Made by a program: the position numbers and the translations under genes | Part shown: piece after piece, positions 1-64,000 of the stretch | Position numbering within the stretch: the stretch's first letter is position 1 | Layout of the letters: each line of letters starts with the position of its first letter | Notes under the pieces: generated by a model | What the model was told of the DNA's origin: nothing | Databases searched by the model: none | What the model saw: only the letters and a program-made list of their open reading frames with translations | Source of the DNA: Ruania halotolerans | Lineage (GTDB): Bacteria; Actinomycetota; Actinomycetes; Actinomycetales; Beutenbergiaceae | Reading direction: 5' to 3' | NCBI RefSeq assembly: GCF_021049285.1 | Contig: NZ_CP088017.1 | Span: forward strand, 2,677,380 to 2,741,379 | DNA length: 64,000 nt

Positions 1-209
1 TTGGCGCCAGATCCGATCGACCGCGCCGTACCACCGATCACATGCGCCGTACCCATCCACAGGCCACGCACGATCCTGATCGGCAGTGCGGGCCTTGCCG
101 GTTGTTTCCTGGTTCCGCGCGGCCGCGACGCGGGCGCCTTGGCGGCACTCCCGCCCTTCTTGCGTCCTGGTGCGGCGGACCGTGCGGGGGAAGTCGTACG
201 GGTCGCCAT
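1..209 (-). CDS. ftsK: FtsK/SpoIIIE-type DNA translocase, N-terminus only (cut by window edge)
   Basis: Only the first 69 codons are in the window, and the frame stays open to base 1. The ATG at 207-209 is preceded by a strong GAGGAGGA ribosome site near 221-228. The visible part is a Lys/Arg/Ala-rich cytoplasmic leader followed by a basic-hydrophobic stretch (LPIRIVRGLWMGTAHVIGG). This resembles the segment just before the membrane helices of actinobacterial FtsK. The membrane and motor domains lie outside the window, so the call rests on this leader and on context. In many actinobacteria ftsK follows dapA and rnj on the same strand, as here, though a lipoprotein and a regulator lie in between. 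FtsK would anchor at the septum and pump chromosome DNA during division. Confidence 0.7.
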   Translation of the reverse strand, partial: MATRTTSPARSAAPGRKKGGSAAKAPASRPRGTRKQPARPALPIRIVRGLWMGTAHVIGGTARSIGSGA

Positions 210-343
210 AGTGGTCTCGTTCCTCCTCAATCAGGCATGCCGAGACAGGCCTGTCGCAAGCCACTCAACCAGGTCCAGCGTGGAACGAGCGGAACTGACA
301 CGCAGTCAGGCACCGAAAAGTCGTTCGCCCTCCTTCAGCAGGC

Positions 344-964
344 TCAATCTTGCTGACTGACGGCGTTCTCCCCGCCGATGTAGCTCTCGCACACCTGCTC
401 GTCGAACTCACCGTCGTCGAACAGTTGCTCGAGCGTCGGCTGGTCAATCTGCTCGCAATATCCCCCTGACTCGGTGTCACTCCCACCCTCACCACCCCCG
501 CCCGGGAACGTCACGATCTCACCACCGTCCGGGTGACGGCACGTCGACGAACGACCGGGATCCTGGCTCGAGGAGGAGTTGCACTCCCAGTTCTCGATCG
601 CCAGATAGGCACCGCTTCCCTCCGGGATCGCGGGCGGGTCGTTGTAGTAGGTATCGAGAAGGTCCTCAGCGAACGCACAGTCACTGTCCCCCGCGACGAT
701 CTCCACCGTGAGCGTCTCACCGCTCGTGGAGGTGACCGTGCCACAGGTCTGCGGACCAGTCATCGGATCCACTGGCTCTGGCTCGGGCTCTGAAGACTGG
801 ACCGGCTCCTCGACCACGCCGCCGGACTCCTCGCCACTGGCGGACGGCGACGCCGACTCCGACTCCGTCATCGTCTCGTGGGCCTGATCGCCGGTACCGG
901 TGTCCGGCGCACATGCGGCCAGCGTCAGCACCAGCAATGAGAACGCCACCACGCGACGCAACAT
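344..964 (-). CDS. Putative secreted acidic lipoprotein, function unknown
   Basis: This is a 206-residue protein with a lipoprotein signal peptide. An RR pair at residues 3-4 is followed by a hydrophobic core and the lipobox LAAC, with the lipidated cysteine at position 18. An AGGAG ribosome site 6 nt upstream supports the ATG at 964, so the longer upstream reading frame is discarded. Residues 28-68 form a low-complexity Ser/Glu/Pro linker. The rest carries six further cysteines (74, 96, 128, 142, 170, 192), an even number compatible with three disulfides outside the membrane. A run of glycines lies at 155-161. I recognise no family. It may bind a ligand or the envelope, but that is a guess. 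Confidence 0.7.
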   Translation of the reverse strand: MLRRVVAFSLLVLTLAACAPDTGTGDQAHETMTESESASPSASGEESGGVVEEPVQSSEPEPEPVDPMTGPQTCGTVTSTSGETLTVEIVAGDSDCAFAEDLLDTYYNDPPAIPEGSGAYLAIENWECNSSSSQDPGRSSTCRHPDGGEIVTFPGGGGEGGSDTESGGYCEQIDQPTLEQLFDDGEFDEQVCESYIGGENAVSQQD

Positions 965-1053
965 GATCACTCCTGCCGGTGAATCGATCTCTGATCGTTG
1001 CACAACCGACCACCCTGTAGGAGCCCTGAAGCGGTGTTCATCGAATCGTGACC

Positions 1054-1473
1054 TCAGGCGAGCAGTCCGACGGCGAGGGTCACCAGCCCCGCGACCAGCG
1101 GTACCGCTCCGGCCACCAGCAGCCCCACCCACCGGTTCGGCGACGTGCGCCCTTCGCCTAGCGCGGAGAGGAAGAATCCGGCCGGCATCATGATGGCCGC
1201 CACCAGCACACCGGACCGGGCGAGCCAGAGCCAGAAGCCAGTGAGTGCCGTCGATTCCGCCAGCAAGAGACATACCAGACCGAACACGATCAGGATGCCC
1301 GCATGACCGTGACCGGCACGATAGAAGGACCGTTGAAACTCCGTGGCCGGAACACGACCGGAGGCGACGCGGGCGAGGAAGGCACCTCCGGAAGTCACGG
1401 TCACGGCGGCGAGCAGGACGATTCCGGCGGTGGTCTGGGCATCAGTCGACAGGGTCAGCACGGCAGGGCTCAC
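1054..1473 (-). CDS. Small four-helix membrane protein, function unknown
   Basis: The 139-residue product starts at GTG 1473 and is almost entirely hydrophobic. About four membrane segments can be read, near residues 15-35, 56-75, 82-103 and 115-138. An Arg/Glu-containing loop (ATEFQRSFYRAGHGHAG) with two His residues lies before the second helix. No enzyme motif is visible. The gene is divergent from a TetR regulator, with 77 nt between the start codons. That gap holds a perfect TTGACA -35 box pointing at this gene and a CTAAC/GTTAG operator. The simplest reading is that the TetR protein represses it. The loop with His residues could bind a metal or a proton, but nothing proves it. Confidence 0.7.
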   Translation of the reverse strand: MSPAVLTLSTDAQTTAGIVLLAAVTVTSGGAFLARVASGRVPATEFQRSFYRAGHGHAGILIVFGLVCLLLAESTALTGFWLWLARSGVLVAAIMMPAGFFLSALGEGRTSPNRWVGLLVAGAVPLVAGLVTLAVGLLA

Positions 1474-1492
1474 TTCTCGTGATGGGAGTTCT

Positions 1493-1505
1493 CTAACAGC
1501 GTTAG
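1493..1505. promoter_or_regulatory. TetR-type operator in the divergent tetR/membrane-gene spacer
   Basis: The dyad CTAAC-AGC-GTTAG has two perfect 5-bp arms and a 3-bp spacer, a size and composition common for TetR operators. It lies where the -10 box of the leftward membrane gene is expected, since the TTGACA -35 on the minus strand occupies 1527-1532. It is 10 nt from the -35 of the rightward tetR promoter. The position predicts repression of the membrane gene and perhaps autoregulation. Confidence 0.55.
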
Positions 1506-1514
1506 CAAACAGTG

Positions 1515-1543
1515 TGACGAAACCTCTGTCAAGGCCGTACGCT
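1515..1543 (+). promoter_or_regulatory. Promoter of tetR, predicted leaderless
   Basis: A TGACGA -35 (1515-1520), 17-bp spacer and TACGCT -10 (1538-1543) end 7 nt before the GTG at 1551. There is no Shine-Dalgarno sequence before that GTG, so transcription is expected to begin at or next to the start codon. Confidence 0.5.
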
Positions 1544-1550
1544 CACCTGT

Positions 1551-2156
1551 GTGGCCAGACCTCGCCAATACGACGACGCCGTTCGACGGCGGCTCCTCGA
1601 CCGCGCCTCGCACCTGATCTCCACCCACGGCGTGGGCGGACTCTCCCTGCGCCAGCTCGCCGCCGAGGCCGAGACGACAACGGCCGCCGTCTACACGTTG
1701 TTCGGCGCGCGGGACGACCTCGTCCGTGCCGTCGTCGATGAAGGCTTCAGCCGGTTCGCCGCGCACCTGCGGTCTGTGGAGCGCAGCGCGAATCCGGGGG
1801 CAGACCTCCTCGCATTGGGAATGGCCTACCGGCGCAGTGCACGTGCCGACCCGCACTTCTACCGGATCATGTTCGGGCCCGGTGAGTTCCGCTCTGGTGC
1901 CGACAGCATGGCCGAACCCACATTCGTGGTGCTGGCAGAGGCCGTCGCCCGGCTACACCCTGGGGTCGACCAGACCCGTACACAGGCGGAAGCACTCCGC
2001 CTCTGGGCACTCGCTCACGGACTGGTCAGCCTGGAACTCGCCGGCCTGCTGCCCGGTGACGAGCACGAACACGAGGCGCGCTACCGCGCCGCATTAGTCA
2101 GTGCACCAGGGGCGGTTGGCACCTCCGGTGTCAGGACTCCACAACCACCGGGATGA
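1551..2156 (+). CDS. TetR/AcrR family transcriptional regulator
   Basis: This 201-residue protein has a TetR N-terminal helix-turn-helix at residues 10-58, with the typical LRQLAAEAETTTAAVYTLFGARDDL recognition region in two parts. A C-terminal ligand-binding half follows, of the type seen in WHG-domain TetR proteins (AYRRSARADPHFYRIMFG). The GTG start at 1551 is chosen because a TACGCT -10 box lies 7 nt upstream, which suggests a leaderless message. The gene is divergent from the membrane protein at 1054-1473, its likely target. Its 3' end overlaps the end of the convergent RNase J gene by 26 bp (2131-2156), so the two transcripts are antisense there. The ligand is unknown. Confidence 0.85.
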   Translation: MARPRQYDDAVRRRLLDRASHLISTHGVGGLSLRQLAAEAETTTAAVYTLFGARDDLVRAVVDEGFSRFAAHLRSVERSANPGADLLALGMAYRRSARADPHFYRIMFGPGEFRSGADSMAEPTFVVLAEAVARLHPGVDQTRTQAEALRLWALAHGLVSLELAGLLPGDEHEHEARYRAALVSAPGAVGTSGVRTPQPPG

Positions 2157-3816
2157 TCATCGGCCGACGCCGCAGCCGGCTCGACGCGTAACGGCCCACC
2201 ACGCGCCGCACCACCTGCTGCATCTGCCGGGCGTCCGCATTACCTCCGGCAGCAGCCTCCTTCAGCGCCTTGGTGATCTCGGGGACGATCTCGGCCAGCT
2301 TCTCCTCACCTTCGGCGACACCGCGCACGTGCAACTCGGGCCCGGCCACCACGGCGCCCGTGGAGGAGTCCACCACCACGAAGATTGAGATGAAGCCCTC
2401 TTCACCGAGAATGCGTCGATCCTTGAGCTCTGCTTCGGTGACGCCGCCGACGGAGGAACCATCCACGTAGACATATCCGCAGGGCACCGCCCCGGCGATC
2501 CTTGCCTTTCCGTCTTTGAGGTCGACCACGACGCCGTCCTCGGCGAGCACCACCCGCTCCGGCGGCACACCGGTCTTCACCGCGAGCGCGCCGTTCGCCA
2601 CCAGGTGCCGGATCTCACCGTGCACCGGCATGACGTTCTTCGGTCGCACGATGTTGTAGCAGTAGAGCAGCTCGCCCGCCGAGGCGTGGCCGGAGACGTG
2701 TACACGGGCGTTGGCCTGGTGGACGACCTTCGCACCGAGCCGGATCAGACCGTTGATGATCCGGAACACCGCGTTCTCGTTGCCCGGGATCAACGACGAG
2801 GCGAAGATCACCGTGTCGCCCGGACCAACGGAGACACGGTGGTCGCGATTGGCGATCCGGGAGAGTGCCGCCATCGGCTCCCCCTGGGATCCGGTGCACA
2901 TCAGCACCATCCGGTCGTCCGGGAGATCGTCGATCTTCTTGACGTCGATCAGCACTCCGTCCGGAACTGTGAGGTAGCCCAGTTCTGAAGCGATGGTCAT
3001 GTTCCGCACCATGGAACGGCCCACCAGAGCGACCCGACGACCGTGCGCATGGGCCGCATCGAGCACTTGCTGGACACGGTGGACGTGGGAGGAGAAGGAC
3101 GCAACCACGATCCGACCCTCGGCCTGAGCGAACACGCCGTCCAGCACTGGTCCGATATCGCGCTCGGGTGTGGTGAACCCGGGCACTTCGGCGTTGGTGG
3201 AGTCGGTCATGAACAGGTCCACCCCCTCCTCGCCGAGGCGAGCGAAGGCGCGCAGATCGGTGATGCGCGAGTCCAGCGGCAACTGGTCCATCTTGAAGTC
3301 ACCGGTGTGCAGGACCATGCCGGCCGGAGTGCGCACTGCCACCGCGAGCGCATCGGGGATCGAGTGGTTCACCGCCACGAACTCGAGATCAAAGGCACCG
3401 AACTTCCGTCGTTGCCCCTCGGCCACTTCGCGCAGCACCGGCTTGATCCGGTGCTCCTTGAGTTTGGCGGCGATGAACGCGAGTGACAGCTTGGATCCGA
3501 CGATCGGAATGTCCTGCCGCATCCGCAGCAGGTAAGGCACGGCACCGATGTGGTCCTCATGACCGTGCGTCAGCACGATTGCTTCGATCTGGTCCATCCG
3601 GTCTTCGATGTAACTGAAGTCCGGCAGGATCAGGTCGACGCCGGGCTGATGGTCCTCGGGAAAGAGCACACCGCAGTCGATCACCAGCAGACGACCCTCG
3701 AACTCGAACACCGTCATGTTCCGCCCGACCTCGCCGAGCCCGCCAAGCGGGACGATGCGCAGGGCACCCTGGGTGAGCGGAGCGGGGAGTTTCAGGTCGG
3801 GGTGCGGGTGACTCAT
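2131..3816 (-). CDS. rnj: Ribonuclease J
   Basis: The 561-residue protein is a metallo-beta-lactamase/beta-CASP nuclease of the RNase J family, of normal length. The metal site HGHEDH is at residues 84-89, and later motifs include HTGDFK, TDSTNAEVPG and SGHAS. The C-terminal region resembles the small RNase J C-terminal domain. The family has 5'-3' exonuclease and endonuclease activities in mRNA decay and rRNA maturation. The start codon overlaps the dapA stop by 4 nt (3813-3816), so it is translationally coupled to dapA. That gene pair is widespread in actinobacteria. Its 3' end overlaps the tail of the tetR gene. Confidence 0.95.
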   Translation of the reverse strand: MSHPHPDLKLPAPLTQGALRIVPLGGLGEVGRNMTVFEFEGRLLVIDCGVLFPEDHQPGVDLILPDFSYIEDRMDQIEAIVLTHGHEDHIGAVPYLLRMRQDIPIVGSKLSLAFIAAKLKEHRIKPVLREVAEGQRRKFGAFDLEFVAVNHSIPDALAVAVRTPAGMVLHTGDFKMDQLPLDSRITDLRAFARLGEEGVDLFMTDSTNAEVPGFTTPERDIGPVLDGVFAQAEGRIVVASFSSHVHRVQQVLDAAHAHGRRVALVGRSMVRNMTIASELGYLTVPDGVLIDVKKIDDLPDDRMVLMCTGSQGEPMAALSRIANRDHRVSVGPGDTVIFASSLIPGNENAVFRIINGLIRLGAKVVHQANARVHVSGHASAGELLYCYNIVRPKNVMPVHGEIRHLVANGALAVKTGVPPERVVLAEDGVVVDLKDGKARIAGAVPCGYVYVDGSSVGGVTEAELKDRRILGEEGFISIFVVVDSSTGAVVAGPELHVRGVAEGEEKLAEIVPEITKALKEAAAGGNADARQMQQVVRRVVGRYASSRLRRRPMIIPVVVES

Positions 3817-4730
3817 CGATCGACATCCTCGAGTAGGTCGTGCAGGATCAGGGCGGTGCGCAGATCGGCCATCTCGGCCGCGTTGGCCTCAACCAGCGGT
3901 GAGCGCACCGAGCGGTGCGCGAGATGACCTTGCAACTGCAGGGCGGCCTTGGCCATGACGGCTCCCTGGCCGCCGGCCATGATGGCCTCGACGACGGGGG
4001 CCAGCTGGGCAGACAGGTCGCGGGCGGTGTACAGGTCGCCGGTGTCGACGGCCCGCACGAGATCGGCGTACCGGCCCGCCTCCAGGTGGCTGACCACCGA
4101 GACGAGCCCGGAGGCGCCGTGCACGAGCCAGGCCAGGTTGAGATTGTCGTCCCCGGAGTAGTACTCGAGCCCGGTCCGGCGCATCCTGTCGAAGCCCTGC
4201 GCGACGTTCCCGGTGGCGTCTTTGACCGCATGGATCTGCGGGTGTTCGGCGAGCCGGTCGAGGATCTCGTCCCCAATGGCCACGCCGGTCCGGCCGGGGA
4301 TGTCGTACAGCATCGCCGGTAGGCTGGTGGACTCCACGATGGTGCGCAGGTGCCGGTAAACGCCCTCTTGTGACGGGCGGTTGTAGTACGGGGAGACGAC
4401 GAGGATGCCGTGCACGCCCGTGCGCTCGGCAGCCTCGGCAATCCGCACGGCGTGCGCGGTGTCATTCGAACCCGCACCGCCGATGATCATCGCCTCGGCA
4501 CCCACTTCATCGACCACCGCGGCGACGAATTCGTCCTTCTCCGGCTGATGCGTCGTCGGTGATTCACCCGTGGTCCCGTTCAGCACGAGACCGTCTGCAC
4601 CGGAGTTCACCAGGTGCCGGGCCAGTCGACGCGAGGCCGAAATGTCGATGGTGCCGTCCGGCTTCATCGGCGTCACCATGGCGACGCTGACGGAACCGAA
4701 GGTGCGCGGCGGACGCGACGAACTGGACAT
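3813..4730 (-). CDS. dapA: 4-Hydroxy-tetrahydrodipicolinate synthase
   Basis: DapA (305 residues) condenses pyruvate with aspartate semialdehyde, the first committed step of DAP/lysine synthesis. The TIM-barrel hallmarks are present: GTTGESPT at 52-59, YYNRPS at 115-120, the DIPGRTG segment at 143-149, and the Schiff-base lysine K170 in AVKDATG. The ATG at 4730 has no Shine-Dalgarno sequence. A TAACGT -10 box lies 7 nt upstream, so the mRNA is probably leaderless. The gene is divergent from a GNAT gene with only 38 nt between the starts. It is followed by rnj with a 4-nt overlap, while dapB lies 3 kb away. Confidence 0.95.
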   Translation of the reverse strand: MSSSSRPPRTFGSVSVAMVTPMKPDGTIDISASRRLARHLVNSGADGLVLNGTTGESPTTHQPEKDEFVAAVVDEVGAEAMIIGGAGSNDTAHAVRIAEAAERTGVHGILVVSPYYNRPSQEGVYRHLRTIVESTSLPAMLYDIPGRTGVAIGDEILDRLAEHPQIHAVKDATGNVAQGFDRMRRTGLEYYSGDDNLNLAWLVHGASGLVSVVSHLEAGRYADLVRAVDTGDLYTARDLSAQLAPVVEAIMAGGQGAVMAKAALQLQGHLAHRSVRSPLVEANAAEMADLRTALILHDLLEDVDR

Positions 4731-4737
4731 GGGGATG

Positions 4738-4762
4738 ACGTTACCGCCTCAGTGCCTACGCT
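4738..4762. promoter_or_regulatory. Divergent -10 boxes for dapA (-) and GNAT gene (+), both leaderless type
   Basis: The 38-bp gap holds TAACGT on the minus strand (4738-4743), 7 nt from the dapA ATG. It also holds TACGCT on the plus strand (4757-4762), 6 nt from the ATG at 4769. Neither start has a usable ribosome site. The two core promoters are so close that polymerases could interfere with each other. Confidence 0.45.
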
Positions 4763-4768
4763 GGAGTC

Positions 4769-5302
4769 ATGGCACACCAGCACGGCCTCCAGGCCGACGT
4801 CTCCGTCCGGCCCTCTGTCACGGGCGATGCCGCAACGCTCGGCCTGGTGCATGTGCAGGCGTGGCGAGCGTCGTTGGCGGGGCTCGTGCCGCCGTCCGCG
4901 CTCGATGAGCTCGATCCGGAAACGTTCACGGCCGCGTGGCGTGCAGCGATCGCCGAACCACCGTCGGCGAAACACCGGATGCTCACGGCGTGCGCCGGGC
5001 CCCAGGTGGTCGGCTTCGCTGCACTCGCCCCCGCGCCGCAGACCCGGGAGACGGGCGAGATCGTCGCCCTCGAAGTGCACCCTGAACACGCCCGTGCCGG
5101 CCACGGTTCGCGTCTACTCGCCGCATGTACCGACATCCTGCGCAGTACCGGCGCCACCCATGTGCGCGCTTGGGCCGTTGAAGGCGACGAGGCCCGCGCC
5201 GCCTTCCTCACCTCGGCCGGCCTGGAACCCATCGGGGTGCGGCGGGTGCTCGAGGTGGCGGGCGCTACCGTGTACGAGACCGCATGGTCTGCCGTGTTCT
5301 GA
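4769..5302 (+). CDS. GNAT family N-acetyltransferase
   Basis: This single-domain GNAT protein has 177 residues. The acetyl-CoA motif is visible as VALEVHPEHARAGHGSRLL, a variant of the R/Q-x-x-G-x-G/A loop at about residues 94-112. A C-terminal AFLTSAGLEPIGVRR strand-helix is typical of the fold. An N-terminal motif (GLVHVQAWRASLAGLVP) resembles GNATs annotated as ribosomal-protein or small-molecule acetylases, but the substrate cannot be read from the sequence. It is transcribed away from dapA from a promoter 6 nt before the start codon. No link to lysine synthesis is implied. Confidence 0.85.
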   Translation: MAHQHGLQADVSVRPSVTGDAATLGLVHVQAWRASLAGLVPPSALDELDPETFTAAWRAAIAEPPSAKHRMLTACAGPQVVGFAALAPAPQTRETGEIVALEVHPEHARAGHGSRLLAACTDILRSTGATHVRAWAVEGDEARAAFLTSAGLEPIGVRRVLEVAGATVYETAWSAVF

Positions 5303-5377
5303 CTCACACCGGGACAGGCCTGTGACCTTGATAGGATCACGGTCGTCCGATCCAGAGCCGGGTCACGGAAGCCGGCG

Positions 5378-6064
5378 ATGGATGGACGAGGCCGAGGACC
5401 GTTCCCGCCACGTCCTGCGAAAGTGGCCCCAGTGTCCGAACTCCCCGAGGCGGAAAACCCCGCCGGCCGGCATCCCGGCGCCTCCCCGCTGGGTTATCTG
5501 ATCTTTCTCTCCCGCTGGTTGCAGGTCCCCCTCTACCTCGGGCTCATCGTGGCCCAGGCCGTCTATGTGTGGCAGTTCATGAAGGAGCTGTGGCACCTCA
5601 TCGAGTACACCGTGCTCGGCGATGAGACGCACGTCCATGCCGACTACGCGGACATGACCAGCGAGGCACAGACGATGCTCTTCGTCCTCGGGCTGGTGGA
5701 CGTGGTGATGATCTCGAACCTCTTGATCATGGTGATCATCGGCGGTTATGAGACGTTCGTCTCCCGGATCCGGCTGAACAACCACCCGGACCAGCCGGAG
5801 TGGCTCTCACACGTGAATGCCAATGTGCTCAAGACCAAGCTGGCGATGTCGATTATCGGGATCTCCTCGATCCACCTGTTGCGCACTTTCATCAACAGTG
5901 AGCATGTGACGCCGGAGACGATGATGTGGCAGACCCTGATCCATATCGCGTTCATCCTCTCCGCGATTGCTCTCGCCTGGATCGACAAGATGTCACTGAG
6001 TCAGTCCGAGCGGGCGGCGAAGGCTCGTGCGCAAGCGCAACCGGACGCCCACTCCCCCGCCTGA
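5378..6064 (+). CDS. YqhA/UPF0114 family inner-membrane protein
   Basis: The 228-residue product matches the TIGR00645/YqhA family in its core. That core runs from the [22 protein letters not shown] helix to the conserved SRI region, [19 protein letters not shown] and the last helix with LAWIDKM. About four membrane segments are visible. The N-terminal 30 residues are polar and not part of the family. A GTG at 5432 is an alternative start, but the ATG at 5378 has a weak GGAAG site 6 nt upstream. The gene converges with the sigma factor gene. The family's biochemical role is not established. Confidence 0.8.
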
Positions 6065-6132
6065 GGCCACGCGCGCCCGGACTGACCACGCGTGCCCGCA
6101 GGTCGCCTGGTGGCCGGCAGGTGGGGGCGACG

Positions 6133-7110
6133 TCAGCGCCGGTCGATCTCGGCGGGCAGAGCGAAGGTCGCGAAGAGCGTGGTGTCGAAGAACGCCACCA
6201 CATGGGCGATCCGATCGCCGTCGAGATCGACGACGTGGAACTGGAACGGGCGATGCACGCCATCCTCCTCGCGCATATACAACCCGAAGGCCGGCTGCCC
6301 GTTGGCGCGGGTGGGCAACAGCACCATGTCGCCAGGACCCGTGGCCGGGCAGTGCCGGGCAATCAGGGCGCCAATGGTGTCCGCGCCCTGGTACCAGCCC
6401 TCAATCGGGGGCATCTCCCAGACGGTGCGATCAGTGAAGAGCTCAACGAGCCCATCGACGTCGTAGTTCTCGAAGCCCGCGACGAATTGCTCCAGCACGG
6501 CCCGTTCGTCGGCTGATTCGGGCTCGACCACCGTCTCCCGGGTGGGTGCAAGTTCGGCGATCGTGCGGCGGGCCCGCTGCAGCAGGCTGTTCACCGTTGC
6601 CTCCGTCACCCCCGTGGCCTCAGCCACCTCGGACGCACGCCAGGCCAGCACGTCCCGCAGGATGAGGACGGCTCGTTGGCGTGGCGGCAGGTGCTGCAAG
6701 GCGGCGACGAAAGCCAGCCGGACCGACTCTCGCCATTCGGCCAGCGAGCCCGGATCGCCACGTGAGTCCAACGCCGCGTCAGGTGCGGGCTCCAGCCACA
6801 TCAGGTCGGCCTCGACCAGATCATCCGGCCCTGACGCCGGTGCGCCGAGCCCACTCGGCAATGGTCGCTTCTTCCGGGAATCCAGCGCCGTCAGGCACGT
6901 ATTCGTGGCGATCCGGTGGATCCACGTCCGCACCGAGGAGGCGCCATTGAACCGGCCGTACCCCTTCCAGGCGCGCAGTAGCGTCTCCTGAGCCAGGTCC
7001 TCGGCCTCATGCACCGACCCCATCATGCGGTAACAATGCGAGAAGATCTCACGTCGATAGGGGGCGACGATCGCAGCGAAGTCGTCCTCGACTGTGGGCT
7101 CGAGCGTCAT
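6133..7110 (-). CDS. ECF sigma-70 factor with C-terminal SnoaL-like domain (SigG/TIGR02960 type)
   Basis: This protein has 325 residues. Region 2 spans about 10-80 (YRREIFSHCYRMMGSVHEAEDLAQETLLRAWKG, read in parts) and region 4 about 135-195 (LPPRQRAVLILRDVLAW...ATGVTEATVNSLLQRARRT). A C-terminal NTF2/SnoaL-like domain lies at about 205-315. Such tails are known in ECF groups that lack a separate anti-sigma factor, where the tail modulates activity. No anti-sigma gene is adjacent here, in agreement. A TACGAT -10 box ends 6 nt before the ATG, so the message is probably leaderless. The inducing signal is unknown. The upstream gene is dapB, 14 nt away on the same strand. Confidence 0.9.
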   Translation of the reverse strand: MTLEPTVEDDFAAIVAPYRREIFSHCYRMMGSVHEAEDLAQETLLRAWKGYGRFNGASSVRTWIHRIATNTCLTALDSRKKRPLPSGLGAPASGPDDLVEADLMWLEPAPDAALDSRGDPGSLAEWRESVRLAFVAALQHLPPRQRAVLILRDVLAWRASEVAEATGVTEATVNSLLQRARRTIAELAPTRETVVEPESADERAVLEQFVAGFENYDVDGLVELFTDRTVWEMPPIEGWYQGADTIGALIARHCPATGPGDMVLLPTRANGQPAFGLYMREEDGVHRPFQFHVVDLDGDRIAHVVAFFDTTLFATFALPAEIDRR

Positions 7111-7116
7111 ACCGCG

Positions 7117-7122
7117 ATCGTA
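7117..7122 (-). promoter_or_regulatory. Leaderless-type -10 box of the sigma factor gene
   Basis: TACGAT on the minus strand lies 6 nt before the ATG at 7110, inside the short gap after dapB. No Shine-Dalgarno sequence is present. Confidence 0.4.
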
Positions 7123-7124
7123 GT

Positions 7125-7883
7125 TCAGGCGCCGAGGTCGAGATACCCGTCCAGCCCCACGGTCAGCCCAGGGCGGGAACGCACCGTTCTGATCGCGAGC
7201 AGTACCCCAGGCATGAACGAGGAACGCTCGAAACTGTCGGTGCGGATCGTCAGCTGCTCCCCGGGATTGCCGAGCAGGATTTCTTCGTGCGCCACCAGGC
7301 CACGAAGGCGCACCGCATGCACGGGGATGCCGTCGACCAACGCGCCACGGGCGCCGTCCAGGCTCGTCTCGGTGGCGTCGGGGGCCGCCGGTAGTCCTTG
7401 CCGGGCGTGGGCCACGGCCTGAGCGGTGTGCACCGCGGTCCCGGACGGTGCGTCCACCTTGGCCGGGTGGTGCAGTTCGATGATCTCCACCGATTCGAAG
7501 TACCGGGCCGCCTGGGCGGCGAAGCGCATCGCCAGAACGGCCGAGAGTGCGAAGTTCGGGGCGATCAGCGCACCGACACCGGAGACCTCACCGAGATGGT
7601 CACGTACCCGCTGCAGAGCAGGTTCGTCCCACCCGGTGGTGCCCACCACCGGGTGGACACCTGCATCGATGAGCGCGTGCACGTTGGCCTCCGTGGCCGA
7701 GGGAACGGTGAAATCCACCGCCACATCGGCCTGGCCGGCGAGGGCGTGGATGTCATCGCCGAGGTCAAGGCGGGCCACCAGGTCCAGTCCGTCAGCTCCG
7801 GCGACGGCGTCGCACACGTGTGAGCCCATCCGACCGGCCGCGCCGAGCACCGCCACGCGGGTGCTCGTGCCAGGTTCAGGCAT
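7125..7883 (-). CDS. dapB: 4-Hydroxy-tetrahydrodipicolinate reductase
   Basis: DapB reduces the DapA product with NAD(P)H. The 252-residue protein has the nucleotide-binding GAAGRMG at 14-20 and the family signature ELHHPAKVDAPSGTA with the catalytic His pair and Lys. The ATG at 7883 puts the start just before the Rossmann strand, and the longer upstream frame is read-through into the protease gene. Its first 8 nt overlap the end of the M16 protease gene (7876-7883), so the two are coupled. thyX, often found between dapA and dapB in actinobacteria, is absent from this interval. Confidence 0.95.
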   Translation of the reverse strand: MPEPGTSTRVAVLGAAGRMGSHVCDAVAGADGLDLVARLDLGDDIHALAGQADVAVDFTVPSATEANVHALIDAGVHPVVGTTGWDEPALQRVRDHLGEVSGVGALIAPNFALSAVLAMRFAAQAARYFESVEIIELHHPAKVDAPSGTAVHTAQAVAHARQGLPAAPDATETSLDGARGALVDGIPVHAVRLRGLVAHEEILLGNPGEQLTIRTDSFERSSFMPGVLLAIRTVRSRPGLTVGLDGYLDLGA

Positions 7884-9222
7884 GCGGGACCCCCTTCTCA
7901 AACCGGGCCGCACCATCGGCGGCGTGCTCAGTAAACGGCCCGACGACGGTGAGATGGCGCGGTTGCGCGTGCAGTTCTGCGGCAAGGTCTCGGATCTGCT
8001 CCGGTGTCACGGCGCGGACCCGGTCCAGAGTCTCGGTGACGGTGAGCAGTTCACCGGTGCTGATCTCGGTACGGCCGAGCCGGGACATCCGCGAACCCGT
8101 GTCTTCCAATCCGAGCACGAGTTGGCCGCAGACCTGGCCGATCCCTCGCTGCAACTCGTCGATCTCCACCGGATTCGTGGCGAGTAGCAGCCACTGGTCC
8201 GCGAGGAGTTCCAACACCTGCTCCACCTTGTTCGGAGCGCAGCCCGCGTACAAGCCGAACATTCCGGCATCGGCGAACCCGGAGGAGAAGGAGAAGACGG
8301 CGTACGCGAGACCGCGCTTCTCCCGGATCTCCTGGAACAATCGCGAACTCATCGAACCGCCCAGGATGGCGTTGAGCACGGCCAACACGAAGCGGCGATC
8401 GTCCCCGGCAGGCAGGCCGAGGCCGCCGAGCAGCACGTTCGCCTGCTCGGTGGTCCGGTGCAGTACACGGGTGCTTGGTCCAGTGGCGAACCCGGCACCA
8501 GCGGTGGAATCGACCACCTGACGCCGGGGGGCCGGAGCTGCCTGGGCATCGAGCGGCCACCCGCCGGTCCGCACACCGTCGAGGACCTGAGCGCAGAGCG
8601 CATCATGGTCGACATTCCCGGCCGCCGTGACCACCAGCTCGCTGGGCCGGTAGGTGCGCCGGTAGTGCTCGTATACGGCATCGCGAGGGACCGCACGGAT
8701 CGTCTCGGGGGTCCCGCCGATCGGACGACCGAGCGCATGGCTGCCGAACACCTGCGTGGCAAACCGTTCATGCGCCACATCGCCGGGATCATCCTCGTTC
8801 ATCGCGATCTCTTCGAGGATCACCTCACGCTCAGCGTCGAACTCCTCGGGATCCAGGGTGGCCGAGGTGACCATGTCGAGGATCACCTCGCCCGCCATCG
8901 GCAGGTCGGCATCCAGGACGCGTGCGAAGTAGCAGGTGTGCTCCTTGCCGGTGGCGGCGTTCGCCTCACCGCCGACGGCGTCGAAAGCCGATGCGATGGC
9001 CATCGCATCCCGGCTGGGAGTCCCCTTGAACAACAGGTGTTCCAGGAAGTGGGTGGAGCCGTGATGACCGTCGGTCTCGTCACGCGAGCCGACGGCCACC
9101 CAGGCTCCCACGGTGACCGAACGCTGCCCGGGCATCGCCTCGGTCAGGACCCGGATCCCGCCGGGGAGCACCGACCGGCGCACCAGGGCGCCCGCGTCGG
9201 TCTCCACGGTCAGCTCCGGCAT
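7876..9222 (-). CDS. M16 (pitrilysin/insulinase) family zinc peptidase
   Basis: The protein has 448 residues. The inverted zinc motif HFLEH is at 58-62 and a distal Glu lies in the following helix, so the enzyme looks catalytically complete. Two M16 half-domains are present, with the R/Y-containing GLAYAVFSFSSGFAD stretch in the second. Bacterial relatives act as processing peptidases, and the gene commonly sits directly downstream of pnp, as here with a 25-nt gap. Substrates are not known. It overlaps dapB by 8 nt. Confidence 0.9.
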   Translation of the reverse strand: MPELTVETDAGALVRRSVLPGGIRVLTEAMPGQRSVTVGAWVAVGSRDETDGHHGSTHFLEHLLFKGTPSRDAMAIASAFDAVGGEANAATGKEHTCYFARVLDADLPMAGEVILDMVTSATLDPEEFDAEREVILEEIAMNEDDPGDVAHERFATQVFGSHALGRPIGGTPETIRAVPRDAVYEHYRRTYRPSELVVTAAGNVDHDALCAQVLDGVRTGGWPLDAQAAPAPRRQVVDSTAGAGFATGPSTRVLHRTTEQANVLLGGLGLPAGDDRRFVLAVLNAILGGSMSSRLFQEIREKRGLAYAVFSFSSGFADAGMFGLYAGCAPNKVEQVLELLADQWLLLATNPVEIDELQRGIGQVCGQLVLGLEDTGSRMSRLGRTEISTGELLTVTETLDRVRAVTPEQIRDLAAELHAQPRHLTVVGPFTEHAADGAARFEKGVPHA

Positions 9223-9247
9223 CCCTGCACCGTCACGTCAGCGGGAC

Positions 9248-11506
9248 TCAGTTCGCGACGTCCGCGGACTGGCCTTCAACGGCCTCCGCGGACCCCTCGG
9301 TGTTGTGGTCCTCCTCGACAACCGCGTGCAGCGAGAGCTTGCCGCGATCGTCGATCTCGGCCAGCTCGACCTCGATCTTCTGGCCGACCGAGAGCACATC
9401 CTCCACACTCTCCACCCGCTTGCCGCCAACAAGTCGGCGCACCTGGGTGATGTGCAGCAGCCCATCCTTACCCGGGGAGAGCGAGACGAATGCGCCGAAG
9501 GACATGATCTTCACGATCGTGCCGATGAAGCGCTCCCCGACCTCAGGCATCTGCGGGTTCGCGATCGCATTGACCGCCTGCCGCGCGGCCTCGGCGGAGG
9601 GGCCGTCAACAGCACCGATGAACACGGTGCCGTCATCCTCGATCGAGATGTCGGCGCCGGTGTCCTCCTGGATCTGGTTGATCATCTTCCCCTTCGGGCC
9701 GATGACCTCACCGATCTTCGCCACTGGCACCTGCACGGTGATCACGCGCGGCGCTGTCGGTGCCATCTCGTCCGGGGTGTCGATCGCCTCGGCCATCACG
9801 TCCAGGATGTGCAGGCGTGCTTCCTTGGCCTGGGTGAGCGCCCCGGCGAGCACATGGGCGGGAATACCGTCCAGCTTGGTGTCCAGCTGGATCGCCGTCA
9901 CGAACTCGCGCGTTCCGGCGACCTTGAAGTCCATGTCACCGAAGGCATCTTCGGCGCCGAGGATGTCGGTCAGCGCCGCGAAGCGCGTTTCCCCGTCGAT
10001 GGTGTCCGAGACCAGGCCCATGGCGATACCGGCGACCGGGGCGCGCAGTGGCACACCGGCGTTCAGCAACGACAGAGTCGCGGCGCAGACCGAGCCCATC
10101 GAGGTGGATCCGTTCGAACCGAGCGCCTCCGAGACCTGCCGGATCGCGTACGGGAACTCCTCGCGGCTCGGCAGCACCGGCATGATGGCCCGCTCCGCGA
10201 GCGCACCGTGGCCGATCTCGCGGCGCTTCGGGCTACCCACCCGACCGGTCTCACCGGTCGAGTACGGCGGGAAGTTGTAGTTGTGCATGTACCGCTTGCG
10301 GGTCTGCGGGGAGAGCGTGTCGAGCTGCTGCTCCATCTTGAGCATGTTCAGCGTGGTGACACCCATGATCTGGGTCTCGCCGCGCTCGAACAGCGCCGAG
10401 CCGTGCACCCGGGGCAGCACCTCCACCTCGGCCGAGAGCGGGCGGATGTCGCGCAGGCCACGGCCGTCGATGCGGAAACCGTCGGTGATGATCCGCTTCC
10501 GGATGAGGGTCTTGGTGACCTGACGGAAGGCAGCGGAGAGCTCCTTCTCACGACCGTCGAAGCCGTCCTGCAGAGCGCCGAGCATGGCGTCCTTGATCTC
10601 GTCGATCCGTTCCTCACGCTCGGCCTTGCCTGCGATCTGGAGAGCGTCGGCGAGCTTGGCGCCCACCTCGGCCTCCACGGCCGCGAAGGCGTCCTGGGCG
10701 TACTCCGGGAACAACGGGAAGTCCTGGACTTCCTTGGCCGCCTGGCCGGCGAGGGCGATCTGCGCCTCGGCGAGCACCCGGATGAAGGACTTGGATGCCT
10801 CGAGGCCCTCGGCCACAACATCCTCAGTCGGTGCACCGACGCCCTGTTCGGTGATGAGCGTCCAGGCGTTGTCCGTGGCCTCGGCCTCGATCATTGCGAT
10901 GGCGACATCCTGGGAGCCGTCCTCGGCGGTCACGATGCGGCCGGCCACCACCATGGAGAACACGGCGCGCTCGAGCTCGCTGTACCGCGGGAACGCGATC
11001 CACTGACCGTCCACGAGGGCGATCCGCGTGGCGCCCACCGGGCCGGAGAACGGCAGACCGGAGAGCTGGGTGGACAGCGAGGCAGCATTGATGGCGAGAA
11101 CGTCGTACGCCTCGTCGGGATGGATGGCCAGAACGGTCTCCACCACCTGGACCTCGTTGCGCAGACCCTTGACGAACAAGGGGCGCAGCGGACGGTCGAT
11201 CAGTCGGCAGGCCAGGATCGCCTCAGTGGACGGGCGGCCCTCACGCCGGAAGAACGAACCGGGGATCTTGCCGGCAGCGTACTGGCGCTCCTCGACATCC
11301 ACGGTCAGCGGGAAGAAGTCGAAATGGTCCTTCGGGTGCTTGCCGGCCGTGGTGGTCGACAGCAGCATCGTGTCCTCGTCCAGGTAGGCCACGGCGGTGC
11401 CGGAGGCCTGCTTGGCGAGACGTCCGGTCTCGAACCGGACGGTGCGGGTGCCGAAGGAGCCATTGTCGATGACGGCTTCGGCGAACTGGATCTCGGGACC
11501 CTCCAT
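9248..11506 (-). CDS. pnp: Polynucleotide phosphorylase
   Basis: PNPase has 752 residues and degrades RNA phosphorolytically from the 3' end. It can also add tails. Two RNase PH-like domains and the linking helical domain are followed by a KH domain (GEVIGPKGK loop at about 599-607) and an S1 domain at about 660-730. A Glu/Ser-rich tail ends the protein. An AAGGAGG ribosome site precedes the ATG at 11506. It lies downstream of rpsO across a 225-nt gap with two strong stem-loops. That layout matches the rpsO-pnp arrangement in E. coli, where the spacer is a processing and autoregulation site. Confidence 0.97.
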
Positions 11507-11662
11507 GGGTGCCCTCCTTCATGTACGCAGGTGGCCCGGCGGTCATCGATCGAGGCTCACGGACCTGTGGTCCGGAAGCCACTACCGAGGACCAGCGAAC
11601 CCGGGAATGGTTAGTCGGTATGCAGTTGTGAACGGGCGCTCGGGGAGACCTCACGCCCGGCA

Positions 11663-11695
11663 CGTTCGTCCGGACGATCCTCGCCCGGACGAACG
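11663..11695 (-). other. Stem-loop in rpsO-pnp spacer, possible processing site
   Basis: Perfect 11-bp arms CGTTCGTCCGG/CCGGACGAACG enclose an 11-nt loop. The element lies between the rpsO terminator-like hairpin and pnp. That is the position in which E. coli carries the RNase III site used by PNPase for autocontrol. The function here is inferred. Confidence 0.55.
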
Positions 11696-11696
11696 A

Positions 11697-11724
11697 CCGG
11701 CCCGGGCCGTGTGGCCCGAGCCGG
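11697..11724 (-). terminator. Stem-loop directly after rpsO
   Basis: Twelve-bp arms (one mismatch, a possible G-U pair in RNA) enclose a 4-nt loop, 7 nt beyond the rpsO stop codon. No U-run follows, so termination would be partial, as at the E. coli rpsO-pnp boundary. Confidence 0.5.
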
Positions 11725-11731
11725 TGATGGT

Positions 11732-12001
11732 TCAGCGGCGAATGCCGAGGCGCTCGATCAGCGAACGGTAACGCTCGATGTCGACGCTGCGCAGGTAGCC
11801 CAGGAGCCGGCGGCGCTGGCCCACCAGGAGGAGCAGGCCACGACGCGAGTGGTGGTCGTGCTTGTGCTCCTTGAAGTGTTCGGTGAGGTCACTGATCCGG
11901 CGCGTGAGCAACGCGATCTGGACCTCAGGAGAGCCGGTGTCGCCCTCGTGTGTGGCGTAGTCGGTGATGATCTGCTTCTTGACGGCAACATCCAGGGCCA
12001 A
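11732..12001 (-). CDS. rpsO: 30S ribosomal protein S15
   Basis: S15 has 89 residues, the full family length, with the conserved [33 protein letters not shown] and RRRLLGYLR motifs that contact 16S rRNA. The start codon is TTG (12001), placed 5 nt after GGAG. A TTG start on a ribosomal protein gene is uncommon and may lower its initiation rate. It precedes pnp and follows ribF. Confidence 0.97.
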
Positions 12002-12088
12002 CGGTTCTCCTTCATTGTTCGTTGCGCGGAGCTCCGGGGCATGTCCACCCGGGCATGAGGCATCCGCGGCCGATCTGACGGCAGGACA

Positions 12089-12097
12089 AGCCTAGCA
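12089..12097 (-). promoter_or_regulatory. Extended -10 element upstream of rpsO
   Basis: TGC-TAGGCT on the minus strand forms an extended -10 box about 88 nt before the rpsO start. No clear -35 is present, because the expected position overlaps the hairpin at 12107-12138. Confidence 0.35.
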
Positions 12098-12106
12098 TCC
12101 CGGCGG

Positions 12107-12138
12107 CCGGGAGCCCCCACTTCTGGGTCCGCTCCCGG
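12107..12138 (-). terminator. Stem-loop after ribF
   Basis: Eight-bp arms CCGGGAGC/GCTCCCGG with a partly paired interior lie 45 nt past the ribF stop and before the putative rpsO promoter. It is probably the ribF terminator. Confidence 0.45.
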
Positions 12139-12182
12139 TCTGCTGGAGCCGTACTGGTCGTCGACGAGCCCGTGCGCATCCG

Positions 12183-13181
12183 TCACTGCACGGCCGGCAG
12201 CACATCCGGTCGGGGAACGTCGAGCACATCGGCGGCATCGATGACGTCCTCGCGCATCTGCGCGACGAGCTCCTCGATCCCTTCGAAGCGCACCGTCGGG
12301 CGAAGCCGGCGCACGAACTCCACCACGATCTCCTCGCCATAGAGGTCCAGATCACGCCGGCCCAGAACGTGCGCCTCCACCTGACGTTTGGTGCCATCGA
12401 AGGTCGGGTTCGTCCCGATCGAGACTGCCGCCGGCCAGCGCATCGGCGCTCCGGGGGGCACAGCCTTCCGATCTCTGATCAGCCAGCCCGCATACACTCC
12501 GTCCGCCGGGACCGTGCCACTCGCAGACGCGGCAAGATTCGCCGTCGGAAATCCCAGCTCCCGGCCCCGGGCCTGCCCGTGCACCACGACGCCACGCATA
12601 CGGTGCGCACGGCCCAGCACCGCGGTCGCACCGGCACAGTCACCGGCAGCGAGAAGTTCACGTACCCAGGTGGAGGACCACCGACGCCGATCAGGTGCGG
12701 TCACATCCTCGACCAGCCGTACGTCGAAGCCCAGCCGCTCCCCCAGTTGCGCCATCGTGGCCCGGTCGCCACTGTTGTCCTGCCCGAACCGGACGTCCTC
12801 ACCGACGACCACGCACCGCACGCGCAGCGCCTCCACCAAGTAGTGCCGCACGAACTCTTCAGGAGACTGGACCGCAAAGCCGGGCGTGTACTCGATCACC
12901 ACGCACGCGTCGATCCCCGTCTCCGCCATCAGGTCAAGCCGATCATCGAGCCCGGTGAGCAGCTCGGGCGCGGCATCGGGGCGGTGCACGGCGGCTGGGT
13001 GCGGATCGAAGGTGACGGCGACGGCACTCGCGCCGTAGGTGCGGGCAGTCGTGACCACATCGGAGAGCACGGTTCGGTGCCCCAGGTGCACACCGTCGAA
13101 GTTCCCGATCGTGACCACGCTGGCCGTCAGGTCACCAGGGATCTGGTCGATCCCGTACCACCGCTCCACTCGCGTCCTCAT
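12183..13181 (-). CDS. ribF: Bifunctional riboflavin kinase/FAD synthetase
   Basis: The 332-residue RibF makes FMN and then FAD from riboflavin. The N-terminal adenylyltransferase has GNFDGVHLGH at 27-36. The C-terminal riboflavin kinase has GRELGFPTANL and the acidic GEEIVVEFVRRLRP strand. Length and order are those of the usual prokaryotic enzyme. It sits between the aldo/keto reductase and rpsO. In many actinobacteria it follows truB directly, so the reductase gene looks inserted. No FMN riboswitch is seen upstream. Confidence 0.95.
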   Translation of the reverse strand: MRTRVERWYGIDQIPGDLTASVVTIGNFDGVHLGHRTVLSDVVTTARTYGASAVAVTFDPHPAAVHRPDAAPELLTGLDDRLDLMAETGIDACVVIEYTPGFAVQSPEEFVRHYLVEALRVRCVVVGEDVRFGQDNSGDRATMAQLGERLGFDVRLVEDVTAPDRRRWSSTWVRELLAAGDCAGATAVLGRAHRMRGVVVHGQARGRELGFPTANLAASASGTVPADGVYAGWLIRDRKAVPPGAPMRWPAAVSIGTNPTFDGTKRQVEAHVLGRRDLDLYGEEIVVEFVRRLRPTVRFEGIEELVAQMREDVIDAADVLDVPRPDVLPAVQ

Positions 13182-13289
13182 CCTCTAGGCAGGCGTTCCA
13201 TGCCATCCGTGGGCACGGTGCCGGTCAACCACACGGGGCCTCCCCAAGCCTGCCACCCGGTCCAGCATTCGGTGAAACCGACGGCCCGT

Positions 13290-14243
13290 TCAGTCGGCCA
13301 CAGCCTCGGGCGGCGGGCCCAGAGCGTCGATTTCAGCCCACAGCTCCTCGCTGACAACTACCTGACGGCGGAACTCAAGATCGGCGATCCGCTCTGGCCG
13401 GGAAATACCCACCACAGTCGAGTCCACCCACGGTGAGCGCAACGAGAACTGCAGGGCCGCCGTCGGGAGCTCGACGCCATGGCGCGCACAGATCTGCTCG
13501 AGCTGACGCACCCGCTCCAGCACCTGCGCCGGGGCCGACCGATAGGCGTACGTGGCTCCGCTGGCGGAGCCACGGGCCAATAGTGCTCCACCGAATGGCG
13601 CGGCGTTGAAGACGCCCATTCCGCGAGCCTTCGCGGCCTCGAGCAGCACCAGCGCGCGCCGTTCCAGCAACGTGTACCGGTTGTGGGTGAGCAGCACATC
13701 GAAGCAGTCACTCTCCACGTACCGGCTCACCACCGACACCTTGCCGGCGGCGATGCCGATCGCATCCACGGCACCGCTCTCCCGGAGCTCAAGCAAGCCG
13801 GAGACGGCGCCGCCGGTGCCCATCGCATCCTCGAAATCGATGCCATAGGGATCGTGCAGGTGCAACAGGCTCACCCGGTCCACACCGAGCCGGGACAGGC
13901 TCTCCTCGAAGGAGCGCAGCACACGGTCGCGATCGAACGCGCCCGTCTCCGGATCGGCGTCCACCTTGGTCACCACCTGCCGACCGGGCGCGGCACCGGT
14001 CTCGGCCAATGCCAACCCCAGGATCCGCTCGCTGTGCCCGCCGGCATAGACGTTCGAGGTGTCCACGATGGCGTACGGGCCATGCAACATCGCGGCCGCG
14101 AGACTCACCGCCTCAGGTTCGGCCGGGTCGCCCGCTGGCACGTCCCTGCCCAGGCCCGAGGCGCCGAGGGTGATCGGGCTGACGGCGAGGCCGGTACGGC
14201 CCAGGGCGCGCAGGTCTACGGGGGCGGCAGGAGATGTCGGCAT
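13290..14243 (-). CDS. Aldo/keto reductase family oxidoreductase
   Basis: This NADPH-type aldo/keto reductase has 317 residues. The catalytic set is visible: DTSNVY (D61, Y66), K93 in VVTKVDAD, and a His in LLHLHDPYG (128/130). The C-terminal half looks like the LGHR/L-fucose-dehydrogenase-like AKR group (GVFNAAPFGGALLARG), so a sugar substrate is possible. The fusion-free length is normal. A TAGGCT -10 box lies 7 nt before the ATG, giving a predicted leaderless transcript independent of truB. The true substrate cannot be derived. Confidence 0.9.
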   Translation of the reverse strand: MPTSPAAPVDLRALGRTGLAVSPITLGASGLGRDVPAGDPAEPEAVSLAAAMLHGPYAIVDTSNVYAGGHSERILGLALAETGAAPGRQVVTKVDADPETGAFDRDRVLRSFEESLSRLGVDRVSLLHLHDPYGIDFEDAMGTGGAVSGLLELRESGAVDAIGIAAGKVSVVSRYVESDCFDVLLTHNRYTLLERRALVLLEAAKARGMGVFNAAPFGGALLARGSASGATYAYRSAPAQVLERVRQLEQICARHGVELPTAALQFSLRSPWVDSTVVGISRPERIADLEFRRQVVVSEELWAEIDALGPPPEAVAD

Positions 14244-14250
14244 GGCTGTC

Positions 14251-14256
14251 AGCCTA
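14251..14256 (-). promoter_or_regulatory. Leaderless-type -10 box of the aldo/keto reductase gene
   Basis: TAGGCT on the minus strand ends 7 nt before the ATG at 14243, with no ribosome site between them. Confidence 0.4.
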
Positions 14257-14275
14257 CTGTCGCCGCAGGTGCGAT

Positions 14276-15175
14276 CTACGCCGGGTCGAGCACCAGGATG
14301 GGCCGCGCACGAGCGTCCGCGTCCTGGAGGAGAGCGACACCGTGCCCGTCCGGTGCCAAGCCGGCCACCACTGCCTCAGTACCCGTGGCGCCGATGCGCC
14401 GGCCGAACCGGAGCTCTCTGGCCTCGTCCTCGGTAAGCGTTCGAACGGTGAAGGCCGCTCGCAGCACTGTGGCCACATCAACCACACTGAGGGTGAGCGT
14501 ATTTTCGTCGAATGCGTTGGCGCGGGTGAGATCGAAGGGGCCGACCCGGGTCCGCCGTAGCGCCGTGAGATGCCCGCCGGTACCGAGCGCCGCACCGAGA
14601 TCCCGGGCGAGAGCGCGGATGTACGTTCCGGAGGAGCACGTGACGCTCACGTCCACGTCGAGCACCGGGGTCCCGTCCGTCGCCACCGTCTCGCGGATGT
14701 CGGCAACGTCGAATGCGTGGACCGTCACCGGCCGCGCAGCGAGCTCGACCTGCTCTCCGCTGCGGACCCGCGCATAGGAGCGCTTTCCGTCCACCTTGAT
14801 CGCACTGACCGCACTGGGCACCTGATCGATCTCCCCTGTGAGGGCGCAGACGGCCTCGCCGAGCCGGTTCCTGACCACGTCGGGCCCGCCTGCCTGATCG
14901 AGGCCACCGGTCGTGACGATCTCACCCTCGGCGTCATCGGTCACGGTGGCCTGTCCCAGCCGGATCGTCGCGGCGTAGTCCTTGTCCGCACCGACGAGGT
15001 ACGTGAGCAGCCGGGTCGCGCGGTCCACCCCGAGCACCAACAGCCCGGTGGCCATCGGGTCGAGCGTGCCGGCGTGACCGACTTTGCGGGTGTGCAGGAG
15101 CCGACGGGACCGCGCGACCACGTCGTGACTGGTCCACCCTTGTGGTTTATCGATCAGGACCAACCCATCGCTCAT
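14276..15175 (-). CDS. truB: tRNA pseudouridine(55) synthase
   Basis: TruB (299 residues) makes the pseudouridine of the tRNA T-loop. The catalytic Asp39 lies in [13 protein letters not shown], and the YAATIRLG and [13 protein letters not shown] motifs are intact. The C-terminal PUA-like part resembles the actinobacterial TruB tail (about residues 225-299). It overlaps rbfA by 4 nt and belongs to the infB-rbfA-truB group, which links 30S maturation with tRNA modification. Confidence 0.96.
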
Positions 15176-15660
15176 CGGCCTTCGGTGCCCTCCTCGGCCT
15201 GGTCGGCAGCAGACTCCGGCACCTCGTCGAGACTGTCTTGCTCACCCGGCTTGCGGTATGGGTCAGCCTCGCCGGCGTACCGGGCGTTCTCTCGGATCCG
15301 AGCGAGCTCAGCATCACGCTCGGCGGCGCTGCGCAGCGCCTCCTCCAAGTGAGCGGCCGTCTCCGGGATGGCGTCCGGCACGAACTCCAGCGTGGGCGTC
15401 AGCCGCACGCCGGTCCCTCGGCCCACCTCGGACCTGATCATTCCCTTCGCCGAAGCGAGCGCTGCGGCCGTGCCGGCACGCTCCTCCTCATCGCCGAGGA
15501 CGGTGTAGAAGATCGTCGCGTGCTGGAGGTCCCCCGTGACCCGGACATCCGTCACGGTGACGAATCCCAGCCGGGGATCCTTGATCCGGGTGTCCAGCAT
15601 GGTCGCCACGATCTGCTGGATCGCATCGGCCAGCTTTCGTGCTCGCGCAGTGTCGGCCAT
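15172..15660 (-). CDS. rbfA: 30S ribosome-binding factor A
   Basis: RbfA has 162 residues. The single KH-like domain (about 1-115) contains [19 protein letters not shown] in two adjacent strands. An acidic Glu/Asp-rich tail of about 45 residues follows, longer than in E. coli but usual in actinobacteria. It assists 16S 5'-end maturation on the 30S. A GAGGAC site precedes the ATG. It is separated from infB by 146 nt with a strong stem-loop, so it is probably only partly cotranscribed with infB. Confidence 0.95.
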
Positions 15661-15756
15661 GTCCTCGTCCTCGTACTCGTAGGGGTGCTCGTGCCCAGCA
15701 TCTCACCCGGCACACGAGTGCACCGGCCCCCATCGCTGAGTGGGGTGAAACACGCG

Positions 15757-15789
15757 GGCCGGGTGGCAACTCTGGGCTGCCACCCGGCC
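15757..15789 (-). terminator. Stem-loop after infB
   Basis: Perfect 12-bp arms (GGCCGGGTGGCA and its complement) with a 9-nt loop start about 18 nt beyond the infB stop codon. No U-tract follows, but TTT is nearby. It likely limits read-through into rbfA-truB. Confidence 0.55.
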
Positions 15790-15806
15790 GGTGTGCTGAC
15801 GCCGCG

Positions 15807-18704
15807 TCAGTCCCGCGGCTTCTCGCGCATCTCGAAGGTCTCGATCACATCACCCTCGTTGATGTCCTTGGCGCCGAGCCCGATACCACACTCGAAGCCC
15901 TCGCGGACCTCCGTGACATCGTCCTTCTCCCGCCGTAGCGAGTCCACGGTGAGGTTGTCGGAGATGACAACCCCGTCGCGGAGCAGTCGCGCCTTGGAGT
16001 TGCGGCGGATGGTGCCGGACCGGACGATCGAACCGGCGATATTGCCGACCTTGGAGGATCGGAACACCTGGCGGATCTCCGCGGTGCCCAGCTGGACCTC
16101 CTCGTACTCCGGCTTGAGCATGCCCTTGAGCGCCGCCTCGACCTCGTCGATCGCCTGGTAGATGACCGAGTAGTACTTGATCTCGACACCCTCACGATCG
16201 GCCAGTTCGGTGACCCGCTCTGCGGGCCGCACGTTGAAGCCGATGATGACGGCGTTGTCCACCGTCGCCAGGTTCACATCGTTCTGCGTGATGGCACCCA
16301 CACCGCGGTGGATGATCCGCAGCGCGACTTCCTCGCCCACGTCGATCTTGAGCAAGGCGTCTTCGAGTGCCTCGACGGCACCGGAGACGTCACCCTTGAT
16401 GACCAGGTTGAGGTGGTCGACCTTGCCCTGCTCGAGAGCCTGGGTGAACTCCTCCAGCGACATGCGCTTGCGACGCTTGGCCAGCGTTGCCGCACGCTCG
16501 GCCGCTTCTCGCTTGTCAGCGATCTGACGGGCCGTGCGGTCATCGGGAGCCACCAGGAAGGTGTCACCGGCGCGCGGCACCGATGCCAGTCCCAAGACCT
16601 GCACCGGGTACGCCGGTCCGGCCTCGGTCACCGAGTTGCCATGCTCGTCGAACATGGCACGCACGCGCCCGTGGGCCGTACCCGCCACGATGGCGTCGCC
16701 CACGCGGAGCGTTCCGGACTGCACGAGCACAGTGGCGACCGCGCCGCGCCCCTTGTCCAGGTTGGCCTCGATGGCCACACCGCGTGCGTCCTTGTCCGCG
16801 TTGGCACGCAGTTCGAGAGCGGCGTCCGCGGTGAGCAGGACCGCCTCGAGCAGCTGGTCGATGCCCTTGCTCTGGATGGCGGAGACGTCCACGAACATGG
16901 TCTCGCCGCCGTACTCCTCGGCCACCAGGTCGTATTCGGTGAGCTGCTGGCGGATCTTGGCCGGGTTCGAGTCCGGCTTGTCCACCTTGTTCACCGCAAC
17001 CACGACCGGCACGTTCGCGGCCTGTGCGTGGTTGAGCGCCTCGATGGTCTGCGGCATCACCCCGTCGTCGGCGGCCACCACGAGGATCGCGATGTCCGTG
17101 ACGTCGGCACCGCGGGCACGCATGGCCGTGAATGCCTCGTGACCAGGGGTGTCGATGAAGGTGATGGCCCGCTCGACGTCCTCGTGCTGGGCATGCACCT
17201 GGTAGGCACCGATGTGCTGGGTGATTCCACCGGCTTCGCCACCCACGACGTCGGTACTGCGGATCGCATCCAGCAGCCGTGTCTTTCCGTGGTCGACGTG
17301 ACCCATCACAGTCACGACCGGCGGGCGGGGGGAGAGGTCCTCGTCGGTCTCGGCTTCCTCTTCGGCCGCCAGATCGATGTCGAAAGACTCGAGCAGCTCG
17401 CGGTCTTCTTCCTCAGGCGAGACGATCTCGACGACGTAACCGAGTTCGGCGCCCAGCGCCTGGAAGGTGTCCTCGTCCAGGGATTGAGTGGCCGTTGCCA
17501 TCTCACCAAGATGGAAGAGCACAGTCACCAGGCTCGCCGCGTCGGCATCGATACGGTCGGCGAAGTCCGCCAACGAGGCGCCCGCACGGATCCGGATGAT
17601 GGTCTTACCGTCACCACGGGGAACCTGCACGCCGCCGATCGACGGCGCAGACTGCTGCTCGAACTCTTGGCGCTTGGCCCGCTTGGACTTCCGCCCTCGG
17701 ACCGGACGACCTCCGGCGCGACCGAACGCGCCCTGCGTACCGCCGCGACCACCGCGACCACCGCCACCGGGACGACCGCCGAAACCGGGGCCACCACCAG
17801 GACGGCCGCCGAAACCGCCGGGACCACCAGCGCCGCCAGCGCCGCCGCCACCGCGGCCGCCGCGGCCACCACCACCGCCACCGCCACCGCGGGCAGGGGC
17901 GCCAGGACGGCCGACCGAACTACGACCGGGCATCATTCCCGGCGTGGGTCGCACGCCACCGGGGCGTGGGCCTGCCGCATGATCACTGCGCGGCGCACCG
18001 GAGCGTTCCCCGGTCCGACCGCTGGCCCCTCCGGGGCGCGGGCCGGCAGAACCGCCCGAACCACCCGGTCGAGGCATCCCCTGAGAGGGGGCGAACGGGT
18101 TGTTCCCCGGACGAGGAGTGCCGGATCCGCCGGAGCGGGCGCCGCCGCCACTACGGGAGTCGCTGCCGGAGCGTGAATCGCTGCCCGAGCGCTGCCCACC
18201 GGGCCGAGGCATCCCCTGCGAAGGGGCGAACGGGTTGTTCCCTGGCCGGGCGCCAGGCTTCGGTGCAGGGCGGCCGCCCGGTTTGGGTGCCGCCTTCTCC
18301 TCGGCCGCTGACTCGTCGGCGGCGGTCGGAGCCGGCGGTGCTGCATCAGCCGGGGTCGGCGTGGACGCAGGCTTCGGCGCACTGGGTGCCTCGGCAGGCT
18401 TGTCGGCCGTACTCGGGGCAGCAGGCTCCTCAGTCGGCGCCGCAGCCTCGGGGGCCGCCGCTGCCGGAGCAGCGGGCTTCGCCGCAGAGGCCGGGGTCGG
18501 CTTCTTGGCGGCAGGCTTGGCCGGTGCGTCGTCTCCGCCGCTTGCGGCGGCCGGGAAGACTTCTCGGAGCCGCCGCTGAACGGGCGGCTCAATGGTGGAC
18601 GAGGCGGACTTCACGAACTCACCGAGTTCGTTCAGCTTCGCCAAGACGGTCTTACTGTCGACGCCGAGCTCTTTCGCGAGCTCGTGAACGCGGACTTTTG
18701 CCAC
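15807..18704 (-). CDS. infB: Translation initiation factor IF-2
   Basis: IF-2 (965 residues) delivers initiator tRNA to the 30S. An N-terminal IF2_N helix bundle (1-50) is followed by an Ala/Pro-rich linker (about 51-150). Next comes a Gly/Arg-rich region (150-345) containing two exact copies of [15 protein letters not shown], a poly-Gly stretch at 273-328, and a basic KSKRAKR segment. The G domain has GHVDHGKT at 468-475, DTPGHEAF and NKVD, and domains II-IV complete the protein. The GTG start follows AGGAGAG. It sits after ylxR, with a chain of micro-ORFs and a hairpin in the 120-nt spacer. The linker is disordered and low in complexity, as in other actinobacteria. Confidence 0.97.
18060..18248 (-). 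repeat. Internal duplicated motif in the IF-2 linker
   Basis: The peptide [18 protein letters not shown] occurs at residues 153-170 (bases 18195-18248) and again at 198-215 (18060-18113). The residues between are Ser/Gly/Arg repeats. The DNA copies differ at synonymous positions, so this is a conserved protein repeat and not a recent duplication. Confidence 0.8.
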
Positions 18705-18717
18705 AACTCTCCTGTCT

Positions 18718-18746
18718 CGGTCCGTCCCGAGGCAGGGGTCGGACCG
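18718..18746 (-). promoter_or_regulatory. Stem-loop just upstream of the infB ribosome site
   Basis: Seven-bp arms CGGTCCG/CGGACCG with a 15-nt loop lie between the last micro-ORF stop (18750) and the AGGAGAG site (18707-18713). The hairpin would form or melt depending on how far ribosomes travel through the micro-ORFs. The regulatory role is inferred. Confidence 0.45.
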
Positions 18747-18749
18747 TCG

Positions 18750-18767
18750 TTAGCGGTGCGTGTTCAT
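18750..18767 (-). CDS. Micro-ORF 3 of the infB leader (MNTHR)
   Basis: ATG to TAA encodes five residues, M-N-T-H-R. Its ATG overlaps the TGA of the preceding micro-ORF as ATGA. The stop is 45 nt before the infB GTG. Too short to be tested by statistics; the support is the overlap pattern shared with its neighbours. Confidence 0.45.
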   Translation of the reverse strand: MNTHR

Positions 18768-18781
18768 CGCAGGGTGCTCAT
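18764..18781 (-). CDS. Micro-ORF 2 of the infB leader (MSTLR)
   Basis: ATG to TGA encodes five residues, M-S-T-L-R. It overlaps both neighbours by ATGA. Like them it has Thr at position 3 and ends on an Arg codon (CGA) directly before the stop. Confidence 0.45.
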   Translation of the reverse strand: MSTLR

Positions 18782-18828
18782 CGGGTGCCCATCGGCTTGT
18801 TGACCCGCTCTCTTGTTTCGATGATCAA
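18778..18828 (-). CDS. Micro-ORF 1 of the infB leader (16 codons, ends MGTR)
   Basis: The frame opens with TTG overlapping the ylxR stop as TTGA and encodes (M)IIETRERVNKPMGTR. An internal ATG gives the shorter MGTR. The stop TGA overlaps the next ATG. Whether translation begins at TTG or at the internal ATG is open. An AGAGAG stretch lies upstream of the ATG but at a long distance. Confidence 0.45.
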   Translation of the reverse strand: MIIETRERVNKPMGTR

Positions 18829-19160
18829 CGGTTCTTGTAGACGAACTGGTCGAACCAGGCCACCACGCGGGAGTAGTCGGCTGTGGCCGGTACTCGCAGG
18901 GCCCGAGCGATCGCTCGGCGTGTGATGGCACGGTTCAGGCAGTCCGGATGCGGATGCACCCAGGCTCCCCGGCCCGAGGCACTCGTTGAGGGATCCACGA
19001 CCACCGACGTCACAGAGACTTCAGTAGTCGTAAGATCCGCCACCAGGCGCACCAGGCTGGACCGTGAGGCACGTTCCCGGCACCCAACACACGTGCGGAC
19101 AGGACCATCGGAGGAGCTGATGATGCACTGCCCTCCGTGGGTTCTGCGACCGCACCTCAC
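18825..19160 (-). CDS. YlxR family (DUF448) RNA-binding protein
   Basis: The 111-residue YlxR protein carries the GPVRTCVGCRE signature and the GRGAWVHPHPDCL region with conserved Arg, Gly and Cys residues. The family sits between nusA and infB in most Gram-positive bacteria, and relatives act as nucleoid- or RNA-binding modulators. The only start codon upstream of the motif in frame is GTG 19160, which has no good ribosome site. A consensus TATAGT promoter lies 48 nt before it. Its stop overlaps a TTG that opens the micro-ORF chain leading to infB. Confidence 0.9.
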   Translation of the reverse strand: MRCGRRTHGGQCIISSSDGPVRTCVGCRERASRSSLVRLVADLTTTEVSVTSVVVDPSTSASGRGAWVHPHPDCLNRAITRRAIARALRVPATADYSRVVAWFDQFVYKNR

Positions 19161-19207
19161 CGCGTTGGTGAGAGGAAAGATCGTCCGGGTTCGTGACCCA
19201 ACAGAAA

Positions 19208-19236
19208 ACTATACTACGGCGCTTCCGGCGTGGCAG
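19208..19236 (-). promoter_or_regulatory. Promoter upstream of ylxR-infB
   Basis: CTGCCA (19231-19236), a 17-bp spacer and TATAGT (19208-19213) on the minus strand lie right at the end of nusA. TATAGT matches the -10 consensus at 5 of 6 positions and stands out in a GC-rich region. It would drive ylxR and infB independently of nusA. Confidence 0.55.
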
Positions 19237-20326
19237 TCGTGCCGGCGTCTCCGGAGTCCGGTGCCGTATCGGGCCGGATGTCGATTCGCCACCCCGTCAG
19301 GCGCGCCGCAAGCCGTGCGTTCTGGCCCTCTTTACCGATCGCCAGGGAGAGTTGGTAGTCCGGCACGATCACCCGCGCCGAGCGCGCGGCGGCGTCCACC
19401 ACCTCCACGCTGCTCACCCGTGCCGGGGACAGGGCGTTGGCCACGAAGGTGGCCGGATCGTCGCTGTGGTCGACGATGTCGATCTTCTCCCCACGCAACT
19501 CCGCCATCACGGCGCGTACCCGCTGACCCATCGGCCCGATACACGCACCTTTGGCTCCCAGGCCCGCCACCGTGGAGCGGACGGCCATCTTGGTTCGGTG
19601 CCCGGACTCGCGCGCCAGCGCCGTGATCTCCACGCTCCCGTCTGCCACTTCGGGCACCTCGTGGGCGAAGAGGCGCTTGACGAGATTCGGATGCGTACGC
19701 GAGACCGTGATCGACGGACCTTTGAAACCGCGCGTGACCTCGAGCACATAGGCACGGATACGTTCACCGTGGACGTAACTCTCGGTGGGAACCTGCTCGT
19801 GTGCCGGGAGCACGGCCTCGATTCCGCCGATCTCGATCAGTACGGTGCGAGGATCACGCCCCTGCTGGATCACGCCCGCGACGACATCCCCCTCCTTGCC
19901 ACGGAACTGACCGAGCACCTGGTCGTCCTCGGCATCACGCAGCCTCTGCATGATGACTTGGCGTGCCGTCGAGGTGGCGATCCGGCCGAAGTTGGCCGGT
20001 GTGTCGTCATACTCCGGGCCAAGTCGCGGACCCGGCGAGACGGCGACGGCTTCACCGGGTTCACCCGGTCCCTGTTCAGTCATCCCACTGTCAGACGGAT
20101 CGGCATCGTCAGGGAGCACGTCCGCCTGCGGTGGGGGCAGCATCTCGCGCGCATAGACGCTGACGTGCCCGGTGCTGCGGTCGAGCTCCACCCGGGCATG
20201 CGCCATGGCGCCCTCGGTGCGGTGATACGCGGACAGCAGCGCCTGCTCAATCGCACCCACGAGGGTGTCGAGCGGGATGTCTCGTTCCCGCTCGATCATC
20301 CGCAGTGTTGCCATGTCGATGTCCAT
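19214..20326 (-). CDS. nusA: Transcription termination/antitermination factor NusA
   Basis: NusA has 370 residues. The N-terminal RNA-polymerase-binding domain is at about 1-125, S1 at about 130-200 ([12 protein letters not shown]), KH1 at about 225-280 and KH2 at about 285-345 ([20 protein letters not shown] in pieces). It lacks the C-terminal acidic repeats of E. coli NusA, as is normal in actinobacteria. It lies 12 nt downstream of rimP and is read from the rimP promoter. Confidence 0.96.
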
Positions 20327-20338
20327 GAGGCGTTCCTC

Positions 20339-20833
20339 TCAGTCCTGCGCGTCGCCGGCGCGGTTCAGCTCCACGTCGATGCGTCCACGCACGACGTCCG
20401 ACAGCGGCAGGCTGACGGTACCGGATTCGGTCGCCAACGTGAGTTCGTCGTCGGACACGCCGAGGACTCGGCCACTGACCTGATCATCTGCGGTCGCCAC
20501 GGTGACGAGTCTGCCCTCCGCACGGCGGAAATGGCGCGGCTGCGTGAGCGGACGGCTCACTCCGGGCGTGGTGACCTCCAGCAGGTAGGACCCGCCGAGC
20601 AGGTCCTCGGCGGCATCCAGGCGGGCAGAGACGGCGTGGGAGACCTCCCCGAGTGAGTCCGACGTCACACCACCAGGACCGTCGGGCAGGTCCACCGTGA
20701 CGCGGACCACGCGTCGCCTCGCGGCACCTGAGATCTGGACTCCTTCGAGGTACAGGCCGGCGCCGGCGACGACCGGTTCGAGGACGTCGTGCACCTGGGC
20801 GCTGAGGGCGTCCGGTCCGGGAGAGGGGCTCAT
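20339..20833 (-). CDS. rimP: Ribosome maturation factor RimP
   Basis: RimP has 164 residues, with an N-terminal alpha/beta domain (YLEGVQISGAARRRVVRVTVD) and a C-terminal Sm-like domain (about 90-160). It helps 30S assembly. The ATG at 20833 follows AAGGAG, which fixes the start and rejects a 13-codon longer frame. It is first in the rimP-nusA unit. Its promoter TTGATC-N17-TACGCT lies 42 nt upstream, across the divergent DUF4439 gene start. Confidence 0.94.
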   Translation of the reverse strand: MSPSPGPDALSAQVHDVLEPVVAGAGLYLEGVQISGAARRRVVRVTVDLPDGPGGVTSDSLGEVSHAVSARLDAAEDLLGGSYLLEVTTPGVSRPLTQPRHFRRAEGRLVTVATADDQVSGRVLGVSDDELTLATESGTVSLPLSDVVRGRIDVELNRAGDAQD

Positions 20834-20874
20834 CACGACACTCCTTGTGCAGTTGTGGTTCACGGCGAACACAC

Positions 20875-20903
20875 AGCGTAGGCGCCCGTCATGGCACGAT
20901 CAA
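20875..20903 (-). promoter_or_regulatory. Promoter of the rimP-nusA operon
   Basis: TTGATC (20898-20903), exactly 17 bp and TACGCT (20875-20880) on the minus strand form a good housekeeping promoter. It ends 3 nt from the GTG of the divergent lipoprotein gene, so the two transcription starts compete for the same DNA. Confidence 0.6.
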
Positions 20904-20906
20904 CGC

Positions 20907-21890
20907 GTGAACGTCCTCAGCCTCGCCCGGCACCTCTGCGAACCACCCCGCCGACCGCGGAGCCGAACCGCCACGGCACAGTCCGCTCGAGCGCTCACAG
21001 CGGTACTCCTGCTCACGCTGAGTGCAGCGTGCTCGGTGCGTGTGGATTCGCCACCGGCTCCGATCGCCAGCCCCTCGGCGGCCGAACAGATCCGCCAGGC
21101 CTCGGCGCTGGCCACGGCGGAGCTCGCCGTGCTGGCCAGCTCTGCGGCACCATCCGACGATGACATCGCCGCTGTGCTCGACGATGTGGCCGCAGACGCT
21201 GACGCTCAGTTGGAGCAGCTCGGAGGCGTCTGGGAGCCGCCGCCTCGCCCCGACGACGACGACAACGCCTCGACCGAGGCTCCCTCGACCGCCCCATCGA
21301 GGACGGCGGATGACGTGCTCACCGCCCTCAGCACCAGCTCTCGAGCGGCACAGGATGCCGTTTCCGACCCGGCCCTGGACGCCGATCTGGCGACGTTGCT
21401 CGCCGCGATCGTGGTGAACCGGGATGCCACCGCCGCTCAACTGGCTGATCTTCTCGACATGCCAGATCCAGCCCCGGACCCGCAGCCTCAGATGCCCGCA
21501 GTGCTGACCGAGAGTGCCGCCGGCCTGTGCCGGACTCTGGACGCGCTCGGGTATGCCGGCGAGTTCATCGCCGCTCGAAGCAGCGGCGATGCGCAAGAAC
21601 GGGCGGCGGGTAGGGCCGTGCGGATGCGGGATCTGGCCGAACAGGTCGCGATCGCTGCCGACTTCGACGATACGGACAGTGACCCACGTGAGGCGACCTA
21701 CGCCGTCGGCAATGCGGAGGAACTCGAGGAGACGATGGACACCTGGCAGGCGGACCTGGTGGCCGGATGGCTGGCGCAGATCGGCGCCGCTGACCCGGCC
21801 GATCGTGCCGGCCTCCTCGAGTACGCCAGAGCGGCCGCTCGCACGGCGCCAACCGCAGCCGCGGACCCGGTGCCGGGCTGGAGCGGCTGA
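20907..21890 (+). CDS. DUF4439 (ferritin-like) domain lipoprotein
   Basis: This protein has 327 residues. The signal peptide has a hydrophobic LTAVLLLTLSAAC segment whose Cys is a lipobox candidate. A ferritin-like helical domain resembling DUF4439 fills the rest, with an Asp/Glu-rich linker near residues 112-125. The GTG at 20907 is chosen because it gives a normal signal peptide, and the longer upstream frame overlaps rimP and is discarded. Genes of this kind are found between rimP and proS in several Micrococcales. No metal-ligand pattern typical of active ferritins is obvious, so the function is open. It converges with proS, 6 nt apart. Confidence 0.75.
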   Translation: MNVLSLARHLCEPPRRPRSRTATAQSARALTAVLLLTLSAACSVRVDSPPAPIASPSAAEQIRQASALATAELAVLASSAAPSDDDIAAVLDDVAADADAQLEQLGGVWEPPPRPDDDDNASTEAPSTAPSRTADDVLTALSTSSRAAQDAVSDPALDADLATLLAAIVVNRDATAAQLADLLDMPDPAPDPQPQMPAVLTESAAGLCRTLDALGYAGEFIAARSSGDAQERAAGRAVRMRDLAEQVAIAADFDDTDSDPREATYAVGNAEELEETMDTWQADLVAGWLAQIGAADPADRAGLLEYARAAARTAPTAAADPVPGWSG

Positions 21891-21896
21891 GTTCCC

Positions 21897-23699
21897 TCAG
21901 CCAGCCCGGCTGAGCAGTTCCCGCAGGCGTGCCGGGGCGTCGGCGGGGGCCAGTTCTTCGCGCTCACCGGTGGCCCGGTGGCGCACCTCGACGACTCCGT
22001 CGGCCAGGCCACGGCCGACGACGAGCGCATACGGCACGCCGAGGAGTTCGGAATCGGCGAACTTCACTCCGGCGGAGACCTTGACGCGATCGTCGTAGAG
22101 CACCTCAACCCCGGTCGAGACCAGTTCCTCGGCGATCTGCTCGGCCGTGCTGAACACGCTCTCGTCTTTGCCGGTGGCGAGTACGTGCACCTGCGCCGGT
22201 GCGACGGTGACGGGCCAGGACAGGCCTTTCTCATCGCTCGTGGACTCGGCGATGGCGGCGAGCACACGGGTCACGCCGAGCCCATACGAGCCCATCGTCA
22301 CCGTGACGGACTTCCCGTTCTGGTCGAGCACATTCAGTTCGAGAGCCTTGGCGTACTTCTGGCCGAGCGCGAAGATGTGCCCAATCTCGATCCCGCGGGC
22401 GATCTCCAACGCTCCGGATCCGTCCGGTGCCTGGTCCCCCTCGCGCACCTCGGCCACGTCGATCACACCGTCAGCGGTGAAGTCCCGTCCGGCGACGAGG
22501 TCGAAGACATGCCTGCCGAGCTCATTGGCTCCGGTGATCCAGGCGGTACCGGGCACGACGCGCGGGTCCACCAGATACCGCACCGGCGCCCGGCTGGGAG
22601 CGCCATCAGCACGATCAGTACGGTCAGCGCCGTTCGGGCCGAGCACCTGCGGACCGATGTAGCCGGGCACCAGTTCCGGATGCGCCGCGAAGTCCGCCTC
22701 GGTGGTCTGATCCACCGCGGCCGGGAACACAGCTGCCTCGAGCCGCTTGGCGTCCACCTGCCGGTCACCGGGCAGGCCCACCACCAGAAGTTCCCGCTCC
22801 CCCGTCGGCGAGACCAGCGCGACCACCACATTCTTCAAGGTGTCGGCCGCCGTCCACGCGCGATCACCGCGCGGGTGCTTCTCGTTGGCGACTGCCACGA
22901 GCGTGTCGATCGTGGGCGTGTCCGGAGTGTCCTCCACATGCGCCGGCCCGATCGTCGAAGAATCCTGCTCGGGCGGCACGGGTGTGGCCACCGCCTCCAC
23001 ATTCGCGGCGTAACCGCCCGACGATCGGACGAAGGTGTCCTCGCCGATCTCGCACGGGTGCAGGAACTCCTCCGAGCGTGATCCGCCCATCGGCCCGGCC
23101 TCTGCCGCGACGATCACATACTCCAGGCCCAGTCGGTCGAAGATGCGCTGGTAGGCCTCCCGGTGCGCCTGGTAGGAAGCATCGAGCCCGGCCTCGTCCA
23201 CGTCAAAGGAGTAGGAGTCCTTCATGATGAACTCCCGGCCGCGGATCAGCCCGGCCCTGGGTCGCGCTTCATCGCGGTACTTGGTCTGCATCTGGTACAG
23301 GACCGCTGGCAGGTCCTTGTAGGAGGAGTACAGGTCCCGCACGAGCAGGGTGAACATCTCCTCGTGGGTGGGCGCGAGCAGATAATCGGCGTCTTTGCGA
23401 TCCTTGAGCCGGAACAGATTCGGACCATACTCGGTCCACCGGCCGGTCGCCTCGTACGGCTCGCGCGGCAACAGCGCCGGGAAGTGCACCTCTTGCGCAC
23501 CGATCGCATCCATCTCCTCGCGGACGACGGCCTCGATCTTGGCGAGCACCTTCAAACCCAGCGGCAACCAGGAGTAGATCCCCGGCGCGGCGCGCCTGAT
23601 GTAGCCGGCGCGCACGAGCAGCTTGTGGCTGGCCACCTCGGCATCGGCCGGGTCCTCCCGAAGGGTCCGTAGGAACAACGTCGACATCCGCATCAGCAC
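21897..23699 (-). CDS. proS: Prolyl-tRNA synthetase (bacterial type, with editing insertion)
   Basis: ProRS (600 residues) charges tRNA-Pro. Class II motif 1, motif 2 ([22 protein letters not shown] in parts) and motif 3 ([10 protein letters not shown]) are present. A YbaK-like editing insertion is at about 220-400, and the anticodon-binding domain forms the C-terminus. The GTG at 23699 is chosen. It aligns with the usual M-x-x-R-M-S start of actinobacterial ProRS, and a TAGACT -10 box lies 7 nt upstream, making the message leaderless. ATG codons at 23693 and 23687 are alternatives. Confidence 0.95.
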
Positions 23700-23706
23700 G
23701 CGGCTG

Positions 23707-23712
23707 AGTCTA
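23707..23712 (-). promoter_or_regulatory. Leaderless-type -10 box of proS
   Basis: TAGACT on the minus strand ends 7 nt before the GTG at 23699, and no ribosome site is visible. The position helps decide the proS start. Confidence 0.45.
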
Positions 23713-23797
23713 ACGGCCCCCGACGGCGGAGCTCGCCGTGCGAGGGTCGTGTGCACTCCGCCTGGTCTACTGCGGCCGGCTGAGCCAGACTGAGCCC

Positions 23798-24703
23798 ATG
23801 CCCGAGATGCCCGAGGTGGCCGGACTGGCCTCGTTCCTCTCCGCCCGGATGGCCGGAAAGTCGATCACACGTGTGCACGTCGCCGGAATCCAGGCGCTGA
23901 AGACCTACGACCCACCGCCGCAGGCGCTCTCCGGGCGCACTGTGGCCGAGGTGCAACGGCATGGGAAGTGGTTAGACGTCGCCACCGCACCTGGCATCGG
24001 AGACGGCACCGGGAATGCGGTGGCCGATCGAGGCGAACTGCATCTGGTCTTCCACCTCTCCCGGGCCGGGTGGGTCCGTTGGTACGAACAGGCCCCGGCA
24101 ACGCCCCCGAAACCAGGGAAGTCGCCCATCGCGCTGCGGGTGGAACTCTCCGACGGAGCGGCATTTGACCTGACCGAGGCAGGCACGCGGAAGCGGCTCG
24201 CCGTCTACGTGGTGCGTGCGCCCGAGGAGGTGCCGCAGGTGGCCTCGCTCGGGCCCGACCCACTCGGTGAGGAGTTCACGACGGCCGCGCTCGCGATGAT
24301 CCTGGGCGAGCGGCGGCACCAGGTGAAGGGCGTTCTGCGAGACCAGTCGATCCTCGCCGGGATCGGCAATGCCTACAGCGACGAGATCCTGCATGTGGCC
24401 CGGATCAGCCCGTTCGCGATCAGTGCGAAGCTGGATGAGGACGAGGTAACGCGGCTGTACGAGGCGATCCGCACTGTGCTGACCGGGGCGATCGAGGTCG
24501 CATCCGGGAAGCCGGCTGCCCAGCTCAAAGACGCCAAACGCGCCGGGATGCGCGTGCACGGGCGAACCGGCCAGAACTGCCCGGAATGCGCAGACATCGT
24601 GCGTGAGGTGTCCTTCGCGGATTCTTCGCTGCAGTACTGCGCTACCTGTCAGACGGGCGGAAAGGTTCTCGCCGACCGGCGGATGTCGAAGTTGTTGCGT
24701 TGA
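23798..24703 (+). CDS. Fpg/Nei family DNA glycosylase
   Basis: This protein has 301 residues. The mature N-terminus P2-E3 (MPEMPEV) supplies the catalytic proline and glutamate. A Lys in RHGKWLDV and the H2TH region ([17 protein letters not shown]) are intact. A four-Cys zinc finger lies at 261-284 (CPEC...CATC). It removes oxidised bases and nicks abasic sites. The N-terminal lobe looks more like the actinobacterial Nei/Fpg variants than MutM, so the base preference is not assigned. The gene is divergent from proS, with their 5' regions 98 nt apart. Confidence 0.9.
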
Positions 24704-24735
24704 CGGCCATCACATCGAGACCAGCACCGTGACAC

Positions 24736-25644
24736 CTAGAAAAGCACCGTGGCGTAGCTGCCGACCTGCTTGAAACCCACTGTGCGATAGGCGGCGAGCG
24801 CCGCCGTGTTGTACGAGTTCACGTAGAGCGAGACCACTGGTGCGAATTGCTCGCGTGCGTATCGCACGACGGCTGCCATACCGGCGGCCGCGTGGCCGCG
24901 TCCCCGGTGATCGGGATGGACCCACACGCCCTGGACCTGGGCCACGCCGAGGGCCACCGTGCCGATCTCGGCCTTGAAGATCACCTGCGGACCGCTATCG
25001 GTCTCGGCGATCCACGCAAGCGAGCGACCGCCGTCAACCAGGGTGGAGATCCGGCGCTCGTACCCACCTCCGGCGTGCAACGGGGAGTAGCCCACTTCCT
25101 CGGTGAACATCGCCACGCACGCCGGAAGCAGCACAGCCATGTCCTCGGCGGTACACAACCGCACCCGGTCCTCTGGCGGCACGAGCGGGTCATGGTCGAT
25201 CATCATCGACGGTTGGTCCTCACGCACCTCCCGTGGGGTGGGAGCCGACGGCGCCAGTTCCGCCCACAACCCGAGCACGTCCTCGGCCGGCCCCACGATC
25301 GAGGAGTACTTGCGCCGGCTCCGACGAATGGAATCAGCGAGCGGGGCCAAGGCACGGGGGGTGACCCGGAACGGCACCACATTGCCTCCCGTCCAGCACA
25401 GCCCGTCCAATCCTGCGGACGTACGCACGCACAGCACCTGATCGCGGTAGAAGGCGTACCTTTCGAGCGCCTCCACATGTTCGCCGAGCAGGGCGGCGTC
25501 CACGGGGTCCTGCCGACAGAAGGCGGTGATCAGGCTGGGGTCGACCGACCGGGAGTCCGTCACGATGACGTCAACGTCGCCGGAGTCGCCAAGAATCCGC
25601 CGACCCCGGTCCATACGGGCGGAGTGCCAGGGCCAGGAGGGCAT
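24736..25644 (-). CDS. GNAT acetyltransferase with N-terminal DUF4081-like domain
   Basis: The protein has 302 residues. An N-terminal half (about 20-140) resembles DUF4081, the partner domain found in actinobacterial proteins next to ispG. The C-terminal GNAT domain has VQGVWVHPDHRGRGHAAAGMA with the acetyl-CoA loop RGRGHAA and the final NTAALAAYRTVGFKQVG. It follows ispG by 18 nt on the same strand, a conserved pairing. The substrate is unknown. An internal ATG (residue 11) is another possible start. Confidence 0.85.
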   Translation of the reverse strand: MPSWPWHSARMDRGRRILGDSGDVDVIVTDSRSVDPSLITAFCRQDPVDAALLGEHVEALERYAFYRDQVLCVRTSAGLDGLCWTGGNVVPFRVTPRALAPLADSIRRSRRKYSSIVGPAEDVLGLWAELAPSAPTPREVREDQPSMMIDHDPLVPPEDRVRLCTAEDMAVLLPACVAMFTEEVGYSPLHAGGGYERRISTLVDGGRSLAWIAETDSGPQVIFKAEIGTVALGVAQVQGVWVHPDHRGRGHAAAGMAAVVRYAREQFAPVVSLYVNSYNTAALAAYRTVGFKQVGSYATVLF

Positions 25645-25662
25645 CGGGTGGGTGGGGCCGGG

Positions 25663-26826
25663 TCAGGAGACGGTGACGACGGGCTCCCCGGACCCGTCGG
25701 TCGCGCCCATGCTCTCAGCGATCCTGGTGGCTTCTGCGATGAGTGTTTCCACGATCTGATCCTCCGGGACGGTCTTGATCACCTCGCCCTTGACGAAGAT
25801 CTGCCCCTTGCCGTTACCGGACGCCACTCCGAGGTCGGCCTCGCGCGCCTCGCCGGGACCGTTCACCACACAGCCCATGACGGCGACCCGCAGCGGCACG
25901 CTCATTCCCTCCAGGCCTGCGGTCACTGCATCGGCGAGCGTATAGACGTCGACCTGGGCACGCCCGCAGGAGGGGCACGAGACGATCTCCAGCTTGCGCT
26001 CACGCAGATTCAGCGACTGCAAGATCTGCAGCCCCACCTTGACCTCCTCCACCGGAGGAGCGGAGAGCGAGACGCGGATCGTGTCACCGATGCCCTGGCT
26101 GAGCAGCGCACCGAACGCGGTGGCGGACTTGATGGTGCCCTGGAACGCCGGCCCTGCCTCGGTGACCCCGAGGTGCAGCGGCCAGTCCCCCCGTGCCGAG
26201 AGCAACTCGTAAGCGCGCACCATGACCACCGGGTCGTTGTGCTTGACCGAGATCTTGAAGTCGTGGAAATCGTGCTCCTCGAACAGCGAGGCCTCCCAGA
26301 CGGCGGATTCGACGAGCGCTTCCGGGGTCGGCTTGCCGTACTTTTCCAGCAGCCGCTTGTCCAGCGAGCCAGCATTGACCCCGATCCGCAGCGAGACGCC
26401 CGCATCGGCCGCGGCCTTGGCGATCTCGCCGACCTGGTCATCGAATTTGCGGATGTTGCCCGGGTTCACCCGGACGGCCGCGCAGCCGGCGTCGATCGCG
26501 GCGAAGACGTACTTGGGCTGGAAGTGGATGTCGGCGATCACGGGAATCTGCGACTTCTTCGCGATGATCGGCAGTGCCGCTGCATCATCGGCCGTCGGGA
26601 CAGCCACACGGACGATGTCACAGCCGGACGCAGTCAACTCGGCGATCTGCTGCAGCGTGGCATTGATGTCCGTGGTGGGGGTGGTGGTCATGGATTGCAC
26701 GGAGATGGGTGCGTCTCCGCCCACGTCCACCGAACCGACCCGGATCTTGCGGGTTGAACGACGCGGCGCCAGCACCGGAGGGGTTTCCTTCACGGCGGGC
26801 ATGCCCAGATTGATCGGAACACTCAC
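25663..26826 (-). CDS. ispG: 4-Hydroxy-3-methylbut-2-en-1-yl diphosphate synthase
   Basis: IspG/GcpE (387 residues) converts MEcPP to HMBPP in the MEP isoprenoid pathway. A TIM-barrel domain is followed by an iron-sulfur domain. The cluster residues are seen in SCPSCGR and [10 protein letters not shown], which holds the catalytic Glu. The start is GTG. It lies downstream of the site-2 protease and dxr on the same strand. Two MEP genes thus share a block, which fits an organism relying on this pathway. Confidence 0.97.
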
Positions 26827-26889
26827 GCATCCAGTATCACACTCGGCGCCACCGCACGCTGCCCGCCAACTGGGCCGATGCCCGTTTGG

Positions 26890-28236
26890 TCAGAACAACG
26901 TGATCGGATTCACGATGTCCGCGATGGCGAGCAGGATGCTCATCCCAGCGAGGACCACCACCACCACGTAGGTGAGCGGCATCAACTTGGCCGTATCGGC
27001 CGGCCCGGGGTCCTGACGCCCGGTCAGCGCCGCGAATCGGCGCCGGATGCCCTCAAACAGTGCTCCCGCGATGTGTCCGCCGTCCAACGGCAGCAGCGGC
27101 ACCATGTTGAAGACGAACAGAGCCATGTTCAGCGAGGCCAGGATCTCCAGCATGACAGCCGATCGTTCAGTGGTGGTCAACACCTCGGAGCTGGCCACCT
27201 CACCACCCATCCGGCCGACGCCGATCAGTCCCATCACTCCCGGGTCTCGCTCGGTGCCACCGAACGTGGACTGAGCAATCGAGACCAGGCGCTGCGGAAG
27301 GGTCAGGACCATGTGCACCGTGCCGGAGAACACCTGCCAGACGTAACCCGGCACGGCCGTGAGCGGTTCCGGTCGCAGTTCCCGGGCCGCACCGATCCCG
27401 ACGAACGGCTGCTCGTCTAGGACCAGGTCCCCCTCGGCATCGGTGACGTACTGGCCGTCTTCGATCACAGGGCGCTCGGCAAGGGTCGGCGTGAGGGTGA
27501 GTGCCACCTGTGCACCATCACGCTCGACCACGACGTCGACCTCGGTGGCCCCTTCGGCGTCAATCGCGGTGGTGAGATCCTCCCAGTTCTCGATCGGCGC
27601 ACCATCCCAGGAGATCACCCGGTCCCCGGCAAGCAGACCTGCCTCGGCCGCCGGGGCGGCCGGGTCGGAGGCGGTGCACTCACGGGACTCCCCCGCTGGT
27701 ATCACGCACTCGGACACGGAGGCGAGCCGGTTGCTTGCCGTCGGGACACCCAGGCCGGAGAGCACGACCGCGAACAGCACCGCAGAGATGATCAGGTTCA
27801 CCACCGGACCGCCGAACATCACGGCGAGCTTGCGCGGCATGGTCAGCTGATAGAACGCCTGACGCCCGTCACCGGGACGGAGCTCGTCGGTCACCTCGGC
27901 ACCACTGGCCTCGCGGGTGTCCTCGACGATCGCATCGATCGTGCCGCGCAGTCCGCGCCGTCGCTGCCGCGCCTCGTACCGGGCGTCCTCGCTCATCTGC
28001 TGCTCGGCTGGAGGGAACATCCCGATCATCCGGACGTAGCCGCCAAGCGGAAGCACCTTCAGGCCATACTCGGTGTCGCCGCGACGAGTGGACCACAGGG
28101 TGCGGCCGAATCCCACGAAGTACTGGGTGACCTTCACCTTGAACAACTTGGCCGGCACGAGGTGACCCACCTCGTGCAACGCGACCGAGACGATCAGCCC
28201 GAACGCGATGACGAGCACACCCCACCAGAAGTCCAT
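26890..28236 (-). CDS. rseP: Site-2 intramembrane metalloprotease (RseP/Rip1 family)
   Basis: The M50B protease has 448 residues. Zinc motif HEVGH is at 21-25 in the first membrane helix, and the third ligand lies in NMVPLLPLDGGH (N377, D384). One PDZ domain spans about 180-275 and there are four membrane segments. Relatives cut anti-sigma factors and other membrane proteins. The gene is between dxr and ispG, as in most actinobacteria. A TACCCT -10 box 7 nt before the ATG suggests a leaderless transcript. The substrates in this organism are not shown by the sequence. Confidence 0.95.
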   Translation of the reverse strand: MDFWWGVLVIAFGLIVSVALHEVGHLVPAKLFKVKVTQYFVGFGRTLWSTRRGDTEYGLKVLPLGGYVRMIGMFPPAEQQMSEDARYEARQRRRGLRGTIDAIVEDTREASGAEVTDELRPGDGRQAFYQLTMPRKLAVMFGGPVVNLIISAVLFAVVLSGLGVPTASNRLASVSECVIPAGESRECTASDPAAPAAEAGLLAGDRVISWDGAPIENWEDLTTAIDAEGATEVDVVVERDGAQVALTLTPTLAERPVIEDGQYVTDAEGDLVLDEQPFVGIGAARELRPEPLTAVPGYVWQVFSGTVHMVLTLPQRLVSIAQSTFGGTERDPGVMGLIGVGRMGGEVASSEVLTTTERSAVMLEILASLNMALFVFNMVPLLPLDGGHIAGALFEGIRRRFAALTGRQDPGPADTAKLMPLTYVVVVVLAGMSILLAIADIVNPITLF

Positions 28237-28243
28237 GACGGTC

Positions 28244-28249
28244 AGGGTA
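28244..28249 (-). promoter_or_regulatory. Leaderless-type -10 box of rseP
   Basis: TACCCT on the minus strand ends 7 nt before the ATG at 28236, and no Shine-Dalgarno sequence is visible. Confidence 0.35.
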
Positions 28250-28280
28250 CGTCCCGCACCTGCGAAATCCCCAGTCGGGC

Positions 28281-29462
28281 TCAGGTGTGAGCGAGCACCT
28301 CCCGTGCCCGCTCGCGAGCCCAGCCATCCGCTGCGAGTACGTCGGCCACCTCGAGCGCCGGGCCCGCGTCATGTTCATCCACGATCCGCGCCACGAGGTC
28401 CACGATGCCCGGGAACGGCAAAGCGCCCGCGTGGAAGGCCTCCACCGCCTCCTCGTTCGCAGCGTTGTACACCGCGGGGGCGGTGCCACCGGCACGGCCG
28501 ACCTGCTGGGCGAGTTGCACTGCAGGGAACGCCTCGTGGTCCAGGGGCTCGAACTGCCATGAGCTCGCAGCGGACCAATCACACGGTGTGTCCACGTCCC
28601 TGAGGCGGTCCGGCCAGGACAGTCCCAGCGCGATCGGCACGAGCATCCGGGGCGGGCCCATCTGCGCGATCGTCGATCCGTCGTGGAACTCCACCATGGA
28701 ATGGATCTGTTGCTGCGGGTGCACCACCACATCGATCGCATCGAAGGGAACCCCGAAGAGCAGGTGCGCCTCGATCACCTCAAGGCCCTTGTTCACCAGC
28801 GTGGCCGAGTTGGTGGTGATCACCCTGCCCATCGCGAAGTTCGGGTGCCGCAGCGCCTGCTCCGGAGTGACCCGGGTGAGATCAGCGCGGCTCCAGCCGC
28901 GGAACGGCCCGCCGCTGGCGGTGAGCATCAGGCGACGCACCTCCTCAGCCCGCCCGCCGCGTAGGCACTGAGCGATGGCACTGTGCTCGGAGTCCACCGG
29001 GACGATCTGCCCGGGTGCGGCAGCGGCCAGGACCAAGGGACCACCGATGATCAGCGACTCTTTGTTCGCCAGCGCCACCGTGGACCCTGCCGCCAGCGCA
29101 GCGAGCGTCGGTCGCAGGCCGATGCTGCCGGTGATGCCGTTGAGCACCACGTCAGCGCCGTGGCCGGCCACATCCACGATCGCGTCCTGTCCGACGGTGA
29201 CCTCGGGGGCCCAGTCGGTCCGCCCCAGCTCTTCGGCGGCCGTGCGAAGGGCCTCACGTACCGCCGTCAGCGCTGCCTCATCTGCGATGGCGACGCGTTC
29301 AACACCGAGTTCGGCGGCCTGGCGGGCGAGGAGACCCGGGTCCGATCCTCCAGCAGCGAGCGCCGTGACCTGGAAGCGGTCCGGGTGGGCACGCACCACC
29401 TCAATGGCTTGGGTACCGATCGAGCCGGTTGAGCCCAGCAGGGTGACGGTCCTCATCGTCAC
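28281..29462 (-). CDS. dxr: 1-Deoxy-D-xylulose-5-phosphate reductoisomerase
   Basis: Dxr (393 residues) makes MEP from DXP with NADPH. N-terminal [10 protein letters not shown] binds [26 protein letters not shown] and [11 protein letters not shown] are the metal and substrate motifs. The frame opens at GTG 29462, whose bases overlap the stop of the DivIVA-repeat gene as GTGA. An ATG two codons later is an alternative. It is the second enzyme of the MEP pathway in this cluster. Confidence 0.97.
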
Positions 29463-30004
29463 TCGACAGCGAGCAGCACGTCGACCGCGCGGTCCAGGAA
29501 AGCGTCCACCGGGCCCTCGGCGTAGGCACGAGACCGAGCGGCCCGGGGGAACGTGATGTGCCGCAAATCAGCGGCGCTGAGCGTGTGCCCCTCGTCGAAG
29601 TAGGCAACCAGCTCCTCCATCACCTCGTCCACGGCGTCGGCCGCGTAGCCGCGCCCGCGTTCGGGTGGAGCAAAGCGCTCCCCGGCCGGTCGTACCAGGC
29701 GCGGGTACAACGTGGTGGCTCGTTCGGCCACCTGTTCCATCCAGGCTTCCTGCCCATGGGCGGAAATGAAGTCCGCTCGTTCGCGCTGGACGAAGGCCCC
29801 TTCCAGGCGGTCCAGGGCGGCATCGACCGCCGCCGGTTCGTATCCACCGCGAAGGAGGTCGAACGCCACACCACGCACGTCTTCGGCACCCATCGGTTCG
29901 CCGTCACCTTCGTAGGCGGCCCGGGCACGGGTGAAGAAGTCGTCCACTTCGTCGCGGTCGTACCCGTTGGCCCAGCCCTTGACGGTCGGGAAGATGCCCT
30001 CCAT
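29459..30004 (-). CDS. DivIVA-domain (DivI1A-like) repeat protein
   Basis: The 181-residue protein begins [20 protein letters not shown], the start of a DivIVA-type module. It contains four related short units, [G/A]Y-x3-x-V-D-x3-[L/F], at about residues 14, 52, 114 and 156. The family is linked with polar growth and division proteins in actinobacteria. A long coiled coil as in Wag31 is absent. ATG 30004 has a GAGAGGA site. The gene overlaps dxr by 4 nt and follows rlmN by 29 nt, so it probably shares their transcript. Confidence 0.8.
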
Positions 30005-30033
30005 CGCCTGATCCTCTCTACCGAGCGTGCCGG

Positions 30034-31185
30034 TCAGTCCTGAGCGGCGAGCTGACCGCACGCACCGTCGATATCACTACCGCGGGTGTCCCGGACCGTC
30101 GTGGGGATCCCCGCCGAGCGCAAGCGTGCCACGAACTCGGCCTCCACATCCTTCTCGCTCGCCGTCCAGATCGAACCCGGTGTGGGATTGAGCGGAATCG
30201 GATTGACATGCACCCATCCCGTACCGCGGCGAAGGAGTTCGGAGGCCAGCAGATCGGCACGCCAGGCATGATCGTTCATATCCTTGATGAGTGCGTACTC
30301 GATGCTCACCCGGCGACCCGTCGCGTCGAAATAGGCCCGCGCCGCATCGAGGGCCTCTCCCACGGACCAGCGCGTATTGATCGGCACCAACTGCGAACGC
30401 AGTTCATCGTCCGGAGCGTGCAGCGACAGGGCGAGAGTCACCGGGATTGCCTCGTCGGTCAGTTTGCGGATCGCCGGGACCAACCCCACCGTGGAGACCG
30501 TGATGTGCCGGGCCGAGATGCCCAACCCCTCGGGGGAAGGCGCCACCATCCGCTTCACGGCGCCGATCACCGTCTTGTAGTTGGCGAGCGGTTCGCCCAT
30601 CCCCATGAACACCACGTTCGTCAGGCGTCGCGGACCGTCGCCGAGTTCACCCTCCTGGCAGCTGACCGCCGCGCGACGGACCTGCTCGATGATCTCACCG
30701 GTGGAGAGGTTCCTGGTCAGGCCCTGCTGGCCCGTGGCACAGAACGGGCATGCCATTCCGCAGCCTGCCTGGCTGGACACACACAGCGTGGCCCGCTCGG
30801 AGTAGCCCATCAGCACCGACTCGACCTTGACGCCGTCGAAGAGACTCCACAGCGTCTTCACGGTAGCGCCACCATCCGCCGCCAGCCGGCGATGTTCGGT
30901 GAGCAGATCCGGCAACAGCAGATCAGCCATCTCGGCGCGCAGATCGGCCGGGATGTCGGTCATCCGGTCCGGATCACGGGTGAGCCGAGCGAAGTAGTGC
31001 GTGGAGAGCTGTTTGGCACGATAGGCAGGCTGCCCGATCTCCCGCAGCACCTCGCCGCGTTCGGCGAGGGTGAGATCGGCCAGGTGCCGGGGCGGCTTTC
31101 CACGCCGGGGGACGGCGAAGGAGAGTTGGGGGCGCTCGCCTGCGGCAGCGTCGTGACCGGGCAGAATCTGAGGTTGAGACGTCAT
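30034..31185 (-). CDS. rlmN: Dual-specificity rRNA/tRNA adenine C2 methyltransferase RlmN
   Basis: RlmN (383 residues) is a radical-SAM enzyme that methylates A2503 of 23S rRNA and A37 of some tRNAs. The cluster cysteines C142, C146 and C149 (CGMACPFC), Glu122 and the C-terminal catalytic Cys376 are present. ATG 31185 follows GGGAGGA. The much longer upstream frame belongs to antisense and intergenic sequence and is discarded. Confidence 0.96.
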
Positions 31186-31214
31186 GATGGGACCATCCTC
31201 CCAGACATCGCGTG

Positions 31215-31853
31215 CTATCCAGAGTTGGTCCGCCGCCGTAGCGGCCACCTGCTGACCAGCCAGGCGAGTGCCGCGAAGCCGGCTGTCAGGACGAGCGACC
31301 ACATTGCCACTGCTCCGTAGCCCTGGACGCGTGGATCGGTGAACGGGTACGGGTACCAGTCCACGATCGGCCCGCGGACCAATGTGTAGATCAGGTACGC
31401 GCCCGGATAGATGAGCCACCACAGGGCCGTCCGTAACGGCACCCGGGTGCATGGCGGGTCAACGATCCAATCGAGGACGACGGCGATCGGCATCACCATG
31501 TGCAGGACGACATTCGCGAACATCACCTGTGTGTCGAGGGAATCCTCGAGACCCGCAAGTACGAGGTTGTACACCGCCCCGGTGATGGCCAGGTACAGGG
31601 TGGCGGCACCACGAATCATGTCCAGCGGCAGCCGCTCCGGTAGCCTCCCGCGCAGCGCACACACGCCGCTGACGGTGAAGACGACGCCACCGATGAGATT
31701 GGACTGGACGGTGTAGAAACTGAAGAAGTTGCTCAGTCGGAACGTCTCCAGGGTGAGGGAGAAGGTCAGCTGCGCTGCGAACGCCGCAGCAAGGAGCGCC
31801 ACCAGCGCCAGTCGCAGGACACCGAGCTCGCGCTGCGGCGAACGATTGCTCAT
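31215..31853 (-). CDS. Pr6Pr family membrane protein
   Basis: The 212-residue protein has six predicted membrane helices. The pattern fits Pr6Pr/FAR-17a-like proteins: [15 protein letters not shown] after helix 1, a conserved His in [11 protein letters not shown], and [13 protein letters not shown]. The biochemical role is not established. A TAGGTT -10 box lies 6 nt before the ATG, overlapping a GAGG that could also be a ribosome site. The gene sits between cdsA and rlmN, which are often adjacent, and looks like a local insertion. Confidence 0.8.
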
Positions 31854-31859
31854 GGCCTC

Positions 31860-31865
31860 AACCTA
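31860..31865 (-). promoter_or_regulatory. Possible -10 box of the Pr6Pr gene
   Basis: TAGGTT on the minus strand ends 6 nt before the ATG at 31853. Confidence 0.3.
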
Positions 31866-31901
31866 GCGCTGTGCTTCACGCGTGGTCCGCCGCACCCGCC
31901 G

Positions 31902-32963
31902 TCAGGCCGGGGCGAACACGAGCAGCATCGCGAACACCACAGGAGCTGCCAACAGTGTTGAATCCACGCGGTCCAAGACACCACCGTGGCCGGGCAGAAT
32001 CGTTCCCATATCCTTCACGCCGAGATCACGTTTGAGGAGCGACTCGGCCAGGTCTCCGATGACGGCGCCGCACACCGCGGCTACACCGAGAACCGCGCCG
32101 GTCCACCAGGACAGGTCGAACACGAGCGCGGCGAAGACGATCCCGACGGCGATCGCAACCACCAACGATCCTGCTGCGCCTTCCCACGACTTCTTCGGGC
32201 TGACCGTCGGCGCCATCGGGTGCCGACCGAACAGCACTCCGGCGGTGTATCCACCCACGTCGTTAGCCACCACCAGAGCCACCACCAGCAACACGCGCCA
32301 GGGGCCGTCGTCGGCGGACAGCATGATGGTGAGAAAACCTGCCAGGAACGGGATATACGCAGCGGCGAAGATGCCCGTGGTGGCCTCGCGAAGAGCCACC
32401 ACTCCCCCACCATCCAGGACACGCCAGACCACGACACCCCCGGCGGTCAGCAGGAAGGCCACCAGCAACGCCTCGATACCTGCCGAATAGGCCGTGACGA
32501 GCATGCCGACGGTACCCACGAGGAGTGGCAGCAGTGGAAGGCGGATATCCCGGGTACGCAAGGCACGGTCGAGCTCCCAGAGCGCTGCAGCGCACGCGAT
32601 GACCGCGAGTCCGAGGAAGATCTCCTTGCGGATGAACAACGAAAGCACCAGCACCGCACCCAGGCCCACGCCCACGCCGACGGCGACCGGGAGGTTACGG
32701 CCGGCGCGGGAGGGGTGCTCCGGGGATCCCGCTGCTGCCGCGGAGAGTAACTCGCGTGGTTCAGGTTCCTTGGCTGGCTGTGCCGGAAGTGCCACTGTGC
32801 CGATCGGCACCTGGCCGGTCACAGCCATCGCGCGTGCCCGCCGAGCCGAGGTGTGCGCCGCCAACTCTTCTTCCAGCTGTGCAGCTCGTTCGGCTCGGCG
32901 TTGGGCGCGCCTCGTCAGCGCCGGCTGCTCGCTCGGCGCATCGGGGTTCTCGAACTCAGGCAC
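31902..32963 (-). CDS. cdsA: Phosphatidate cytidylyltransferase
   Basis: CdsA (353 residues) makes CDP-diacylglycerol. After a basic Glu/Ala-rich N-terminal tail of about 90 residues come eight or so membrane helices and the family signature VSPKKSWEGA. The LLKRDLGVKDMGTILPGHGGVLDRVDS segment (read in parts) is also present. The GTG start has no clear ribosome site and lies 9 nt after frr, suggesting coupling to frr translation. The cytosolic tail is longer than in E. coli CdsA but usual in actinobacteria. Confidence 0.93.
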   Translation of the reverse strand: MPEFENPDAPSEQPALTRRAQRRAERAAQLEEELAAHTSARRARAMAVTGQVPIGTVALPAQPAKEPEPRELLSAAAAGSPEHPSRAGRNLPVAVGVGVGLGAVLVLSLFIRKEIFLGLAVIACAAALWELDRALRTRDIRLPLLPLLVGTVGMLVTAYSAGIEALLVAFLLTAGGVVVWRVLDGGGVVALREATTGIFAAAYIPFLAGFLTIMLSADDGPWRVLLVVALVVANDVGGYTAGVLFGRHPMAPTVSPKKSWEGAAGSLVVAIAVGIVFAALVFDLSWWTGAVLGVAAVCGAVIGDLAESLLKRDLGVKDMGTILPGHGGVLDRVDSTLLAAPVVFAMLLVFAPA

Positions 32964-32972
32964 GATGTGCGA

Positions 32973-33530
32973 TCAGACCTCGAGAAGTTCCTTCTCCTTG
33001 CCCGCGAGCAACGAGTCGACGATGTCGGTGTGCTTCTTGGTGAGGGCGTCGAGTTCACCTTGGGCACGGTTCACCTCGTCCTCGCCGGCCTCGCCATCCT
33101 TGGCGATCCGATCCAGTTCCTCCTTGGCGCGACGGCGGATGTTGCGCACAGCCACGCGGGCATCCTCACCCTTAGACTTGGCGAGTTTGACGTAGTCGCG
33201 CCGACGCTCCTCAGTGAGCTGAGGAAGGACCACGCGGATGACATTGCCGTCATTGCTCGGGTTGGCCCCGAGGTCGGACTCACGCAGCGCCTTCTCGACC
33301 GCCGCCATCGCGCTCTTGTCATACGGTCCGATGAGCACCGTCCGCGCCTCCGGGATCGTGATCGAGGCGAGTTGCTGCAAGGGCGTCGGCGCACCGTAAT
33401 AGTCCACCTCGACCTTGCTGAACATCCCCGCATTGGCGCGTCCGGTCCGGATGCCGCCGAGATCATCGCGGGCGACCTCCACGGCCTTGTCCATCTTCTC
33501 CTCGGCCTCGAGGAGGGTGTCATCGATCAC
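32973..33530 (-). CDS. frr: Ribosome recycling factor
   Basis: RRF (185 residues) splits post-termination ribosomes with EF-G. The three-helix bundle signature [17 protein letters not shown] and [11 protein letters not shown] are intact. The start is GTG and overlaps the pyrH stop by 4 nt, so the two are translationally coupled in the common tsf-pyrH-frr order. Confidence 0.97.
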
Positions 33531-34318
33531 GCTGGCTCCTTGCTCTGCTGGGACGGGTCTTGATCGCGCTGGGACTGGTCGGGCTCGTTCGTCCGAGGCT
33601 GCGAGGTCACGATGGTCCCGATCTTCTCACCCTTGAGCGCGCCCGCCACGTTCCCCGGGGCATTCATACCGAATACCCGCATGGTCAGATCGTTGTCACG
33701 GCACAACGCCAACGCGGTCGAATCCACCACCCGCAGATCCTTCTGGATGGCTTCGTCAAAGGTCAGGTAGTCGATTCGGGTGGCGCTCGAGTCCACCCGG
33801 GGGTCGGCCGTGTAGACGCCGTCGACGCCGTTCTTGCCCACCAGTACCTCCCCGCAGTGAGTCTCCAGTGCACGCTGAATGGCCACAGTGTCCGTGGAGA
33901 AGTACGGCATCCCGGCACCTGCACCGAAGATCACGGCACGCCCCTTCTCCATGTGCCGAATAGCCCGCAACGGGATGTAGGGCTCAGCGACCTGCCCCAT
34001 GGTGATGGCCGTCTGCACACGGGTGCTGACGCCCGCCTTCTCCAGGAAGTCCTGGAGGGCAAGGCAGTTCATCACCGTACCGAGCATGCCCATGTAGTCC
34101 GCGCGGGCGCGGTCCATTCCGCTCTGGGAGAGTTCGGCGCCACGGAAGAAATTGCCACCACCGACCACGATGGATACCTGCACTCCCTCGTGGACTGCAT
34201 CCGCGATCTCCTCCGCGACGGCGGCAACGACGCCCGGATCGAGGCCGACCGCGCCGCCACCGAAGACCTCACCAGAGAGCTTGAGTAAGACGCGACGCGC
34301 GGGGACGGTGGTACTCAT
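33527..34318 (-). CDS. pyrH: UMP kinase
   Basis: PyrH (263 residues) phosphorylates UMP to UDP. The amino-acid-kinase fold is clear: [10 protein letters not shown] at the N-terminus, [22 protein letters not shown], and the [14 protein letters not shown] segment. The C-terminal tail is polar (Gln/Asp/Glu), about 25 residues longer than the fold needs. ATG 34318 follows GGAGGAAG. The leader just upstream can form two mutually exclusive stems (34340-34376). Confidence 0.96.
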
Positions 34319-34339
34319 CGAGAGCTTCCTCCAACAGAT

Positions 34340-34376
34340 CGTCGCCACCGACGCCGAGATGCGACGGTGGTCGGTG
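34340..34376 (-). promoter_or_regulatory. Alternative stems in the pyrH leader
   Basis: On the minus strand the order is CACCGAC, CGTCGC, then GTCGGTG and GCGACG. The two complementary pairs (7 and 6 bp) interlock, so they form either alternative hairpins or a pseudoknot. The element ends 11 nt before the GGAGGAAG site. Confidence 0.35.
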
Positions 34377-34463
34377 TGACGGATCCCCACGGCGTGGTGA
34401 CCGCCACATGGTCCTCACCTGTGATGGTACGTGCGCAGCGCCCTGCCTCGCGCCGGGTACGGA

Positions 34464-34497
34464 TGTGGCCCCGGCCCGCAGGGGGTCCGGGGCCACA
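34464..34497 (-). terminator. Stem-loop after tsf
   Basis: Perfect 11-bp arms TGTGGCCCCGG/CCGGGGCCACA with a 12-nt loop lie 12 nt past the tsf stop. It likely ends the rpsB-tsf transcript ahead of pyrH. Confidence 0.6.
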
Positions 34498-34508
34498 ATT
34501 CCCGCGCC

Positions 34509-35348
34509 TCAGGCGCCGACGCGGAACCGGGCGAAGCCGGTCACCGTGCCACCGGCTTCCGTGACGACCTGTCCGACCGTCTTCTTCGGGTCTTTGGCGA
34601 ACGGCTGGTCGAGGAGGACGACCTCCTTGAAGTATCCGTTCAGGCGACCCTCGATGATCTTCGGGAGTGCCTGCTCGGGCTTGCCCTCGTTACGCGCAGT
34701 CTCCTCAGCGATCCGACGCTCGTCTGCGACCTTCTCGGCCGGGACGTCATCGCGGGTGAGGAATGTGGGCGAGAAGGCGGCGATGTGCATCGCCACGTCA
34801 CGCGCCACCGACGCACCGGCCTCGTCGCTGGCCACCAGGACGCCGACCTGCGGCGGCAGATCCTTGTTCGTGCGGTGCAGATACTCGGTGACCTTGGTGC
34901 CCTCGACACGGGCGAGGCGACGGACGACCACCTTCTCACCGAGCGTGGCAGCAGTCTCGTCCACCAAAGCCGAGATGGAGCGACCATCCACCTCAGCGGC
35001 GCGCAGCTGCTCGACATCGGTAGCACCGACCTCAAGGGCGGCGGCGACCACCTGGTCGGCAAGGGCGACGAAAACGTCGTTCTTGGCCACGAAGTCTGTC
35101 TCAGAGTTCACCTCGACCAGGACGCCCACCTGGCCATCGGCGGCGTCAGCGATCGAGACGGCGACGAGCCCGTCGGATGCCGAGCGACCCTCGCGCTTGC
35201 TGACACCCTTGAGCCCCTTGACGCGGATGACTTCCTGCGCCTTGGTCAGGTCGCCATCTGCCTCGTCCAGGGCCTTCTTGACGTCGAGCATGCCAGCACC
35301 GGTGCGCTCACGGAGTGTCTTGATATCAGCGGCGGTGTAGTTCGCCAT
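34509..35348 (-). CDS. tsf: Elongation factor Ts
   Basis: EF-Ts (279 residues) recycles EF-Tu. The N-terminal UBA-like domain has LRERTGAGMLDVKKAL, and the core contains VEVNSETDFVAKN. The ATG follows AGAGGA. It lies 30 nt downstream of rpsB and ends at a strong stem-loop, giving a compact rpsB-tsf unit. Confidence 0.97.
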   Translation of the reverse strand: MANYTAADIKTLRERTGAGMLDVKKALDEADGDLTKAQEVIRVKGLKGVSKREGRSASDGLVAVSIADAADGQVGVLVEVNSETDFVAKNDVFVALADQVVAAALEVGATDVEQLRAAEVDGRSISALVDETAATLGEKVVVRRLARVEGTKVTEYLHRTNKDLPPQVGVLVASDEAGASVARDVAMHIAAFSPTFLTRDDVPAEKVADERRIAEETARNEGKPEQALPKIIEGRLNGYFKEVVLLDQPFAKDPKKTVGQVVTEAGGTVTGFARFRVGA

Positions 35349-35378
35349 GAATGATCCTCTCGAAAGGTTCGGTGAAAG

Positions 35379-36335
35379 TCAGCTCTGGGCGTTGTCGCCG
35401 GCAGGCTCATCGGTCGGGGGCACATCTGCGGCCGCAGCCTCAGCAGATTCGGCAGCCGGAGCTTCCGTCTCAGCAGCCGTGGTCTCAGCGGAGGAGGTCT
35501 CGGCCTCAGCAGCCGGAACCTCAGTCGCCTCACCCTCCGATGGCGCAGCCTTCTCGGAGCTCTCCGACTCGTGCGCGGACAGGAGCTCACGCTCCCACTC
35601 GGCGAGCGGCTCGGCGTCGGCTGGGGCGTTCGAGTTGCCACCGCCGTGCCGAGCCACGAGGCCCTCCGCGGCACCATCGGCGATGACGCGGGTGAGCAGG
35701 GTCACGGCGCGGATGGCGTCGTCATTACCCGGAATCGGGAGGTCGACCTCATCCGGATCGCAGTTGGTGTCCAGGATCGCGACCACGGGGATGTTGAGCT
35801 TGCGTGCCTCGGCGACAGCGAGGTGCTCCTTCTTGGTGTCCACGATCCATACAGCCGAGGGGAGCTTGGCCATATCGCGAATACCGCCGAGCGTTCGGGC
35901 GAGCTTGTCCCGCTCGCGACGCTGCATGAGCAGTTCCTTCTTCGTGAAGGCGCTCGAGGCGACGTCGTCGAAGTCGACCTCTTCGAGTTCCTTCAGACGG
36001 GACAGGCGCTTGCTCACGGTGCCGAAGTTGGTGAGCATGCCACCCAGCCAGCGCTGGTTCACGTACGGCATGCCGACCCGGGTGGCCTGCTCGGCCACTG
36101 CTTCCTGGGCCTGCTTCTTGGTACCGACGAACAGAATCGTTCCGCCGTGTGCGACCGTCTCCTTGACGAAGTCGTAGGCGCGGTCGATGTCCTGCAGTGA
36201 CTGCTGGAGATCGATGATGTAGATGCCATTGCGCTCGGTGAAGATGAAGCGCTTCATCTTGGGGTTCCAACGACGGGTCTGGTGCCCGAAGTGGACGCCG
36301 CTCTCCAAGAGCTGGCGCATGGTGACGACGGCCAT
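35379..36335 (-). CDS. rpsB: 30S ribosomal protein S2 with long acidic tail
   Basis: S2 has 318 residues. The conserved core (about 1-235) includes the [13 protein letters not shown] and [10 protein letters not shown] motifs and [11 protein letters not shown]. The remaining 80 or so residues are Ala/Glu/Ser-rich, strongly acidic and low in complexity, which is longer than in most bacteria. ATG 36335 follows GGAAGGA, and the longer frame is leader sequence. A GC-rich hairpin sits 40 nt upstream in the leader. Confidence 0.97.
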
Positions 36336-36702
36336 GGCTCGTCCTTCCTGACGCAGGCTGAGCCCACGCATCTGGTGCCCGGCACGCCGGGCACGAACTC
36401 GGTTGTCTTTCGGGTGTGGGGTCCACACCTCGTCCTGGTGCTCACGGCCGCGGGCACCGGATCTCTCCGGACCTCGCACCGCGACCCCGACCTACGGCCG
36501 GCGAGTGAGCGCGCGATGTCAGGTGGCTTACCCGAGGGCGCACCACCTGCGGGACATATCGTACCCGATCGACAGGCAATGACGGATTCCCCGGGGAACG
36601 CCTCCGGTCGGGGTTCATCCACACGTGGGCGCCGATGTGACCGAGTCCACACCCCCTCCTCCTGAGACTGCGGCCGAGCGGGCGGTGGGGTGCACTGGGG
36701 TG
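36336..36702. other. Intergenic region between rpsB and the M23 gene
   Basis: These 367 nt hold the rpsB leader, with the hairpin at 36375-36394, and the upstream region of the divergent M23 gene. A TACGAT hexamer on the minus strand (36558-36563) is a possible rpsB -10 box, but its -35 (TCCGTC) is poor. Nothing else was recognised. Confidence 0.5.
36375..36394 (-). promoter_or_regulatory. Strong hairpin in the rpsB leader
   Basis: The sequence GTGCCCGG-N4-CCGGGCAC is a perfect 8-bp stem with a tetraloop, 40 nt before the rpsB start. No U-run follows. It may be an attenuator or an S2 autoregulatory element. Confidence 0.45.
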
Positions 36703-37389
36703 ATGCATCCAGAAGGTCACGTCAGCGGCCCCCGCCGGCACCGCAACTCCCGGCGGGGCGGCCGAGCGGGACTGGGGGCCCTCATGCTCAGTGTCGTGTT
36801 GTGCCTCGGTGCGGCCCTGCCCGGTTCCGCGATCTCCCTGACCGAGCGCACCGCGTCGACCTCGGATCAGCCCGTCATGGACGTGCACACGACCGGCAGC
36901 CCATGGATCAACGACCCGCGACCCGCCGACCCACGTGTGCCCGAACAGGGCGCCACTGAGCCGGGTCACACCTCGTTCCATCGCTGGCCACTCGATCCCA
37001 TTCCCAGCGACCCGTGGGCGGCCATCAGCCGAGGATTCGAACGGCCGCCGGCGCCATGGGCGGCGGGGCACCGTGGGGTGGACATTCCCGCGCAGCCAGG
37101 CGATCCGGTCTTTGCGAGTGCGGCCGGCGTGGTGGCGTTCAGCGGCATCGTCGTGGACCGCCCGGTGCTATCCGTCGATCATCCGGGAGGTCTGCGCACC
37201 ACCTACGAACCGGTCTCCTCACATCTGCAGGCCGGGGACGCCGTCGCGACCGGTGAACCTATCGGCGTGGTCGCCACCGGCGGGAGCTGCACCGAGTGCC
37301 TGCATTGGGGCGTACGCGCGGGAGCCGGGTACTACCTCGATCCGCTCATGCTCCTCGCGGTGCGCCCGGTCATCCGGCTCTATCCCTAG
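36703..37389 (+). CDS. M23-type (LytM-like) secreted peptidase-family protein
   Basis: The protein has 228 residues from ATG 36703. A basic N-terminus and a hydrophobic MLSVVLCLGAALPGSA signal segment are followed by a linker. The M23 domain lies in the C-terminal 120 residues, with GHRGVDIPAQPGDPV (the H-x3-D zinc pair) and CLHWGVRAG near the end. In typical M23 enzymes the last motif is H-x-H. Here the first His is replaced by Cys, so full peptidase activity is uncertain. Starts at GTG 36625 or ATG 36784 are possible. The gene end overlaps the convergent xerC by 4 nt. It is beside rpsB as in many actinobacteria. Confidence 0.85.
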   Translation: MHPEGHVSGPRRHRNSRRGGRAGLGALMLSVVLCLGAALPGSAISLTERTASTSDQPVMDVHTTGSPWINDPRPADPRVPEQGATEPGHTSFHRWPLDPIPSDPWAAISRGFERPPAPWAAGHRGVDIPAQPGDPVFASAAGVVAFSGIVVDRPVLSVDHPGGLRTTYEPVSSHLQAGDAVATGEPIGVVATGGSCTECLHWGVRAGAGYYLDPLMLLAVRPVIRLYP

Positions 37390-38390
37390 GCCCGGGGGTG
37401 CGCCTGACTGAACGCCGAGCGGAGCCGATCGGCGGAGATATGCGTGTAGCGCTGGGTCGTTGCCAGCGAGGCGTGGCCGAGCACCTCCTGGACCGAACGC
37501 AGGTCTGAACCGCCAGCGAGCAGATGCGTGGCGGTGGAATGGCGGAGGCCGTGCGGGGCGAGATCACGGACGCCGGCCACGGCAGTCATCCGATGCACGA
37601 GCTCACGCACCGCTCGCGCACCGAGCCGCCCACCGCGCCGTCCGAGGAAGAGCGCATCCCGGTGAGCCGGCGCAACCTGAGCCGGCCACGCCGCGCGCAC
37701 CTGCAGCCAGTCGTCCAGGGCACGGTCGGCGGGAATCCCGAACGGGACCATCCGCTCCTTCCCACCCTTGCCGAGCACGCGGATCAGACGGTCGGTCCGA
37801 TTCACGTCCCGCACATCGAGTCCGACCAGTTCGGCCACTCGCACACCCGTGGCGTACAGGAGCTCAAGGACACACCAGTCGCGAACAGTCGCAGGGTCCA
37901 CGGCGGTGGCGCCCTCACCCTCCGCCGACTCGCCCCCGCTCTCCGGCACTGCGGTGAACGCGCGGGCGGCGTCAAGAACAGCAGCAGCCTCGGAGACCTC
38001 CAGCACGGCCGGGATCACCGAATCCGGCTTGGGGGCGAGCAACCGCAAGCCGGGATCGGCCGCAAGACGACCGGTGCGATGCGCCCAGCCTGTGAACGTC
38101 CGCGCTGCGGCGGCACGACGCGCCAGCGTGGCACGGGCCATGCCCTGGCCGGACTGTTCGGCCAACCAGCCGCGAAGGGCCGTCAGATCGAGCCGATTCA
38201 GATCGCTGGCAGGTTCCCCACTCGACGCGGCGGGAAGGGTGGCCAGGAGGGAGAGCACATCGGCGCGGTAGGCCCGGACCGTGTGGGCCGACAGACCCCG
38301 TTGCAGGTGGAGAAAGGACTCGAAGGCGTCAAGGAGCGCCTGGTCGCCCACCCGTGGCGCGGAACCTCTTCCACTGCTCACCATCCCCAC
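37386..38390 (-). CDS. xerC: Tyrosine recombinase XerC/XerD family
   Basis: This 334-residue recombinase has an N-terminal SAM-like core-binding domain (15-110). The catalytic set R184, K208, H280, R283, H306 and Y315 is complete (APHGLRHSTATHLL...LGHASLATTQRYTH). A Glu/Gly-rich insertion lies near 148-165. The location beside dprA/rpsB-type housekeeping genes, the full catalytic set and normal length support the chromosomal dimer-resolution XerC over a phage integrase. The start is GTG 38390. The sugar transporter lies between it and dprA. Confidence 0.9.
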   Translation of the reverse strand: MGMVSSGRGSAPRVGDQALLDAFESFLHLQRGLSAHTVRAYRADVLSLLATLPAASSGEPASDLNRLDLTALRGWLAEQSGQGMARATLARRAAAARTFTGWAHRTGRLAADPGLRLLAPKPDSVIPAVLEVSEAAAVLDAARAFTAVPESGGESAEGEGATAVDPATVRDWCVLELLYATGVRVAELVGLDVRDVNRTDRLIRVLGKGGKERMVPFGIPADRALDDWLQVRAAWPAQVAPAHRDALFLGRRGGRLGARAVRELVHRMTAVAGVRDLAPHGLRHSTATHLLAGGSDLRSVQEVLGHASLATTQRYTHISADRLRSAFSQAHPRA

Positions 38391-38483
38391 AGCCTCGCAC
38401 GCACCGTCGCAGATCCCTGTGCGGCACGCCTGGTGCCCCTCGAGGCGACCGCCCGACGAGCACGATCACTACGGTTGCGCCGA

Positions 38484-38497
38484 TGTTGACGTTAACA
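38484..38497. promoter_or_regulatory. LacI/GalR-type operator before the sugar transporter
   Basis: TGTTGACGTTAACA is a 14-bp dyad centred on CG with 12 of 14 positions symmetric, the classical LacI-family layout. It overlaps the -35 box of the promoter at 38486-38514. No LacI regulator gene is in the window. Confidence 0.55.
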
Positions 38498-38514
38498 CTT
38501 GCGCGGGCTACCGT
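38486..38514 (+). promoter_or_regulatory. Promoter of the sugar ABC operon
   Basis: TTGACG (38486-38491), 17 bp, TACCGT (38509-38514). The start codon is about 95 nt downstream, leaving a leader with a GAGGA ribosome site. Confidence 0.55.
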
Positions 38515-38608
38515 ACCCACCAGGATGTGACACCGGTCACTCTCCTAGGAGTCCTGCACGTACCGATCGACGAACGGCGTCGATCGCCGACCACGAGGAC
38601 GTGGGTTG

Positions 38609-39946
38609 ATGCAACGAAACTCTCTCGCTCGCCCTCCACGGGGCGGGCCGGTGCTGAGTCGCCGGTCCTTACTTGCCGGCGCCGCCGGCCTGAGCGCTGC
38701 CAGCGTTCTCGGGGCGTGCGCGCCCGGAGCGACGTCCGGGGCGCTCCCACTGGCCTATTGGCACCTACTCTCTGGCCCCGACGGCGTCACGATGGGCTCC
38801 CTGGTGGATGAGTTCAACGCCGCGCACGGCGAGGTGGATGTCACTCAGACCGTCCTCGCCTGGGGTTCGCCCTACTACACCAAGCTCGCCATGGCATCGG
38901 CCGGAGGACGTGCCCCAGATGTGGCGATCATGCACGCCGCACGTGTGCCCGGATACGCCCCCGGCGGCCTTCTCGATCCCTGGGACGGTGACCTCCTCGC
39001 CGAACTCGGTGTGACCCAGGAGGACTTCCCTGAGCTGATCTGGGAAAAGAACGTCTTCGACGGCACCCTGACCGCCATCGCTCTCGATTCCCACCCGTTC
39101 GTGCTGTACTACAACACCGAGATTGCCGAGCGTGCCGGGGCCCTCGGTTCTGACGGGCAGCTCGTGGAGGTCAGCGAGCCCGAGGAGTTCCGCGACCTCG
39201 CCCGTGAGCTCGGTGCGGCGTCCGATGGCGGGCATGGGCTGGCGTTCGGCTACCTGGGTGACGGGTCGAATATGTGGCGGATGTTCTACACGTATTACAC
39301 GCAGACGGGTGCCACGGTCGAACTCCCCGTCGGCGGGACGATGCAATACGACGAGGAGACCGCGATCGCCACGTTGGAGTGGATCCTCTCCCTCATCGAC
39401 GGTGAGCTCGGAAATGCCAGCCATGACGGCGGCACCGCCATCTCCGAGTTCATCACCGGAAAGGCTGGGATGTTCTACGGCGGCGTGTGGGAGACCGGCA
39501 ACTACCGCGCGGCCGGTGTGCCCTTCGACATGAAGGTGATCCCAGCCGTGTTCGGCCAGCCGAGCGCATACGCGGACTCACACGCGTTCATCCTCCCGCA
39601 CCAGGCCAACCCGAACGAGGAGAAGCGGCGCTGGGTGCACCAGTTCGTTGCCGAGACTCTCCAGGCTTCCCTGGCATGGGCCGATGCCGGTCACATCCCC
39701 GCGTACTCCCCCGTGGTGGAAAGCCCCGAGTATGGCGACCTGGTGCCACAGTCGCACTACGCCGACGCCACGGACTTCCTCGTCTACGACCCACCGGCCT
39801 GGTTCTCCGGTTCCGGGGGCGACTTTCACAAGTACTTCGGCGAGTACATCCAGAATGTCTTCGCGCGCAGCGTCTCCCCGCTCGAGGGCTGGAACGGTTT
39901 CGTCGATCGCATCAACGCCCTGCTCGCCAAGCCGAGCCCGGTCTGA
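38609..39946 (+). CDS. Carbohydrate ABC transporter substrate-binding lipoprotein
   Basis: The protein has 445 residues. The signal has a twin-arginine motif SRRSLLAG (R18-R19) and a lipobox with Cys37 (LGAC), so it may be exported folded by Tat and lipidated. The rest is an extracellular solute-binding protein family 1 fold typical of oligosaccharide importers (SPYYTKLAMASAGGRAPDVAIMHAAR in parts; YNTEIAERAG). ATG 38609 follows GAGGA. It is first of three importer genes, and no ATPase gene is nearby. The substrate cannot be fixed. The LacI-like operator and family membership suggest a sugar. Confidence 0.9.
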   Translation: MQRNSLARPPRGGPVLSRRSLLAGAAGLSAASVLGACAPGATSGALPLAYWHLLSGPDGVTMGSLVDEFNAAHGEVDVTQTVLAWGSPYYTKLAMASAGGRAPDVAIMHAARVPGYAPGGLLDPWDGDLLAELGVTQEDFPELIWEKNVFDGTLTAIALDSHPFVLYYNTEIAERAGALGSDGQLVEVSEPEEFRDLARELGAASDGGHGLAFGYLGDGSNMWRMFYTYYTQTGATVELPVGGTMQYDEETAIATLEWILSLIDGELGNASHDGGTAISEFITGKAGMFYGGVWETGNYRAAGVPFDMKVIPAVFGQPSAYADSHAFILPHQANPNEEKRRWVHQFVAETLQASLAWADAGHIPAYSPVVESPEYGDLVPQSHYADATDFLVYDPPAWFSGSGGDFHKYFGEYIQNVFARSVSPLEGWNGFVDRINALLAKPSPV

Positions 39947-39959
39947 GGAGGACTCACCG

Positions 39960-40907
39960 ATGAGCGCAACTCCCGTCCGAGCCCGAGGCTCGGCAACACC
40001 CGCACCGTCCGCGATGCGCGAGGGCCTCCGGCTGCGTCGCCGTGCGGAGAACCTGCGTGGCTGGCTCTACTGCAGCCCCTTTCTGTTCTTCTTCGTCCTG
40101 TTCCTGGTCTGGCCCACGATCTCCGGTCTCATCATGAGCTTCACCGGGCGGACCCTCACCGGCGCGAACACCGGCTGGGTGGGCGTGGAGAACTATGCCG
40201 AGGCGTTCGCCGATCCGGAGGTCTGGTCCTCGCTGGGCAACACCCTCTGGTTCACGGTGCTCTCCTCGATCCCCCTGGTGGTGATCGCGCTGGCCCTTGC
40301 GGTCCTGGTGAATGTGGGTCTTCCGGGCCAGTGGTTCTGGCGGCTCAGTTTCTTTCTGCCCTACCTGCTCGCCTCCACTGTGATCTCACTGTTCTGGACG
40401 TGGCTGTACAACCCACAGCTCGGTCTGCTCAACACGATGATCGGATGGGTCGGGATCGAACCGATCCAGTGGCTCAATGACGAGAACTGGGCGATGCACG
40501 GTGTGGTCATCGCCACCGTGTGGTGGACCATCGGGTTCAACTTCCTGCTCTACCTGGCGGCGCTGCAGGCGATCCCCGACCAGTTGTATGAAGCGGCATC
40601 ACTGGACGGCGCGGGGACATGGCGCAAGTTCACCAGCATCACCCTGCCCCAGCTCGCGCCCACCACGGTGCTCGTGGTGGTGCTGCAGATCCTCGCCTCG
40701 TTGAAGATCTTCGACCAGATCTACCAGATGACCGGCGGTGGGCCGGCGGGCGCCACCCGGCCGATCCTGCAGTACGTCTACGAGGCAGGCTTCACCGGGT
40801 ACCGCCTCGGCTACGCCTCCGCCATCAGCTACATCTTCTTCGCCATCATCATCGTCATCTCCGTGGTCTACACGGTGGCCATCTCGCGTCGGAGTGTGAA
40901 GCCATGA
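39960..40907 (+). CDS. Sugar ABC transporter permease (MalF/UgpA type)
   Basis: The permease has 315 residues and six membrane helices. The inner-membrane MetI-like domain carries the EAA loop EAASLDGAGTWRKFTSITLP, which binds the shared ATPase. ATG 39960 follows GAGGAGGA and lies 13 nt after the binding-protein gene. It overlaps the next permease by ATGA. Confidence 0.93.
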   Translation: MSATPVRARGSATPAPSAMREGLRLRRRAENLRGWLYCSPFLFFFVLFLVWPTISGLIMSFTGRTLTGANTGWVGVENYAEAFADPEVWSSLGNTLWFTVLSSIPLVVIALALAVLVNVGLPGQWFWRLSFFLPYLLASTVISLFWTWLYNPQLGLLNTMIGWVGIEPIQWLNDENWAMHGVVIATVWWTIGFNFLLYLAALQAIPDQLYEAASLDGAGTWRKFTSITLPQLAPTTVLVVVLQILASLKIFDQIYQMTGGGPAGATRPILQYVYEAGFTGYRLGYASAISYIFFAIIIVISVVYTVAISRRSVKP

Positions 40908-41812
40908 CCAGCGCAACGATCCCCTCATCCGCGACCACCACGCGGGCTCGTGCTCAACAAACTCCCCAACCTGCCCGGCGTAGGCGCCCGATGACACCCG
41001 GCCGTATCGTCGCGCTCGTGATCTTGGCCATCCTGGCGGTGATGTGGCTGATCCCCGTGGTCTGGGCCGCCATCACGTCATTCAAGACCGAGGGCGAAGC
41101 GGCCGCGTTCCCGATCACCCTGCTGCCGGAGAACGGTTGGGTCCTCGATGCCTACATCACCACGCTCAGTGCCGGCCTGGTGCCGCGCTGGGCCTGGAAC
41201 TCCCTGCTCACCGCTTCGGCCGTGACGATCATCACCGTGGTGATCTCGGCCCTGGCGGGATACGCCCTCTCCCGGTTCGACTTCGCCGGGAGCAAGGCGC
41301 TGCTGGCCGTGGTCATCGCCTCGATCATGATCCCGGGGCAGATCCTGATCGTGCCGCTGTTCCAGCAGATGCTCACTTTCAACATGGTGGATACCTACTG
41401 GGGGGTGATCCTGCCGCAGGTGATCGCGGCCCCGATGGTGTTCATCCTGAAGAAGTTCTTCGACCAGATCCCTCGCGCGCTGGAGGAGGCGGCGCTGGTG
41501 GACGGTGCGAGCCGTCTGCGCATCCTGATGCAGATCGTGCTGCCGCTCTCCCGGCCGATTCTGGGGGCCGTCTCGATCTTCGTGTTCATCGGGGCCTGGA
41601 ACAACTTCCTCTGGCCGTTCATCGTGATCAACAGGTCCGAGCTGATGACGCTGCCAGTGGGACTGCAGACGGTGATCAGCGCCTACGGGATCCAGTACGC
41701 CGCGAACATGGCGCAGGCCGTGCTGGCCGCCCTGCCGTTGATCGTGCTGTTCATGTTCTTCCAACGCCAGATCATCAAGTCGATCTCGACCACCGGAATC
41801 GCCGGAACCTGA
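40904..41812 (+). CDS. Sugar ABC transporter permease (MalG/UgpE type)
   Basis: The second permease has 302 residues with six helices. The EAA loop is EEAALVDGASRLRILMQIVLP. A basic N-terminal tail of about 30 residues precedes helix 1. It pairs with the upstream permease. With no ATPase in the operon the system probably uses a common MsiK-type ATPase encoded elsewhere, as actinobacterial sugar importers often do. Confidence 0.93.
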   Translation: MTSATIPSSATTTRARAQQTPQPARRRRPMTPGRIVALVILAILAVMWLIPVVWAAITSFKTEGEAAAFPITLLPENGWVLDAYITTLSAGLVPRWAWNSLLTASAVTIITVVISALAGYALSRFDFAGSKALLAVVIASIMIPGQILIVPLFQQMLTFNMVDTYWGVILPQVIAAPMVFILKKFFDQIPRALEEAALVDGASRLRILMQIVLPLSRPILGAVSIFVFIGAWNNFLWPFIVINRSELMTLPVGLQTVISAYGIQYAANMAQAVLAALPLIVLFMFFQRQIIKSISTTGIAGT

Positions 41813-41814
41813 TC

Positions 41815-41838
41815 GCGCGGCACTCGGTCGCGCCGCGC
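41815..41838. terminator. Stem-loop between convergent sugar operon and dprA
   Basis: Seven-bp arms GCGCGGC/GCCGCGC with a 10-nt loop start 3 nt after the last transporter stop. It could serve both strands. Confidence 0.4.
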
Positions 41839-41845
41839 CCCGGGC

Positions 41846-43039
41846 TCAGGCCTTGGCGCGGCGCCACCGGGAGCCGTCACGGCGCACCCGACCGGCCAGC
41901 TCCAGGTAACCGAGGCAGCTGCGGATCCGGTGTTCGGCCACCCCGCTTGCGCGCACGAGCGCGGCCACGTCCGCAGACGCGCGGGCCGGGAGTGCATCGA
42001 GTACCTGCGCCTGTTCGGCGTCGAGATCGTCCAGCAGCCCAGGTGCCACCTCAGGGCTCAGATCTGGCACGGACCCGATCGGCGATACCAGTTGGATCAC
42101 CTCCGCGGCGTCGGTCACACAGTCGGCACCTTCGCGCAGTAGCCGGTGGCAGCCGGCCGAGGCCACCGACGTCACGGGCCCGGGAACGGCCGCCACAGGT
42201 CGTCCGATTCCGAGCGCGTGGTGAGCGGTGCTCAACGCCCCGGACCGCCAGGATGCTTCCACCACAACGGTGGAGCCGGCGAGTGCGGCGATCAGCCGGT
42301 TCCGGGAGAGGAACCGTTGACGCATCGGTGACGTTCCCGGCGGCGCCTCGCTCACGACCACCCCCTGCCGCGCCACCCGGGCCAAGAGCTCGGCGTTGCC
42401 TGCCGGATAGAACCGGTCCAGACCCCCCGCCATCACCGCCACCGGCACACCCCCGACGGCGATCGTGGCGCGATGCGCCGCAGCATCGATCCCGAAGGCA
42501 CCACCGGAGACGATCGCTCGCCCATGATCGACAAGGCCAGCCGCCAGCTCGGCGGCAACCTGGTCACCGTAGGAGGTGCTCGCCCGAGAACCCACTAACG
42601 CCACCGCATCCATCGACAGTGCGCCAGGATCACCGCGCACCCACAGGCAGTGCGGGGCCTCCGGGCCCAGGTCGTTCAGGGCGCAGGGCCAGTCCACATC
42701 ACCGGGAACAAGCACCTGACCGCCAAGGCGGCTGATGACGCGCACCTCACGGCGTGGGTCCAGATCCACCAGTCTCGGGGCCCATCGGGCCACAGCCCCC
42801 GCCCAGTGCGCCGCGGTCAGCTCGGCATCGAGACCCAGCACCTGGGTAGCGGCAGACGGTGCGATACCAGCAGGTCCATTGGCCGGTCGCGACGCCCGCG
42901 CCACCCAGTCCAGCGCACCGGCGGCACCTCGGGCCGCCACCAGCACACCTGCGGCACGGTCGCGCGGCTCCGTGATCCTGCTCCATGCCGCGCGCGCCAG
43001 CACCTCGTCGGTACTGTCGAACATCCATGGCTCACCCAT
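41846..43039 (-). CDS. dprA: DNA-processing protein DprA
   Basis: DprA (397 residues) protects incoming single-stranded DNA and loads RecA in transformation. The Rossmann-like core has VGSRASTSYGDQVA and SGGAFGIDAAAHRATI, with STVVVEASWRSGAL later. A C-terminal winged-helix region (about 335-395) is retained. ATG 43039 gives a normal N-terminus. It overlaps the comM-like gene by 8 nt. The genes of a DNA uptake machine are not in the window. Confidence 0.94.
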   Translation of the reverse strand: MGEPWMFDSTDEVLARAAWSRITEPRDRAAGVLVAARGAAGALDWVARASRPANGPAGIAPSAATQVLGLDAELTAAHWAGAVARWAPRLVDLDPRREVRVISRLGGQVLVPGDVDWPCALNDLGPEAPHCLWVRGDPGALSMDAVALVGSRASTSYGDQVAAELAAGLVDHGRAIVSGGAFGIDAAAHRATIAVGGVPVAVMAGGLDRFYPAGNAELLARVARQGVVVSEAPPGTSPMRQRFLSRNRLIAALAGSTVVVEASWRSGALSTAHHALGIGRPVAAVPGPVTSVASAGCHRLLREGADCVTDAAEVIQLVSPIGSVPDLSPEVAPGLLDDLDAEQAQVLDALPARASADVAALVRASGVAEHRIRSCLGYLELAGRVRRDGSRWRRAKA

Positions 43040-44579
43040 GCCGGCCCCTCGTACGCAAGGCCAGCGCAGCGCCGATCTCACCCTGGCCGGGGCCATCCCG
43101 ACCGGCCAGGTCCGCCAATGTCCAGGCCACCCGGACGATCCGGTCCAGCCCTCGCAGGGTCAGCGCCCCACGCTCCAGCGCGCGTTCCACTGTGCCCAGC
43201 GCTCGGCGATCGGTGGCGCGCGTCGCCTCCCGCAGCACCCGGCCGGGCACCTCAGCGTTGGTGCGCCACCCACGCTCGCGCCAGCGATGCGCCTGGCGTT
43301 CCCGCGCACGTCGCACTCGTTGCGCGACCACCTCCGTACGCTCGCCCGCCTGGTCGCAGGACAGCTGCGCCCGGGTAACCGGACCCACGTCGAGCTGGAT
43401 GTCGATCCGGTCCAGCAACGGTCCGGACAGTCGAGCGGCATACCGGCGCAGGGCGAGGGCGTTGCAGGTGCACTCGATGCCACGCCCCACAGCTCGTCCG
43501 CAGGGACACGGGTTGGCGGCGAGCACCAGCTGGAAGCGGGCCGGGAAGCGCGCCGTCCCACGAGCCCGTGATATCACCAACTCACCGTGTTCGAGCGGTT
43601 GGCGCAGGCTTTCCAGAACCCGCTGACCGAACTCGGGCGCCTCGTCGAGCAACAGGACCCCACGATGCGCCCGGGAGACCGCCCCCGGGCGTGGTGTCCC
43701 ATTCCCACCACCCACGAGTGCCACCTGTGTGGTGGTGTGGTGCGGATCCTCGAACGGGGGGCGCCTGATCAGCCCGGCAGCTGGGTCGAACGTGCCCGCC
43801 ACCGAGTGCACCGAGGTCACCTCGACAGCTTCAGCTTCGGTGAGGTCGGGCAACAGTCCCGGCAGTCGCGCGGCAAGCATCGTCTTACCGGCACCAGGAG
43901 GTCCGACCATCAGCAGGTGGTGCCCTCCGGCGGCCGCGACCTCAAGTGCGTGCCGTGCCTCCGGTTGTCCCAGCACATCGGCGAGATCCGGGGTCTGCGG
44001 CGTCACCACTCGGGACACTGCCGGCCGGGCATCCGGCAGCGGCGGAACGACGCAGCCGGTCGCACCGTAGCCCTGCGCCAGTTCCGCCAGGTGGGTGGCG
44101 GGCGTGATCACCGCTCCCGGCACCAGTCGAGCCTCGTCAGCGTTCGCTGCCGGAACGACGACCTCTGGATGGCCGTGGGCGACGGCCGCGGCCACCGCCG
44201 GCAGGATGCCATGCACCGGGTGCACGCGGCCATCGAGGCCGAGTTCGCCGAGGTGGACCCGTGACGACGTCTGCCGAGAGGTGATCACACCGGCCGAGGC
44301 CAGCGCCGCCACCGCGATCGCTAGATCATGCACCGAACCGGTCTTCGGAAGCGATGCCGGTCGCAGACTGATCACCAGCCGGCTCATCGGCCAGGTCATC
44401 CCGCTGGCCACCACGGCCGCCCGCACACGTTCGCGAGCCTCACCCAATGACGTATCGGGGAGTCCGATCACCTGCACCTGCGGAAGCCCTGCCGTCAGCA
44501 TCGACTCCACCTCGACCAGGTGGCCCTCCAGGCCCACGAGCGCGACCGACACCGTCCGCCCCATTCCTCCGGTGCCCAT
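43032..44579 (-). CDS. ComM/YifB family AAA+ ATPase (Mg-chelatase-like)
   Basis: The protein has 515 residues. An N-terminal Lon-protease-like (ChlI) domain without serine-lysine activity spans about 20-165. The AAA+ module has GPPGAGKT at 226-233 and LLLDEAPEF. A CPCGR/CTC cysteine set lies near the insert, and the C-terminal Mg-chelatase lid follows. ComM is a branch-migration helicase aiding recombination of transforming DNA. The gene is between yraN and dprA with overlaps on both sides (TGATG and 8 nt). Confidence 0.92.
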   Translation of the reverse strand: MGTGGMGRTVSVALVGLEGHLVEVESMLTAGLPQVQVIGLPDTSLGEARERVRAAVVASGMTWPMSRLVISLRPASLPKTGSVHDLAIAVAALASAGVITSRQTSSRVHLGELGLDGRVHPVHGILPAVAAAVAHGHPEVVVPAANADEARLVPGAVITPATHLAELAQGYGATGCVVPPLPDARPAVSRVVTPQTPDLADVLGQPEARHALEVAAAGGHHLLMVGPPGAGKTMLAARLPGLLPDLTEAEAVEVTSVHSVAGTFDPAAGLIRRPPFEDPHHTTTQVALVGGGNGTPRPGAVSRAHRGVLLLDEAPEFGQRVLESLRQPLEHGELVISRARGTARFPARFQLVLAANPCPCGRAVGRGIECTCNALALRRYAARLSGPLLDRIDIQLDVGPVTRAQLSCDQAGERTEVVAQRVRRARERQAHRWRERGWRTNAEVPGRVLREATRATDRRALGTVERALERGALTLRGLDRIVRVAWTLADLAGRDGPGQGEIGAALALRTRGRHG

Positions 44580-44959
44580 CAGCCCACCCCCCGCAGATGC
44601 TGCACGCGGATGGGGGCGCCGTCAGGACGCCAGATTGCCACCACATCCAGGCGTATGCCCGCCGGACGCACCTCGTGCGCGGCCAGCCACTGGGCAGCGA
44701 GCCTGCGTAGTCGCCGGAGTTTAGCCGCCGTCACTGCCTCGGCGGGGTGCCCGAACGCGAGGGTGCGCCGGGTCTTCACCTCCACCACCACCAGATCGTG
44801 ACCGTCCCGGGCCACGAGGTCGATCTCGCCTTCCCGGCACCGCCAGTTGCGGTCCAGGACATCAAGACCAGCTTGCGTCAACCAGTCCGCCGCCAGGTCT
44901 TCACCGAACCGTCCGAGCTCATCTTTCGCGGCCACCGCGACCACCTCCTGGGCAGCCAT
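44579..44959 (-). CDS. YraN family (UPF0102) nuclease-fold protein
   Basis: YraN has 126 residues with the [12 protein letters not shown] helix and the restriction-like core [21 protein letters not shown] containing E-x-D and E-V-K. The activity of the family is not settled. The ATG at 44959 is chosen because the family starts close to this point. It is coupled to the next gene by TGATG. Confidence 0.9.
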
Positions 44960-45061
44960 GGTGGTGCGGTCAGAGCGGCAGCGTGCAGCCGCAGGCGGGT
45001 GTTGTGGACATCCCCACATCGCCTGTGACGTTGTGGAGACCGCGAGCGGCGGTCAGGTGCG

Positions 45062-45367
45062 TCAGCCAGGGAGCTCGAGATCGGGCTTCGCGAGTTCTTC
45101 GACGTTAACGTCCTTGAAGGTCACCACGCGGACCGACTTCACGAACCGAGCCGAGCGGTACACGTCCCAGACCCAGGCGTCGGAGAGGGTCAGCTCGAAG
45201 AACACCTCACCGCCGGCAGAGCGCACCTGAAGATCCACGTGGTTGGCCAAGTAGAAGCGTCGTTCGGTCTCCACCACATACGAGAACAGCCCGACGACGT
45301 CGCGGTACTCGCGATAGAGCGCAAGCTCCAGGTCGGTCTCGTAGTTCTCCAGGTCCTCGCTGCTCAT
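45062..45367 (-). CDS. DUF2469 family protein
   Basis: This is a small acidic protein of 101 residues (MSSEDLENYETDLELALYRE at the start), essentially full length and highly conserved in actinobacteria between rnhB and yraN. No catalytic motif is visible. The strong conservation of aromatic and acidic residues suggests a binding role. The function is unknown. It begins 7 nt after rnhB. Confidence 0.9.
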   Translation of the reverse strand: MSSEDLENYETDLELALYREYRDVVGLFSYVVETERRFYLANHVDLQVRSAGGEVFFELTLSDAWVWDVYRSARFVKSVRVVTFKDVNVEELAKPDLELPG

Positions 45368-45374
45368 CGTTCCA

Positions 45375-46127
45375 TCATGCCCTCTCCTGGCGCCCGGCAC
45401 TCCCGAGGGCGGCGGGCACACTCTCGGCCTCAGGAACGAGCGCGTCGAACGGCAACTCATCCACGACCGGCCGGGGGCCCACGGGCAGGGCCCAACTTCG
45501 CCGGTGCATGGCACAGGCACCGTGCTCAGCCAGTGCCGCGAGGTGCTCCGGCGCCGAGTACCCCTTGTTACCGGCCCAGCCGTACATCGGGTAGGTCTCG
45601 TGGGCGGCCACCAACATCGCGTCGCGCTCACATTTGGCAAGCACACTCGCCGCAGCCACCACAGCGCATCGAAGGTCTGCCTTGACCTGGGTGCGCACCG
45701 GCGGCGTCGGTCGCTCCGGGCGGGGCAGGTGGGGCGGCGTGGTGAGCCAGTCATGGGATCCATCGAGGAGGACAACGCCCGGTTCGCAACCGTTCTCGGC
45801 CAGCGTGCTCAGGGCCCGCGTACCGGCGAGCCGGAGGGCGGCGATGATGCCGATCCGATCGATCTCGGCCGCGCTGGCGTGCCCCACAGCGCTGGCATGG
45901 GACCAACGGCGGATCGGCGCCTGGAGGCGTTCGCGGGCCATCGGGCGGAGCAACTTCGAATCACGCAGACCCGCCGGTATCCGCCCGGTGCTGGCATCGA
46001 CCACGGCCACGCCGACGCTCACCGGCCCAGCCAAGGCACCGCGGCCCACCTCGTCCATCCCCGCCACCAGCGGGAACTGCGTGAGCAATTCACGCTCACT
46101 CTGCCGGCCCGGCGGGCGGGTGGTCAC
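45375..46127 (-). CDS. rnhB: Ribonuclease HII
   Basis: RNase HII (250 residues) removes ribonucleotides from DNA. The catalytic D-E-D set lies in [15 protein letters not shown] and LLDGSHDWL, with [15 protein letters not shown] downstream. The GTG at 46127 overlaps the lepB stop as GTGA and gives the better start, since the longer frame would overlap lepB by 49 nt. It is part of the lepB-rnhB-DUF2469 unit. Confidence 0.95.
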
Positions 46128-46855
46128 GCCGGATCGGGGACGTCGTCGAACGTCGTGGGGTCGGTCAGCCATGTGATGCGGTCCAGAGGCCAGGTGATCA
46201 CGAATGCGGTCCCCACCACATTACGCACCGGAACGAACCCGCCGCCGACCGAACCGCCGTTGTACCGCGAGTCCTTCGAACGCGGTCGATTGTCTCCCAG
46301 CACCCACAGGTGCCCCGCGGGCACCGTGACGTCGAACTCCTGGTCACTCGGTGCAGCTCCATCAGCCACGTACGCCTCACTGATCGGAACGTCGTTGACG
46401 CTGATCAGCCCGTCATCGGTGCAACAGACCACGTGATCGCCCGGAAGTCCGACGATCCGTTTGATCACATGCTCGTCAGCGTGTTCGGGCAACACCCCGA
46501 TCCAGGTGAGGACCTGCTGGAACGGGTTGAGTTCCTGCGATTCGACGGAGAGCCAACCACCCGGGTCCAGGAAGACGACGACGTCTCCTCGCTCGAGATC
46601 GACGATGCCCGGCGCGAGCTTGTTCACCACCAGTCGGTCGCCCACCTCCAGGGTGTGCTCCATCGATTCGCTGGGAATGTAGAAGGCCTGCGCGAGGAAG
46701 GACTTCACCACCAACGAGAGCACCAGCGCCGAGACGAGTACCACCACCGTCTCACGCAGGAACGCCATCGCCGGGTGCCGTCGAGGACGTCCCCGCTCAC
46801 GCTGGTCTTGCGCGCCCTCGGTGAGGTTCTCCTCAGCGCCGCTCTCGCTACTCAT
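46124..46855 (-). CDS. lepB: Signal peptidase I
   Basis: LepB (243 residues) cuts Sec signal peptides outside the membrane. One membrane helix spans about 35-57. The catalytic Ser64 lies in [10 protein letters not shown] and Lys132 in [10 protein letters not shown], and box E is [15 protein letters not shown] 46855 follows GAGGAGGGG. The acidic cytosolic N-terminus is about 30 residues. It follows rplS. Confidence 0.96.
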
Positions 46856-46928
46856 CTGGCCCCTCCTCGAGCGGGCTGGCCCCGCGGTCACTCACCGAAT
46901 CGGTTCAGGAGCTCCGCAGGTTCAGGAC

Positions 46929-47285
46929 TCAGGCGGAGGGGGTGTCGCGGCGCTCGCGGATCTTGGCAGCCTTACCGTGCCGGTCACGCAGGTAGTAGAG
47001 CTTCGCACGGCGCACGATACCGCGGCTGGCAACTTCGATGTGGTCGATCACCGGCGAGTGCAGCGGGAAGGTCCGCTCCACACCGACTCCGAAGGAGACC
47101 TTGCGGATGATGAAGGTCTCACGCACTCCGGCGCCCGAGCGTGCGATCACAACGCCCTGGAAGACCTGGATACGGGACCGGTTTCCTTCGACGACCTTGA
47201 CGTGCACCTTGAGGGTGTCACCGGCGCGGAAAGTGGGGATGTCGGTGCGCAAAGAGGCGGCGTCGACGGCGTCCAGGGTGTTCAT
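46929..47285 (-). CDS. rplS: 50S ribosomal protein L19
   Basis: L19 has 118 residues, with [28 protein letters not shown] and the C-terminal [15 protein letters not shown] motif. The ATG at 47285 has GGGAAGG at 7 nt. The ATG at 47291 is only 1 nt from that site and is rejected. The 180-nt leader contains an unusual hairpin and repeats (47304-47446). Confidence 0.97.
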
Positions 47286-47303
47286 GCTCATGCCTTCCCG
47301 CAG

Positions 47304-47446
47304 CTGCCACAGGTCACCCGCGCTGATCCGGGCGGCTCAGGCCGCCGAGTCTTGATGGGGGGCGTGTGTACGGCCCGGGTGATCGACACTCCCCTGTGGC
47401 AGAGTGTCGCAGGAGCCCACACGCGATTGTTCAGTGTGCCACAGGG
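47304..47446 (-). promoter_or_regulatory. Structured rplS leader with loop complementary to two flanking repeats
   Basis: On the minus strand an 8-bp hairpin (arms 47402-47409 and 47384-47391) shows a 10-nt loop TGCCACAGGG (47392-47401). Upstream CCCTGTGGCA (47437-47446) is its perfect complement. Downstream CCTGTGGCAG (47304-47313) complements nine of the ten. The downstream copy ends 4 nt before the ribosome site. The loop could pair with only one partner at a time. Confidence 0.5.
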
Positions 47447-47465
47447 CCTGGGCCCGGGAGAAATC

Positions 47466-48725
47466 TCACGAAGCGAGTGTGCGCTCCATCACGTAATCGG
47501 ACTCCGTGCGTGAACCGACGGCGAACCGACGTGAGCCCACCCGGACGAACCCGTGTTTGCGGTAGAACCGTTGTGCACGCTCGTTCCCCTGGTTCACCCC
47601 GAGCCAGACGGAGTGGACCCCCCGACGCTGCGCCTCGCTGAGCGTGGCACGCATCAGCTCAGCCGCCACGGAACTGCGATGGTGTTCGGAGAGGACGTAG
47701 CACTTGCTCAGCTCGGCTCCGGCACGATCGGAGACCACCTCACGCACGTCCTCGGCCTCCGGTCGTCCCAGGGCGAGCATCGTGAAGCCCACCACGGCAC
47801 CGGCCACCTCCGCCACGAGCAGCACACGATCACGGGAACGCAGCGCGCTGCGCAGGGCAACGGCGTTCAGGTGTTCGGCCACAAAGGCCTCGGCGTCATC
47901 CGCCGGCAGGTCCGGAGGGCACGCCAGCGCAAAGGTCCGCGCGGCCACATCGGCGATCGCCTCGGCATCGACGCCCTTGGCGAGGCGCACGTGCGGCGGA
48001 GCGTGCCGCGCCAGCAGATCGGGACGCCGTCGGGCGGTGCGTTCCACGGCGCGCGAGCGGCGCCAGGTGCCGATCCGCCCATGGTCTCCGGAGCGGAGCA
48101 CCTCGGGAACGTCGAGACCCCGCCAGGACGGCGGCTTCGTGTAGACCGGGTATTCCAGGAGCCCTGCCGAACCATGGGACTCTTCCACCAGGGACTGCGG
48201 GTTGCCGATCACCCCGGGGAGCAGCCTCGCCACCGCCTCAGTGATGACCAGCGCAGCCACCTCGCCGCCGTTGAGCACGTAGTCACCAATGGAGACCTCA
48301 CGGACGGCGATGTGCTCGTGCTCGGCGTAGTGCTCGGCAACCCGTGCGTCGATACCCTCGTAGCGTCCGCACGCGATGACCAGCTGGCCGCCGGCGCACA
48401 CCAGCAGGGCGAGCTCCTCGGCCATCGACTGGGTGAAGCGTTCCCCGGCCGGGGTGGGCACGAGCACGGTGCGCCTGGCCGTCGTCTCATCGGCAGCGAG
48501 CACATCGTCCAGCGCCGCACCCCACACGTCTGGCCGCATCACCATCCCTGCACCGCCACCGAACGGCGTGTCGTCGACCGTGCGGTGCCGATCCGTCGCC
48601 CAGTCCCGCAGATCGTGCACCGCCACATCGAGCAGCCCGTCCTGACGCGCCTTCCCCACCAAAGACAGCTCGAGCGGATCGAGGTAGCCGGGAAAAATGG
48701 AGACGATGTCGATGCGACCGCTCAC
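47466..48725 (-). CDS. trmD: tRNA (guanine37-N1)-methyltransferase TrmD fused to a GNAT domain
   Basis: This protein has 419 residues, against about 230-260 for standalone TrmD. Residues 1-240 are TrmD, a knotted SPOUT enzyme with [22 protein letters not shown] and [16 protein letters not shown]. After a short Arg-rich link, residues 247-417 form a GNAT acetyltransferase with [38 protein letters not shown] and [13 protein letters not shown]. The frame is continuous with no stop or frameshift. Both domains look intact. GTG 48725 overlaps the rimM stop by 4 nt. What the acetylase modifies is unknown. Confidence 0.93.
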
Positions 48726-49270
48726 TGGTCGTCCTCCACCTGATCGGCAGCGAGCAGGCCGGGTGGGGGGTCGATGACCACGCGAGCACCTGAGACGTCC
48801 ACTGTGGGGACGATCGCACTGACGAACGGCACGAGCGTGCGTGCCCCTGCGATTTCGCGGACGACCAGCACATCATGAGCGGGCAGATGCCGGATGCCCT
48901 CCACGATGCCGATGGCGCTCCCGTCCGGGCGCTCGGCTCGTAGCCCGGTGAGCTCGTGCGGGTACCACGCGTCATCCTCGCTCTCGGACGCCGGCGCGAA
49001 CAGCTCCAGCCCACGCAGTGCCTCGGCGCCGGCTCGATCGCTCACCCCGTCGAAACGCACGTACCAATGCGGTTGCTGCCGACGGACGGCCGCCACCACG
49101 AGTTCGCGGGCGGGGGGACCTTCCGAACTGAGCCGTGATCCGACAGCGAGCCGGCCCTGCGGGTCATCGGTGTGCACCGCCACCCGGACATCCCCGCGAA
49201 GGCCATGTGGAGCACCGACGGTGGCGATCCGCACGAGTCGGGGCCCGCCGTCGGGCGCGTCATCGTTCAC
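48722..49270 (-). CDS. rimM: 16S rRNA processing protein RimM
   Basis: RimM has 182 residues, with an N-terminal RimM domain ([22 protein letters not shown]) and a C-terminal PRC-barrel-like domain (about 100-175, [21 protein letters not shown]). It helps 30S assembly through S19. The GTG at 49270 lies 11 nt after GGAAAGG. GTG at 49282 and 49300 are alternatives. It is the first gene after the rpsP-khpA terminator. Confidence 0.93.
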
Positions 49271-49436
49271 AGGTTCGGTCACCTTTCCATCTTGATGCAC
49301 GACGGCGGCCCCGGGCTGGGCAACCGCGCCTCATCTCACGCTTCGGCGTTCGACGGCGTCCGCTCTGCCGGCCGCACGCCGGCCACTGTGGGTCGGGTCT
49401 GCGGTCGCAGAACGCCGCGCGCTCGGCTGGAAACGC

Positions 49437-49472
49437 CTCGGGCCCGCCTCGCTGATGCGAGGCGGGCCCGAG
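49437..49472 (-). terminator. Long stem-loop after rpsP-khpA
   Basis: Perfect 15-bp arms (CTCGGGCCCGCCTCG and its complement) with a 6-nt loop start 8 nt beyond the khpA stop. It is the strongest hairpin in the window and separates rpsP-khpA from rimM-trmD. Confidence 0.7.
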
Positions 49473-49480
49473 CGAAGTCC

Positions 49481-49720
49481 TCACCGGCGGTCGACGTCCA
49501 CGACGTCCACACGCACGGGGCCATCGGGCGACAACGCCCCAATGACGGTACGCAGCGCCTTGGCCGTGCGACCGGACCGGCCGATGACGCGCCCGAGGTC
49601 ACTGGGGTTCACCCGAACCTCGAGAAGTTCGCCACGCCGCAGACTCTTGGACGAGACCCGGACATCGTCCGGGTTATCCACAATGCCGCGGACGAGGTGC
49701 TCAAGCGAGTCAGCCAGCAT
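49481..49720 (-). CDS. KhpA-type KH-domain RNA-binding protein
   Basis: This 79-residue protein is a single KH domain (VRVNPSDLGRVIGRSGRTAKALR, with the GRSG loop). The family (KhpA/YlqC) partners with KhpB and is tied to sRNA or cell-length control in Gram-positive bacteria. It starts 8 nt after rpsP, as in most actinobacteria and firmicutes. Confidence 0.94.
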   Translation of the reverse strand: MLADSLEHLVRGIVDNPDDVRVSSKSLRRGELLEVRVNPSDLGRVIGRSGRTAKALRTVIGALSPDGPVRVDVVDVDRR

Positions 49721-49728
49721 GGTCGTGA

Positions 49729-50241
49729 TCAGGCCTCGCTCGTGGAGCCATCCGCCTCGGCGGCCGGCTCCTCAGCAGCGGACTGCTCAGCGGAGGCCTC
49801 CTCGGCGGGGGTCTCCTCAGCAGCAGGCTCCTCGGACTTCTTGGCCTCGGCCTCCTTGGCTGCAGCTTCCTTGGCCTCGGCGGCCTTGGCCTTGCGCAAC
49901 TCGGCGTCGGCCTCGGCAGCCTTCACGGCAGCAGCCGTATCAGCATCGGCGTCCTTGGTCAGCAGGGTGCCTTCGCCACCCGGCAGCCCCTTGTGGGTCT
50001 GCCAGTCGCCGGTCACCTTGAGCAGCGCGAGCACCTGCTCGGACGGCTGCGCGCCAACTCCGAGCCAGTAGCGGGCGCGTTCGCCGTCGATGTCAATCAG
50101 TGAGGGATGCTCGGTCGGGTGGTACTTACCGATCTCCTCGATCACGCGACCATCGCGCTTCTTGCGGGAATCAGCGACGACAACGCGGTAGTACGGCGCA
50201 CGGACTTTGCCGAGGCGCTTGAGACGGATCTTGACGGCCAC
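49729..50241 (-). CDS. rpsP: 30S ribosomal protein S16 with extended Ala/Glu tail
   Basis: S16 has 170 residues. The family core ([25 protein letters not shown] in parts, [17 protein letters not shown]) occupies about 1-85. The remaining 85 residues are Ala/Glu/Lys-rich and then strongly acidic, a low-complexity tail about as long as the core. GTG 50241 follows AGGAG by 10 nt. The leader holds a hairpin at 50342-50368. Confidence 0.96.
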
Positions 50242-50341
50242 TGTGGTGGTCACTCCTGGTTCGTGTGGGATGAGCATGCCGACCGGCCCGTGGGGCGGGG
50301 TGATCAGCCTGACTCGGGACACGCGGACTGTTCGGTGAGAG

Positions 50342-50368
50342 GGCCGCACAGCCGCGGGTACAGCGGCC
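50342..50368 (-). promoter_or_regulatory. Hairpin in the rpsP leader
   Basis: Six-bp arms GGCCGC/GCGGCC enclose a 15-nt GC-rich loop about 100 nt before the rpsP start. It could be a leader structure or a weak end to the upstream ABC operon. No other element was recognised in 50242-50463. Confidence 0.3.
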
Positions 50369-50463
50369 TATTCTGCCAGATCGAACCCGATGTTCTCTAC
50401 GCTGGCCCGGACGGCGTGATCTCGGCGGCCGTGACGTCCCTCACCTTGAGGGCTGTCCTGGCG

Positions 50464-51267
50464 TCACCGCCAGCGGAAGAGCCGCACGGCCACCGCGTAG
50501 GTCACCACGGCGTAGCCGGCGAGGACGGCGAATTGCAACCATGGCACCTCCCCTGTGAACCACGCCTCATCCACGGCCTGGCTCATGGCCCCCAGCGGGG
50601 TCCAGGTGGCAACGGCCGCCACCGCATCCGGCATGATCGGCCCCGGCGTCCACAGACCCGCGAAGAACAGCATCGGGAAGTACACCAGCATTCCGATTCC
50701 CTGGGCAGTACTACCTTTCGCCACCCTCGCCGCGACGACGAGGCCGAGACCGAAGACGGCGACGGAGCCCAGCACGATCGCTACCACCGTCGCGACCGGG
50801 TGGCCGGGGACGGGGAATCCGAAGGCGCTCGCCCCCACGCCGAGAGCCACGGCAAGGGCCACCAGGAAGAGACTGACACCGATCGCCAGATGGACGCCAA
50901 GCACACCGGCCGGAGGCATCGGCGTGGTGGACAGACGCGTGAGGACGCCCTGTTCCCGATAGGTCACGATCACCACCGGCATGGCTGTCAAGGCCGGGGT
51001 GGCCACAGCCGTTGCGAGCACCGCCGGAAGCATGACGACGACCGTGGGGTAGCCCTGCAGGGGTCCTGGTTCGGTGATGATCTCGTTCATCCCGGGGATG
51101 GCGAATCCAACGCCGAGCAGGACCAGAACAGGAAAGGCAAGGGTGAAGAAGACCGACCCGGGATCGCGCAGGAAGATCCTGATCTCGGTGCGCAAGAGAG
51201 TTCCTATCCCCCGGGGGATACGTCGCATCGCCGGCGGGCGCGACTGAACGAGTGCAGACATCCTCAT
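50464..51267 (-). CDS. ABC-2 type exporter permease
   Basis: The permease has 267 residues, with a basic N-terminus and six membrane helices of the ABC-2 (drug/polymer exporter) type, including GMLVYFPMLFFAGLWTPGPIMP. The ATG at 51267 overlaps the ATPase stop as ATGA. It is the last of five genes that all overlap by 4 nt. The export substrate is unknown; resistance to an antibiotic is one family role, not shown here. Confidence 0.9.
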   Translation of the reverse strand: MRMSALVQSRPPAMRRIPRGIGTLLRTEIRIFLRDPGSVFFTLAFPVLVLLGVGFAIPGMNEIITEPGPLQGYPTVVVMLPAVLATAVATPALTAMPVVIVTYREQGVLTRLSTTPMPPAGVLGVHLAIGVSLFLVALAVALGVGASAFGFPVPGHPVATVVAIVLGSVAVFGLGLVVAARVAKGSTAQGIGMLVYFPMLFFAGLWTPGPIMPDAVAAVATWTPLGAMSQAVDEAWFTGEVPWLQFAVLAGYAVVTYAVAVRLFRWR

Positions 51268-52214
51268 ACCTCTTCGGGTGGGGTGGTGGTCAGCTCGACG
51301 AAGACATCCTCGAGCGAGCGGGTGAGCGTGCGAATCTCGTCCGGGACGATGTCGCGCTCGGCCAGCGCGAGCAGGACGGCTGGAAGTGCTCGGCGACTCC
51401 CGACCACCTCGATCTCGTCGCGAACCGAGGTGACGGCAACGACCTCGGACAGGTGGGCGAGCCGTTCGATGGTCGAGGCATCGCCGTCTCCCGGCGCCAA
51501 CCGCATCCGGAATCGGCGCTGGCCATCAGGTGGTGCGGTGAGCTCGGCCGGACTCCCCTGCGCGACAATCCGTCCGGCGTCGATAATCGCCAGCCGGTCG
51601 GCGAGCCGCTCGGCCTCGTCCATGAAGTGAGTGACCAGGACGACCGTCACGCCGCGATCGCGGATCTCTTCGATCAGCGACCACGTCTCCCGGCGAGCCT
51701 GCGGGTCCAGACCCGTGGTGAGTTCATCCAAGATCGCGATCTCAGGATTGCCAACCAGCGCCAATGCGATCGACAGCCGCTGTTGCTGACCACCTGAGAG
51801 TGCGGCAAAGGTGACATCCGCCTTCTCAGTCAGCCCCAGCTGGTCCATCAGTTCGTGCGGATCAGCGGGATCGGCATAGAACGAGGCATACAGCTCCAGC
51901 GCCTCGAGGACTCGAACTTTGGCGGGCAACCGGGAGGCCTGCAGCTGGACGCCGAGTCGTTCGCGGATCGCGGCCGGATCCCGCTGCGGGTCCACGCCGA
52001 GCACGGTGATCGTGCCGCCATCGGCCTCGCGTAGGCCGGCGAGCAATTCGACAGTGGTGGTCTTACCGGCACCGTTCGGTCCGAGGATTCCGAAGATCTC
52101 GCCACGCCGGACGGTCAGACTCACACCGTCCACGGCCGCCGTCGGGCCGTAGCGCTTCGTGAGGTCATTGATCTCGATGACCGGATCCGCTGAGCTGATC
52201 TGGCCGGTACTCAT
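51264..52214 (-). CDS. ABC exporter ATP-binding protein (CcmA/DrrA type)
   Basis: The ATPase has 316 residues. Walker A GPNGAGKT is at 45-52, the signature is LSGGQQQR, Walker B is ILDELTTGLDP, and the His loop is VTHFMDEAERL. The C-terminal 90 residues form the extra domain common to DrrA-like exporters. It pairs with the permease downstream. Overlaps of 4 nt on both sides imply translational coupling and fixed stoichiometry. Confidence 0.93.
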   Translation of the reverse strand: MSTGQISSADPVIEINDLTKRYGPTAAVDGVSLTVRRGEIFGILGPNGAGKTTTVELLAGLREADGGTITVLGVDPQRDPAAIRERLGVQLQASRLPAKVRVLEALELYASFYADPADPHELMDQLGLTEKADVTFAALSGGQQQRLSIALALVGNPEIAILDELTTGLDPQARRETWSLIEEIRDRGVTVVLVTHFMDEAERLADRLAIIDAGRIVAQGSPAELTAPPDGQRRFRMRLAPGDGDASTIERLAHLSEVVAVTSVRDEIEVVGSRRALPAVLLALAERDIVPDEIRTLTRSLEDVFVELTTTPPEEV

Positions 52215-52900
52215 GCCACTCCCATCGCGTTCATCGTGCGGACCGGAATCCGGCGGCCGATGCCAAAGCAGGCGATACCAGCTAGCACGATCGATACCGC
52301 GATCACCACGAGAGCAATCGGCGCGGAGTCCAGTGCCGTCGCCAGGATGGCTGGGGCACACGTGAGTGGGAGCGCGATGGTCGCCCAGGCGCCGACCCGG
52401 TGGTAGCTCAGGCCCACCAGGAGCCCGGAAATCCCGCCGGCGAAGGCGATGAGCGGATAGTGGCCCAGGCCCACCACGAGTTCGGGAAGAGCGGTCGCAC
52501 TCGTGGACAGGTGCTGCCAACCGTTGCCGGCGTACACCCGTGCCTCGACGGCAACCGCCGCCGCCATGATCAGTCCGTTCGCGAGCGCGTAACCAGCCCA
52601 GGTGATCATCGTGGCGATCAGGAACGATCGACGGGTCTGCCCAGCAGCCACGTGCACCGTGAGCATCACAGCCACGATGACCAGCGCCGAGGAGAATGGA
52701 TACCAGATCAGGCCGTACCGGATCAGCGAGATGATCGAGAAGGCGGGTCCGTCGGTGTAGCGGTCAAGCGTGATGATGGCGATCACGCCCAGAATGAGGC
52801 AGACGCCCCAGAACCACAGTGCGTTCGGGAGCAGACCGCGGATCATCCCTCGGGCGACGCGGGCCCATTGTGGGGAGCGGGCGGGCTCGGAGGTGGTCAC
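52211..52900 (-). CDS. Six-helix membrane protein, probable ABC partner subunit
   Basis: This is a 229-residue hydrophobic protein with about six helices and no family signature that I recognise with certainty. It lies between two ATPases and overlaps both by 4 nt, which makes it the likely membrane partner of the upstream ATPase. It may be a diverged YtrC/D-like permease. The sequence alone does not prove transport. Confidence 0.75.
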   Translation of the reverse strand: MTTSEPARSPQWARVARGMIRGLLPNALWFWGVCLILGVIAIITLDRYTDGPAFSIISLIRYGLIWYPFSSALVIVAVMLTVHVAAGQTRRSFLIATMITWAGYALANGLIMAAAVAVEARVYAGNGWQHLSTSATALPELVVGLGHYPLIAFAGGISGLLVGLSYHRVGAWATIALPLTCAPAILATALDSAPIALVVIAVSIVLAGIACFGIGRRIPVRTMNAMGVA

Positions 52901-53775
52901 TTCGACTCCTTGGCGGTGAGGTGGACGAACAGGTCTTGCATCGGCACAGCGCCGACGTCGAGGTCGGCCTCGCGAGCTGCCTGCAGCACTGCGGTATCAA
53001 GGTCGCCGTAGACCGTGACCTGTTTGGTCCGGCCCAACTCGCGAGTGGCGAGAACGGCGAGATCGCGGGTGACGGCGTCCACCGCGGCCGGTTCCCCGGT
53101 GAGGGTGGCCCCTCGGGAACGAAACAGGTCGGCATCCTCGGTCAGCAATACGTGGCCGCGATGCAGGATCACCACTCCCGCGAGGAGCTTCTCGATCTCA
53201 TTGATGAGATGGCTGGACAACACGATGGTGCGGGGATGGGCGAGGTAATCGGCGAGCAGCGCGTCATAGAAGGCGTACCGGGTCGGGGCATCCATCCCCA
53301 GGTGTACCTCGTCGAACATGGTCAAGGGGGCACGGCTGGCCAGCCCGACGACGGCACCGAACGCCGAGAGCTGCCCCCGGGACAGGCTCGAGACCGTCTT
53401 CTTCCGATCGAGCCCGAACAGGTCCACGAGTTCCTCGGCGTACGCCGCATCCCAGGTGGGCCGGGTATCGGCGAAGTAGCGGAGGTTGTGGCGGATCTTG
53501 ACCTCGGACTGCACATCTCCGGACTCGCGGATCAGGCAGACACCAGCCATCACACGTTCGTTCTCGAATGGATCCTCGCCGTCGACGAGGATCGATCCGC
53601 CGTGCGAGGGCCGCAGTGAGGCGATCGTGGAGAGCAGCGTGGTCTTACCCGATCCGTTTCGACCGAGGAGGCCATAGATGCCCCCAGCGTCGAGGTCGAA
53701 CGTGGCATCCGCGATGGCGACCGTACGTCCGTAGCGGGCCTGCAGGTTGCACACGGAGACTGCGAAGCCACTCAT
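52897..53775 (-). CDS. ABC transporter ATPase (YtrB/YhcG-like)
   Basis: The protein has 292 residues. Walker A GRNGSGKT is at 38-45, the signature is LSRGQLSAFG, and Walker B is TMFDEVHLGMD. The signature has R in place of the second G of LSGGQ and the D-loop is relaxed, as in GntR-linked YtrB-like ATPases. The first ATPase in the operon, it overlaps the gntR stop by 4 nt. The coupled membrane protein follows. Confidence 0.9.
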   Translation of the reverse strand: MSGFAVSVCNLQARYGRTVAIADATFDLDAGGIYGLLGRNGSGKTTLLSTIASLRPSHGGSILVDGEDPFENERVMAGVCLIRESGDVQSEVKIRHNLRYFADTRPTWDAAYAEELVDLFGLDRKKTVSSLSRGQLSAFGAVVGLASRAPLTMFDEVHLGMDAPTRYAFYDALLADYLAHPRTIVLSSHLINEIEKLLAGVVILHRGHVLLTEDADLFRSRGATLTGEPAAVDAVTRDLAVLATRELGRTKQVTVYGDLDTAVLQAAREADLDVGAVPMQDLFVHLTAKESK

Positions 53776-54158
53776 TGCGCCCCTCCTTCTGAGGTTTCGG
53801 TGGTTGACGTGGTGCGGTCGAGGTACTGGATGAGTTCTGCTCGCGAGATGCCCAGGTAGCGGGCCTCCTCGAGCACGGGAGCGAGACGTTCGGAGTAGAA
53901 CGCGTCCCGTCGGTCGGCCCGGAGACGCTCGCGAGCTCCGTCGGCCACGAACATGCCGACGCCGCGTTGCTTGTAGAGCACTCCCTCGTCCACGAGTTCG
54001 GTGAACGCCTTCGCGGCCGTTGCCGGATTGATCCGATACGTCTGGGCGTACTGGGTGGTGGACATGACCTGGTCCCTTTCGTGCAGTCGTCCTGCGACGA
54101 CGTCGCTGCGGATCTGGTCGGCGATCTGCAGGTAGATCGGATCGCGTCCGTCGAACAC
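53772..54158 (-). CDS. GntR family (YtrA-type) transcriptional regulator
   Basis: The regulator has 128 residues, with a winged HTH (PIYLQIADQIRSDVVAGRL and TYRINPATAAKAFTELVDEGVLYKQRG) and a short YtrA-type tail. YtrA regulators repress ABC exporter operons and respond to cell-wall drugs or other stress. GTG 54158 follows GGGAGG. It heads the exporter operon and its operator overlaps the promoter, so it should repress its own operon. Confidence 0.93.
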   Translation of the reverse strand: MFDGRDPIYLQIADQIRSDVVAGRLHERDQVMSTTQYAQTYRINPATAAKAFTELVDEGVLYKQRGVGMFVADGARERLRADRRDAFYSERLAPVLEEARYLGISRAELIQYLDRTTSTTETSEGGAQ

Positions 54159-54175
54159 GTCGACCTCCCGTTCAT

Positions 54176-54201
54176 TGGTTCATTACTCGACTAATGAACC
54201 A
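54176..54201. promoter_or_regulatory. GntR operator over the exporter promoter
   Basis: TGGTTCATTA-CTCGAC-TAATGAACCA has perfect 10-bp arms and a 6-bp spacer. It starts 18 nt before the gntR GTG and covers the putative -10. Confidence 0.7.
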
Positions 54202-54221
54202 TAGAACCAGGATCAGGTCAA
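54193..54221 (-). promoter_or_regulatory. Promoter of the gntR-ABC operon
   Basis: TTGACC (54216-54221), 17 bp and a weak TTCATT -10 (54193-54198), which lies inside the operator arm. Confidence 0.4.
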
Positions 54222-54321
54222 GAGGCGGGGGCACATGGGCCACAAGGCGCCGTGCATCCCGCTGCGGATGCCATCGCATCCTCGGGCACGCCACTCCTCG
54301 ACGCGCCCGGTGATGGCGAAC

Positions 54322-55419
54322 TCAGACGATGCGCCTGCCTGCGCGGATCACCGCACGGGGATGTGCGAGCACGTCGATGTCCACTCGGGGATCAGCTGGG
54401 TAGAGAACTACGTCGGCGGGCGCTCCTTCGACCAGACCGGGCCTGCCCAGGTAGTCACGCGCCGACCATGTCGCGGACGCCACCACATCAGCGGCGGGGA
54501 TCCCCGCCGCCACGAGCGCGCGGGCCTCGTCGGCGATCCGGCCGTGCCCGATAGTTCCGCCAGCGTCAGTGCCCAGGAACACCTGCACCCCGGCGTCGTG
54601 CAGATCGCGCACGTGCTGCTCTCGGCGCGCAAACATCTGCCGCATCCGGGCCGCGAACTGCGGGAATTTCGACTCCCCCTGAGCCGCGATCGAGCCGAAG
54701 TTCGCCACCTGCAGCATCGTCGGCACCACCGGGATCCCCGCGGCGGCGGCGCGCTCGATGTGCTCAGCCGTCATCCCCGTGCCGTGCTCGATGCAGTCGA
54801 CCCCTGCCGCGAACAGGTCGTTCATCGTCTCCGTGGCGAAGGTGTGCACGGTGACCCGGGCGCCACGTGCATGCGCCGCTGCCACCCCCGCCGCGAGCTC
54901 ATCTCGCGGCCACAGTGGTTCGAGGTCGGCCTGCTCACCCCGGGCCCGGTCGATCCAGTCGCCGACGAGCTTGACCCAGCCGTCCCCGCGCGCGGCCTCC
55001 TGGCCCATCGCGTCTGGGAGCTCGGCCACGTCATCAAGTTCGCGAGCGTAGTTGCGCAGGTAGCGCTTGGGACGAGCCAGGTGCCGCCCAGCCCGAATGA
55101 TGTGCGGCGCATCGGGGTTGCCGTCCAGCCACCGGGTATCGACGGGCGAGCCGGCATCGCGGACGAGGAGAGTTCCGGCGCGCAGATCCTGTGCGGCTTG
55201 CTCAGCCGCGACCTCGCGATCGACCGGCCCGCTCGACCCCAGCCCAATGTGACAGTGCATATCGACCAGACCGGGCAGTACCCAGCCCGCAAGTTTCTCG
55301 GCACCGCCGGGATCGGTGAACCGCAGTCGTCCGTGGTGCACCCACACTCGCCCGCACTCCTGCTCGGGGCCGGTCAGCACCGGGCCCGTGAGCTGGTAGG
55401 TCTGCGCAGCGCGGGTCAT
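54322..55419 (-). CDS. Amidohydrolase family protein
   Basis: The enzyme has 365 residues. The metal motif H-x-H is in GLVDMHCHIGLG, then His in RVTVHTFATETMNDLF and IEHGTGM, and Asp in LGTDAGGTIGHGRI. That is a complete binuclear amidohydrolase set. ATG 55419 is chosen. The gene lies next to ffh, the place of an amidohydrolase in mycobacteria (between ffh and the rpsP side). Family members hydrolyse imidazolone, dipeptides or prolidase-type substrates, and the substrate is not readable. Confidence 0.88.
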   Translation of the reverse strand: MTRAAQTYQLTGPVLTGPEQECGRVWVHHGRLRFTDPGGAEKLAGWVLPGLVDMHCHIGLGSSGPVDREVAAEQAAQDLRAGTLLVRDAGSPVDTRWLDGNPDAPHIIRAGRHLARPKRYLRNYARELDDVAELPDAMGQEAARGDGWVKLVGDWIDRARGEQADLEPLWPRDELAAGVAAAHARGARVTVHTFATETMNDLFAAGVDCIEHGTGMTAEHIERAAAAGIPVVPTMLQVANFGSIAAQGESKFPQFAARMRQMFARREQHVRDLHDAGVQVFLGTDAGGTIGHGRIADEARALVAAGIPAADVVASATWSARDYLGRPGLVEGAPADVVLYPADPRVDIDVLAHPRAVIRAGRRIV

Positions 55420-55438
55420 CGCAGATCGGCGCTGTCTC

Positions 55439-57031
55439 TCAGCGGCCCAGGAACTTCTCGAACCCTGGGGGCAGGTCCAGTGACGACGGATCCACCGGCT
55501 CGTCCTTCGTTGCGCCGCCCATACCGAAGGCGGAACCGCCCGCGTTCTGTTCCGGCTGCTTGGCGCCGCGCTGAGCCATCTCACGCTCCTGCTGGGCGCG
55601 CTTGGCGGGATTTCCGGACTTGCCCTTCTTCCGCTTTGGCGGCGGCGCCATCTTCCCGCGCGACTTCTTCCCGCCACCGGGCATGCCGCCCCTGCCCGGC
55701 AGACCACCCATCCCTGGCAGCCCGCCCCCGTTCTTGGCCATCGACCGCATCATCGTCTTCGCCTGCTCGAACCGCTCCAGCAGGCCGTTGATCTCAGAGA
55801 CCGTGGTGCCCGAACCTCGAGCGATCCGGGAACGGCGGGAGCCGTTGATGATCTTCGGATTGGACCGCTCGGCAGGCGTCATCGACTGCACCATTGCTTC
55901 GATGCGGGTGACCTCGGACTCGTCGAAGTTCTCCAATTGCTCACGCATCTGCCCCATCCCGGGGAGCATCTCGAGCATCTTCTTCATCGGGCCGAGCTTC
56001 TTCAGCTGCTGCATCTGCTGGAGGAAGTCCTGCAGGGTGAAGTCGCCGTCACCGGCCATCTTGTTCGCGAGGTCGGCGGCCTGGTCTTCGTCGAAGGCCT
56101 TCTCTGCCTGCTCGATCAGGGTCAGCACATCACCCATGTCGAGGATGCGCGAGGCCATCCGGTCGGGGTGGAAGCGCTCGAAGTCACGCAACTGCTCACC
56201 GGTGGAGGCGAACAGCACCGGCGCTCCGGTGACCGTACGCACCGAGAGCGCTGCACCACCGCGGGCATCGCCGTCCAGCTTGGAGAGCACCACTCCGGTG
56301 AAGCCGACCCCGTCGGCAAACGCCTGGGCGGTCGTCACGGCATCCTGACCGATCATCGCGTCCAGCACGAACAGGATCTCGTCCGGGCTCACCGCGTCTC
56401 TGATGTCCGCGGCCTGCTGCATCATCTCCGCGTCCACACCCAGACGGCCGGCCGTGTCCACCACCACCACGTCGTACAGCTTCTCCCGGGCGTGCTCCAC
56501 GCCGGAGCGGGCCACCTGCACCGGGTCGCCCACGCCGTTACCGCGTTCGGGTGCCCAGACCGACACGCCAGCCTGACCGCCGACCACCTCGAGTTGGTTC
56601 ACGGCGTTCGGCCGTTGCAGGTCCGAGGCCACCAGGAGCGGAGCGTGGCCCTGCTCCTTCAACCAGGACCCCAGCTTCCCGGCCAGGGTGGTCTTACCAG
56701 CACCCTGCAGACCAGCCAGCATGATGACCGTCGGCGGGCGCTTGGCGAGGTTCAGCTCCCGAGCAGACCCACCGAGAATCTCGATGAGCTGCTCGTGCAC
56801 GATCTTGACGATCTGCTGAGCAGGGTTGAGGGCCTGGGAGACCTCAGCAGAGGCTGCTCGCTCGCGCACGGCCGCTGTGAATGCGCGGACGGCCGGGACC
56901 GCGACGTCGGCGTCCAGGAGAGCTCGACGAATCTCGGAGACGGTCTTCTCGATATCCGCCTCAGAGAGCCGCCCCTTGCCGCGGAGCGAGGAAAGGGTGG
57001 CGGAGAGCCGATCGGAGAGACTTGCGAACAC
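55439..57031 (-). CDS. ffh: Signal recognition particle GTPase Ffh
   Basis: Ffh (530 residues) binds signal sequences with 4.5S RNA. The N domain (1-90) is followed by the G domain with GLQGAGKTT, DTAGRL and TKLDGDARGG (here SKLDGDARGG). The Met-rich M domain is at about 310-430. A basic Gly/Met/Lys-rich tail of about 90 residues follows. The start lies 63 nt past glnD. Confidence 0.96.
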   Translation of the reverse strand: MFASLSDRLSATLSSLRGKGRLSEADIEKTVSEIRRALLDADVAVPAVRAFTAAVRERAASAEVSQALNPAQQIVKIVHEQLIEILGGSARELNLAKRPPTVIMLAGLQGAGKTTLAGKLGSWLKEQGHAPLLVASDLQRPNAVNQLEVVGGQAGVSVWAPERGNGVGDPVQVARSGVEHAREKLYDVVVVDTAGRLGVDAEMMQQAADIRDAVSPDEILFVLDAMIGQDAVTTAQAFADGVGFTGVVLSKLDGDARGGAALSVRTVTGAPVLFASTGEQLRDFERFHPDRMASRILDMGDVLTLIEQAEKAFDEDQAADLANKMAGDGDFTLQDFLQQMQQLKKLGPMKKMLEMLPGMGQMREQLENFDESEVTRIEAMVQSMTPAERSNPKIINGSRRSRIARGSGTTVSEINGLLERFEQAKTMMRSMAKNGGGLPGMGGLPGRGGMPGGGKKSRGKMAPPPKRKKGKSGNPAKRAQQEREMAQRGAKQPEQNAGGSAFGMGGATKDEPVDPSSLDLPPGFEKFLGR

Positions 57032-57094
57032 GCGGGATTCCTTAGGATGTGCGGATGAGCGATCTCCCTCGAGGATATCCGCTCACCTGGCCGG

Positions 57095-58849
57095 TCACGT
57101 CCCTTCGCACAAAGCCAGCACGTTCACCGTCAAGCTGTTGACCAACTGGGCCCGCCACGCCGTCCAGGCTTTGGGGCCGGCGGCACGCGCATCAGCCTCG
57201 GAGAGCTCTCGAAGCAACCGCACCAGGTCCGCGCGGCGCTCCAGGGTCTCGGCCACCATCATCGCCACATCGGGATCGTCGACGTCCTGGCTGGTAGCCG
57301 TCTCGGCGAGCAGGAGATGGTGCCGGATCAAGGTCAGCACGTCGCGCTGCTGTGACGGCGCGAGTCCGATCCTGCTCAGCAGACCTGCGGCGATCTGCGC
57401 GCCGGTCACGCTGTGGTCGGCGGCACCGGCCACTTTCCCGATGTCGTGGAAGATCGCGGCCCACAGCAAGCTGTCGCGCCCGGTCAGCCCCTTGGGCGCC
57501 CCGTGCGCGTTGGCAGCAGTCTGCACCAGATGCCGGTCCACCGTGTAGATGTGCACGGGGCTGCGCTGGGGGCGGTTTCGTACCGCGGCCCATTCCGGGA
57601 ACCATCGGGTCACCACGCCGGCCAGATCGAGCGCCTCCCACAGAGGGACCTGCGCCTCTCCGGTCCGCAGGAGGGCAAGAAGATGCTCGCGAGCCGAGGC
57701 CGGCCACGGATGCGCCAGGTCGGGCGAGGACTGGAGCGAGGCCACGGTCACCGGAGAGAGCGGAAGTTTGCTCCTGGCGGCCGTCGCTGCGGCCCGGAGC
57801 GCCAGCTCCGGGTCCGACTCCGGTCGTGCATCCACCCCGAGCACCAGCTCGCCGTCGTGCTCCACGAGATTCTCCGCGACTTGCCGCAGCCGCGGGGGGC
57901 GCCGGCGCCCGCGCACCAGGGTGGGGCGCAGGCTCAACGACGGCCGCCGCAGCGCTTGGCGTGCATGCCGAACGGTGGTGTCCAGGGCGTGCGAGATCAC
58001 CCGCCCGGACTGGGCGAGCCCGGCCAGCAGGTCATCGGGGTGCGCATACCCCAACCGCTCGGCCACGTCGTCGGCATGCACCCGCAGGAGCTTGTTGGTG
58101 TGGCGTGCGGTCACGAGTGCGAGCGCATCCCGGACGTCGAGAAGGTGCTCATAGGCGGAGTCCACGTTCCCGTGGGGGCGGTCCGTCAGCCACGTGGCAG
58201 CCAGGGCGCGAAGCACGACGGCGTCCCGGATCCCACCGCGCGCCTCCTTCAGGTCAGGCTCGATGAGATAGGCGAGCTCACCATGCCGCTCAGTTCGCTC
58301 CTTGGTCGAGGCAATCAACTCCGGCAGGCGGCGGCGGGCCGTCCCGCGCCAGTCGGCCAGCACAGCCGAGCGCGCCTGATGCTGGACTCCTGCGTCGCCC
58401 ACCACGCAGCGCACATCGAGCAGCCCGACGGCGGCCGGTAGATCCGCCGAGGCCACGTGCCTGCACTCGGCCAAGGTTCGGACCGAGTGATCCAGGTCGA
58501 GCCCGGCGTCCCAGATCGGATACCAGAGCGCTTCGGCGAGGGCACTGATGGTCGTGGCGGAGTGGGTGCTTCCGTCGTGGACGAGCATCAGGTCGAGGTC
58601 GCTGGTCGGCCCGGCGTCGCGCCGGCCGTGCGATCCCACGGCAGTCAGCGCCACCCCTGCGGTGACGTCCATACCGGCTGCATCAGCGGCCCGGTGCCAC
58701 AATTCCGTCAGCGCAGTGTCGGTGAGAGTGGCGAGGCGTTCTCGGTAAAGGTGCCCACCGCCGTCGGGCGGGATCTCCAGGCGGGCGGCGCGGAGGCCCC
58801 GCAGAATGGACTGCGGGGCCTCCTCGTGCCCGGTCGGCGTGCTGACCAT
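57095..58849 (-). CDS. glnD: PII uridylyl/adenylyltransferase GlnD lacking ACT domains
   Basis: The protein has 584 residues, against roughly 780-890 for full-length GlnD. The nucleotidyltransferase motif [16 protein letters not shown] (G72-S73, D84, D86) and the HD removal domain (H440, H468-D469, H510-H511) are visible. The protein ends right after the HD domain, without the two C-terminal ACT domains that sense glutamine in E. coli. Only 63 nt lie between its stop and ffh, so no ACT remnant exists. The glnD-glnB gap is 5 nt. Confidence 0.92.
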
Positions 58850-58854
58850 GCGCG

Positions 58855-60443
<1,589 letters not shown>

Positions 60444-60504
60444 GCAGATCTCTCCCAGCACCGGCTCGGGCGGCCGGCCTTGGAGAAGACTGTGCTGGTC
60501 CCGC

Positions 60505-60542
60505 GTTACGTCGCGGCCCCATCGGTGTTACAGCCGCGTGAC
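60505..60542. promoter_or_regulatory. GlnR-like box array upstream of amt
   Basis: GTTAC at 60505 and 60527 are 22 bp apart, with GCCCC at 60516 and GTGAC at 60538 in the 11-bp phase. The GlnR consensus is GTnAC-n6-GAAAC repeated. The two GTnAC units fit and the GAAAC units are poor (GCCCC, GTGAC). Confidence 0.4.
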
Positions 60543-60555
60543 GGATCACTCGTCA

Positions 60556-60577
60556 GTGTGAACGTCATGTTTCACAC
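60556..60577. promoter_or_regulatory. 22-bp dyad upstream of amt
   Basis: GTGTGAA-N8-TTCACAC has perfect 7-bp arms. On the minus strand it also reads GAAAC-n6-TTCAC, 4 of 5 bases of a GlnR half-site pair. Regulator unknown. Confidence 0.4.
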
Positions 60578-60632
60578 CGCTCGCCATCTCGCATGGTGAG
60601 CGGAGAGCGTCCATGGGATCGGCCGGATCTCC

Positions 60633-61847
60633 TCAGGCGACCAACGCGTCGACGAAGGCCTCCGCCTCGAACGGAGCGAGGTCGTCGGGCCCCTCCCCCA
60701 GGCCCACGAACTTCACCGGCACGCCCAGGGTCCGCTGGACCGCGACCACGATCCCGCCCTTGGCCGTGCCGTCGAGCTTGGTGAGCACGATCCCGGTGAC
60801 GTCGACCGCCTCCGCGAAGACCTGCGCCTGCCGCATCCCGTTCTGGCCGGTGGTGGCGTCCAGAACGAGCAGCACCTCCGAGACGGGCGCGTTCTTGGCA
60901 ACCACCCGCCGGATCTTGCCGAGTTCGTCCATCAGGCCCGCCTTGTTCTGCAGACGGCCCGCCGTGTCGACCAGCACGACGTCGACGCCTGCCTCGCGGC
61001 CGCTCTTGACGGCCTCGAAGGCCACAGAGGCAGGATCGGCGCCCTCTCGGTCCGCACGGACGACCGGCACACCCACGCGTTCGCCCCAGGTGCTGAGTTG
61101 ATCGGCCGCGGCTGCCCGGAACGTATCGGCCGCGCCCAGCATCACATCGCGATCTTCGGCCACGAGCAGGCGCGCGAGCTTCCCGACGGTCGTGGTCTTG
61201 CCGGTGCCGTTCACACCCACCATCAGGATCGTCGCAGGGTGCGGCTGGCCGTCATCGCCCGTGACTGGGCTCACGGCGAGCCGACGGTCCATGGCTGGGT
61301 CGACCAGCGTGAGCAGCTCTTCCCGAAGCAGGCCTCGGACCTGTTGCGGGTCGGTGGTGCCGAGCACCTTCACCCTGGTTCGCAGGGCCGCCATCAGCTC
61401 ATCGGTAGGCCCGGAGCCGATATCGGCGAGCAGCAACGTCTCCTCGATCTCCTCCCAGTCCGATTCCGAGAGGTCCCCTCGGGAGAGGAGGCTGAGCAGG
61501 GTCTGGCCCAGACCGCCGGATCGCGCGAGCCGCTCGCGCAACCGCACCATCCGTCCAGCGGCCGATTCAGGGCGCTCAAGCACCGGGGCGGGCTCGGCTG
61601 CCGGGGCCACCTCCTCGGCAACGGATGCACCGGCACCGCTGTGCGGATCCGTGGTGGCCACATCCGGATCGGCCACCGCCGTGGAGGTTCCCCTGGGCAC
61701 GCCGGGACCGGAGCCGGCCTCGGATCCGTCGGTCTCGATATCGTCGCTGCGGCGCCCGGAGCGCAGCCGTACCAACCCGACGAGGCCTCCGGCGACGGCG
61801 ACGGCAGCAATGACGAGGTAGAGCCAGATGTCAGCGAGAAGTTCCAC
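60633..61847 (-). CDS. ftsY: Signal recognition particle receptor FtsY
   Basis: FtsY (404 residues) docks the SRP at the membrane. An N-terminal hydrophobic anchor (about 5-25) precedes an acidic linker to residue 100. The NG domain has GVNGTGKTTT, DTAGRLQNK and TKLDGTAKGG. GTG 61847 places the anchor right at the start. smc, usually next to ftsY, is not in the window. Confidence 0.96.
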   Translation of the reverse strand: MELLADIWLYLVIAAVAVAGGLVGLVRLRSGRRSDDIETDGSEAGSGPGVPRGTSTAVADPDVATTDPHSGAGASVAEEVAPAAEPAPVLERPESAAGRMVRLRERLARSGGLGQTLLSLLSRGDLSESDWEEIEETLLLADIGSGPTDELMAALRTRVKVLGTTDPQQVRGLLREELLTLVDPAMDRRLAVSPVTGDDGQPHPATILMVGVNGTGKTTTVGKLARLLVAEDRDVMLGAADTFRAAAADQLSTWGERVGVPVVRADREGADPASVAFEAVKSGREAGVDVVLVDTAGRLQNKAGLMDELGKIRRVVAKNAPVSEVLLVLDATTGQNGMRQAQVFAEAVDVTGIVLTKLDGTAKGGIVVAVQRTLGVPVKFVGLGEGPDDLAPFEAEAFVDALVA

Positions 61848-61892
61848 GTGCCCAGTCTGACCCACAGCTCCCGCGTGCGGCGAATTCTCCGG

Positions 61893-62201
61893 TCAGCGCT
61901 GACGGCCCCGGACGACGGCCCTCAGATCGACCGGGCGGTGGTACGCCGGTCCATCCTCACCGAGACCCATGAGGTCGCTGACGTGGATCGCGCCATCTGC
62001 GCTCTCGACGCTCGAACTGGCTGCTGTGACACGGCCCGCTCCAGAGTCACCGGCGCCGGCCTTGTCCTCTCGGGTGGTCGCGAAGGACTCCCGCAGCCAT
62101 GACACCAGCCCCTCCTCGGGCATCCGGCGGCTCAGCAAGACGAGCAGCACGGCACCCGCGGCAGCAATGGCCGCGAAGAGGGCGATGAGAGGTCCGATCA
62201 C
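61893..62201 (-). CDS. Small single-helix membrane protein, unknown
   Basis: The protein has 102 residues. One hydrophobic helix (about 4-26) is followed by a polar cytosolic part with Asp/Glu and Ser runs. It has no known motif. The GTG at 62201 gives the helix at the N-terminus but has only a weak ribosome site. It lies 46 nt upstream of ftsY and may be co-transcribed. Confidence 0.5.
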   Translation of the reverse strand: MIGPLIALFAAIAAAGAVLLVLLSRRMPEEGLVSWLRESFATTREDKAGAGDSGAGRVTAASSSVESADGAIHVSDLMGLGEDGPAYHRPVDLRAVVRGRQR

Positions 62202-62297
62202 TCTCTGAGTATGCGCACGCCGGGCCGCTGCCGGAGGCGACTCGCCGCAACTGGTATCCGATCGTGATAGTGATGTCAACCACAGTCGTTGCTCAGG

Positions 62298-63509
62298 TCA
62301 TCTTCGTGCCATGGGACGGCCACTGCGGGCCCAAGAATCGACGTCGCCGCCCCGTGCGACCCCACGGTGGCCGGCTGCCCAGACCAGGAGGGCACAGAGA
62401 GCGAAAGTTGCGCCGAGGATGGCGCACCCAGCCCACCCGGCGGTGGCGTATACCGCCGTGGTGGCGGTGGCGCCGAGGGCCGACCCAAGCGAGTAGAAGA
62501 GCGTGTATCCGCCGATCGCGCTGCTCTTCTGGTGCCGATACGCGGCCGTAAGCAGGTGCTGATTGCTGACGTGCACTGCCTGGACGGCGAAGTCGAGGAT
62601 GATCACGCCGGCGATACACAGCCAGAGGGACCAGGTCGCCTGCCCGGACGCCGACCACGACACGATCAGCAGGACGAGCGCGATACCGGTGACGCCCCGG
62701 GCCCGGCCAGCATCGGCCCAGCGACCCGCTCGCGCCGCACCGAGGGCACCGGCCAGGCCTGCGATGCCGAACAGGCCGATCTGAGCCGTGCTCAGATGCC
62801 ATGGTTGCGCGGCGAGCGGCAGCGACAGGCCACTCCAGAGCGTGCCGAACGAGGCAAACAGGAAGAATGCGATCAATCCGCGCGAGACGAAGATGCGCTC
62901 ACGAAACAGACGACCGAAAGAGCCCAGTGCGTCGCGATAACTGGCACTCGGTGAACGGCGATCGGCCGGCAGCACCTTGAGCACGAGAGCGCTCAGTGCC
63001 AGGAGGACCACGCCGATGGCCACATAGACACTCCGCCAGCCCCAGATGGCAGCGAGACCTCCTGCCAGTACACGAGAACCGAGGATTCCGATGATGACGC
63101 CGGAGGTGACGATCCCCAGCGTCCGCCCCCGATCAGCATGTGTCGAGAGGTCGGCCGCGAAGGCGACAGTCGTCTGCACAACGACAGCGAACAGACCCGC
63201 GACAGCCAGCCCAGCGAGCAGCATCCAGAACCGAGGCGCGACCGCTGCCACCGCCATGCCGATCGCAGTGAGGACCAGATGACCGACGATCAGCGTGCGC
63301 CGGTCGACAAGGTCTCCCAGCGGCACCAGGAGCGTGAGCCCAAGCAGGTAGCCGACATGCCCGGCTGTCACGATCCACCCCAGATCGGCTTCCGGCACGC
63401 CCATGTCTCGACCGATCTGGGCGAGGACGGGTTGCGCGAGGTAAATCGTGGCCACGGCAACCGCACAGATCGTTGCGAGCAGCATTCTCCGGCTCCACGT
63501 GAGACTCAC
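62298..63509 (-). CDS. MFS transporter
   Basis: The major facilitator has about 403 residues and 12 helices. Motif A-like GDLVDRRTL lies between helices 2 and 3, and a second half-motif ARAGRWADAGRARG in the second half. The GTG at 63509 follows GGAG. GTG 63530 is an alternative. It is divergent from the HxlR gene 82 nt away, a typical regulator-efflux pair. The substrate is unknown. Confidence 0.85.
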   Translation of the reverse strand: MSLTWSRRMLLATICAVAVATIYLAQPVLAQIGRDMGVPEADLGWIVTAGHVGYLLGLTLLVPLGDLVDRRTLIVGHLVLTAIGMAVAAVAPRFWMLLAGLAVAGLFAVVVQTTVAFAADLSTHADRGRTLGIVTSGVIIGILGSRVLAGGLAAIWGWRSVYVAIGVVLLALSALVLKVLPADRRSPSASYRDALGSFGRLFRERIFVSRGLIAFFLFASFGTLWSGLSLPLAAQPWHLSTAQIGLFGIAGLAGALGAARAGRWADAGRARGVTGIALVLLIVSWSASGQATWSLWLCIAGVIILDFAVQAVHVSNQHLLTAAYRHQKSSAIGGYTLFYSLGSALGATATTAVYATAGWAGCAILGATFALCALLVWAAGHRGVARGGDVDSWARSGRPMARR

Positions 63510-63591
63510 CCTCGCTCCAGTCAGTAGCACATTGCAACTTTTCGGATCCTACGAGAGACTGGTCTTGATTCGCAACTGATCAGGAGAACGT

Positions 63592-64000
63592 ATGGGATCG
63601 CTGACGCACCGCGCCGATCTAGGGTCCTGGACGGATCCCACCTGTCCCGTCGCGCGCGCGCTCGACCTGGTCGGAGACCGCTGGAGTCTGCTGATCATCC
63701 GCGATGCGATGGACGACGCTCGCTCGTTCACCGACTTCCAGCGCCGCACCGGGATCGCGCGCAACATCCTCACCGACCGGCTCCGGCGACTGATCGAACG
63801 CGGCATCCTGGAGCGGCAGACCGCATCGTCCGGGCGCCGTCAGCTCTACGTACTTACGGACGCAGGGCGTGACCTCTTCACTGTCATGGTGGCGCTGCGC
63901 CAGTGGGGTGAGCGGTACGCGTATGACTCCGATGAGGAGCACTCCGTTCTCCTCGACGCCGCAGGACTCCCACTCGCCGACCTACGCCCGGCCAGCTCCC
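63592..64000 (+). CDS. HxlR family transcriptional regulator (cut by window end)
   Basis: The first 136 codons are in the window and the frame is open at the edge. The winged HTH has CPVARALDLVGDRWSLLIIRD, FTDFQRRTGIARNILTDRLRRLIERGIL and LTDAGRDLFTVMVALRQWGER. HxlR proteins sense aldehydes or redox stress through a conserved Cys, here Cys18 in DPTCPV. AGGAG precedes the ATG. It probably controls the divergent MFS gene. Confidence 0.9.
   Translation, partial: MGSLTHRADLGSWTDPTCPVARALDLVGDRWSLLIIRDAMDDARSFTDFQRRTGIARNILTDRLRRLIERGILERQTASSGRRQLYVLTDAGRDLFTVMVALRQWGERYAYDSDEEHSVLLDAAGLPLADLRPASS

Follow-up and report, generated by a model that had tools for sequence, protein, structure and literature searches.

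The leader of rplS, the gene for ribosomal protein L19, in Ruania halotolerans carries two hairpins, here called P2 and P3, and the pairing of their loops is, as comparison with related leaders shows, one RNA interaction in kissing form, placed directly ahead of the ribosome-binding site. The explanation that we judge the best, and consider probable, is a leader that responds to L19, in which an excess of the protein would stabilise the kissing complex and block translation of rplS. Coordinates refer to the window, meaning the whole stretch of 64,000 nucleotides that was analysed, and all features described lie on its minus strand.

Architecture of the leader

The leader extends from the trmD stop codon (47466) to rplS and was simulated as 174 nt. 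P2 (CGACACTC-TGCCACAGGG-GAGTGTCG, 47409-47384) consists of 8 bp, with arms at 47402-47409 and 47384-47391, and a 10-nt loop, TGCCACAGGG (47392-47401). Two repeats flank it, an upstream one, CCCTGTGGCA (47437-47446), which is the perfect complement of the loop and overlaps the promoter, and a downstream one, CCTGTGGCAG (47304-47313), whose CCTGTGGCA is complementary to nine of the ten loop bases. An earlier note on this DNA had described the hairpin with its two flanking complements and had placed the end of the downstream repeat 4 nt before the ribosome site of rplS; both descriptions agree with the minus-strand sequence, the site being GGGAAGG (47293-47299), a Shine-Dalgarno sequence by its letters and its position. 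The note had also held that so good a match was unlikely to be accidental, and this was borne out when the 174-nt leader was simulated by a first-order Markov model: a hairpin with 6 bp or more and an 8-12-nt loop holding a 9-mer complementary to another place arose in 20 of 20,000 cases, or about 1 in 1,000.

The downstream repeat is, on the evidence of covariation, the loop of the second hairpin, P3 (47299-47322), which abuts the Shine-Dalgarno sequence. Its arms, placed by fold and covariation, lie at 47316-47322 and 47299-47305, and its loop, GACCTGTGGC, at 47306-47315. Since the downstream repeat sits in a hairpin loop, two loops are able to kiss: the segment GCCACAGG of the P2 loop (47393-47400) would form an 8-bp helix with CCTGTGGC of the P3 loop (47306-47313), which lies within the downstream repeat. 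In the predicted fold for this genome a mismatch (G.G) interrupts the P3 stem, whose 3' arm takes up the first G of GGGAAGG. Between P2 and P3, a linker hairpin can be read from the sequence (CGGCGGCCTGAGCCGCCCG, 47329-47347), and close relatives have similar stretches. The folding energy of the leader as a whole is unremarkable (z = +0.55; 134 of 200 shuffles fold equally well or better), and an argument for a structured leader from minimum free energy was dropped on account of this z value.

The rplS gene (46929-47285) was identified by a PF01245 match (E 1.4e-48). Its longest open reading frame begins at 47291, and the second ATG (47285-47283, protein MNTLD...) is probably the true start, because the proteins of relatives start there and the first ATG stands just 1 nt from AAGG. 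Double starts like that at 47283-47291 are also present in two other leaders of the collection (L013 and L014). The trmD gene (47466-48725) is a single open reading frame of 419 amino acids, the C-terminal part of which presumably resembles a GNAT acetyltransferase; a similar trmD tail can be read ahead of rplS in several close relatives.

Collection of related leaders

Searches with PF01245 gave a match in 38 of 39 relatives, 157 of 158 genomes of the phylum and 118 of 118 genomes of the class. For comparison, 135 rplS leaders from 46 families of the same class were fetched and oriented. The P2 loop and the downstream motif were each matched independently to a consensus with up to three mismatches, which 89 of the 135 leaders passed; this replaced an earlier scoring by maximal pairing between loop and downstream repeat, which was discarded because it presupposes its own answer. 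Seven of the 89 were removed by eye as wrongly or unclearly anchored (L012, L065, L071, L086, L099, L134, L140), L018 and L112 were re-anchored, and L105 and L161 were added back from the failed list, which left 84 leaders with the element. The 48 leaders classed as lacking it include six of the seven removed ones (all but L012), and L002, L012 and L142, by eye mis-started or holding a diverged version, were placed in neither group. As anchoring relied on likeness to the consensus, strongly diverged leaders fall outside the set of 84. Alignment of this set with MAFFT (alignment A1) gave 83 distinct rows.

Covariation of the loops and stems

The kissing helix is the best supported part of alignment A1 when measured by pairing: over the 83 distinct sequences its 8 bp are formed in 98.9% of cells, with compensatory changes at five of the eight pairs and invariance at the other three. 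The whole structure of 17 pairs is paired in 91.1% of cells, a share that falls to 36-48% once the partners are displaced by one to three columns, and none of 500 shuffles reached any of five measures. RNAalifold, given the alignment as its sole input, predicted the kissing helix (as nine pairs) and no other helix, although the covariation term contributed a small share of the score (-0.46 of -14.48). In an alignment-free count over the 84 leaders, 17 cells changed on both sides still pair between loop and downstream repeat, where shuffles give a mean of 1.5 and a maximum of 7 and none of 2000 came as high; here as elsewhere, the shuffles do not preserve relatedness among the sequences. The compensated changes are spread over 12 families, and in 11 family-position cases the common pair is also present within the same family, which implies that the changes arose repeatedly.

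Individual leaders illustrate the exchange of both partners. The loop GCCACGGG is found with the downstream partner CCCGTGGC in L005, L091 and L108, GCCTCAGG with CCTGAGGC in L029, GCCATAGG with CCTATGGC in L166, GCCGCAGA with TCTGCGGC in L139, and GCCACGAG with CTTGTGGC in L101. Misfits are U.U at one pair (five sequences), G.A in one sequence and C.A in one; by position, pair 53-266 is broken in 6 of 83 sequences and pair 55-263 in one. Some P3 loops carry an extra C, which would bulge out of the kissing helix, at one of two different places (GACCTGCCGGC in L023, L030 and L116; GACCTGTGCGC in L011, L017, L021 and L025), and the GACCTGCCGGC version occurs in two families.

Both stems covary as well. 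In P3, all five tested pairs have changed on both sides and 84.2% of cells are paired in alignment A1, with arms such as CGGGT/ACCCG in L112 and TGAT/ATCA in L070; in P2 the same holds for three of four tested pairs, with 83.7% of cells paired. A further 113 distinct leaders were taken from the exact-motif matches listed, minus L261 and L286, which are identical to members of the set of 84, and plus L260. In these, P3 is paired in 513 of 565 cells (shuffle mean 364, maximum 395) and P2, more weakly, in 370 of 565 (shuffle mean 333, maximum 348). We think that the weakness of P2 comes partly from the many leaders able to use CCCC/GGGG around an 8-nt loop. The leaders thus contain two stem-loops with complementary loops, and all three helices covary, as in a kissing-loop RNA; a conserved RNA structure with covariation is likewise what a ribosomal-protein leader presents. 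When P3 segments were folded in isolation, a loop of 6-12 nt was open in only 6 of 84 minimum-energy folds. P3 alone therefore mostly closes its loop by inner pairs, with which kissing must compete, and states with and without kissing are both conceivable.

Specificity and distribution

R1, a covariance model of the leader that includes the stems of both hairpins, has one strong match in the R. halotolerans genome (E 4.4e-14, the next being 0.39). Across the class, R1 found one match per genome in 73 of 148 genomes, 14 of these 73 genomes being absent from the searches that supplied the model sequences. In the phylum set it matched 12 of 158 genomes, every one of them from that class. No match was found in 141 genomes of other classes or in five genomes of family f19, in both cases under stricter filters by which weak matches are lost. 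All 59 R1 matches for which rplS coordinates were at hand end 1-22 nt ahead of the rplS match; the other 14 of the 73 were left out of this count, though one of them (L305) holds the start of L19.

The exact pattern occurs in at least 117 stretches in named genomes. Among the 117 matches listed, rplS follows in 115 (114 by script, and L260 by eye), and the two that lack it, L199 and L213, are from metagenome-assembled genomes of other phyla and look like chance matches. The element thus stands consistently upstream of a ribosomal-protein gene, as expected of a ribosomal-protein leader. Genera with the element, among the matches listed, include Streptomyces, Nocardioides, Microbacterium, Demequina, Georgenia, Kribbella, Cutibacterium and Kineosporia. 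It was not found in the leaders of families f73 (0 of 8), f72 (0 of 4), f71 (0 of 4), f69 (0 of 3) and f78 (0 of 5), nor, once wrong anchors had been removed, in those of f19 (0 of 9) and f74 (0 of 9). From the 48 of 135 leaders without the element, and its presence in 73 of 148 genomes, it follows that rplS of actinomycetes can do without it. Four of the nine f19 leaders (L054, L084, L087, L088) have GAACCGGT and, 21-41 nt on (start to start), CCAGGTTCC before rplS, a motif pair that is diverged in L107. Their GAACC and GGTTC could pair and possibly belong to a different rplS leader.

Comparison with known leaders

Rfam searches gave no match at E ≤1 in positions 46000-48500 of the window, and for the leaders in the loci of eight relatives no family at E ≤1, with one sub-threshold snoRNA match. 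The earlier note, which knew L19 leaders from Firmicutes and none from Actinobacteria, is in accord with this: no Rfam family matches. The Firmicutes leader, which we take to be Rfam RF00556, resembles the present one as a 5' leader RNA upstream of rplS with presumed autoregulation by L19, and differs in that its model has no match here. Long-range pairing near the ribosome site is also a property of the pseudoknot operators of E. coli, those of S15 (rpsO), S4 (alpha operon) and L20 (rpmI), where it is stabilised by the ribosomal protein. In the present leader, by contrast, two hairpin loops kiss and L19 is the presumed ligand.

L19 leaders have been reported from Firmicutes and Flavobacteria, and Actinobacteria are not among the lineages given for them in the part of the report cited here (Eckert and Weinberg, 2020; PMC7247131). 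The same authors predicted actinobacterial leaders for L17 and L31, which, like the one described here, are ribosomal-protein leaders of Actinobacteria supported by covariation, but which belong to rplQ and rpmE. Table 1 of that paper has no actinobacterial rplS leader, and the words 'kissing' and 'pseudoknot' do not appear in its main text (PMC7247131). Our literature search, with subscription journals mostly outside its scope, found no earlier description of a kissing rplS leader in actinobacteria.

The promoter and alternative explanations

A promoter signature precedes the two hairpins. A -35-like box, GATTTC (47460-47465), follows immediately after the trmD stop codon, and an extended -10 element, TGGCACACT (47433-47441), contains the hexamer CACACT (47433-47438). 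The logo of 127 leaders from 43 families reads TGTGGCAnAnT, with a TTT box lying 22-20 nt ahead of the TGG, the three T's at the matching distance carrying 70%, 78% and 65% of family weight. This pattern has the form of an extended -10 preceded by a -35-like box, and it suggests promoter function. TGGCAnAnT is present with at most one mismatch in 83 of the 84 leaders with hairpins and exactly in 37 of the 48 without. In six leaders of families f72 and f69 (L092, L096, L102, L117, L132, L145), the promoter is kept and about 70-100 nt remain to the rplS start, which leaves little room for two hairpins. Promoters of S. lividans have a -10 of the form TAnnnT and, on average, 6.3 nt to the transcription start (PMC8079986). 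The promoter signature accordingly points to a predicted start region at 47424-47427, 5-8 nt past the hexamer, with purines at A47427 and G47424, so that the transcript probably begins after the upstream repeat; the literature search, of the scope given above, found no mapped transcription start for rplS.

The upstream repeat and its place in the promoter bear on two readings of the repeats that we hold to be very improbable. The earlier note had proposed a switch in which the P2 loop pairs with either the upstream or the downstream repeat. In its favour, the upstream repeat complements the loop perfectly in this genome and would be included in transcripts reading through from trmD. It overlaps, however, a promoter that is conserved regardless of the loop, and covariation, by which the note had proposed to check all three elements, is present for the loop and the downstream repeat and absent for the upstream one: two double changes were counted against a shuffle mean of 1.36, with 803 of 2000 shuffles at least equal, and the 25 loop variants pair on average at 5.56 of 8 positions with the upstream repeat versus 7.32 of 8 with the downstream repeat. 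With its promoter overlap, its lack of covariation and its retention in leaders without hairpins, the upstream repeat was rejected as an RNA partner. What stands of the proposed switch is the downstream pairing, in kissing form beside the ribosome site; as the upstream repeat is no partner, a switch, if any, would be between kissing and no kissing. Less credible still, to the point that we give it almost no weight, is that the repeats act in DNA as operator sites of a transcription factor. The three inverted or direct TGCCACAG copies around the promoter of this genome would suit such sites, but G-U replaces Watson-Crick pairs in the helix of loop and downstream repeat (8 cells), covariation is seen in the P2 and P3 stems on either side of the copies, and changes in the other two copies are not accompanied by changes in the promoter-proximal one.

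Two further readings accept the RNA structure and leave out L19. A protein-free function in cis, such as a fixed moderate translation rate, a ribosome standby site or protection of the mRNA 5' end, is rather unlikely. It would account for the structure and its place beside the Shine-Dalgarno sequence, which are supported, L19 being a ligand that we infer; the invariant loop bases GCC/GGC (three of the eight pairs), however, suggest recognition, even with the bias towards invariance that anchoring to a consensus brings, and the element is strictly linked to a ribosomal-protein gene whose product is the presumed leader ligand elsewhere. We think it more unlikely again that the leader senses a factor other than L19, whether an RNase, an RNA chaperone, an assembly factor or another ribosomal protein such as S16, which belongs to the same operon. 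Here too L19 is a regulator by presumption, and in the window rplS follows closely after trmD, but the element adjoins rplS and stands behind a promoter signature of its own.

A model for control of rplS

Translational feedback by L19 is favoured over these readings on three grounds: the proximity of the Shine-Dalgarno sequence, the strict association with rplS, and the fact that L19 leaders exist elsewhere, the reports from Firmicutes and Flavobacteria being what makes L19 a plausible ligand. We infer from them control at translation, with repression on binding. The gene's own promoter just past trmD would yield a transcript with some 140 nt of 5' leader, which would fold into P2 and P3, their loops pairing over about 8 bp as a kissing complex, with P3 ending at the Shine-Dalgarno sequence. 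L19 in excess of free 23S rRNA would bind and stabilise this fold and so hinder 30S binding; with plentiful rRNA, L19 would leave the leader, the fold would loosen and rplS would be translated. Obvious mimicry of 23S rRNA was rejected, as the longest words shared between the leader and the 23S rRNA of the same genome are 9-mers, and the two loop motifs match it with no fewer than three and two mismatches.

A wider proposal, to which we give about even credence, is that these leaders form an undescribed class of L19 leader, present in many families of actinomycetes, where L19 recognises an intramolecular kissing complex and not an rRNA look-alike, and that they supply the control of rplS that has been missing for the trmD operon. 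The regulation of this operon is called unknown in the part cited here of a 2024 review (PMC10931766). The comparison has taken a false partner, the promoter, out of the proposed switch, and the leader model can be used for genome annotation. The class would add to the ribosomal-protein leaders one based on a kissing-loop complex, and the leader offers a concrete, testable element for the gap in trmD-operon regulation in Streptomyces and many other actinomycetes.
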